From: a virus
Reading direction: 5' to 3' (one strand)
Virus record (IMG/VR): IMGVR_UViG_3300030328_000829
Location: 1-30,917 of that record
DNA length: 30,917 nucleotides
Shown: piece by piece, positions 1 to 30,917 of the stretch
Layout: each line of letters opens with the position of its first letter
Position numbering within the stretch: position 1 is the first letter of the stretch
Position numbers and translations under genes: made by a program
Notes under the pieces: model-generated
Databases searched by the model: none
The model's input: the letters and a program-made list of their open reading frames with translations, nothing else
Told to the model about the DNA's origin: nothing

Positions 1-69
1 TGCTATACACAAAAAGCTTCCCATTATGATCACGCTGATCAAAGCCTTCTCCCACTTGCTCAACCGCAC
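1..69 (-). CDS. Partial small membrane protein, N-terminus only
   Basis: A GTG-started frame runs off the left edge after 23 codons. It begins with a short basic stretch (RLSKWEK) followed by a hydrophobic run (ALISVIIMGSFLCIA) that looks like the first transmembrane helix of a small phage membrane protein. A GAGGA motif lies about nine bases upstream, and the start overlaps the end of the preceding 38-residue gene. Its place just after the terminase small subunit does not reveal a function. A competing frame opens at 160 and stays open to the edge, but its translation looks less natural. The call rests on a short stretch and is tentative. Confidence 0.5.
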   Translation of the reverse strand, partial: MRLSKWEKALISVIIMGSFLCIA

Positions 70-176
70 GATTCACATTCCTCAGGCGTTTCCAACCCAC
101 AAAAGATTTCCTCATCGACAAAGGGATCAACCCACTCTCCCATAGCCTCTTCGGGGACATCACTCCACGGCCTCAT
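60..176 (-). CDS. Small acidic protein with a CxxC pair, 38 aa
   Basis: This short gene begins inside the last codons of the terminase small subunit gene. Its ATG at 176 has a strong ribosome site, AGGAGG at 183-188 on the complement, six bases away, which is the main reason to believe it. The product is acidic and ends in ECESCG, so it has one CxxC pair that could hold half a metal site or make a disulfide. No family is recognised. Its end overlaps the GTG start of the next frame, which suggests translational coupling through the start of the late operon. Confidence 0.6.
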   Translation of the reverse strand: MRPWSDVPEEAMGEWVDPFVDEEIFCGLETPEECESCG

Positions 177-630
177 CAGCAACCTCCTCAGGTTTAAACT
201 CGGCCACCAAAGCCTCCAACTCCTCAGCCAGCTCTAAATCAGACAAACTAGACGCATCCTTATCCTCAACAACAAGACGACGCTTCGGCGTAAACTTCTC
301 AATATACTGCAAATACAAAGACGCAGCCTTCACATCACCATCAGCAGCCTGAGCAAACAAAGCATCAATCACAGTCTGAGTACGCTCAGGGTGAATATTC
401 AACTCAGCAGCACGACGATCCCACTCCTTCATAAACCTAGGATCACGCTTAATACGACGCAAAGAATCCTCATGTACACCGTTTAAATCAGCCCACTCGT
501 ACTGGTGTTTCGGGTCACGTTGCGGACCCTGCAACAACCAATCCAATAAACTCTTCCACATGTCAGGCATGAGTTTCTCACCCGTGTCTGGGTCTACTCT
601 CCAGCCTTTACCGCCACCATTTTTTGGCAT
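160..630 (-). CDS. terS: Terminase small subunit, 156 aa
   Basis: Probable DNA-recognition subunit of the packaging motor, which binds the phage genome and presents it to the large ATPase/nuclease subunit. Residues about 43-75 (motif YEWADLNGVHEDSLRRI, then RFMKEWDRR) look like the helix-turn-helix region of small terminases, followed by a helical middle and an acidic C-terminus. The start at 630 is chosen over 642 because GGAGG at 636-640 (complement) sits five bases before it. It is the first gene leftward from the control region, so it probably opens the late operon. The large subunit is not in the window. The assignment rests on pattern and position, not on an alignment. Confidence 0.7.
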   Translation of the reverse strand: MPKNGGGKGWRVDPDTGEKLMPDMWKSLLDWLLQGPQRDPKHQYEWADLNGVHEDSLRRIKRDPRFMKEWDRRAAELNIHPERTQTVIDALFAQAADGDVKAASLYLQYIEKFTPKRRLVVEDKDASSLSDLELAEELEALVAEFKPEEVADEAVE

Positions 631-658
631 ATTAACCTCCATAATAAAGTTAAGGAAC

Positions 659-762
659 GTCCCAAAATTAGAATGGGACTGCGGTACACTATAGACGACG
701 GAGTGCTAATCTCCGAGTTGAATCGCCCCAAGCGATTCAACGCTAGCTACTAGCAGCTAGCG
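659..762. repeat. Four consecutive stem-loops
   Basis: Four perfect inverted repeats follow each other. GTCCCA/TGGGAC at 659-664 and 674-679 has a 9-nt loop. CGGAG/CTCCG at 699-703 and 711-715 has a 7-nt loop. GTTGAATCGC/GCGATTCAAC at 717-726 and 732-741 has a 5-nt loop. CGCTAGCT/AGCTAGCG at 741-748 and 755-762 has a 6-nt loop. None is followed by a clear T run in either direction, so simple termination is not evident. They may structure the leader of the late transcript or serve as a single-strand initiation site. Confidence 0.75.
688..693 (-). promoter_or_regulatory. Possible -10 element of the late promoter
   Basis: On the minus strand the hexamer TATAGT (five of six matches to TATAAT) lies about 58 bases before the terminase small subunit start. 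No good -35 hexamer is found 16-18 bases upstream, so it would need an activator or a phage-specific factor. It lies between the first and second stem-loops. A weak call based on one hexamer and on where a late promoter is expected. Confidence 0.3.
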
Positions 763-899
763 TTAGAAACAAGCTAGCTCACGTTCATAGTACGTAAAAG
801 AAACCAGGTTAAAAAGTATTACGCATTTAGGGATGCTTATCTATACATATGTGTCCGCCCAACCCCCCACCCCATTGCCCCTCCCACCCAACTTCTTAC

Positions 900-914
900 T
901 GAGAATCATTCTCA
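900..914. promoter_or_regulatory. Fur-box-like palindrome
   Basis: TGAGAATCATTCTCA is a perfect 7-1-7 inverted repeat. It differs from the known Fur/Zur-type 7-1-7 pattern TGATAATnATTATCA at one symmetrical position pair. In the host this class of site binds ferric-uptake-type regulators. Whether a host regulator or a phage protein binds here is unknown. Confidence 0.5.
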
Positions 915-935
915 TTATTGGGCTTGTACTTTTTG

Positions 936-1040
936 CAGCTGTTAGCCAGCTGGCTGGACTTTTACAGCTGTTCTTGCAGCTGTCACTAGTTGCCAACAGC
1001 TGTCACCAGCTGGCACCAGCTGTTAGCCAGCTGGCTAGAC
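936..1040. repeat. Array of eight CAGCTG sites (iteron-like)
   Basis: The palindromic hexamer CAGCTG begins at 936, 947, 965, 977, 997, 1007, 1017 and 1028, giving spacings of 11, 18, 12, 20, 10, 10 and 11 bases, mostly close to one or two helical turns. The outer two pairs form 24-bp near-identical copies (936-959 and 1017-1040, one mismatch). CAGCTGTCAC also repeats at 977 and 997. Such phased arrays are typical of replication-initiator or partition-type binding regions. The binding protein is not identified. Confidence 0.8.
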
Positions 1041-1086
1041 ATTTTTCTCCGATCGGACATCTAAAAAAGAACTGGACTATTTAACG

Positions 1087-1100
1087 GATCTATGTAGATC
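1087..1100. promoter_or_regulatory. Palindromic operator candidate, copy 1
   Basis: GATCTATGTAGATC has six-base arms around a TG centre. Here the symmetry extends to GGATCTATGTAGATCC (1086-1101). It lies just upstream of the promoter of the regulator-like gene at 1291. Identical 14-bp copies occur at 2010-2023 and 2853-2866, each in a gap before a gene, which makes an operator likely. Confidence 0.65.
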
Positions 1101-1122
1101 CATTGAAATCTTTTGTTTGGTA

Positions 1123-1152
1123 TTGACCTAACTGGAATAGTGGGTGTAAGAT
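1123..1152 (+). promoter_or_regulatory. Sigma70-like promoter
   Basis: A -35 hexamer TTGACC (1123-1128) is followed after 18 bases by a -10 hexamer TAAGAT (1147-1152). It points at the gene beginning at 1291 and leaves a leader of about 130 bases containing the GAGAGAGTCTCTC palindrome (1229-1241). Confidence 0.5.
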
Positions 1153-1290
1153 TTACTTAGTGGGTTATTGCTGAACGTCTGGCAAAGACTCACGAGCGTA
1201 TATTGAAAACTAAATAGAGGATTTAGCTGAGAGAGTCTCTCGGCTTTCTCCGTTGAATTTTCTATTTCTAAAAAGAAATGAGGATAAGAA

Positions 1291-1956
1291 ATGACAACAG
1301 ATAAAAAAGCTAAATCGGTAGAACGGGTTTTACCCGTTAAGGCAGATTGTGTCGAGCTTGCGAAACTAGCTACAGATTCTCGTAAGGGAATCTGGAAAAT
1401 GGGCGATGCCCTCAAAACGTTAGTTCCACAAGTCGGTATCCATTGGAAACAATTAGACGGGGAAAAAGCATCAGAGGCAAAAGCCTTTGAGGCGGTTTCT
1501 CTTTATGTCGGAATTGCGCCTACTACTCTCAAGGCATATCGCAATACTGCGATCGCTTTTAAAGTGGAAGATCGCAATATGGATATAAATTTTTCCATCT
1601 ATAAAGAATTAGCATCGCTGGCAAATACTAAAGGTCAGTACGCTAAAACTATTAAATGGATAAATTCTAATCCGACAGCTACTGCTGAAGATGCTAAAAA
1701 CCATCGCAAGGCAATTAACGGTTCTTTAGAACCTGTAATCACCAACGGAACTGATCCAGCGCCTAGCGTTGAAAGTTCCAGCGATGATGGTACGACACCT
1801 AATGCAACCGCTACAGATGTAGAGGGAACATTGGAGATGTTAAATTTAGCTACTGCCACTATTGTTAATAATCGTGACCTTTTTGTAGATCACGAAAATG
1901 TAATAATGGCAGCGGTTAACAAGTTAGCTACTGATTTAGTACCTGTTAAAAATTAA
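1291..1956 (+). CDS. Putative DNA-binding regulator, 221 aa
   Basis: Not recognised as a named family. Residues about 66-90 (FEAVSLYVG-IAP-TTLKAYRNTAIAF) read as helix, turn and recognition helix. The C-terminal third (about 145-180) is a Ser/Thr/Asp-rich linker, followed by a short helical tail. A GAGGA ribosome site precedes the ATG. The gene stands alone: own promoter at 1123-1152, strong intrinsic terminator at 1965-1992, and identical GATCTATGTAGATC palindromes on both sides (1087 and 2010). This suggests an autoregulated early or immunity-type regulator, or an initiator acting on the adjacent CAGCTG array. Its codons look more A/T-ending than those of its neighbours. The role is inferred from layout. 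Confidence 0.6.
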   Translation: MTTDKKAKSVERVLPVKADCVELAKLATDSRKGIWKMGDALKTLVPQVGIHWKQLDGEKASEAKAFEAVSLYVGIAPTTLKAYRNTAIAFKVEDRNMDINFSIYKELASLANTKGQYAKTIKWINSNPTATAEDAKNHRKAINGSLEPVITNGTDPAPSVESSSDDGTTPNATATDVEGTLEMLNLATATIVNNRDLFVDHENVIMAAVNKLATDLVPVKN

Positions 1957-1964
1957 ATAAGATC

Positions 1965-1992
1965 GGGGCACGCAAAAGCGTGCCCCTTTTTT
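1965..1992 (+). terminator. Intrinsic terminator
   Basis: A 9-bp GC-rich stem (GGGGCACGC/GCGTGCCCC) with an AAAA loop is followed at once by six T. It lies nine bases after the stop of the regulator-like gene and would isolate it from the following small-gene operon. Confidence 0.92.
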
Positions 1993-2009
1993 ATTGCCCA
2001 TGTTTATCT

Positions 2010-2023
2010 GATCTATGTAGATC
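2010..2023. promoter_or_regulatory. Palindromic operator candidate, copy 2
   Basis: Second exact copy of GATCTATGTAGATC, with symmetry extended by one base each side (2009-2024). It lies between the terminator of the regulator-like gene and the small membrane protein gene at 2079. A TATAAG hexamer at 2052-2057 could be the -10 of the promoter it controls, but no clear -35 is visible. Confidence 0.6.
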
Positions 2024-2078
2024 AATTAAAAGTGCTATTCCTGGAGTGCACTATAAGTACTAGAAGGAGTACGAAATT

Positions 2079-2228
2079 ATGGAATTATTATTTTTACATA
2101 CAGCTCTTATGTTGGTTGGTGTTGTGAGTGTTTGGATTGCTATCGATTGGGTTGTTTCTTGTATTCGAGAAGATGGTGCGATTGATGGTTGGACTACGTA
2201 CAAGGAGGTTAGAAGAGATGCACGTTAG
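2079..2228 (+). CDS. Small single-pass membrane protein, 49 aa
   Basis: Starts at an ATG with AAGGAG (2064-2069) nine bases upstream. Residues 2-28 are strongly hydrophobic (LLFLHTALMLVGVVSVWIAI and onward) and should form one membrane helix, followed by a charged tail of about 20 residues. It is the first gene after the second operator copy, so it is probably made early under the same control. No family is recognised. Small early phage membrane proteins often act on the host envelope or block superinfection, but nothing here shows that. Its 3' end overlaps the next gene. Confidence 0.7.
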   Translation: MELLFLHTALMLVGVVSVWIAIDWVVSCIREDGAIDGWTTYKEVRRDAR

Positions 2229-2469
2229 TGAGATGTTGGAGGCGGTGAAGGACAATCCGAGCGGGTTGTTTGTTGTTGTTGCCTCGTTTGAGAACGAGGA
2301 CAAGACAGACACTGCGGATTTCTGGACTGTTGCTGATGGGTTAGAAGAAGCGAGAGCTGTGAGTATCGGCTTGCAGATGGAGGAGGATTACTATTCGGGT
2401 GGGGTGTATGTGTGCATTGAGTCTGCGATATTCCCCACGTTGGAGGAGGAGTTGAGAAGAAATGAGTGA
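2218..2469 (+). CDS. Hypothetical protein, 83 aa
   Basis: The start at 2218 is preferred over longer in-frame starts because AAGGAGG (2202-2208) lies nine bases before it and the reading then overlaps the upstream gene by only 11 bases. The product begins MHVSEMLEAVKDNPSG, has a beta-like stretch (GLFVVVASFE), then an acidic helical part ending LEEELRRNE. The pattern suggests a small alpha/beta fold, but no family is recognised. It sits in a chain of overlapping small genes under the second operator copy. Confidence 0.7.
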   Translation: MHVSEMLEAVKDNPSGLFVVVASFENEDKTDTADFWTVADGLEEARAVSIGLQMEEDYYSGGVYVCIESAIFPTLEEELRRNE

Positions 2470-2593
2470 GCAGGGTGTGTTGTTTGGTGTGCCTGAGCCT
2501 CGTCTGTGTACGAAGGAGGAGAACCTAATGCACATTGAGTTGTTGCGGTTGGAGTTGAGGAGAAGGAGGGAGGAGGTGAATGAGAATGAGTAG
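2462..2593 (+). CDS. Hypothetical small charged protein, 43 aa
   Basis: The ATG overlaps the end of the upstream gene by eight bases, with a purine-rich GAGAAGAA stretch before it. The product has a hydrophobic start (GVLFGV) and a highly charged helical tail (LRLELRRRREEV). No family is recognised. Reality is supported by its exact fit between two neighbours with short overlaps on both sides, not by any motif. Confidence 0.45.
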   Translation: MSEQGVLFGVPEPRLCTKEENLMHIELLRLELRRRREEVNENE

Positions 2594-2849
2594 GAAATTA
2601 CCTGAACTACCCGATGAGCGTCCTGTTATCAGGATGAAGGGTGTCTGTGTGTCTGATGAGGAGCTGGTCGAGGAGGCTAGGTACTCGAAGCAGGTGCGAG
2701 AAGAAGCCGAGTCTTTGTTCAGCATGATTGAGAATGTTGTGTTGGATCAGCGTAAGGAGTCGGCTGAACATTGGTGGTTGGTTTGTCTTGCCGTGCGGCA
2801 ACACGTTGATGATTACCTAACCCATTGGTGTTGGGTAGAGGGAGATTGA
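2586..2849 (+). CDS. Hypothetical protein, 87 aa
   Basis: The start at 2586 is chosen over the ATG at 2580 because GGAGG at 2572-2576 is nine bases from the first and too close to the second. The product is helical, with a Pro/Glu/Arg-rich start (PELPDERPV), a long acidic helix, and a Trp- and His-containing end (EHWWLVCLAVRQHVDDYLTHWCW). It closes the first small-gene cluster; the third operator copy follows four bases after the stop. Unrecognised. Confidence 0.7.
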   Translation: MSRKLPELPDERPVIRMKGVCVSDEELVEEARYSKQVREEAESLFSMIENVVLDQRKESAEHWWLVCLAVRQHVDDYLTHWCWVEGD

Positions 2850-2850
2850 A

Positions 2851-2878
2851 TTGATCTATGTAGATCGGTTGTGATAAA
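2851..2878 (+). promoter_or_regulatory. Promoter overlapped by operator copy 3
   Basis: The third exact GATCTATGTAGATC copy lies at 2853-2866. A -35-like TTGATC (2851-2856) overlaps its left arm. After 16 bases comes GATAAA (2873-2878), preceded by TGT as in an extended -10. A protein on the palindrome would block RNA polymerase, as a repressor does. It points at the gene at 2903. The hexamers are imperfect. Confidence 0.5.
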
Positions 2879-2902
2879 GTGGTATATATAAGGAGGTGAG
2901 AG

Positions 2903-3028
2903 ATGAATAACGAACTAGAAGTAGGCAAGAACTACACAATAGAAGAACTACTAGAAATGTTTCCTCAATCAGAGGGACATTTATATATCGGTTGGGATGA
3001 ACTAGAAGAAGGGAATAAATATGACTGA
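2903..3028 (+). CDS. Hypothetical acidic protein, 41 aa
   Basis: Has a strong ribosome site, AGGAGGT (2891-2897), five bases before the ATG. The product (MNNELEVGKNYTIEELLEMF and onward) is acidic and probably forms a short strand followed by a helix, with a G-x-x-Y-T-I-EEL pattern like a miniature regulatory domain. No family is recognised. It is the first gene after the third operator copy and overlaps the next gene by eight bases. Confidence 0.7.
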   Translation: MNNELEVGKNYTIEELLEMFPQSEGHLYIGWDELEEGNKYD

Positions 3029-3224
3029 CCCACAAGACATAGATGTGTGTGCCCAGTGTGGCACACCTATTAACTGTGACGAGTCGTGTCTGCAAGGACA
3101 GACACAACTCTTGAAGCAGTATGAAGAGGCTATCCGTAGAGCTGAGGATGAGGAGGTTGACCGTATGGCTGACGACTTGTTCACCAGCTTCACGGATATG
3201 CAACGACAAGCAAACAAACTATAG
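3021..3224 (+). CDS. Small Cys-pair (zinc-ribbon-like) protein, 67 aa
   Basis: The N-terminus carries CAQCG (residues 10-14) and CDESC (19-23), a spacing able to bind one zinc ion. A long acidic amphipathic helix of about 40 residues follows. No enzyme signature is present. The start overlaps the preceding gene (ATGACTGA), which indicates coupled translation. It is one of several Cys-pair proteins in this operon; such small phage proteins may bind nucleic acid or host proteins, which is not shown here. Confidence 0.75.
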   Translation: MTDPQDIDVCAQCGTPINCDESCLQGQTQLLKQYEEAIRRAEDEEVDRMADDLFTSFTDMQRQANKL

Positions 3225-3233
3225 GAGGTGAAG

Positions 3234-3518
3234 ATGCTTGAGTTAGACAACAAGGAGGTCATCTTATGGGTGGACTGTGCTACATGCAGACAGCATGGAG
3301 CTATGAACGTTCTGTATGGTGACCTTAAAAGATATGAGGAGGGTGCTCGTTTAGAGGAGGCTTTCCCTGAGCTGACCGAAGTTAACCAACGTGAAGTGGT
3401 GATTGGTTGGCGGTCAGGAATGTTCACATGCCCTGAGTGTTGGGATCGGTTGCGGGCAGATGAGGAGCAGGCTGACTACCTGTTAAGTGTGCAGTTGGAA
3501 GAACAAAGGGAGGGCTAA
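3234..3518 (+). CDS. Zinc-ribbon-like protein, 94 aa
   Basis: The ATG at 3234 is preferred over the GTG at 3228, which lies inside the ribosome site itself (AGGAGGT at 3223-3229). The product has two distant CxxC pairs, CATC near residue 16 and CPEC near residue 67, the usual layout of a zinc ribbon interrupted by an acidic helical insert. The C-terminus is a Glu/Gln-rich helix. The stop shares its last base with the next start (TAATG). No precise family is recognised. Confidence 0.75.
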   Translation: MLELDNKEVILWVDCATCRQHGAMNVLYGDLKRYEEGARLEEAFPELTEVNQREVVIGWRSGMFTCPECWDRLRADEEQADYLLSVQLEEQREG

Positions 3519-3787
3519 TGCCTGACAAACCAAGAGCAGTAGATTTTGCTACTGCAACTTTAGACAAACTAGAAAAAGACCACACTCAAATAGAGAAAGG
3601 TCATTGCGATTTATGTGATGACATGCTGTTAATGCGAGGATGGGATTTGGCAGTTCGTGTAGGGAATGGTGATGGTAGTCATCTTAAACCTAGAAAATGG
3701 ACTGTTCATTATGTTGACAGCGTGAAAGATTTTCACCAAGACCAAAGAAACTTTGTACGGAGATTCAACTTAGGAATGGAAGGCTAA
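3518..3787 (+). CDS. Hypothetical protein with CxxC, 89 aa
   Basis: Starts on the TAATG junction with the upstream gene, with GGAGGG shortly before it. The product has CDLCDD near residues 30-35 and a basic C-terminal half with several Lys, Arg and aromatic residues (PRKWTVHYVDSVKDFHQDQ). The single CxxC may pair with nearby His residues in a metal site. No family is recognised. It is tightly coupled to both neighbours. Confidence 0.7.
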   Translation: MPDKPRAVDFATATLDKLEKDHTQIEKGHCDLCDDMLLMRGWDLAVRVGNGDGSHLKPRKWTVHYVDSVKDFHQDQRNFVRRFNLGMEG

Positions 3788-3993
3788 TGCCAGAACTTAA
3801 GTTCATAGACCTTAACCATCCTGATGGGATGGAGAAGTACAGAAAGATGTACGGGTGGAAGGTGTGCGGGTTCTGCGAGAAGTCATATAACCCTAAGAAA
3901 CATTTCGATGGGGTGATGTACAAGAAAGATGAGGATGGGGAGAGTAAACCTATTTGTCATCGTTGCTTGTACCCATACAAGTATTCATATTAG
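3787..3993 (+). CDS. Small zinc-finger-like protein, 68 aa
   Basis: Starts on another TAATG junction. It has CGFCEKSYNPKKHF near residues 27-40 and CHRC near 57-60, so a four-Cys zinc ribbon is very likely. The charged loop between the pairs (YKKDEDGES) is typical of small phage zinc ribbons. It may act as a nucleic-acid-binding or host-takeover factor; that is inference. The next gene begins 11 bases after its stop. Confidence 0.75.
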   Translation: MPELKFIDLNHPDGMEKYRKMYGWKVCGFCEKSYNPKKHFDGVMYKKDEDGESKPICHRCLYPYKYSY

Positions 3994-4004
3994 AAAGGGG
4001 AGAC

Positions 4005-4886
4005 ATGAGTAAGACAGAACAAGTGGTGCACCTGGGCAAGGTGCACACACCAGTGGAGCTGAAGCCGAGCGGTAACAGGAAGCTGTCGCCGTATCAGCAT
4101 CAGAAGAAAGGGCATGCAACAGAAGCTACTGTTGTGGTTAAGAATGCGATGGGTACTCTTGCATCTGAGTGCAAGTGGAGGACTCCATTCTGTGAGGGAT
4201 GCTACGCACAAGCTTCTGAAGTGTACCCGAATGTGCATGCGCTGCTGTCCCACAACACGGGACACATAAAAGGGAAGCGTTGGGGTGATCTCGTCCCACT
4301 ATTCGACAGACTCGTACACGATGCTGAGGTGGAGATGATCAAACGCAATGTCCCACTAGAGGACAGGATCTACCGTCCGCATTGGGACGGTGAGCTGGAC
4401 TCATTCGATGAGCTGGAAGCATGGAACACAGTCGCAGGGTACTACCCCGACATGAAGGTTTACATGTACACAAGAGCACACCGTCTGGTGTACCAGCTCT
4501 TGCAATACCACGGAGGTAAGACATCCAACCTAGTTATCTACCTGTCAGTAGACAGAGACAACATAAACACAGCATTAGCCGTGAAAAATTTCGACCCTAA
4601 AGGGTTAATAAAATATGCGTACTGTGGTGACACATGGGAGGAGACGGAAGAAGTAGCGAGCCACTTCGAAGGAGAACGTAAGGGACCCCGATGCCCTGAG
4701 CTGACGGGGAAGATTCCTTTAATAGTTTGGGAGTCCGATGAGGAACGGACTGCCCGTAGATCTAATGCGATGGAAGCAGGGATGAGCGAGAAGCGTGTCC
4801 CTGATCGTGTTGGTAAAGGGGCGTGTGTCGAGTGTGGCATGTGCCCTGATGGAATAAACAACGTGCGTTTCGCACAAGAAAGGTAA
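4005..4886 (+). CDS. GP88-family phage protein with Cys clusters, 293 aa
   Basis: Resembles the mycobacteriophage gene-product-88 family, whose function is not established. Visible hallmarks are an N-terminal Cys group ending in CYA (C56, C63, C66), a central RPHWDGE (124-130) followed by a helix and PDMKVYMYTR (149-157), a strand with LSVD (180-183), and a C-terminal group GACVECGMC (C274, C277, C280) with C230 before it. Two separated Cys groups could hold an iron-sulfur cluster or zinc. The start at 4005 has AGGGGAG before it; an earlier in-frame ATG at 3954 would overlap the upstream gene heavily. It lies 713 bases upstream of the DpdA-like gene. The family call is from memory of its motifs. 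Confidence 0.6.
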   Translation: MSKTEQVVHLGKVHTPVELKPSGNRKLSPYQHQKKGHATEATVVVKNAMGTLASECKWRTPFCEGCYAQASEVYPNVHALLSHNTGHIKGKRWGDLVPLFDRLVHDAEVEMIKRNVPLEDRIYRPHWDGELDSFDELEAWNTVAGYYPDMKVYMYTRAHRLVYQLLQYHGGKTSNLVIYLSVDRDNINTALAVKNFDPKGLIKYAYCGDTWEETEEVASHFEGERKGPRCPELTGKIPLIVWESDEERTARRSNAMEAGMSEKRVPDRVGKGACVECGMCPDGINNVRFAQER

Positions 4887-4892
4887 AAAGAA

Positions 4893-5297
4893 ATGGAGCT
4901 AGAAGGAGAAGTAAGTATCTGTATTGATGAGATACTCAATGTCTCTATGGAGTTGGACACTGAAAGGTTAGCTGAAGAGTTAGCCATAGAGCACAACTTT
5001 GTAGATGATGAAGTCATGAGAGAGTTTTTCTATTCTCATATAGAAGACTCAGTTCAAGATGAAATAGCGGGAGTGAGTCTGGAAGTGTCAGATAATACTG
5101 ATGCCATAGATGACTTGCGTGTACAAGTTGAAGGGTTAGAACCTGATAACAACTATGTGCGGATCAATGATCTACGCACAATCATACGTGAAGAGATAGC
5201 AGCTGCATTAAGTGCCGCTATTAATCACACTAATAGAGGCAGGATGTCGATGTCCGAGTGGGCACGAGAAGAGAAAGGGATGATAGATGGGCGCTAA
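4893..5297 (+). CDS. Hypothetical acidic coiled-coil protein, 134 aa
   Basis: The product is acidic and mostly helical. Residues about 50-95 (EIAGVSLEVSDNTDAIDDLRVQVEGLE and onward) show the heptad-like spacing of a coiled coil, as seen in small phage scaffold-like or oligomerising proteins. The C-terminus (MSMSEWAREEKGM) is amphipathic. There is no Cys and no catalytic motif. It begins six bases after the GP88-type gene and overlaps the next gene by 11 bases. Function unknown. Confidence 0.7.
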   Translation: MELEGEVSICIDEILNVSMELDTERLAEELAIEHNFVDDEVMREFFYSHIEDSVQDEIAGVSLEVSDNTDAIDDLRVQVEGLEPDNNYVRINDLRTIIREEIAAALSAAINHTNRGRMSMSEWAREEKGMIDGR

Positions 5298-5586
5298 TCA
5301 GTTCGGTAAATGCCGTGATGTGGAAGAACCTTATGCCGTGTACATAGACGTGCATAAACAGTTTGAGACGAGAGTCTTGAAGACATACCAAACACGGGAG
5401 AAGGAGCAGGATAATCCTAATGCTCGTTGGTTTGTGGCTGTGAAGTCACCGTATACCTTCGGGTCTTGGGAGTATGGCGATTCCTATGTACGTAATGTAT
5501 TAGGTGATGTCGTACAAAGTGATCCGCTTTGGGAGGAAGAGTATGTTCTCCCAGCTTTGAGGTTGAAAGCACAAGGCCATGGGTAA
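5287..5586 (+). CDS. Hypothetical protein, 99 aa
   Basis: Begins inside the end of the preceding gene, with AAAGGGA upstream. The product is rich in aromatic residues in its middle (YAVYIDVHKQF, RWFVAVKSPYTFGSWEYGDSYV), which suggests a small beta-rich domain. No family is recognised. It lies directly before the DpdA-like gene, with a 12-base gap, so it is probably co-expressed with it. Confidence 0.65.
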   Translation: MGANQFGKCRDVEEPYAVYIDVHKQFETRVLKTYQTREKEQDNPNARWFVAVKSPYTFGSWEYGDSYVRNVLGDVVQSDPLWEEEYVLPALRLKAQGHG

Positions 5587-5598
5587 GTTGGAGGTTGT

Positions 5599-6345
5599 AT
5601 GACGTTTTATTTAGGTACACACGAACCACATTGGTTACGTGACACAGACGTACCATTATTTATATCTCGTAGACGATTAGACAGACTGAAGAAACTTCCA
5701 GTAGCTCTATGCAACTGGTCTTTGGACAGCGGAGGGTTTACTGAGCTACACCAGTATGGAGGCTGGCAACTATCTGCTAAAGACTACGCATCTAAAGTTA
5801 AAAGATATGTAGATGAGATAGGCAATTTAGATTGGGCAGCTCCGCAAGATTGGATGTGTGAAACAACTGCAATAAAAAGTACAGGCTTAACAGTAGAAGA
5901 ACACCAAATCTTAACTGTTCAAAACTTTTTAGAGTTAAGACAGTTGCTCGGCACGATTGTTGTACCTGTACTGCAAGGATGGGAGTACGACGATTACCAT
6001 AAGTGTGTAGAAATGTATGATAAAGCAGGGGTTGATCTTTCTTCTGAACCTACCGTTGGGTTGGGTTCTGTTTGTAGACGCAATGCTTTAAAAGAAATCA
6101 CCCATATTATTACGAGCCTTCAACCTCTTAAACTGCATGGGTTTGGTGTTAAGGGTGACGGTTATAAAGCTAACTTTCATAAGTTAGTTAGTGCTGATTC
6201 AATGGCTTGGTCTTTCGGTGCGAGGTATCAACCACCTTTAGATGGGTGTACTCACAAGACTTGTGCTAATTGTAAACACTTTGCTTTGTTATGGAGAGAA
6301 AAAATGTTAAACAAATTAAAGGAGGTGAGAAGTGAGGAAAGTTAA
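5599..6345 (+). CDS. dpdA: DpdA-like 7-deazaguanine DNA transglycosylase, 248 aa
   Basis: Member of the phage DpdA branch of the tRNA-guanine transglycosylase superfamily, which exchanges guanine in DNA for a 7-deazaguanine base such as preQ0. Visible motifs in order: FYLGTHEPHW (3-12), LDSGGF (42-47, like the DSGGF of TGT), PQDWMCE (82-88), VPVLQGW (122-128), GLGSVCRR (154-161), LHGFGVK (179-185) and SADSMAWSFGAR (198-209), whose D200 is the likely nucleophile. C217, C222 and C225 with the following His resemble the TGT zinc site. GGAGG precedes the ATG. No queuosine-pathway gene (folE, queC, queD, queE) is visible in the window, so the base would come from the host or from genes outside. 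Confidence 0.85.
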   Translation: MTFYLGTHEPHWLRDTDVPLFISRRRLDRLKKLPVALCNWSLDSGGFTELHQYGGWQLSAKDYASKVKRYVDEIGNLDWAAPQDWMCETTAIKSTGLTVEEHQILTVQNFLELRQLLGTIVVPVLQGWEYDDYHKCVEMYDKAGVDLSSEPTVGLGSVCRRNALKEITHIITSLQPLKLHGFGVKGDGYKANFHKLVSADSMAWSFGARYQPPLDGCTHKTCANCKHFALLWREKMLNKLKEVRSEES

Positions 6346-6526
6346 AGCTTGGATCAGATTCGAGTCGAGTAAAGAGATTGAGTTCGAGATACCTGATGAC
6401 TGTGTGTTAGAAGATGCACACGAACATGTCGATTGGGAATTAGAGGATGAGAAACAGTGTTCCCTTGATGGCGCTGTTGTTTATTACATAGAAGATCCGA
6501 AGACGGGAGAGACATGGGAGAAATAA
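6332..6526 (+). CDS. Hypothetical acidic protein, GTG start, 64 aa
   Basis: Starts at GTG, supported by a near-perfect ribosome site AAAGGAGGTGAG just upstream and by a 14-base overlap with the DpdA-like gene. The product begins with a beta-like stretch (RKVKAWIRFESSKEIEFEIP), followed by an acidic helix, like a small alpha/beta domain. No family is recognised. It overlaps the next gene by 13 bases. Confidence 0.75.
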   Translation: MRKVKAWIRFESSKEIEFEIPDDCVLEDAHEHVDWELEDEKQCSLDGAVVYYIEDPKTGETWEK

Positions 6527-6732
6527 AGCATGGTCTGTCTGCTTATCGTAACAACCTTTGCAGGTGTGATATTTGTAGAGGGGCAGGCACATTAGATGCT
6601 AAGAAGCGAAGGGATGCGAAGCGTGTTGAGCGTGAACCTAAACCTGACCGTAAAGTGAGACTTAGTGATGTGTATTTTGATACACTTACTAGAGAACAAT
6701 ACATGAAGTTAAGGGAGGACCATGACTTCTGA
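6514..6732 (+). CDS. Small phage protein with HG...CRCxxCR motif, 72 aa
   Basis: The N-terminus reads HGLSAYRNNLCRCDICRGAG (residues 6-25). This HGxxxYxxxxCRCxxCR pattern recurs in small actinobacteriophage proteins and probably binds a metal through its three Cys and the His. A basic helix (KKRRDAKRVEREPKPDRK) follows, consistent with nucleic-acid contact. The start overlaps the preceding gene, with GGGAGA before it. The family pattern is recalled; its function is not established. Confidence 0.75.
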   Translation: MGEIKHGLSAYRNNLCRCDICRGAGTLDAKKRRDAKRVEREPKPDRKVRLSDVYFDTLTREQYMKLREDHDF

Positions 6733-6877
6733 AGAACCTGAGATATGGAACCTTGAATATGAGGTGTTAATAAAAGGCATCATCCCTTTCTCCGTTGGAG
6801 AGCAGGTGGTATCGGGGCATTATCAAATCGTTAATGCTGACGTAGTGAAATTGGAGATAACAAAATCAGATGAGTGA
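6722..6877 (+). CDS. Hypothetical protein, 51 aa
   Basis: The ATG at 6722 has AGGGAGG just before it and overlaps the end of the preceding gene. The product (MTSEEPEIWNLEYEVLIKG and onward) alternates hydrophobic and polar residues like a small beta barrel or sheet and has no Cys. It overlaps the next gene by eight bases. Unrecognised; the strong ribosome site and the coupled junctions on both sides support it. Confidence 0.7.
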   Translation: MTSEEPEIWNLEYEVLIKGIIPFSVGEQVVSGHYQIVNADVVKLEITKSDE

Positions 6878-7079
6878 AGACAATAAAGAGTTAACAGTTG
6901 AACACTTCTACTCTGCCATCAACCCGAAGGCAGTACTAGGAGTGCTCGACTTGTTGCATGACATAAGGAACTTGATCGACTCATACCTTACAGATATGCA
7001 ACAGTTGATCATTGAAGTAACAGGAGCAGAGGAAGCAGAGAATGTAACCAAGCTGCACATACCAGGAAAGGATAAGTAA
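6870..7079 (+). CDS. Hypothetical helical protein, 69 aa
   Basis: Starts within the end of the preceding gene and ends on a TAATG junction with the next one. The product looks all-helical (FYSAINPKAVLGVLDLLHDI, then LIDSYLTDMQQLIIEV), with regularly spaced Leu and Ile that could make it dimerise. No motif points to a function. Confidence 0.7.
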   Translation: MSEDNKELTVEHFYSAINPKAVLGVLDLLHDIRNLIDSYLTDMQQLIIEVTGAEEAENVTKLHIPGKDK

Positions 7080-7558
7080 TGCACATATCTTCAACACTGA
7101 TAGAGCAGGCGACACGACCACACCCACAGGAGCAAACTAAACTCCGCAGAGGCGTGAAGACTGACAAGTCTTTAGCCGTGTACGAATTAGCAAGAGCGTG
7201 TATTGACCAGCCCAGCCATCCGTTGAGGTTAGCGGATGAGAAGCTGATGTTTAAAACTAAACGAGGAGCTATTGAGTACACTTCCCAGCTTCGTATAGGT
7301 AAACGTAAAACTTTGATACACGCCTTGGAAGATACAAGGATGACAGACCGTGGGCATTTCAACGTGTGGGTTGAAAGCTTCCTAGTCGGCAGGTACACCA
7401 TAGGGTTGGAGTACATCAGCGACTATGACGAAGTGGAGTTGAAGAAGAAAACTCCTGTCACATACATGGGTCAACCAACAGAAGAAGCAGCTCTCAGAGC
7501 AGCCACGGATCACGAACTAGGGCATCGTGACATCGAAGTAGGTGAGTGGTTAGACTGA
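7079..7558 (+). CDS. Hypothetical protein, 159 aa, last gene of the early operon
   Basis: Starts on a TAATG junction. The product is mixed alpha/beta and basic in its first half (RRGVKTDKSLAVYELARACID). It has a central strand-rich part (GHFNVWVESFLVGRYTIGLEYISDYDEVELKKK) and an acidic C-terminus containing DHELGHRD. The HExxH-like look of that stretch is not a true zinc-protease motif. No family is recognised. An inverted repeat at 7565-7610 follows the stop and probably ends the operon. Confidence 0.7.
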   Translation: MHISSTLIEQATRPHPQEQTKLRRGVKTDKSLAVYELARACIDQPSHPLRLADEKLMFKTKRGAIEYTSQLRIGKRKTLIHALEDTRMTDRGHFNVWVESFLVGRYTIGLEYISDYDEVELKKKTPVTYMGQPTEEAALRAATDHELGHRDIEVGEWLD

Positions 7559-7564
7559 GCATCG

Positions 7565-7610
7565 GGAGGGTGAGTGAAGTCTTCCCTCCTTTCTTCTTTG
7601 CTCACCCTCC
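7565..7610 (+). terminator. Possible terminator stem-loop
   Basis: A perfect 10-bp inverted repeat, GGAGGGTGAG (7565-7574) and CTCACCCTCC (7601-7610), spans a pyrimidine-rich 26-nt loop. It starts seven bases after the operon's last stop. There is no T run after it, so an intrinsic terminator is plausible but not classical. Confidence 0.45.
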
Positions 7611-7640
7611 TACCTCCATCCACCACTGAAATAAATTATT

Positions 7641-7649
7641 TGTTATACT
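7641..7649 (+). promoter_or_regulatory. Extended -10 promoter candidate
   Basis: TGTTATACT matches the extended -10 form TGnTATAAT except for one base. It lies about 100 bases before the nuclease gene, in the only sizeable gap of the second plus-strand block. No good -35 is seen, as expected for an extended -10 promoter. Confidence 0.45.
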
Positions 7650-7677
7650 GGCTGCTAGCAGGCAGGCAAAGCTAGGA

Positions 7678-7714
7678 GGCACACCCCTTAAAGGGTGTGC
7701 CGCTAGCTACTAGC
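7678..7714. repeat. Stem-loop plus copy of the 741-754 repeat
   Basis: A 9-bp inverted repeat GGCACACCC/GGGTGTGCC (7678-7686 and 7693-7701) with a CTTAAA loop is followed directly by CGCTAGCTACTAGC (7701-7714). The same 14 bases occur at 741-754, where they also abut a stem-loop. The arrangement of hairpin followed by this 14-mer is thus present in both control regions. Confidence 0.7.
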
Positions 7715-7750
7715 TAGGGAGATAGAATTATTAACGAGAACCATTCGTAC

Positions 7751-8590
7751 ATGGATGGCAAGTGGCATCACATTTGGCATCAATCTGATCTTAAAACTTT
7801 TGAGATGTGTCCTGAACGGGCACGAAAAATATGGGCAGGTGAAGTGTCAGACCCTGAGTCTGATGCGGCTGTACTTGGAACAGCATGCCATAACGCTGTT
7901 GAAAGACTTCTTCTTCCCGCCGACCCTGAATCTTATGATCATTGTTACCCAGTGGAACGATGCGAAGAGTCTTACGATTTGTTGCACGACTACTTCGAGC
8001 AGGAACTAACAGAGCTGTCTCCCGCTATTGAGAAGTGGAACAGTTACGGTTCAGTGGACAAGATGAGGAGCATGGGTACCAGCAAACTTGATGCCTGGTA
8101 TGAGGAGATTTACAACGGGTTGACACCGATGCACGTCGAGTTGCCTTTCAAAAAATTGTTGTTTGAAGATGATGAGAGGGTCGTTCACATGGAGGGACGG
8201 ATCGACCTGATAGATAGCAACCTTGGTATCGTCGATTGGAAATTCCCTAAGAGGGATTACACGAGAGACAAATGGCAGTACGACAGGTGGGACGTTCAGT
8301 CCACTGTGTACTCTTGGGCTGTTGATCAGATGAAGGGGGAATTGAAAAGAGATTTTGAAGAACACGCTATGACTTTCTATGTCGTACATGGTAAGTCAGG
8401 TGTGTCGCAGATGAGAATAGATCGTTCGCCTCAGGACTGGGAGTTCCTGAAGCGCAAAGTCGAGGCGTTGAGTCGTCTCGTGGAACGTTCAGACATGGAA
8501 GTCTGGACGTTGAATGATGCTGGCTGGTGGTGCTCCGAGAAGTGGGCACCCTGCTGGCACTTATGCAAAGGAAAAGAAACATATGGATAA
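7751..8590 (+). CDS. Cas4/RecB-like PD-(D/E)XK nuclease with Cys cluster, 279 aa
   Basis: A DNA exonuclease or end-processing nuclease of the Cas4/AddB-like group. Visible: SDLKTFEMCPERA (12-24) with C20, GTACHNAVE (43-51) with H47, GRIDLID (149-155) with D152, VDWK (161-164) with the D-x-K pair, QSTVY (183-187) as motif QxxxY, and C-terminal C261, C268 and C272, which with C20 match the four-Cys iron-sulfur site of Cas4-type nucleases. There is no CRISPR array or cas1 nearby, so a role in phage recombination or replication is likely. The ATG at 7751 lacks a strong ribosome site. An upstream non-standard start cannot be excluded, since the frame is open back to 7718. First gene of the replication block; overlaps the next by eight bases. 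Confidence 0.85.
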   Translation: MDGKWHHIWHQSDLKTFEMCPERARKIWAGEVSDPESDAAVLGTACHNAVERLLLPADPESYDHCYPVERCEESYDLLHDYFEQELTELSPAIEKWNSYGSVDKMRSMGTSKLDAWYEEIYNGLTPMHVELPFKKLLFEDDERVVHMEGRIDLIDSNLGIVDWKFPKRDYTRDKWQYDRWDVQSTVYSWAVDQMKGELKRDFEEHAMTFYVVHGKSGVSQMRIDRSPQDWEFLKRKVEALSRLVERSDMEVWTLNDAGWWCSEKWAPCWHLCKGKETYG

Positions 8591-9167
8591 AGACAAGTTG
8601 ATTGTGGCGCAGAACTGTAACTCTGCGACTGCAACAGTCATGGCTGCACTCGTTAACTCTGGTGCATTTACCTATGAGGATGTTCGTGCCAACTGGGGTG
8701 ACTTACATCAGATCATAAACGAAAACACTCACGCCACAGCGGGTGCTCAGACCGTCGCACAGGCGTTCCCTGAGACACAGACACTACCTACCCCACCTCC
8801 TGCTCCAGCAGCGCCTCAGACGGCTTCTACGCCGCCCTCAGCGCCAGCTAGCAAGAGTAAGGGAGGGTGGATACGTGAAGATGCGTTTGAAACAATCACA
8901 GGAGCGATTGAATTTGAACGCATGAGTGGTATTACTTTCGGTTCAAAAGACTCTAACTTCTTTTGCAACCAGGCAGTTAAACAAGCAGGTAAGTTGCCTA
9001 ACGGCACGGTTCTAAAGAACCCTAAGACTTACCCGCACTCTAAGGTAAAGAGAGCCGACTACTTGAAAGGTGACTGGGCTGAAGCACTAGCTCAATACGC
9101 CGAATTTGCCATAGACTTTGATGCACTACCAGCGTCGTTCACACGACCTGCAATGTATGTGAGTTGA
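8583..9167 (+). CDS. Two-domain hypothetical protein with Pro/Ala linker, 194 aa
   Basis: The start at 8583 overlaps the nuclease gene by eight bases and has AAAGGA upstream. An earlier in-frame ATG at 8514 would overlap it by 77 bases. A helical N-terminal domain (about 1-60) is joined by a flexible Pro/Ala/Thr linker (about 65-95) to a C-terminal domain (96-194) with aromatic and basic residues (GITFGSKDSNFFCNQAVKQ). Its place between nuclease and helicase suggests an accessory replication factor, perhaps a loader or single-strand-binding protein. No family is recognised. Confidence 0.7.
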   Translation: MDKDKLIVAQNCNSATATVMAALVNSGAFTYEDVRANWGDLHQIINENTHATAGAQTVAQAFPETQTLPTPPPAPAAPQTASTPPSAPASKSKGGWIREDAFETITGAIEFERMSGITFGSKDSNFFCNQAVKQAGKLPNGTVLKNPKTYPHSKVKRADYLKGDWAEALAQYAEFAIDFDALPASFTRPAMYVS

Positions 9168-9168
9168 T

Positions 9169-10200
9169 ATGGTAACGAGACTCAGCGCTCAAGAGGCTGA
9201 GGCTCGTGTTGAACAGGCAAGGGCTGGCTCCTCTGATCTCCCTGAGGGGTCAGCCTCATCTGTTACAACCTTAACGTTGCCTACCTGCCTTGATATAGCC
9301 GAACGATTAATAGAAGATGCAACCGATCAGACCGCCCGATGGTCTCTCGGTGTGCACGAAATAGACGACGCATTAGGAGGAGGACTTAAACCCCGTGAGC
9401 TGCTACTCGTAGCAGGCAAAGCACACACAGGTAAAACAGTTCTACTCATAAACGCTGTCGCTAAAAACCCTGACAGTCTTGTCATATGGATGACACCTGA
9501 CGAACCTGACCTTATGGTTCTGTCACGTATCCTGAGTATCAGACTCAACATGAACCCACGAGAGGTGTACGACTTGGCTCGTAAAGGAGATGAGAAGATC
9601 CTTCGAGCTATACGTCACCAATCGGAAACAGATCTAAGAAACCTGAGGATCATAGATCGTGCCACGTTCTCCAAGTATGGGGCGCAGATGCGTAAAGAAG
9701 GTCACCCTGTTGAAGGGCCTATAGAGATAGCGGACCACATCCTAGGAACGTGGACACCACGAGAATATGGTAAAGGCCCTGACGTTTTTGTTTGGGATTT
9801 CGCCTCACAACTAGACGACCCTGAACTGGGAGATGACCCCGCTAAAATAGGGGCACTCAAATCCTTAGGGATGAGACACGAAGCTGTGACCATAGTGGTG
9901 CACCAAGCGTCACGAGGTAGCGGCAACAGAGGAGCAGCCTTAGGTATCGAATCAGGTAGATTCGGTGGCGAAGACTTAGCTCACTTTATGATCACAGTGT
10001 GGCGACCACACGAAGATTCATCCCTGTCCATGGAGGAACGTGCCACGTTAGAGAACTTTTTTGGAGTAGCATTAGTTAAGAACAAAAGGTTCGACGGTAA
10101 GAAAGTGTCATTGAAGATGGAGATTAAACCTTCAGGAGCTTTAGTAGACCCATACGAGGAGCTGAGAATACAGCTACGGATGGGACCAGACGATGAATGA
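9169..10200 (+). CDS. RecA-fold ATPase, DnaB-type replicative helicase-like, 343 aa
   Basis: Likely the replicative helicase motor of the phage. After a 50-residue variable N-terminus comes SLGVHEIDDALGGGLKPREL (59-78), the usual entry of DnaB/KaiC-type domains. Then follow Walker A GKAHTGKT (83-90), a catalytic acidic residue in MTPDEP (108-113), Walker B DVFVWD (205-210) and VVHQASRG (243-250) in the sensor position. It is shorter than full DnaB and lacks the typical N-terminal primase-binding domain, so it may work with the adjacent primase-polymerase. A RecA/Sak4-type recombinase is an alternative reading of the same fold. The start follows the upstream stop by one base and has a weak ribosome site. 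Confidence 0.8.
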   Translation: MVTRLSAQEAEARVEQARAGSSDLPEGSASSVTTLTLPTCLDIAERLIEDATDQTARWSLGVHEIDDALGGGLKPRELLLVAGKAHTGKTVLLINAVAKNPDSLVIWMTPDEPDLMVLSRILSIRLNMNPREVYDLARKGDEKILRAIRHQSETDLRNLRIIDRATFSKYGAQMRKEGHPVEGPIEIADHILGTWTPREYGKGPDVFVWDFASQLDDPELGDDPAKIGALKSLGMRHEAVTIVVHQASRGSGNRGAALGIESGRFGGEDLAHFMITVWRPHEDSSLSMEERATLENFFGVALVKNKRFDGKKVSLKMEIKPSGALVDPYEELRIQLRMGPDDE

Positions 10201-11254
10201 TTTCACCTCCCTGTTCTACATGACATTCCACGGGTTCCCCCACGCATGGGGAGAATCAGGAGACAACCCTCACGCAGTGTGGGAAGACCTGACCCTCGCA
10301 CATTTCAGACGGCACCTAGACGGGGAGATACCATTAGGTATATACCCGATGATCTACGACCCGACGAACAAACACGTAGGGCCAAGAGGATGGGTGGAAG
10401 AAGGCAACGGTAAAATCGTTCGCACCTACCCTGACATGCGTAAAGAACTGTGGGTTTGCTCATGGGGTTGCATCGACATTGATGCAAAATCAGACGCACA
10501 CACAGGCCAAGGCACAGAAGATGAAGTAATGGAATACGCTTTCTCCATACACAACATCCTTCAAGTGCAATCAATACCATCATGGGTTGAACGTACACGA
10601 TCAGGCGGGGCGCACATATGGGTGTTTGCTGACACATGGTGCTCAACAACAGACATGAGAAGATGCCTGTTAGCAGCAGAAGAAATGGCAGGAGTACCAA
10701 CAGACTCACCGTTCCCTAAAAGCGAATGGTTAACAGGACCACCAGGAAACTTTGTTCGTTTACCGTATCATGGTAAACGTGCAAGAGTTGATCGTCAGGT
10801 GGTTGTCAATGAACAAGGAGAACCACTCCCTTTGGAAGACTTCCTTCAAGAAGCAAACGGTAAACGTGCGAAGATCGCAGACATCAAAGCGTCAGCGTTG
10901 CTGAAAACAGAACCTAAACCTCACATACCAAACCCCGTTTACAAAGCAGCACCGTCTAAGATGAGTGGTGCTTTGAAGAAACAATACGAGAACGGTCCAC
11001 CCGCAGGTGCCTACACGGAGAACCAAGGGAGAGGAAGAGGAAGACACGGCTGGCTGTACAGTTGGGCGTGTCTAGCTTTCCGTGACGGACACGACATGAA
11101 TATGGTGGTAGGTTGTTTAGAAGACATGGATAACAGATTCACACACAAGTTTTGGCAGAATGGGAAACCACGCCACGATCAGGTACCCCAGTTACGCAAC
11201 CTAGCTATGAAAGCGCAGGATGATGTCGCCTCAAGAACACGCATTTACCGTTAA
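10193..11254 (+). CDS. Primase-polymerase (AEP/PrimPol type), 353 aa
   Basis: An archaeo-eukaryotic primase superfamily enzyme that would make primers and perhaps extend them. Seen: the metal-binding pair CIDIDAK (D95, D97), RTRSGGAHIWVF (134-145) with the S-x-H-like motif around H141, and GNFVRLPYH (185-193), typical of phage and plasmid PrimPols. The C-terminal part (about 250-353) is basic and helical, with a Gly/Arg linker (ENQGRGRGRHGWLYSWA), and may be the primase C-terminal domain that contacts helicase or template. It overlaps the helicase gene by eight bases, so the two are probably made together. Confidence 0.8.
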   Translation: MNDFTSLFYMTFHGFPHAWGESGDNPHAVWEDLTLAHFRRHLDGEIPLGIYPMIYDPTNKHVGPRGWVEEGNGKIVRTYPDMRKELWVCSWGCIDIDAKSDAHTGQGTEDEVMEYAFSIHNILQVQSIPSWVERTRSGGAHIWVFADTWCSTTDMRRCLLAAEEMAGVPTDSPFPKSEWLTGPPGNFVRLPYHGKRARVDRQVVVNEQGEPLPLEDFLQEANGKRAKIADIKASALLKTEPKPHIPNPVYKAAPSKMSGALKKQYENGPPAGAYTENQGRGRGRHGWLYSWACLAFRDGHDMNMVVGCLEDMDNRFTHKFWQNGKPRHDQVPQLRNLAMKAQDDVASRTRIYR

Positions 11255-11564
11255 GGGTAGACCCAAACCAAAGGGTCGCCCTCGAATGACAAGAAGAGGG
11301 CGGGTCTACACACCCAAAGACACTCTCGAATATGAAGCGAAGATAGCTGAAGCATATGACGGTCCGATGTTTGAAGGACCAGTACTTATGAGGATCACGT
11401 ACACCACTGAACATCAGTGCATAGAGATAGAAGAGTTGTCTTGTGAAAAATCGAAATTGCGTTTCGATTTAGATAACGCTATTAAAGCAACGTTAGATGG
11501 TTTGAATGGTATCGCTTACCCTGACGACAACCAGGTCCACCACATTGAGGCCACCAAACTATGA
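11220..11564 (+). CDS. RusA-like Holliday junction resolvase, 114 aa
   Basis: Resolves four-way DNA junctions during recombination and before packaging. The N-terminal KGRPKPKGRPRMTRRGRVY (12-30) and the acidic catalytic set FDLDNAIK (82-89; D83, D85, with N86 and K89) and PDDNQ (101-105) match the RusA family, as does the length near 120 residues. Two adjacent ATGs (11220, 11223) are possible starts; both lie within the 3' end of the primase gene. It overlaps the next gene by four bases. Confidence 0.88.
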   Translation: MMSPQEHAFTVKGRPKPKGRPRMTRRGRVYTPKDTLEYEAKIAEAYDGPMFEGPVLMRITYTTEHQCIEIEELSCEKSKLRFDLDNAIKATLDGLNGIAYPDDNQVHHIEATKL

Positions 11565-12001
11565 CCTTTTCTGATCGTTCCTTCAATAAAAGATTTTATG
11601 AGATGGGTGATTTAGCGGAAGGAAAATTTGAGGAATGGTCGGAACACAACTTTGTACGTTATGGTTTGAACAGACCACCATTAGCGATGTGGAAGTTACC
11701 TCCTCGTATCAGATACACCCCCGATTATTTAACTTCAAACAACCTGGTTGAAGTACAAGGGTTCGGGAAGAAACAAATCATTCACATGAAACCAGACAAA
11801 TGGCAGGCTCTCCTCTGGTGGGATCGTAACCTGATGCCCGTTCAACTTTTTTTATACGATTCTTTTTACGAAAGACAGCTCATGTTTCCTATTAAGAAGC
11901 TGCGACCTTTCATAGATCGTGCAGAGATCCGCACCTTCCCAGAGGGGAAAGAGTACTATGCTATTAAAGCAGAGGAGGTATGGACGACGTTAGGTTCTTG
12001 A
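11561..12001 (+). CDS. PD-(D/E)XK-type endonuclease, 146 aa
   Basis: A small nuclease-fold protein. The motif YTPDYLTSNNLVEVQGFGKK (52-71) gives D55, then E64 with Q66 in the usual Lys position and Lys70/71 nearby, as in phage restriction-fold resolvases and VSR-like enzymes. An N-terminal helix (GDLAEGKFEEW) carries an acidic residue that could complete the site. The start is on an ATGA overlap with RusA. Possible roles are DNA repair, recombination or breakdown of host DNA; these are inferred from family and position. Confidence 0.7.
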   Translation: MTFSDRSFNKRFYEMGDLAEGKFEEWSEHNFVRYGLNRPPLAMWKLPPRIRYTPDYLTSNNLVEVQGFGKKQIIHMKPDKWQALLWWDRNLMPVQLFLYDSFYERQLMFPIKKLRPFIDRAEIRTFPEGKEYYAIKAEEVWTTLGS

Positions 12002-12424
12002 ATGCAGAAAGTTGTATCGGTACCATCGGACTCGTGGATCGTGGAATCCACGGCGATGAGCGCCACTTTTCTTGTTCGTATGTTAGGACTTTCCATGTCG
12101 AACCTCCCGTCAAATTCTCTAGCGGCGTTGATGCAAACACCCCCGAACGAAAATCCGTTACCAACGGCTGAAGAAATTCAAACCCAATCCGATTTTTCTT
12201 TCGTCGTGCAGAAAGCATTAGAGGAACTACCCGAAGATTACCGTGATGTACTGGTGATGGTATACGGGGAGGGTATGTCATTGCGTCAAGTAGAAGGTCT
12301 TACGGGCATACCAAAAACAACTGTGGCACGTAGACGTGACGCAGTAGCAGCAATATTTGCCCAAATATTGTTAAGAGAAATGCCTGAACTCGCAGAAAGA
12401 TACGAGATTAGTAAGGTCCTTTAG
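12002..12424 (+). CDS. Sigma-factor region-4-like HTH protein, 140 aa
   Basis: Residues about 70-118 (ALEELPEDYRDVLVMVYGEGMSLRQVEGLTGIPKTTVARRR and onward) match region 4 of sigma70-family factors, the domain that reads the -35 element. The first 65 residues look like a low-similarity tail without a clear region 2, so it is not a complete sigma factor. It is the last gene of the early/replication block and ends tail to tail with the late operon, overlapping by 17 bases. A late-gene activator or anti-host transcription factor is plausible. The exact start is uncertain, since internal ATGs at codons 19, 27 and 32 exist. Confidence 0.65.
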   Translation: MQKVVSVPSDSWIVESTAMSATFLVRMLGLSMSNLPSNSLAALMQTPPNENPLPTAEEIQTQSDFSFVVQKALEELPEDYRDVLVMVYGEGMSLRQVEGLTGIPKTTVARRRDAVAAIFAQILLREMPELAERYEISKVL

Positions 12425-12722
12425 CGTCCAAAGCACGTAACGCCAAGTCTTGAATAAGCCTGCCGAAATACTCTCTGTTACTAGGATGGTTAGCGAACCC
12501 TTCTTCAAGCCGCCAATCCTCTGAAGCTAAAGCTTCAACCTCTTCCTCTGTTAAAACAATCAGAATACCCAGCTCCCCATCAGACCAGCCTGCATGACTA
12601 CCGTCATGCGTGTCGAACAGGTGAGCGTTCTTAACCAGGTTTTCTGTTATAGATGTTTGTATGTCATCAGCGTGTTCCGCTAAGAATAGATCCCAATCGT
12701 TATCATTCTCAGCGGCAGCCAT
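12408..12722 (-). CDS. Hypothetical acidic protein, last late gene, 104 aa
   Basis: The product is very acidic (MAAAENDNDWDLFLAEHADD and onward) with a short hydrophobic strand (LGILIVL) in the middle and a helical end. No family is recognised. It starts on a TGATG junction with the holin gene and is therefore the last gene of the leftward late operon. Its position next to lysis genes could mean a lysis regulator, but no motif supports this. Confidence 0.7.
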   Translation of the reverse strand: MAAAENDNDWDLFLAEHADDIQTSITENLVKNAHLFDTHDGSHAGWSDGELGILIVLTEEEVEALASEDWRLEEGFANHPSNREYFGRLIQDLALRALDAKGPY

Positions 12723-12916
12723 CAGGCTGCACGCTTATCTAAAACCTCTTTAGCCCAAGCTTTCGCCATAGCTAACACAGAAGCACCAGCACCTATGAGT
12801 GCGGTCTTAGCAGTAGACATATCTCCTATTATAAATACTGAAAGAAAGGACTGCACGAACGTGGCCCCTGCTCTTTCTAGTCTGTCTCCCCAATTTCCTG
12901 AACTTACAGCGGACAT
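12722..12916 (-). CDS. Holin, r1t-like, 64 aa
   Basis: Small membrane protein that would form the lysis pore and time endolysin action. It resembles r1t-type holins: a short N-terminus WGDRLERAGATFVQSF, a first hydrophobic helix (TFVQSFLSVFIIGD), a short turn, and a second helix (AKTALIGAGASVLAMAKAWA) with a charged end. It starts on a TAATG junction with the upstream gene, with AAGGA before it, and lies about 500 bases downstream of the endolysin gene. The family call rests on pattern and context. Confidence 0.7.
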   Translation of the reverse strand: MSAVSSGNWGDRLERAGATFVQSFLSVFIIGDMSTAKTALIGAGASVLAMAKAWAKEVLDKRAA

Positions 12917-13053
12917 TATTTTTTTCCTTTTTTAGATCTGTTTGCTTTATCATAGGCTATCGCAGCAGCTTGATCACGAGGTTTACCCTCGTTGATTAGC
13001 ACGCCTATGTTGTGACTGATCACCTGTTGAGATGATCCTGATTTAAGAGGCAT
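12916..13053 (-). CDS. Conserved small phage protein (MPLKSGSSQ type), 45 aa
   Basis: [20 protein letters not shown], then [20 protein letters not shown] and a Lys tail. This is a family of 40-60 residue phage proteins with an SxxxIxxNIxxLIxxGxPxxQAxAIAY pattern, of unknown function. The start has no ribosome site of its own but shares bases with the stop of an 11-codon frame just upstream (TAATG), so it is probably translated by coupling. It ends on a TAATG junction with the holin gene. Confidence 0.8.
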
Positions 13054-13088
13054 TAGTAGCGTGGACGTTTAGGTCTTTTTCTAGCCAC
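13053..13088 (-). CDS. Possible 11-residue basic leader peptide
   Basis: GTG overlaps the TAG stop of the upstream gene (TAGTG), runs for [11 protein letters not shown], and its TAA overlaps the ATG of the next gene (TAATG). Six of eleven residues are Lys or Arg. Since the downstream gene lacks a ribosome site, this frame could carry ribosomes across the gap, or it may itself be a tiny DNA-binding peptide. It fits exactly between two genes with one-base overlaps, which is unlikely but not impossible by chance. Confidence 0.4.
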
Positions 13089-13246
13089 TAATCGTTCTCG
13101 TCGAACTTAGCTCGCATACCGTTAGCCATACGCAACATAGCGTCACCAGATAACGTACCAAGATTAGCAGTGGGTCGAGTAACACTCGACACGACAACAC
13201 TCTCAGCTTTCAAACTAGGAGTAGTACCATCTAATTTGTGAGGCAT
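13088..13246 (-). CDS. Hypothetical small late protein, 52 aa
   Basis: Starts at 13246 with AGTAGGT shortly upstream. The product (MPHKLDGTTPSLKAESVVVS, then a Thr/Ala/Gly middle and LSGDAMLRMANGMRAKFDEND) has a probable helix at its C-terminus. No family is recognised. It lies in the run of tiny genes between endolysin and holin, which could be minor virion or lysis-accessory proteins. Confidence 0.6.
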   Translation of the reverse strand: MPHKLDGTTPSLKAESVVVSSVTRPTANLGTLSGDAMLRMANGMRAKFDEND

Positions 13247-13252
13247 CTTAAC

Positions 13253-13438
13253 CTACTTTCCGAAAGGGCGACCGCCCTGAGCGGCGTTCCCTAAATTAGT
13301 TTTACGAAGATACGCAGCAGCTTTCTTAGCTTTCTGAGACATATCCCACATGTTAAAAGAAGACGTACTGTTGTACGGCTGCTTGTCTTGTGAACCAAAC
13401 GTTTCTTCAAACGTTCCGTAACCTTTACCTTTGGGCAT
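13253..13438 (-). CDS. Hypothetical small basic late protein, 61 aa
   Basis: Has a clear ribosome site (AGGAGGT) before the ATG at 13438. The product is rich in Lys, Gly, Ser and Gln, with an aromatic stretch SSFNMWDMSQKAKKAAAYLRK that could form an amphipathic helix, and a flexible Gly-rich end. No family is recognised. It follows the endolysin gene after a 12-base gap. Confidence 0.7.
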   Translation of the reverse strand: MPKGKGYGTFEETFGSQDKQPYNSTSSFNMWDMSQKAKKAAAYLRKTNLGNAAQGGRPFGK

Positions 13439-13450
13439 CGAAATGACCTC

Positions 13451-14230
13451 CTACCTAAATAGCAGAGCGTCCCATGTACGCTCATCAACCCGACCATTGG
13501 GTTTAAGAAACCCTTGATTTAACTGGAACTTTTGCACAGCTTTCTTAGTTTTGAAACCAAAAATGCCATCAATAGGACCAGGATCAATGTCTCTTTTCTT
13601 CAAAGCATCCTGTATGGCGAGAACATTCTTGCCACGAGAACCACGCTTCAAAGGTTTCTTAGCTAATCCTTTACCCACGTTGCGTAGATAACGGATAAGT
13701 TCCTCCCAATCGACAGGTTTGGTGTCATCTTGAGTGACACCACCAGCAGCAGCTACTTCTTTAGCGCCTGCCATAACCCAGTCGTACAACCAATCACCAG
13801 GGCAACTGGTGTTAGCTAAATCTCTGTGACCTTTAATCCACAAACTGTTCCCATATTTGTGTTGCAAATATTCGATAACTTCTTTAACACCCTGTTGGGC
13901 TTCCAAAGTTAACGGTTCAAAACCGTAACCGATGTACGAAATTGATTCAGTTTTAAAGTTCCAATCTTTAGTGGCACCACCCACAGAACTTTGCGCTCTG
14001 CCCTCATAGATAGTTCCATCCACATCCACAAGCCAGTTGTAAGCAATAGAAGACCAGCCTCTAGTGTTCATGTGGTGTCTCTCAAAGGCACGAACAGCGT
14101 CTTTACCTGTGGGTCCCCCTTCAACACCGCTGTGATGTATCACTATTCCTTCTATCCTTGATGGTGTTATCCATGTCCAAGGTTTTTTAGGAGCTGTAGC
14201 TCCCCATTCTTCTCGTGTAACAAACTTCAT
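13451..14230 (-). CDS. Endolysin: PGRP/Amidase_2 plus peptidoglycan-binding domain, 259 aa
   Basis: N-acetylmuramoyl-L-alanine amidase that would cut cell-wall peptides at lysis. The N-terminal domain (1-160) starts KFVTREEWGA and has the zinc ligands H32 (IVIHHS), H135 (KGHRD) and C143 (TSCPGDW), with Y64 in AYNWLV as the usual catalytic Tyr. After a linker, residues about 195-256 (LKRGSRGKNVLAIQDALKKR, then DGIFGFKTKKAVQKFQ) form a PG_binding_1 domain. The start at 14230 forms an ATGA overlap with the upstream stop and has GGAAAG before it, so it is preferred to 14254. No signal peptide is visible; export would rely on the holin. Confidence 0.93.
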   Translation of the reverse strand: MKFVTREEWGATAPKKPWTWITPSRIEGIVIHHSGVEGGPTGKDAVRAFERHHMNTRGWSSIAYNWLVDVDGTIYEGRAQSSVGGATKDWNFKTESISYIGYGFEPLTLEAQQGVKEVIEYLQHKYGNSLWIKGHRDLANTSCPGDWLYDWVMAGAKEVAAAGGVTQDDTKPVDWEELIRYLRNVGKGLAKKPLKRGSRGKNVLAIQDALKKRDIDPGPIDGIFGFKTKKAVQKFQLNQGFLKPNGRVDERTWDALLFR

Positions 14231-17200
14231 CTGATTCTTTCCAAAGATCGCCATTCGGCTTTATTCAAATCACGATCCTTGACTCTTCGATAACGTGCAC
14301 CTGCAACATCTCTTACTACAGTAGCCCCTCCCCTGTAACCGATGGGTAATATCCAAGACAACCACGAAGAAAGAACTTTATCTTTATAACGTTCTTCTCT
14401 AGGAAGCATTCTTCTCACTTGAGCGATGTAAGGAATAAAGCTTTGCAACGAATAAACTGTGCTTTCTCTAATCCCATATTTCCCTCTCGTGTTTTTAGCC
14501 ACAAGATTTCCAGGCATTTTATCCAAGAAAGGCATCAACCCTGGCATGTCAAAAAAGATTGCGGGAGGTTTAATATACTCATCACTAATAGGAATGTTTC
14601 TAAACATAGATGTACCTGTCAGCATCTCAATAGGTGTTTTAACTTGAGGTGCTAAACTTTCAGCGATTCTCGTCAACCCACCAAACGGCCTGTCTCTCGA
14701 TGGCATGTCAGTGAACTCTATAAGATCCATGAAAGGAAGATCAGGGAAAGCAAACGAACGAGCACCCTGATTAGGGTTACCCATCAACCCGCTGAGGTCA
14801 ATACCCCAACGTTTGCCATACCATGCAGGAACCGTTCTGTCTTTTTCCACTCCCAGTTCAATGTTTTGTTTAACTTGAAGGTAACGGTAGAAAGAACGAG
14901 GTTGACGTAACATTTCTGTAGCCATCAAAGGCACAGAGTTACGTGTCCAAGTGTAAAACGGTAATGCTCTCGCAGCGAACTTTCGTTCCCAATCAGTCAT
15001 AGCATCTTTAGAGTAATTAAAATGGTATTTGTTGACTCTCATTATTGCTTCAACAGGACTCATACCTGTTCTCAAAGAATCAAAAGCTAAAGAACCACGC
15101 AAAATTTCTTCCATTTCCATGTTCCCATTACGAATAGCAGTGTTCCACACGTTGTCACGACGTAAAGGATTCCATCTCATAGGGCGACCATACCTGTCAA
15201 ATGTAGTAGCACCAGACATGCGGAAAGACTGAGCAACCTCAGCCGCCGCTTGACCTGCACCAACAGCACCCGATTCGTAAACCCTAGAAATATCCCTGAA
15301 CTGTTTCTTGCCTTGAAGGTTAAGTTTCTTAGCCCCCAGCTCGGCGGCACGTTGCTTCAAATAGCCAGGTTTTGTCCGAAGAAAATCTGTAGCACCTCTT
15401 CCCAAATCTTCAGCTAAACCTGCTTCTCTTAACGCATCTTCCCAACCTGCGTTAATAGCTTGACCTCGAAGTTTGATGAACCTCACAGCATTAGACATGT
15501 CCATTCCTGCTATCAGATTGTTAAACAAACCACCCAACCCGTTACGTTGAATGAAAGCAGGTCGTGCCACAGCCTGAGCTTTGAAATACCCTGTCATCGA
15601 ATCCCAAACTCTAAGAAAATTTCCTACTTCTTTTTCACCAGCGTTAACCGTCTTAGACATCATCTCTATGAGCTGTTCATTTATTTCTGTGCCACCCATA
15701 GCAGCCATCATCCGACTGTTATCTGCGTACACGGGACCGAAAGGAAGCATCCCATCTTGGAACCCTGCTATCAACCCTTTAATAGGACTGTTAGGTCCTT
15801 CAGCTTTCAACAAATCAGCGAACATGTTTTCTGCATCTTGGAACTGTTTGATGTCATCAATCATTACTTCATCCAAAGGATTCAATAATTGTTGCTTATT
15901 AACAGGACCTTTCCATTTTTTAGCAGACTCCGAAGCTATAACTTTCGCCCCAGTTTTTTCAACCGCTTCATCAAATGTTAAAAACTTTGCTTCAGCAGTA
16001 GCACGAGCCGCTTCCAAATCTAACGCTTCAGCCTGCCATTGAAAAAGAGTACCTTGCTTAGTGTAAGGACGGGGCATGCCCATAGCCGTGTCACCTGTTG
16101 TACGAGCAGCATTAACACGAGCCGTGTTAGCGGCTTTCATCGCTTGAGCAGCCTTACGAGTCAAATCGTTAGACTGCTTATACAAATCAGCTAACGCTGC
16201 ATGTTTAGTTATACGTTCAGCTTCAGCTTCAATAATGTTCTTGTACAAAGGACTGCCAGTAATCAAAGGCTCAGTGCCTAATTTTTGGTTGAGTTGTGCA
16301 TTTCTCACATCAAGATCAATGTTTCTGCTCAACCACACTTGTGTTTCTTTAGCCCACTTGCGGTTAAAAATATCTTCAGGAGTTAAAGGTCTTCGCCAAC
16401 CAGAATTGAAAGTAATAGCAGCTTCCAACTCGTCAGCTAACCTACCTACCTCTTCGACTTGTTCCACATAGTGACGAATGTACTTGGGTCCAGCATTTTT
16501 ACGAGCAAACCCGCTGAAACTCTTACCGCCCAAAGCGGTAATAAGAGCTTCTAAATCTTGCACATTCTTATCTAAACCACCCAAACGAACAGCCTTATTT
16601 TTAACAACCTGCAACAACTCTTGAGCTATCTGCACCTGTTCTAAAATATTTTTGTAAGCTTGACGAACCTGAACTGCTTTTCTTGCACCAGCTTTAGTAA
16701 GATCCTCTGCACCTAACACAGTTTTACCAGACACAATGTCAGCTTCAGCACGAATACTTGAACCTATACTGTCCAACAAACGGCTTAACCGAGCCACCGA
16801 TTCGACACCAAAACTCATAGCCAACAGATCCTCAAGATCTGTTGTCGCTTGACCAGCAGTACGAGTAGTGCCTGTAGCAGCTACCTCTAAAGCAACATCC
16901 ATTTCATCATCCATGTTCATTAAAGACCGTTGCATTTGAGCTATCTTTGCATCAAGCTCATTGATGTCATCAGCAGTTTGTCTAATAGAACCCTCCCCAA
17001 GATCATCAGCCTGCTGTTGCAATTTCTTTGCCGTCACATCATGTTTACCTGCGTCATCTAAAAAGTTTCTAGCACGAGCTGCGGCAGCTTCTGCATACTC
17101 TGTTTTCTTTGCAGCTTGCTTTCCCATTTTTGTCTGAGATTTACGCGCCGCTTTAGTGTTCCTGAACATGTCATCCAACAACTCGTTAACAGCACCTACC

Positions 17201-19323
17201 TTATTTTTGTCAAGTAAAATACCTTTAGCAGCTAAATGATTTGTCATAGTCATGTAAATCATTTCACGACCCATAGCCTGCTTGTAACCATCAATTAGTT
17301 TCGCCAAATCAGTATCAAAGAAAGTATTCTCTCTAGCCCAAACAGGGTCAACATCAGCTATAAAATTCTCTATCTGCTTACGTACTGAAGGAGCGTGAGT
17401 GTAAGTCCTTGGTCCCGCTGGACCAGCAGTGCCAGGTTCCAAAATTTCAAACCCTTGACGCACTTTCTTTTCACCCCAAGTGAAATCCATACCAGGTTCA
17501 AACACACGTTCATTCACTGCGTAAGCAGTGTCTCTCTTAGCGGCATTAGTAACATGAACCCCAGTGTCGTCTGCCGTGTCAGCTATCCTTTCACCCACAC
17601 GAGCAGCATTAGCGACATCCCTGTCCTTATACCATCTTTGCCGTTTCGCAGCTTTATGCGCTTCAGGGGTCATACGCCTAGTCACATAACGTTCACCAGC
17701 CGCTTGCCCTTCACGCACAGAACTCTTAGCCAACTGTTCCCAAGATGCACCCATCTCCTCGAAAAGAATCAACTGGGCATGCAACTCTTGAATCTGATCT
17801 AAAGTCTTACCGTTAGCCTCAACAAAGTTAATAAACTCAGACAAATTAGGGTTTTGAGTACCATCAGCCATAAGCCAAGGTTCCTCCATAGCGTCCTGTA
17901 AAATTCTTGCACTGTTAGCACGAGCGCTCATAGCTCCTGTAGGGGTTTGACCTAAAGCCTCACCAACAGCACCAGGTTTAGTAGCAGAAATATCGAAACC
18001 AGCTTCATGTATAAGATTAAAAAATTTTGTTTGCTTCCGATCAACGTCACCTAACCATTTACCCCTGTTGGCGTACCCTTTAGCGCTACCTTCCTCAACC
18101 GAACGTGCAGCAAAATATTTTAAAGGATCCCCAGATTGTAACCATTCAGTTAAAACTTTTTTATCAGTGAAACGTTTAGAAAAATGTTGACCTATTTTTG
18201 TGCCAACCGCCCAATTAAAACCACGACCAGGAGCTGACGCTACAACTTGAATAATTCTATTGTCGCCCTCTTTCATGAACGGCAAACCATAAGAAGGTTT
18301 GCCATTATTCCAAAACAGATTCACACGAGAAGTCTGTGCACGAGAAACAACATCCAACAAATCATCAGCCGTGGATTCAAGAGCCTCACGAGCGAACCCA
18401 GTTACAGGCGTTCCTCCTAAAGCAACCTGAACAGTGTCTACTCCTAAGTCTTCACCCAGCTCACGGGCAGTTGTTTCTAACAATTCACGAGCATCATTGC
18501 GACCCAACCTCACGGCTTTATTAAAATCGTTGATAAGTCTTTTTTGAGCCGCAGGGCTAGTAACCATTTCACCAGCGGTTCGTGCAAATACAGGTGCCCA
18601 TTCCTTCATGCGTCTACTGGATATAAGACCACCAGTGACAGCATCCATGACTTTATCCATGCCCATAGCACGACCCATCACACCAGTTCCAGGAAGATTA
18701 AAACTTAAACCAACGTCGTACCCGATGTCACGTAAAGCCTTACCGCCAGCCGCTAGTTTAGAACCGCTTTTAGTTATACGAGTGGCGGCTTGTTTATGAC
18801 CAGCTTTCATCAACTGGTCAGCAACTTCTTTAGCACCTATTTTAGCTAACGCACTTGAACCCATAGTCATGTACGTCATCGGGTCGAAAGCAACATCGCC
18901 TATCAGACCGACAACACGGTTACCCCATTTACCTAAATCGGCACCTTCATCGGCCCACAAATCACCGAAACCGTAACGTCTACCTACTTGTTCTTTCCAA
19001 TCAGAACCAGAAAAACCTTCTCCTTGTAAAAAGTCAACCCCTTCTTTCAGGGTGGACATTATTCCAGCATGTGCTGTTCCATAAGCGCTTAAAGCAGCAC
19101 CTATAGGACCTTCAGTTATTGGAGTTAATGCGTGTTGCCACCAAGATTTTTCAGGCTCACCAGCTATATCAGCGTAATCGACACCTGCACTTCGGTTGCC
19201 ACTAAATCTAGGGTTTTGTGCTAGTAAAGAAAGAAAATCATTTGATGGTCTTTGACCAGAAAATGATTGACCAACCGAGTTAGCCATCTTAGTACGAGGA
19301 TCGAAAGGGTTGTTAGCAACCAC
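14227..19323 (-). CDS. Very large internal virion (ejection) protein, 1698 aa
   Basis: The longest gene here. Size and position after the tail genes match the large internal/ejection proteins of podoviruses (T7 gp16-like role), which leave the head with the DNA. Residues about 150-330 are helical and Ala/Gly rich. About 690-1100 is a long charged coiled-coil-like stretch (KKTEYAEAAAARARNFLDD and onward). The C-terminal part has WERKFAARALPFYTWTRN and LRQPRSFYRYLQVKQ, a conserved-looking block followed by Pro-rich segments. No transglycosylase or protease motif was seen. It begins with GTG on a TAGTG overlap with the preceding gene. Homology to a named family could not be confirmed. Confidence 0.7.
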   Translation of the reverse strand: MVANNPFDPRTKMANSVGQSFSGQRPSNDFLSLLAQNPRFSGNRSAGVDYADIAGEPEKSWWQHALTPITEGPIGAALSAYGTAHAGIMSTLKEGVDFLQGEGFSGSDWKEQVGRRYGFGDLWADEGADLGKWGNRVVGLIGDVAFDPMTYMTMGSSALAKIGAKEVADQLMKAGHKQAATRITKSGSKLAAGGKALRDIGYDVGLSFNLPGTGVMGRAMGMDKVMDAVTGGLISSRRMKEWAPVFARTAGEMVTSPAAQKRLINDFNKAVRLGRNDARELLETTARELGEDLGVDTVQVALGGTPVTGFAREALESTADDLLDVVSRAQTSRVNLFWNNGKPSYGLPFMKEGDNRIIQVVASAPGRGFNWAVGTKIGQHFSKRFTDKKVLTEWLQSGDPLKYFAARSVEEGSAKGYANRGKWLGDVDRKQTKFFNLIHEAGFDISATKPGAVGEALGQTPTGAMSARANSARILQDAMEEPWLMADGTQNPNLSEFINFVEANGKTLDQIQELHAQLILFEEMGASWEQLAKSSVREGQAAGERYVTRRMTPEAHKAAKRQRWYKDRDVANAARVGERIADTADDTGVHVTNAAKRDTAYAVNERVFEPGMDFTWGEKKVRQGFEILEPGTAGPAGPRTYTHAPSVRKQIENFIADVDPVWARENTFFDTDLAKLIDGYKQAMGREMIYMTMTNHLAAKGILLDKNKVGAVNELLDDMFRNTKAARKSQTKMGKQAAKKTEYAEAAAARARNFLDDAGKHDVTAKKLQQQADDLGEGSIRQTADDINELDAKIAQMQRSLMNMDDEMDVALEVAATGTTRTAGQATTDLEDLLAMSFGVESVARLSRLLDSIGSSIRAEADIVSGKTVLGAEDLTKAGARKAVQVRQAYKNILEQVQIAQELLQVVKNKAVRLGGLDKNVQDLEALITALGGKSFSGFARKNAGPKYIRHYVEQVEEVGRLADELEAAITFNSGWRRPLTPEDIFNRKWAKETQVWLSRNIDLDVRNAQLNQKLGTEPLITGSPLYKNIIEAEAERITKHAALADLYKQSNDLTRKAAQAMKAANTARVNAARTTGDTAMGMPRPYTKQGTLFQWQAEALDLEAARATAEAKFLTFDEAVEKTGAKVIASESAKKWKGPVNKQQLLNPLDEVMIDDIKQFQDAENMFADLLKAEGPNSPIKGLIAGFQDGMLPFGPVYADNSRMMAAMGGTEINEQLIEMMSKTVNAGEKEVGNFLRVWDSMTGYFKAQAVARPAFIQRNGLGGLFNNLIAGMDMSNAVRFIKLRGQAINAGWEDALREAGLAEDLGRGATDFLRTKPGYLKQRAAELGAKKLNLQGKKQFRDISRVYESGAVGAGQAAAEVAQSFRMSGATTFDRYGRPMRWNPLRRDNVWNTAIRNGNMEMEEILRGSLAFDSLRTGMSPVEAIMRVNKYHFNYSKDAMTDWERKFAARALPFYTWTRNSVPLMATEMLRQPRSFYRYLQVKQNIELGVEKDRTVPAWYGKRWGIDLSGLMGNPNQGARSFAFPDLPFMDLIEFTDMPSRDRPFGGLTRIAESLAPQVKTPIEMLTGTSMFRNIPISDEYIKPPAIFFDMPGLMPFLDKMPGNLVAKNTRGKYGIRESTVYSLQSFIPYIAQVRRMLPREERYKDKVLSSWLSWILPIGYRGGATVVRDVAGARYRRVKDRDLNKAEWRSLERIR

Positions 19324-20837
19324 TACCCTAACCAGTCATCCTGAACCGTCCCTGTCATCTGACCAAGTTGTGTACCAACTTCTTCAGGACTCAAATTTCC
19401 TTGGTCAGCAGCATAATTCTGAAATTCAGACCAAGTATTAGGAGCCTCCAAAGGATACCCTCCTACAGTCATCATCAAAGGATCATCAGAAGATTCAATA
19501 GCAGTTAAAGCAACTTCAACCATAGCTTTCAATGTGTCATCTGGGAGAGCCATAACCTGCTCAGGAGCCATACCTTCTAAAGCCCAACCAGTTTGAGGAC
19601 CAGTTAACCAAGCCATAGCTCTATCCCAACTGTCCTCATATTCTTGCTCCGCACCTGCTCTGTTCACATCTTGGTTGTAAGTCAATTCCCCTATGCTCAT
19701 AGCCAGTTCACGGTTCTGAGCAGCAGCTTTTTGTTCAGCGTTCATTCTTTGTTGAATGTTTTCACGTTGAGCATCGTATTGGAAATCGGCTATGTTTTCT
19801 TTCATAGCCAACATTTGATTAGCGACATCACGTTTAGCTTGCTGTGATAAATTAAGAGCGTCCATTTTACGATCCAAATCCATACCAGCGTACATACGGT
19901 TCAAACGATCAGAATATTGTTGTTGTCTATTTCCTTGAGCTTCTAAAATGTCACTTGTTTTAGTCGATGAAATTAAGAAAGTCGCAGCGGCTTCACCTAA
20001 ATCGTACTTTTCAATAGCCTGATCTATACGATCATTGCGTGTTTCGGTACTGCCAGCTATTCGCTCATCTTGACGTTCACGTATTATGTCATATTCGTTC
20101 CAAAAATCTTCTGTTAACATGCCAAGATTTTCCATCAACGCAGCCGAATCAGCTTCAATGTTAGCCAACGCAGAAGATTCCCAATCTTCCGCTGCGGAAG
20201 TACGACGGTTAGCTTCACCCATAGCTAAATCTAACAACTCGTTAATTCCTGTAGTGTCAGGTGAAGCTGTCATACCTTCCAACAGACTCATATACTTGTT
20301 GAAAGGCTCATCAAAATCAGAAAACTTTTCATCAAAAGAAGGCACCGTGTATACAGGAGCTTCCCAAGTGGGATTCATAGTTCCTTGCAACTCGTTTAAA
20401 ACCTCGATTGCAGCATCACCTTCTAAACCTTTAGCCTCATCCCATAAAACCTGTTCTTCATCCGTGAAAGGAATCCAAGCGCCCGTAGCAGGATCATAAT
20501 GCATGTCTTGAGCCATCTGATCACGCCACTCATCACTCGCTACTTTTTCATCTGGGGGAGATAACAATGCGTTTGCCCAAGTTGATGGGTTAAACATTTT
20601 CATTGTTTTGGCAGCATTACCTAAAAGATCTGAACCAAATCCTAAAAGTTGTCCACCCATAGTGTCGGGTGCTGGCTGATAATCAAACAACCAGTCTGCT
20701 GCCGCATCAATCGGACGGTACTTTTGAGGAATAACTGACCGACTTTGAACATCATGTGTGGAAGCAGAATCCTCAGGGTTTATAACCTCAACAGGACGTT
20801 GCTCCCAATCATTACGCATCTCATCATAAACACTCAT
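19323..20837 (-). CDS. Probable internal virion protein, helical, 504 aa
   Basis: The start at 20837 (MSVYDEMRNDWEQRP) forms a TGATG junction with the previous gene and is preferred over the longer frame from 20867. The N-terminal 170 residues are Pro/Asp rich and probably extended. Residues about 190-400 are strongly helical with Asn, Gln, Arg and Glu repeats (ENIADFQYDAQRENIQQRMNAEQKAAAQNRE), as in podovirus internal core proteins. The C-terminus ends with a QGNLSPEEVGTQLGQMTG motif. It lies between the repeat proteins and the 1698-residue protein, so an ejection-apparatus role is inferred. Confidence 0.65.
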   Translation of the reverse strand: MSVYDEMRNDWEQRPVEVINPEDSASTHDVQSRSVIPQKYRPIDAAADWLFDYQPAPDTMGGQLLGFGSDLLGNAAKTMKMFNPSTWANALLSPPDEKVASDEWRDQMAQDMHYDPATGAWIPFTDEEQVLWDEAKGLEGDAAIEVLNELQGTMNPTWEAPVYTVPSFDEKFSDFDEPFNKYMSLLEGMTASPDTTGINELLDLAMGEANRRTSAAEDWESSALANIEADSAALMENLGMLTEDFWNEYDIIRERQDERIAGSTETRNDRIDQAIEKYDLGEAAATFLISSTKTSDILEAQGNRQQQYSDRLNRMYAGMDLDRKMDALNLSQQAKRDVANQMLAMKENIADFQYDAQRENIQQRMNAEQKAAAQNRELAMSIGELTYNQDVNRAGAEQEYEDSWDRAMAWLTGPQTGWALEGMAPEQVMALPDDTLKAMVEVALTAIESSDDPLMMTVGGYPLEAPNTWSEFQNYAADQGNLSPEEVGTQLGQMTGTVQDDWLG

Positions 20838-22279
20838 CAGATCGCCCCTGCCTGACCTGCAAACCATCTAGATACAGCATCCTTCTGATCTGCGCTCATC
20901 CCAGCAGTACCAGCATTAAAAGCATTTAACTGATCCATCGTTGGGTTCGTACCATAATAATTTCTAGGACCTTGAGCTATAGCATCAGCAGTCTGATTAA
21001 ACACACCCATAGGATCCATCTGATTCATAGTAGGCTGATTCATTGAAGTAATAGCGCCACTGCCAAACATGTCGAACATGTTTTGCAACTGTGATTGCAT
21101 CAATCCTTGTTCAGCAGCCATCTGACCTCTGTTAATAGCGGATCTCTGATTCTCGTCCATCCAATCACGCACCGATGTTTCAAAGTCTCTGTCACCAAGA
21201 GACAACGCATTAGCACGATTTAATAGACCAGAATCAGCCATACCACGCTGATTAAACAAACCAGGAATCTGGCGCATCATTTCATCCCATTTACGATCCT
21301 GAGCCTGATCCCAAAAAGCACGAGATTCATCAACCATTCCTTCTTGATTTTCTAAATCAAACGTATCGGTTTGAAACTGTAAAAATTCTTCATTAGCAAA
21401 AGGATCGAATGTACTTAGATTACCTGGATTACCTCCAAGAGGATTACCACCATAATCGCCTCCCATGTCTGGAATGCCACCCATAGGGGGCATGACAGGA
21501 GGTGGTTGCACAGTTAGAGCTTCTTCAAGAATTACTGGATCAAACGTCTGTTCATAAGCGGCTTTATTAGCTTGAGCTTCTGCTTGAGCTTCAGCGTATT
21601 CTTCCATCGTGGGTAACGGAGAATCAATGCCATATTTTTTTCCACCAGGGGAATAAAAACTGCTAGTCACATCAGCGCCAACAGACGCAACAGGTGCCTG
21701 ATAACCAAACAAACCCTGATTACTAGGAACAGTTAAATCGTAGCTACTAGGAGCACCATCAATACCTGGCATGAATTTTCTGTCAGCCGAATCCACCTTA
21801 GGGGCAGCAGGAGTAGGATCATAACCAAACAAATTAGTGTTATTAGGGGCACTCATATTATAAGAAGAAGCAGTGCTTCCCGTTGAAGAAGGTGCCTGAG
21901 GCATAAACTTTCTGTCAGCAGAAGCAGCAGCATCTATCCGTCTTTGAACTTCACTCCAATCAACAGCTCCTAAACCACCCGCCGCTCCAGCAGCGGCACT
22001 GTTCATCATCGCTCTATCAGCACCCATAGGGGTGCCAGGAGTGCCTGCACCAGTTGTCGTAGGACGACGTGCCTGAGTCATCATATTTCTATCAGCAGTA
22101 GTGTTAGCATTAGGACGAACAATTTTATTGTTCAAACCAGGAATAGAACTTTTACCTCTTTGATTTTGACCAGGAGCCATTCCATGACCAGCAGTGAACT
22201 GGTTGGATTGGATTCTGTTCGCAGGAGTGTTAGTAGAAATCCTTGTTTTATTGTCTCTTATGACACCAGGATCTGGCAT
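20837..22279 (-). CDS. Repetitive virion-associated protein with ADR repeats, 480 aa
   Basis: Low-complexity N-terminal half rich in Asn, Pro, Gly, Ala and Met, containing four ADRxxM units (residues 62, 87, 121, 165). The last two are followed by similar 30-residue stretches ending in LFGY. Residues 205-290 are Pro/Gly rich. The C-terminal half is helical (DESRAFWDQAQDRKWDEMMRQIP). The final 36 residues (445-480) resemble residues 19-52 of the neighbouring 310-residue protein. There is no family hit by eye. Its place in the ejection-protein group suggests an internal or tail-associated component. Confidence 0.65.
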   Translation of the reverse strand: MPDPGVIRDNKTRISTNTPANRIQSNQFTAGHGMAPGQNQRGKSSIPGLNNKIVRPNANTTADRNMMTQARRPTTTGAGTPGTPMGADRAMMNSAAAGAAGGLGAVDWSEVQRRIDAAASADRKFMPQAPSSTGSTASSYNMSAPNNTNLFGYDPTPAAPKVDSADRKFMPGIDGAPSSYDLTVPSNQGLFGYQAPVASVGADVTSSFYSPGGKKYGIDSPLPTMEEYAEAQAEAQANKAAYEQTFDPVILEEALTVQPPPVMPPMGGIPDMGGDYGGNPLGGNPGNLSTFDPFANEEFLQFQTDTFDLENQEGMVDESRAFWDQAQDRKWDEMMRQIPGLFNQRGMADSGLLNRANALSLGDRDFETSVRDWMDENQRSAINRGQMAAEQGLMQSQLQNMFDMFGSGAITSMNQPTMNQMDPMGVFNQTADAIAQGPRNYYGTNPTMDQLNAFNAGTAGMSADQKDAVSRWFAGQAGAI

Positions 22280-22282
22280 GAT

Positions 22283-23215
22283 TTAGTAACCGCCAAGCCA
22301 ACCACGATTTGTTGTTGGATAATATGGCATTCGAGAATTTATGCCTGATGGTGGAAATTGTGGCATTCGAGAATTTATGCCTGATGGTGGCATAGTCGGC
22401 ATTGAAACAGGCGGTGTTCCTCTTCGTGGATAATCACCTACTTGAGGTCCTTGCATCATACTCATTGGTGGATATTGAGGAGCTTGTTGTCCTCTCATAC
22501 CTTGAATATGAGCAATCAAACCAGCTCGATGGTCCAACTCTCGTTGCAGTTGCTGATCAGCAAGATTTTCTCCTTGAGGATAAGGTCCTCTTTGTGGATT
22601 AACCCCCATGCCTCCCGTCATACCCATTTCACCTTGACCAAAATTAGGAGGTGAAAATGGAACGCTTCCCGTTCCTCCCGTCATTCCCATCTCACCTTGT
22701 TGTACAGGAACGCCACGAGTCATACCTCGCATCATAGCCATCTCACCTTGACCTATACCAGGAGATGAAGCTGGTGCCCCACCGCCAGTCATAGCCATCT
22801 CACCTTGACCAATAACAGGATTTGAACCTCCACCTAAAAAGCGTTGAGCTTCTGGTGTACGCAACCAATCTCTTACAAGATTTCCAACAATCGCTTGTTC
22901 CCCTTGGCCAACAGTACCTCTACGGCTTTCCCCTGTGCCTCCAGTAACACCCATTTCGCCTTGTTGAACACGACTAGGTGCTGGTTTGTCTCCAGGTTGC
23001 ACAGGAGATTTACCCGTACCACCCATTCTTTGACTCGAACCAAGCTCTCCAGCTTCACGATCAGCAACACCTCTAAACAAATTAGATAACTGTGCTTTCT
23101 GAGCGGGACTCATACCTTGAGTAGCTGACTCGAAAGCCGCCGACTGTTCAGTCGTCGGATTCCATTGACCTACGTCTTTCCCGCCTGTTTTACCTCTAAT
23201 AGCTCCATATGCCAT
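22283..23215 (-). CDS. QGEM-repeat virion-associated protein, 310 aa
   Basis: After an N-terminal module (residues 19-52, NPTTEQSAAFESATQGMS and onward) comes a low-complexity region with seven QGE(M) units at residues 85, 104, 137, 156, 173, 194 and 214, typically QGEMxMTGG and about 20 residues apart. A short helical part (220-240) follows, then a Pro/Met tail with PPSGINSRMP repeated twice. AAAGGA precedes the ATG. The protein is probably extended and flexible. Role unknown; it is co-transcribed with the fibre genes upstream and the ejection-type genes downstream. Confidence 0.7.
   Translation of the reverse strand: MAYGAIRGKTGGKDVGQWNPTTEQSAAFESATQGMSPAQKAQLSNLFRGVADREAGELGSSQRMGGTGKSPVQPGDKPAPSRVQQGEMGVTGGTGESRRGTVGQGEQAIVGNLVRDWLRTPEAQRFLGGGSNPVIGQGEMAMTGGGAPASSPGIGQGEMAMMRGMTRGVPVQQGEMGMTGGTGSVPFSPPNFGQGEMGMTGGMGVNPQRGPYPQGENLADQQLQRELDHRAGLIAHIQGMRGQQAPQYPPMSMMQGPQVGDYPRRGTPPVSMPTMPPSGINSRMPQFPPSGINSRMPYYPTTNRGWLGGY
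22325..22390 (-). repeat. Two identical 30-bp direct repeats
   Basis: Copies at 22325-22354 and 22361-22390 are identical over 30 bases with a 36-base period. They encode the two PPSGINSRMP units near the C-terminus of the QGEM protein. Perfect identity at the DNA level suggests a recent duplication or slippage. Confidence 0.9.
22562..22966 (-). repeat. Seven QGE(M)-coding degenerate repeats
   Basis: Seven imperfect repeats encode (G/Q)QGEMxMTGG-like units. On the plus strand they show as recurrent CATCTCACCTTG and CATTTCACCTTG words. The nucleotide copies differ at several positions, so the array is older than the 30-bp repeat beside it. Confidence 0.85.
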
Positions 23216-23226
23216 AATTTATTCCT

Positions 23227-23394
23227 TTAGTTAAAAACCTGTCCTGCAATTACAAGAGTGGCAGTGTCTACAACAACATCTAGAACAACAGCTCCGCTGC
23301 TGCCACCGCCACTGAGAGCAACTCCAGCACTGACATCCGAGATGTCGCCCGTGGAAACCTGATCTACCCTCTGAGAAATTCTCTGTACTGTCAT
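23227..23394 (-). CDS. Small virion-associated protein, 55 aa
   Basis: The start at 23394 has AAGGA upstream. The product (MTVQRISQRVDQVSTGDISD and onward) has a polar helix start, a Gly/Ser turn (ALSGGGSSGAV), and a hydrophobic strand-like end (VVLDVVVDTATLVIAGQVFN). No family is recognised. It lies among minor structural genes with the same AAGGAATAA-type leader as its neighbours and may be a small decoration or tail component. Confidence 0.65.
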   Translation of the reverse strand: MTVQRISQRVDQVSTGDISDVSAGVALSGGGSSGAVVLDVVVDTATLVIAGQVFN

Positions 23395-23402
23395 ATAATT
23401 CC

Positions 23403-23690
23403 TTATCCAAAGTACGTAATCTGAATATCCGAATCAGAAGAACCGACTCTGATAAACTTCACGTCCGACAAATCGTCTTGGTACAAATCCATGACACTGT
23501 ATGGGTTCAAATAGTGACCCACAGAAGCAGTTGGTGTACCCCAACGTGCCCGTATAGCTTCAGCGCCATTAGTTACCATCGCTGCAACAGCGCCAGTAGG
23601 CACAGTGCAAGCAACAGCTGTACTAGATACTGTTAATGCCTGATCACCTATGGCAGAACCATAAGAAGAAGCATTCCGTCTTATCCCCAT
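23403..23690 (-). CDS. Small beta-rich virion protein, 95 aa
   Basis: The product (MGIRRNASSYGSAIGDQALT and onward) is rich in Val, Ala, Thr and Gly. It carries a strand pattern (AVACTVPTGAVAAMVTNGAEAIRARWG) and an end IRVGSSDSDIQITYFG that resembles small jelly-roll-like virion proteins found in many phages. AGAGGA precedes the ATG. Function is inferred from context only: a minor tail or fibre-connecting protein. Confidence 0.6.
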   Translation of the reverse strand: MGIRRNASSYGSAIGDQALTVSSTAVACTVPTGAVAAMVTNGAEAIRARWGTPTASVGHYLNPYSVMDLYQDDLSDVKFIRVGSSDSDIQITYFG

Positions 23691-23840
23691 TTAATTCCTC
23701 TTTCCAAAGATATTCAATCTATTTGCACTAACTTCATCGTCCATGTCACTTAACTTCTGGGACAGTTTCCTAAGTTCGTACTCAATACTTCTGGCGTTCT
23801 GTCCCAAAAACTTGTGAGAAGGCTTATAAACAACTGTCAT
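23691..23840 (-). CDS. Small coiled-coil protein, 49 aa
   Basis: Starts on a TAATG junction with the tail assembly chaperone gene. The product has a basic start (MTVVYKPSHKF), then a charged helix with heptad-like Leu spacing (RSIEYELRKLSQKLSDMDDEV) and a basic end. It may bind a tail protein or the chaperone. No family is recognised; support comes from the coupled start and its exact fit in the gap. Confidence 0.65.
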   Translation of the reverse strand: MTVVYKPSHKFLGQNARSIEYELRKLSQKLSDMDDEVSANRLNIFGKRN

Positions 23841-24124
23841 TATCCTGGTGGCGTAGGCCAAACAACTTCGGACACCTTGCTGTGTTTGCTAGGTAGGTCA
23901 CGTAGTTCTTGACGGTATGCCGCCCATTCCTCAGCAGTGTGCGCCCCTAGGGCTGCGTCTGCTATTTGTGTCCAATCAGAACCAGTCAATAAAGAATTTC
24001 GTGTTCCACGAATATGAGTAAAATCAAGATCCGCTTCTTCACGCATTGCTTCCATTTCTGCTATTTCTTCATCTGTTAATTCGATTACCTCGTTATTAAC
24101 AATTTTTGTTGGTTTATCTGCCAT
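23840..24124 (-). CDS. Tail assembly chaperone-like protein, 94 aa
   Basis: The C-terminal half carries the pattern RNSLLTGSDWTQIADAAL, then EEWAAYRQELRDLP and VVWPTPP. This is the hallmark of phage tail fibre assembly chaperones (Phage_tail_APC type), in which the RxxLRDLP...WP stretch is conserved. The N-terminus is an acidic helix (ELTDEEIAEMEAMREEAD). These proteins help fibre trimers fold and are usually encoded next to them, as here: three fibre-like genes lie just upstream. AAGGA precedes the start. Confidence 0.85.
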   Translation of the reverse strand: MADKPTKIVNNEVIELTDEEIAEMEAMREEADLDFTHIRGTRNSLLTGSDWTQIADAALGAHTAEEWAAYRQELRDLPSKHSKVSEVVWPTPPG

Positions 24125-24136
24125 ATTATTTATTCC

Positions 24137-24700
24137 TTAACTTGGGGTTGCGTCTAACGCATATACTGTAAAAGTAGAATGTTCTTCAAAAGTTCCAGAT
24201 GAGGGAGTTAACTTGATTGAATTTATAACACCTGTGTTAGCCCATGAACCACAACCAAAACCAGTAAAGAAATGATTGGTAGTGTTGCTAAAATTAGGTC
24301 GCCAACCTTTCCACATCAACTGTTTATTTTTTCCGCTGTACGCATAATTAGGTATCCACATTTCAACAGTTGAAAAAGCGCCCCCCGTGTCACCATCTAA
24401 AGCAGCCGCACTTGTGACAATTTTATCAGCATTGCCAGGACTATTGTAACTTGTGGCTGAAGCAGAACCATCTGAGATGTAGCCATAACGATAATTGTAA
24501 TTACTGCCTGTATCTATACTTCCACTGGTTCCTAATTGAACCCACACGTAGCGGAAATTTCCTGATGCTACCGAATCATCTATTCTAACATTCGCAACAA
24601 CGTACAAATGATCGTAACTCGTAGAAAACCCTGTCTGTTCATAGTTGGCGGCACCACTACCACCAACATCTGTGTGATTTATAACATTCCAAACTGCCAT
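24137..24700 (-). CDS. Fibre/receptor-binding paralogue A, 187 aa
   Basis: A beta-rich, Ser/Thr/Gly/Tyr/Asn-rich protein of the kind found at fibre tips. It begins AVWNVINHTDVGGSGAANYE, where a strand and loop precede YDHLYVVANVR, and ends INSIKLTPSSGTFEEHSTFTVYAL. The same order (xYxHLxxxxxxR ... I-x-(T/S)-(V/I) ... S-x-F-T-L-Y) appears in the next two genes, so the three are paralogues. The start is on a TAATG junction with paralogue B. The receptor-binding role is inferred from composition and from the nearby chaperone. Confidence 0.65.
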   Translation of the reverse strand: MAVWNVINHTDVGGSGAANYEQTGFSTSYDHLYVVANVRIDDSVASGNFRYVWVQLGTSGSIDTGSNYNYRYGYISDGSASATSYNSPGNADKIVTSAAALDGDTGGAFSTVEMWIPNYAYSGKNKQLMWKGWRPNFSNTTNHFFTGFGCGSWANTGVINSIKLTPSSGTFEEHSTFTVYALDATPS

Positions 24701-25257
24701 TATGAACTCTTCAATCCGTATAAAGTGAATACTGATCCTCTAGTAAAATTAGATCCCGTGTAAGGAGTAAATGAAACAGTGGATATAGCACTATCGCTTA
24801 CACCTGTACCTGTGCCTGAGATACCACCTGCCATCAATAAATAAACGGTGCCACTCGCTGAACCAGTGTGAGTTTGATTATTATATGTCGTTGATGCCGC
24901 ACTCTTATATTTATCAGTCGAAGTGTAATCAGGTATTAGTATTTCCGTTACACCAAAAGACTCAGCCTCAGGGCGTTGACTTGTTGCCAACGGTGGCCAG
25001 AAAGCATCGTTGCCAGACACATAACTGCTGAAACCTAGCGTAGAACCTGTGCCATATAATTGGAATATGTACCAGTTGGAAGTCGCATCACTATTAAAAC
25101 GAACTTTCATAGCATCATAATGATTACTGCTAGTCGAATCTGTTTTTGCAGAAACGTGTGCTTTCAAATGTGTGTAAGTAGCAGGAATAGATCCAAAACT
25201 TACACTTGATTGGGCTGCCTCTAAATATGTTTGATTTACTATTTCGATAATTGCCAT
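24700..25257 (-). CDS. Fibre/receptor-binding paralogue B, 185 aa
   Basis: Same size and architecture as its neighbour: VSFGSIPATYTHLKAHVSAK near residues 19-38, a region with DAMKVRFNSDATSNWY, EILIPDYTSTDKYKS, and the end ISTVSFTPYTGSNFTRGSVFTLYGL. The last stretch is typical of a compact beta-sandwich domain seen on phage fibres and capsid decorations. It is coupled to paralogue A by TAATG and lies two bases after paralogue C. No enzyme motif is visible. Confidence 0.65.
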   Translation of the reverse strand: MAIIEIVNQTYLEAAQSSVSFGSIPATYTHLKAHVSAKTDSTSSNHYDAMKVRFNSDATSNWYIFQLYGTGSTLGFSSYVSGNDAFWPPLATSQRPEAESFGVTEILIPDYTSTDKYKSAASTTYNNQTHTGSASGTVYLLMAGGISGTGTGVSDSAISTVSFTPYTGSNFTRGSVFTLYGLKSS

Positions 25258-25259
25258 AA

Positions 25260-25868
25260 TTACACCATCTTTGGCAAAACGCCATATAAATCGAATCGGG
25301 AACCTGTACGGAAATAGAACCCTCCAGCCAAAATATCTATTTCAGTGATCGGATCTTGTTTATACATAACATTCCCATCAACAGAACTGTAACCAGTCTG
25401 TCCTGTAGAAGCCCCTACAGAAGCACCGCCATGTTGAGAAAGGCAAGTCTTTGCTTTCCCACTGTTAATATCATAGATGTATCCAACAATGCACCCAAAA
25501 TAGTTACTGCTCCCACCTTCATTAGCGGGACCGTAACCCATGTAATAGTTGTTTCTAAAACTGCTTTGTGCAGAAGCAGCAAGAACAGAAGCAGTTGTTA
25601 TTTGTGACATGTCTTGATTGCCGTAAGTGTTATTGGTCGTATTATTATTAAGTTGAATCTTTACGTCACCCCAATTAGCCCCGTCATAAGTGTTTTGAGA
25701 ATATATAAATACTACAAGATCCAAATATTGCGACCAGTTGTTCTGACCAGTGGAAGAAGTCCACGTAATCGTGGCGGTTGTATCATTAGCCGTTGTTGTT
25801 GACTGGAGGCAAACCCACGGCTCAGGTTGAGTTAAAACACCATCTACTATGTACGTTGGATCAGCCAT
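25260..25868 (-). CDS. Fibre/receptor-binding paralogue C, 202 aa
   Basis: The third and most divergent member. It is a Thr/Asn/Ser/Gly-rich beta protein with TYGNQDMSQITTASVLAASAQ in the middle and the shared end ITEIDILAGGFYFRTGSRFDLYGVLP. Its first 40 residues (VDGVLTQPEPWVCLQSTTTAND) differ from the other two. The start is on a TAATG junction with the Gly-rich spike gene. It probably contributes to the same adsorption structure, perhaps as an alternate receptor binder. Confidence 0.6.
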   Translation of the reverse strand: MADPTYIVDGVLTQPEPWVCLQSTTTANDTTATITWTSSTGQNNWSQYLDLVVFIYSQNTYDGANWGDVKIQLNNNTTNNTYGNQDMSQITTASVLAASAQSSFRNNYYMGYGPANEGGSSNYFGCIVGYIYDINSGKAKTCLSQHGGASVGASTGQTGYSSVDGNVMYKQDPITEIDILAGGFYFRTGSRFDLYGVLPKMV

Positions 25869-26854
25869 TATGCAGCCACCACGTATCTGATTAGAACTAT
25901 ACCAGCGCCACCATTACCAGCAGGATTAGTGTTAGCAGCATTACCTCCACCACCGCCACCAGTATTAGGAACACCTCCATCACCTGTTCTTGCATTCGCT
26001 ACTATACCAGGAGCACCGCCACCAGTACCACCAGTACCAGCAGTAGTAGTCGCTCCGCCGCCACCGCCACCAGCATATGTGCGAGTTGAAGCCGTTATAC
26101 CATATTTGCCTGATACGCCGTTACCGCCAGCACCACCAGCCTGTCCAGAAGCATTACTACCTGTAGCGCCCATACCACCACCGCCACCGCCCGAAGGGTG
26201 AGTAGTGCTAAACATGGCTCCTGTGCCACCTGCATAACCGCTTCCATTAGCGGCACCACCAGCACCTACTGTGCTAGTTGGATCAGCGCCACCGCCACCA
26301 CCGTTGCCGTCTGTAGCGGAACCTGCGCCACCAGCGGCACCGTTACTTGCGCCATAACCTCCACCACCAGCAGTGATTCCTAAAGCGGAAGAATTGACAC
26401 CAACAGTACCATTAGCGGGACTTCCTGTTGCGGCACCCGCACCACCTGTACCAACAGTAATAGTGTAAGGACTTGAAGCAGTATCAACAGTGACTGCGCC
26501 TGAAGCGGTTAAAACACCACCAGCACCTCCACCGCCGCCTCCACCAAAGTATGAACCTGAACTATGACCATTTCCTCCACCGCCACCGCCACCGATTATC
26601 AAATAATCAACGTCAGCGGAACCAGCCAAAACCTCAAACGAACCAGAACCCCTGAAAGCATGAACACGATACGTCGTACCAGAATCCTCATACTGAGAAA
26701 TCATCCCACCGAAAGCAGTAAAAGCACCACCACCAGCCAAACCGCCATTCATCCACGCAGAAACAGCCGTAGACGGATTAGCCTTCGGCAAATCCTTACG
26801 ACCCTTCCACGTAGAAACCGCAGTACTAGGGTTAGTCCTATCTTGTCGAAACAC
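25868..26854 (-). CDS. Glycine-rich tail fibre tip protein, GTG start, 328 aa
   Basis: Residues 1-45 carry a duplicated NPSTAVSxW motif. Residues 45-85 form a short ordered domain (TYRVHAFRGSGSFEVLAGSADVDYLIIGG). The rest is dominated by runs of four to eight Gly, with Ala, Asn, Ser and Thr between, ending GGAGIVLIRYVVAA. This matches the polyglycine-helix adhesins at phage fibre tips, in which Gly-rich loops set host range. The start is GTG with GAGGT upstream. The ordered start plus LIRY end is the usual frame of such proteins. Confidence 0.8.
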   Translation of the reverse strand: MFRQDRTNPSTAVSTWKGRKDLPKANPSTAVSAWMNGGLAGGGAFTAFGGMISQYEDSGTTYRVHAFRGSGSFEVLAGSADVDYLIIGGGGGGGNGHSSGSYFGGGGGGGAGGVLTASGAVTVDTASSPYTITVGTGGAGAATGSPANGTVGVNSSALGITAGGGGYGASNGAAGGAGSATDGNGGGGGADPTSTVGAGGAANGSGYAGGTGAMFSTTHPSGGGGGGMGATGSNASGQAGGAGGNGVSGKYGITASTRTYAGGGGGGATTTAGTGGTGGGAPGIVANARTGDGGVPNTGGGGGGNAANTNPAGNGGAGIVLIRYVVAA

Positions 26855-26864
26855 TAAAGGACCT

Positions 26865-27218
26865 CTACTTGTCTATTTTATTAACAAAACCATTGACGTT
26901 AACTACGTTAGCAGCAGCAGCGAAAGCCTTAACCACGGCACCATTTTGCAATAGTAAACCAGGGCATACAAGAACCCAGCCTGCTTCGGCTGTAATAGTA
27001 ACTTCTGTCAGATCATCTGGTGATGTTGTACCACCGTATTCAATGGTCAGTTTCCTGTCCGATGAATCCGTGTTACAGGCGTACAACCAGATTTCTTCTA
27101 AATCTGTTGTACCTGCAACGGCAGTGTGAATAGTTGTTCCAGCGGAAGCCGTAGCTGCCACTTTAATATTCTTACCGTTGGTACCACCTGACAGTAATTC
27201 TTTTGAATATGTTGCCAT
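26865..27218 (-). CDS. Small virion structural protein, 117 aa
   Basis: A beta-rich protein with the pattern TTIHTAVAGTTDLEEIWLYACNTDSSDRKLTIEYGGTT and the end AANVVNVNGFVNKID, typical of small phage proteins that stack on tail or fibre parts. AAGGA lies upstream of the ATG. It sits between the fibre tip gene and a fibre-shaft-like gene, so it may join the fibre to the tail. No named family could be assigned by eye. Confidence 0.6.
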   Translation of the reverse strand: MATYSKELLSGGTNGKNIKVAATASAGTTIHTAVAGTTDLEEIWLYACNTDSSDRKLTIEYGGTTSPDDLTEVTITAEAGWVLVCPGLLLQNGAVVKAFAAAANVVNVNGFVNKIDK

Positions 27219-27234
27219 ATTGCCTTTCCTTTAT

Positions 27235-27645
27235 TTAATTGAAAACCGAGTTAGCGATTATATTGTCCTGATCGTCCCAGACTGAGCCTGTGATATCAGA
27301 AGTTAAAGCTACAGTTCCAGTCGCATCAGGCAATGTTATAGTCCTGTCAGCCGTTGGTCCTGCTGCTTTTAAAAAAGTTTCATAATCATCAGCGGATGCG
27401 CCTTCAAATCCAATCCACGAATCTACACCTTGTAATTCAATATTGTTATGAAATTTAGATAATCCAGTAAAAACAGTAAGTTGATCTACAGTTAAATTAC
27501 CAGCTACATTTACAGTGGTTCCACTAGCACCCAAAGTAGGTGTTGCTGCTACCCATGCCTCAATATCATCAAAGTTCTGATTCATGTCGGCAGCAACTAT
27601 TGTTGTTCCTGCCGAGAAACTATTAGTGACAGCAAGAGCGCCCAT
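27235..27645 (-). CDS. Tail fibre shaft-like protein, 136 aa
   Basis: Contains the fibre signature ADRTITLPDATGTVALTSDI near residues 98-118, common in the stem or C-terminal region of phage tail fibres. Before it is a beta-repeat-like stretch (TVNVAGNLTVDQLTVFTGLS). The N-terminus (ALAVTNSFSAGTTIVAADMNQNFDDIEAW) resembles the anchor start of small fibres that attach to the tail. It is short for a complete fibre and may act as a linker for the adhesins downstream. AAGG lies upstream of the start. Confidence 0.7.
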   Translation of the reverse strand: MGALAVTNSFSAGTTIVAADMNQNFDDIEAWVAATPTLGASGTTVNVAGNLTVDQLTVFTGLSKFHNNIELQGVDSWIGFEGASADDYETFLKAAGPTADRTITLPDATGTVALTSDITGSVWDDQDNIIANSVFN

Positions 27646-29283
27646 TTAACGCAACCTTCTCGGATTATATGTAAACGCCATAGCGTTTATCTCCCAATGT
27701 TTGTTAGTAGTCGGACCATTAACCTTCATGGATATAGACTGCGCTGTCCCAAGTGTGGGTAAACGTATAACATCTGCTGTTAAAGAAGCTGATACAGCAT
27801 CCCAAGCTGCGTAATATGCAGAATCAGGGTCAGAATCATTCCATTTGGATGTACCCCATTTAGAGGAAGAAGCCCGACCAGTTACTGTAATTGGTATAGT
27901 TTTAGCCACTTCCGACCTGTCATAGTCTTTATAAACTTGAATACTCATGGTCATTGTTTCATCAGCTAACGTAATAAACCTTGGTTTACCCCAACGTTTC
28001 TTAGTTATAGGATCGCTTCCCACCAACCAAGGTGTAACAAAGTACGAAGTTATGTGAGTTTCAGTTGAACCCGTGTATCTGTCAGTCATACGGTCAGAGT
28101 CATCATCCAAATCAATAACTGACCCCGTGTTTGCTACACAACCGCCTAAAACTTGGGCACGTTGATTAGGTGGACGGTATGAAAGTAGTGGACCTGCATC
28201 AATATCTGATAGAACCCAAGCTCCATTTCCTTCATTTAAAGTTGGATCAAACATAAGAGTTCTGCGTGTAGTCGTAGCCCCTTCAGTCCAATCAACAGAA
28301 CAATAAAGCCTGTTGTCACCCCAAGCCAACTCAGGTGCAGTATCAAAAGTGAACTTGTTTTGCGTTATACCAGGAAACAGTTTCGTAAATAAATAAGTGA
28401 ACTGTTGCCCGTTGTATAAATAAATTCCTTCTTGAGCAGACCAAAAATAAACCCCTCCTGGTGAAACTGCTGGTGTCGAATCAGGGGTCATGCCCACTGA
28501 AGCTGACTGTAAAACAACTTCAAAAGAATCAGAATCGAAACCGAAAACTGCGTAAGTGCTGTTTGATTTAAACACAACAAGCCTGTCACCATAAGCAGCT
28601 AAACCAGTTATGTAATCACCATGTTCACCGACATCAATGTCAACATAATCTGAAGCTTCCCAGATTTCAGGATCATTCTGTTTAGACCAACGCAACCTCG
28701 ATCTATGAGCAGTGCCCGATTCGTATGTGTGAGCCACCCAAGCAAAATTGTTCCACATGGCAATATATCTACCTTGCGGCATGTTGCCTGTGGTCCCATC
28801 AAACGTCGTACCTAAATCTGTTGCAGTACCAGCTCCCCCACCAGGCCATTTAAAAGAAGGCTTATCATATGAAACAGCGTACATAACGTCATTCATTGTC
28901 ATGCCATAAACTTTAGAACCAGCAGTTCTAGCAGTCATCCCAGTGATATCAGTAAAATTACCTGAATCTATTGTCTCTCCCTGAGAGTAAGCTACCTTAG
29001 TATCATAATTAACTACCACTGCATTAGCTGTAGATAAAGTCGTAGTACCCGTAGTCAAATGGTAAGCCCACATTCCTTTAACATCCGCTGATAAAGGGGT
29101 AAGATTCCAACGATCCACACCATCACGTTGCTTAATACCACCCCTAGGGTCAACAATAACGTTCAACAAATCTGGCGACTCATTAGGAGCCAGATTGAAC
29201 TGATCGGCTCTCATGTTAAGACCGCCAGAAAAAGACTCTAAAGCGGTTAGTTTAAAATTAGATTTACGTGCGGCTGCTGCCAT
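27646..29283 (-). CDS. Tail nozzle / stabilisation protein, 545 aa
   Basis: Matches the large beta-propeller-like tail proteins that follow the adaptor in podoviruses (P22 gp10 or T7 gp12 role), closing the tail channel. Typical features are the opening FSGGLNMRADQFNLAPNESPDLLNV, the phrase DPRGGIKQRDGVDRWN, repeated strand segments with Trp and Tyr (YIAMWNNFAWVAH, RLRWSKQNDPEIW), DRLVVFKSNSTYAVFGFD, and a C-terminal KHWEINAMAFTYNPRRLR. GGGAG lies six bases before the start. It follows the adaptor gene after a three-base gap. Confidence 0.75.
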   Translation of the reverse strand: MAAAARKSNFKLTALESFSGGLNMRADQFNLAPNESPDLLNVIVDPRGGIKQRDGVDRWNLTPLSADVKGMWAYHLTTGTTTLSTANAVVVNYDTKVAYSQGETIDSGNFTDITGMTARTAGSKVYGMTMNDVMYAVSYDKPSFKWPGGGAGTATDLGTTFDGTTGNMPQGRYIAMWNNFAWVAHTYESGTAHRSRLRWSKQNDPEIWEASDYVDIDVGEHGDYITGLAAYGDRLVVFKSNSTYAVFGFDSDSFEVVLQSASVGMTPDSTPAVSPGGVYFWSAQEGIYLYNGQQFTYLFTKLFPGITQNKFTFDTAPELAWGDNRLYCSVDWTEGATTTRRTLMFDPTLNEGNGAWVLSDIDAGPLLSYRPPNQRAQVLGGCVANTGSVIDLDDDSDRMTDRYTGSTETHITSYFVTPWLVGSDPITKKRWGKPRFITLADETMTMSIQVYKDYDRSEVAKTIPITVTGRASSSKWGTSKWNDSDPDSAYYAAWDAVSASLTADVIRLPTLGTAQSISMKVNGPTTNKHWEINAMAFTYNPRRLR

Positions 29284-29286
29284 CAG

Positions 29287-29991
29287 CTACTCCCAAGAGT
29301 AGCGTAGCCGATTAGGTAAAATAACTTGGGAACGCCAACGACTTGCGTTCCGACTGTTTAACAACACAGGTTGCGGAGCTGGCATATCCTCATACCGTTC
29401 CCTAAGATTCTGCAACTCTGATAAAAATAGACCCATATATTGTGAAGCCATCTGAGGGTCTTCTTGCTGTTCATAAGCTCTTGAAATGCCGTAAGTAGCT
29501 ACAAGAATATGAAACGGAGTGGGTAAAGTCGTTGGTTCAGTACTGTCACCTGAACCAGCCCCAAAAGCCGCAGCTTCCTTATAACCTCGTACATTTATTG
29601 TCGCACCAGATGAAGGAGTTGGGTACAACCTTATGTTGTCACCCCAAAAAGACCACCACCACGGGTCACCTGAAGTACCCACATTCAATGGGTAAACCAC
29701 ATCACCTTCGTCACGACCAACAAAAGTAATGACATGATCATCGGTGCGTAACGCAGCTACTTCACGTAAACCGTTAGTAACTGACGCACCCACAGCAGCC
29801 AGCGTGTAATCTTTCTGATCGGCTACCGTTGTGAAAGTTGTTGAAACTTCCAGAAAAGGCCAACGTTTCTGACTGTAAACAATACGGTCATAACCCTCAC
29901 CTAAAAAACGATTCAACGTATCATCTGAAATGTCTGTCGAATCTATATCCACCACAGAACGGATATAAGTTCTCATTTCTGAAATTTGCAT
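29287..29991 (-). CDS. Tail adaptor (head-to-tail connector) protein, 234 aa
   Basis: The start MQISEMRTYIRSVVDIDSTD at 29991 has AAGGA five bases upstream; the longer frame from 30054 would overlap the previous gene. The N-terminal helical part with FLGEGYDRIVYSQKRWPFLE is characteristic of podovirus adaptors that bind under the portal (P22 gp4 or T7 gp11 role). It is followed by a strand region (VSTTFTTVADQKDYTLAAV) and a C-terminal helix (SQYMGLFLSELQNLRERYE). It lies between the capsid and nozzle genes, as expected. Confidence 0.78.
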   Translation of the reverse strand: MQISEMRTYIRSVVDIDSTDISDDTLNRFLGEGYDRIVYSQKRWPFLEVSTTFTTVADQKDYTLAAVGASVTNGLREVAALRTDDHVITFVGRDEGDVVYPLNVGTSGDPWWWSFWGDNIRLYPTPSSGATINVRGYKEAAAFGAGSGDSTEPTTLPTPFHILVATYGISRAYEQQEDPQMASQYMGLFLSELQNLRERYEDMPAPQPVLLNSRNASRWRSQVILPNRLRYSWE

Positions 29992-29992
29992 T

Positions 29993-30259
29993 TTATTCCT
30001 TGTGGAAGACGCATAGGTCACTGCCCGTAACGGGTCGCCCTTTGCAGGGGTCACCGCTACGAGTCAGCGCACTACACTTGGTCACCTTCTCAGGAATAGG
30101 TTTTTGCGTTACCGCAGTGTCATTAACACGAGTTACATTTCTGTTATTCGGTCCCACCGCCGCAGGGCGGGGGGAAGCGTCACGGAAATTAGTATCAGAT
30201 CTAGGTTGACCTGCTGGACGTGCCCCTGACTTATATGCGTAAGCAAATTCCCTACCCAT
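29993..30259 (-). CDS. Small zinc-motif protein, 88 aa
   Basis: The C-terminus reads CSALTRSGDPCKGRPVTGSDLCVFH, a C-x9-C-x10-C-x2-H zinc motif of the CxAxTxxGxxCxxxxxxGxxxCxxH type found in many small phage and bacterial proteins. The N-terminal 55 residues are basic, Asn/Arg/Pro-rich and probably unfolded. The start at 30259 lies two bases after the capsid gene stop; a longer frame from 30394 would overlap the capsid gene. No ribosome site is visible, so coupling to the capsid gene is likely. A role in head completion or DNA contact is only a guess. Confidence 0.7.
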   Translation of the reverse strand: MGREFAYAYKSGARPAGQPRSDTNFRDASPRPAAVGPNNRNVTRVNDTAVTQKPIPEKVTKCSALTRSGDPCKGRPVTGSDLCVFHKE

Positions 30260-30261
30260 GA

Positions 30262-30917
30262 TTAAGCAGGTGTTATACCGTAGATGTATCCTTGACGGGA
30301 ACGGTTGCTCACTGTCAAGTTTCCGTAGCAGAGAATCTGTGAGAACACAGCATCCTGGTTGGTTGGGCGCACAAACGGGGTAGGTTTGAACCATACGTCG
30401 CTGTGGGCTACCAACTGGAGATACTTGGTGTTAAGGAAATACATTTTTCCTTCACCAGCAAGAGTGCCATCAAAAGTGATTGGGCATCCCTTGAACAGAA
30501 GATTCTGGAACCCTCCGTCTGCCATATCGGTATCTGTGTAACGAATCTGTCCATCAAGGAGAGCTTCGTAAGCCTCGTACTGGCTTTGACCAGTTACGAT
30601 GATTGTTGGTTGATCGTTACCAACGGAACAGTTGTTGTACATGGTAGCCATGGAAGCAACATCTATTGCACCAGCTTGGTTAGCAACTTGTGATCTCCAC
30701 CACGAGTTGTCACCATCAGTTGCATCAATACCAGCAAAAGCGGCTGTGCCGTCATCATTGCCTAAACCGATGCAAGCTGCAAGTCCAAGCATGTCCTTGC
30801 TACCGTTACCTGTACCATTACCGAAAAGCATGGTGTTCAAGTTCTCGATAATTGTTTCCTGTGTTTGGAAGATTTTACCTTCCAACAGATCAATGATCTG
30901 TGCTTCGCCATTGTTTT
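30262..30917 (-). CDS. Major capsid protein, C-terminal part
   Basis: The open frame continues past the right edge, so at least 217 codons of a longer gene are seen (stop at 30262). The sequence has the character of an HK97-fold capsid C-terminal half: a TIIENLNTMLFGNGTG loop, NDQPTIIVTGQSQYEAYEAL, GGFQNLLFKGCPITFDGTLAG, KMYFLNTKYLQLVAHSDVWFKP, and the end QDAVFSQILCYGNLTVSNRSRQGY. It is the first late gene seen on this side, upstream of the adaptor and nozzle genes. A TTG near the edge is not the true start, because the frame is open before it. Confidence 0.8.
   Translation of the reverse strand, partial: NNGEAQIIDLLEGKIFQTQETIIENLNTMLFGNGTGNGSKDMLGLAACIGLGNDDGTAAFAGIDATDGDNSWWRSQVANQAGAIDVASMATMYNNCSVGNDQPTIIVTGQSQYEAYEALLDGQIRYTDTDMADGGFQNLLFKGCPITFDGTLAGEGKMYFLNTKYLQLVAHSDVWFKPTPFVRPTNQDAVFSQILCYGNLTVSNRSRQGYIYGITPA

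Follow-up and report, generated by a model that had tools for sequence, protein, structure and literature searches.

In a non-coding gap of a viral genome, eight copies of the palindrome CAGCTG are packed into 98 bp, which raises the question of what this array does. A preliminary description of the window (the whole 30,917-nt stretch analysed here, from the virus record IMGVR_UViG_3300030328_000829) regarded it as a candidate replication origin or partition-type site next to a putative DNA-binding gene. We analyzed the anatomy of the array, its surroundings and its distribution among related genomes in order to decide between these and other roles.

Anatomy of the array

The repeated elements are the following:
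936–1033, no strand: array of eight CAGCTG palindromes, defined by motif positions, with a helical phase of 10.15–10.2 bp and a degenerate ninth slot at 987
936–963, plus strand: left outer repeat of 28 nt, 93% identical to 1017–1044 and 81 bp apart from it
1017–1044, plus strand: right outer repeat of 28 nt, partner of 936–963

The motif positions (starts at 936, 947, 965, 977, 997, 1007, 1017 and 1028) reproduce exactly the spacings of 11, 18, 12, 20, 10, 10 and 11 bases reported before, and the outer 24-bp repeats (936–959 vs. 1017–1040) do differ at a single one of 24 positions. A tandem decamer, CAGCTGTCAC, is found within the array at 977–1033. The 250-nt interval contains 44 repeated 8-mer pairs against a mean of 1.4 in dinucleotide shuffles, none of 200 reaching 44, so that the array is more than a chance assembly. 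Fitting a period to the eight sites gives 10.15–10.2 bp (Rayleigh R = 0.92), a phasing matched by 0.18% of random placements of eight sites over the same span; since the positions fit this period, the sites share one face of the DNA. Eight of the ten helical-turn slots are perfect, one carries two mismatches (987, TAGTTG) and one is empty, a count that is partly circular as the sites had been defined by exact match. The linkers between the cores differ (TTAGC, TCAC, GCAC, TTCTTG and longer), and in five of the eight, as read from the sequence, the palindrome is at least 8 bp long.

Outside the array CAGCTG occurs only at 5200 and 23615 in the whole window, i.e. twice vs. 12.2 expected. This scarcity is compatible with the avoidance of decoy sites. 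Alternatively, it may reflect restriction avoidance, because CAGCTG is also scarce in the pooled relatives (4 observed vs. 16.6 expected, the contig L221 itself not being depleted) and palindromes in general are avoided in the window (observed/expected 0.67). The array has a strong predicted fold (z −4.5); any palindrome array would give one, and a hairpin element was set aside on that ground. An 83-aa ORF overlapping the array (833–1084) was judged spurious, and a coding repeat was rejected given the location in the gap and spacings that are not multiples of three.

Gap layout and genome context

The gap extends from 643 to 1290 and, as initially described, is non-coding and separates divergent gene sets. 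The leftward late set comprises lysis, tail and head genes; the rightward early set comprises a DpdA-like enzyme, a PD-(D/E)XK exonuclease, a DnaB-like helicase, an AEP-type primase, RusA and a sigma-like factor. The gap and its borders contain:
160–642, minus strand: small terminase subunit candidate (terS), with a weak HTH match; it precedes the large-terminase ORFs in L221
838–849, plus strand: TATCTATACATA followed by a C-rich run, kept in nearly all terS relatives; probable cos-like terminus
900–914, no strand: TGAGAATCATTCTCA, a 7-1-7 palindrome resembling a Fur/Zur box, common to the relative L006
1087–1100, no strand: GATCTATGTAGATC palindrome, kept in L005 and L006; candidate site of gp1291
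1123–1152, plus strand: sigma-70-like early promoter TTGACC-18-TAAGAT, by consensus match only
1203–1267, plus strand: boxA-like TTGAAAACTA and, after it, a long leader hairpin (1212–1267); the boxA-like part recurs in relatives
1291–1956, plus strand: gp1291, first early gene, predicted to encode a ParB/DUF3102-like helix-turn-helix protein

The array thus lies between the small terminase and the first early gene; the early promoter follows 90–190 bp downstream, and the probable genome terminus is about 90 bp (87 bp) away. The stretch 1041–1290, which also holds the early promoter and leader, has a GC content of 36%. The boxA-like element, found as TTGACAACTGA in several relatives, and the leader hairpin may serve Nus-type antitermination in the early operon. 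An Rfam search gave sub-threshold matches only. No other non-coding element of the family is as conserved as TATCTATACATA with its C-rich run (window 838–849 and relatives), a candidate terminus. Variants of TGAGAATCATTCTCA are present in L007, L009, L012 and L033, and a DtxR/IdeR-like GTTAGGCTAACCTAAC stands at the equivalent place in L016, about 300 nt upstream of terS; through such Fur/Zur- and DtxR/IdeR-like palindromes the phage gaps might be read by host metal regulators. Short repeats specific to individual phages (GCTAGC, CATATG, CATGC, AGTACT) form a second zone just upstream of terS, at 735–780 in the window and in L013, L016, L041, L061 and L070.

L221 is colinear with the window, aligning to 27560–30917, then, after 6.5 kb of its own, to 1–895 and 1080–2059. 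Since these 6.5 kb lie between the window ends, the complete genome is about 37 kb long. The additional segment carries genes for the major head protein, scaffold, portal (P22/SU10-like) and large terminase, the majority of them missing from the window; the large terminase appears split over two adjacent L221 ORFs, an ATPase part (7669–8556) and a nuclease part (6983–7672). The DpdA-family gene of the window (5599–6345, E 1e-85) suggests 7-deazaguanine modification of the phage DNA. No annotated phage record matched the window at the DNA level. The small terminase matches MAG contigs labelled Acidimicrobiaceae TMED189, Actinomycetota and Euryarchaeota, the last probably misbinned, and these labels suggest a marine actinobacterium as host.

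Comparison with related genomes

Only two syntenic relatives are known (L006 and L005/L221), both with both flanking genes: the identity of terS is 96% in L006 and L005, that of gp1291 92% in L006 and 79% in the other. Their alignment with the window retains the terS side, TATCTATACATA, GATCTATGTAGATC, the promoter region, the leader and the start of gp1291, and presents the array as extra DNA, absent from L006 and L005. Indeed, the blastn alignment of L221 is interrupted at 895–1080, around the array, and at this place the window is about 80–110 bp longer than L006. The search of related genomes proposed in the preliminary description thus recovered the flanking genes without the array in both close relatives, an outcome which that description itself had named as refuting and which largely speaks against the role proposed there. 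Because the two closest known relatives keep the surroundings and lack the array, it is a lineage-specific add-on, not a conserved origin or partition site. It may have grown by duplication, since a single L006 segment, aligned by eye, resembles the two outer repeats alike.

With array segments as exact queries, viral contigs yielded nothing but unrelated sequences in which no more than two sites cluster; neither these searches nor those for spaced CAGCTG found the array in any other contig of a collection that may lack near-identical records. Spaced CAGCTG triplets gave at least 120 matches, mostly repeats with spacings divisible by three; being consistent with coding DNA among the matches listed, they were rejected as kin of the array. 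An unrelated 123-kb viral contig (L218, 2667–2818) contains nine CAGCTG in 150 nt with spacings that are not multiples of three. Our literature search for CAGCTG arrays at phage origins found nothing.

The wider family was represented by 43 non-redundant terS-to-early intervals from small-terminase relatives and by 215 control windows. At P ≤ 0.005, 13 of the 43 intervals are repeat-rich vs. 18 of the 215 controls (Fisher p = 0.0003). Lineages possess their own motifs (GAGAATNNTTCTC in L007/L009, AGTACT palindromes in L069/L070/L079/L080, CGCGCACG in L038/L044), and none of the 43 intervals has eight copies of one palindrome.

The gp1291 protein and its candidate site

Iterative search identifies gp1291 homologues as the first early gene in about ten relatives, and sequence searches of Pfam, PHROGs and the PDB gave nothing reliable; a profile match to 3cmu (E = 0.0013) was rejected as no stretch passes on its own. 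The structure model (mean pLDDT 73; 80–94 over residues 11–140) best matches the DNA-binding domains of ParB, Spo0J and Noc, weakly (E 0.4–5), and also DUF3102 or ParB-like viral proteins, weakly but consistently. Exact copies of GATCTATGTAGATC occur at 1087–1100, 2010–2023 and 2853–2866, all in gaps of the early region, and two are conserved in L005/L006. A 14–20-bp palindrome near the early promoter or leader is present in every gp1291-bearing locus examined:
GATCTATGTAGATC: window, L005, L006
TTGCCACGTGGCAA: L013, L021, L067
TTGCCGTACGGCAA: L008, L012
CTTGTGCCACGTGGCACAAG: L009
CGGCTTTCATGTGAAAGCCG: L007

These palindromes, GATCTATGTAGATC in the window, are suggestive of being the gp1291 site instead of CAGCTG; the link is only suggestive because loci with other early genes also carry palindromes. 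The DNA-binding neighbour of the preliminary description is retained as a weakly predicted ParB-like HTH protein but is an improbable binder of the array, since L006 lacks a CAGCTG array yet encodes a 92% identical protein.

Discussion

We consider, with a probability of about one half, that the array is a lineage-specific multi-site element for a cooperative dimeric DNA-binding protein, early control being the favoured role within this general model. We infer the binding, the identity of the binder and the role alike. Each CAGCTG, often extended to an 8–12-bp palindrome, would bind one protein dimer; with whole helical turns between sites, the dimers would be aligned on one DNA face and could assemble cooperatively, much as in MetJ, ParR and other ribbon-helix-helix arrays. 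The most likely role would be to control the first early transcription after genome entry. Identical palindromes on one face, with intact cores and variable linkers, argue for a cis-acting protein-binding site, and to this extent the preliminary description is borne out, although its origin is not and its partition role is unsupported. The position between the terminus-like site and the TTGACC/TAAGAT promoter, in a family interval rich in repeats with phage-specific motifs, also counts in favour of such an element. Against it count that only one genome has the array, L006 and L221 evidently managing without it, and that no ribbon-helix-helix or other DNA-binding Pfam match was obtained among ten small early ORFs scanned.

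Known systems resemble the array in part. In the MetJ met boxes and the ParR/parC repeats of plasmid R1, tandem 8-bp palindromes or 10–11-bp repeats bind dimers side by side. The likeness resides in short sites (about 8 bp) that recur at whole helical turns, whereas here no ribbon-helix-helix gene and no ParM/ParA were recognised and the linkers are variable; to our knowledge, a CAGCTG core has not been described for either array. The stoperators of L5-like mycobacteriophages are likewise many copies of one short transcription-controlling site in an actinophage, but they are scattered genome-wide, whereas CAGCTG is rare outside its 98-bp cluster.

We slightly prefer transcription control to a type-specific replication origin, in which CAGCTG would be iterons for a phage initiator, exchanged for other iterons in relatives; this origin is the next most likely reading but in itself unlikely. 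Several regularly spaced copies of one site adjoin the 36% GC stretch 1041–1290, and L016 has, by eye, several TTGTCCACA/CTGTGG-like sequences in the same interval. Lambdoid origins similarly have several identical sites near AT-rich DNA, and their iterons differ between related phages; however, they are longer and lie inside the initiator gene, whereas the array is intergenic. Moreover, no initiator was recognised, the replication genes found being the helicase, AEP primase, exonuclease and RusA; the AT-rich stretch doubles as promoter and leader; no DnaA box (TTRTNCACA) occurs on either strand of the window; and L006 and L221 lack the array. The cumulative GC skew, suggested earlier as a check, has its minimum near the gap, but its sign tracks the direction of the genes, without a switch at 18–20 kb, where a bidirectional terminus would lie, and it was rejected as origin evidence.

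Slightly less likely again is a neutral expansion, in which slippage or recombination multiplied a short palindromic unit devoid of function. The 80–110 bp in excess of L006, the outer repeats 81 bp apart, the partial tandem decamer structure and the restriction to a single genome would all agree with it. Drift, however, would not give intact cores with diverged linkers and helical phasing including two-turn gaps; selection on the cores would leave such a pattern, eight of ten slots being perfect while the linkers vary.

We attach still less credence to a terminus or packaging element, comparable to the arrays of short repeats that adjoin the T7 terminal repeats ahead of the early promoter. 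TATCTATACATA lies 87 bp from the start of the array, short palindromes occur on the terS side too, and contig ends cluster near TATCTATACATA (eight within −50 to +25, counted by hand, some positions being estimates). In a 39,978-nt relative that ends near TATCTATACATA, the two ends overlap by 16 nt, in keeping with a cohesive-end terminus; the end overlaps of 77–98 nt in two other long contigs are of the kind left by circle assembly. On the other hand, the clustering is modest and assemblies also break at C-rich DNA, L006 and L005, which both lack the array, have a 96% identical terS, and, unlike the case of T7, the terminus here is a deduced one and the portal is P22/SU10-like, a group that includes headful packagers. 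Finally, a partition centromere or gp1291 operator is very improbable: the ParB/Spo0J/Noc matches of the gp1291 model, which would favour it, are weak (E 0.4–5), relatives lacking the array have gp1291 at 92% and 79% identity and share GATCTATGTAGATC instead, no ParA, integrase or repressor family match was found among the ORFs examined, and no ParA/ParM NTPase gene is present among the scanned window ORFs or the L221 genes filling the missing segment.

The conserved controls of the gap (TATCTATACATA, the gp1291-associated palindrome and the boxA-like leader) are now separated from the fast-changing CAGCTG array. Phages of uncultured marine actinobacteria are little understood. As a speculation to which we give a low probability, the terminus-to-early-gene interval in this family of marine actinophages could be a fast-changing identity zone, where each lineage has its own palindrome array and recognition protein, setting the specificity of early expression or replication and which co-infecting relatives share factors. 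If the array is a binding platform, it would mark a lineage-specific control switch, and the most conspicuous repeat of such a genome need not be a conserved origin.
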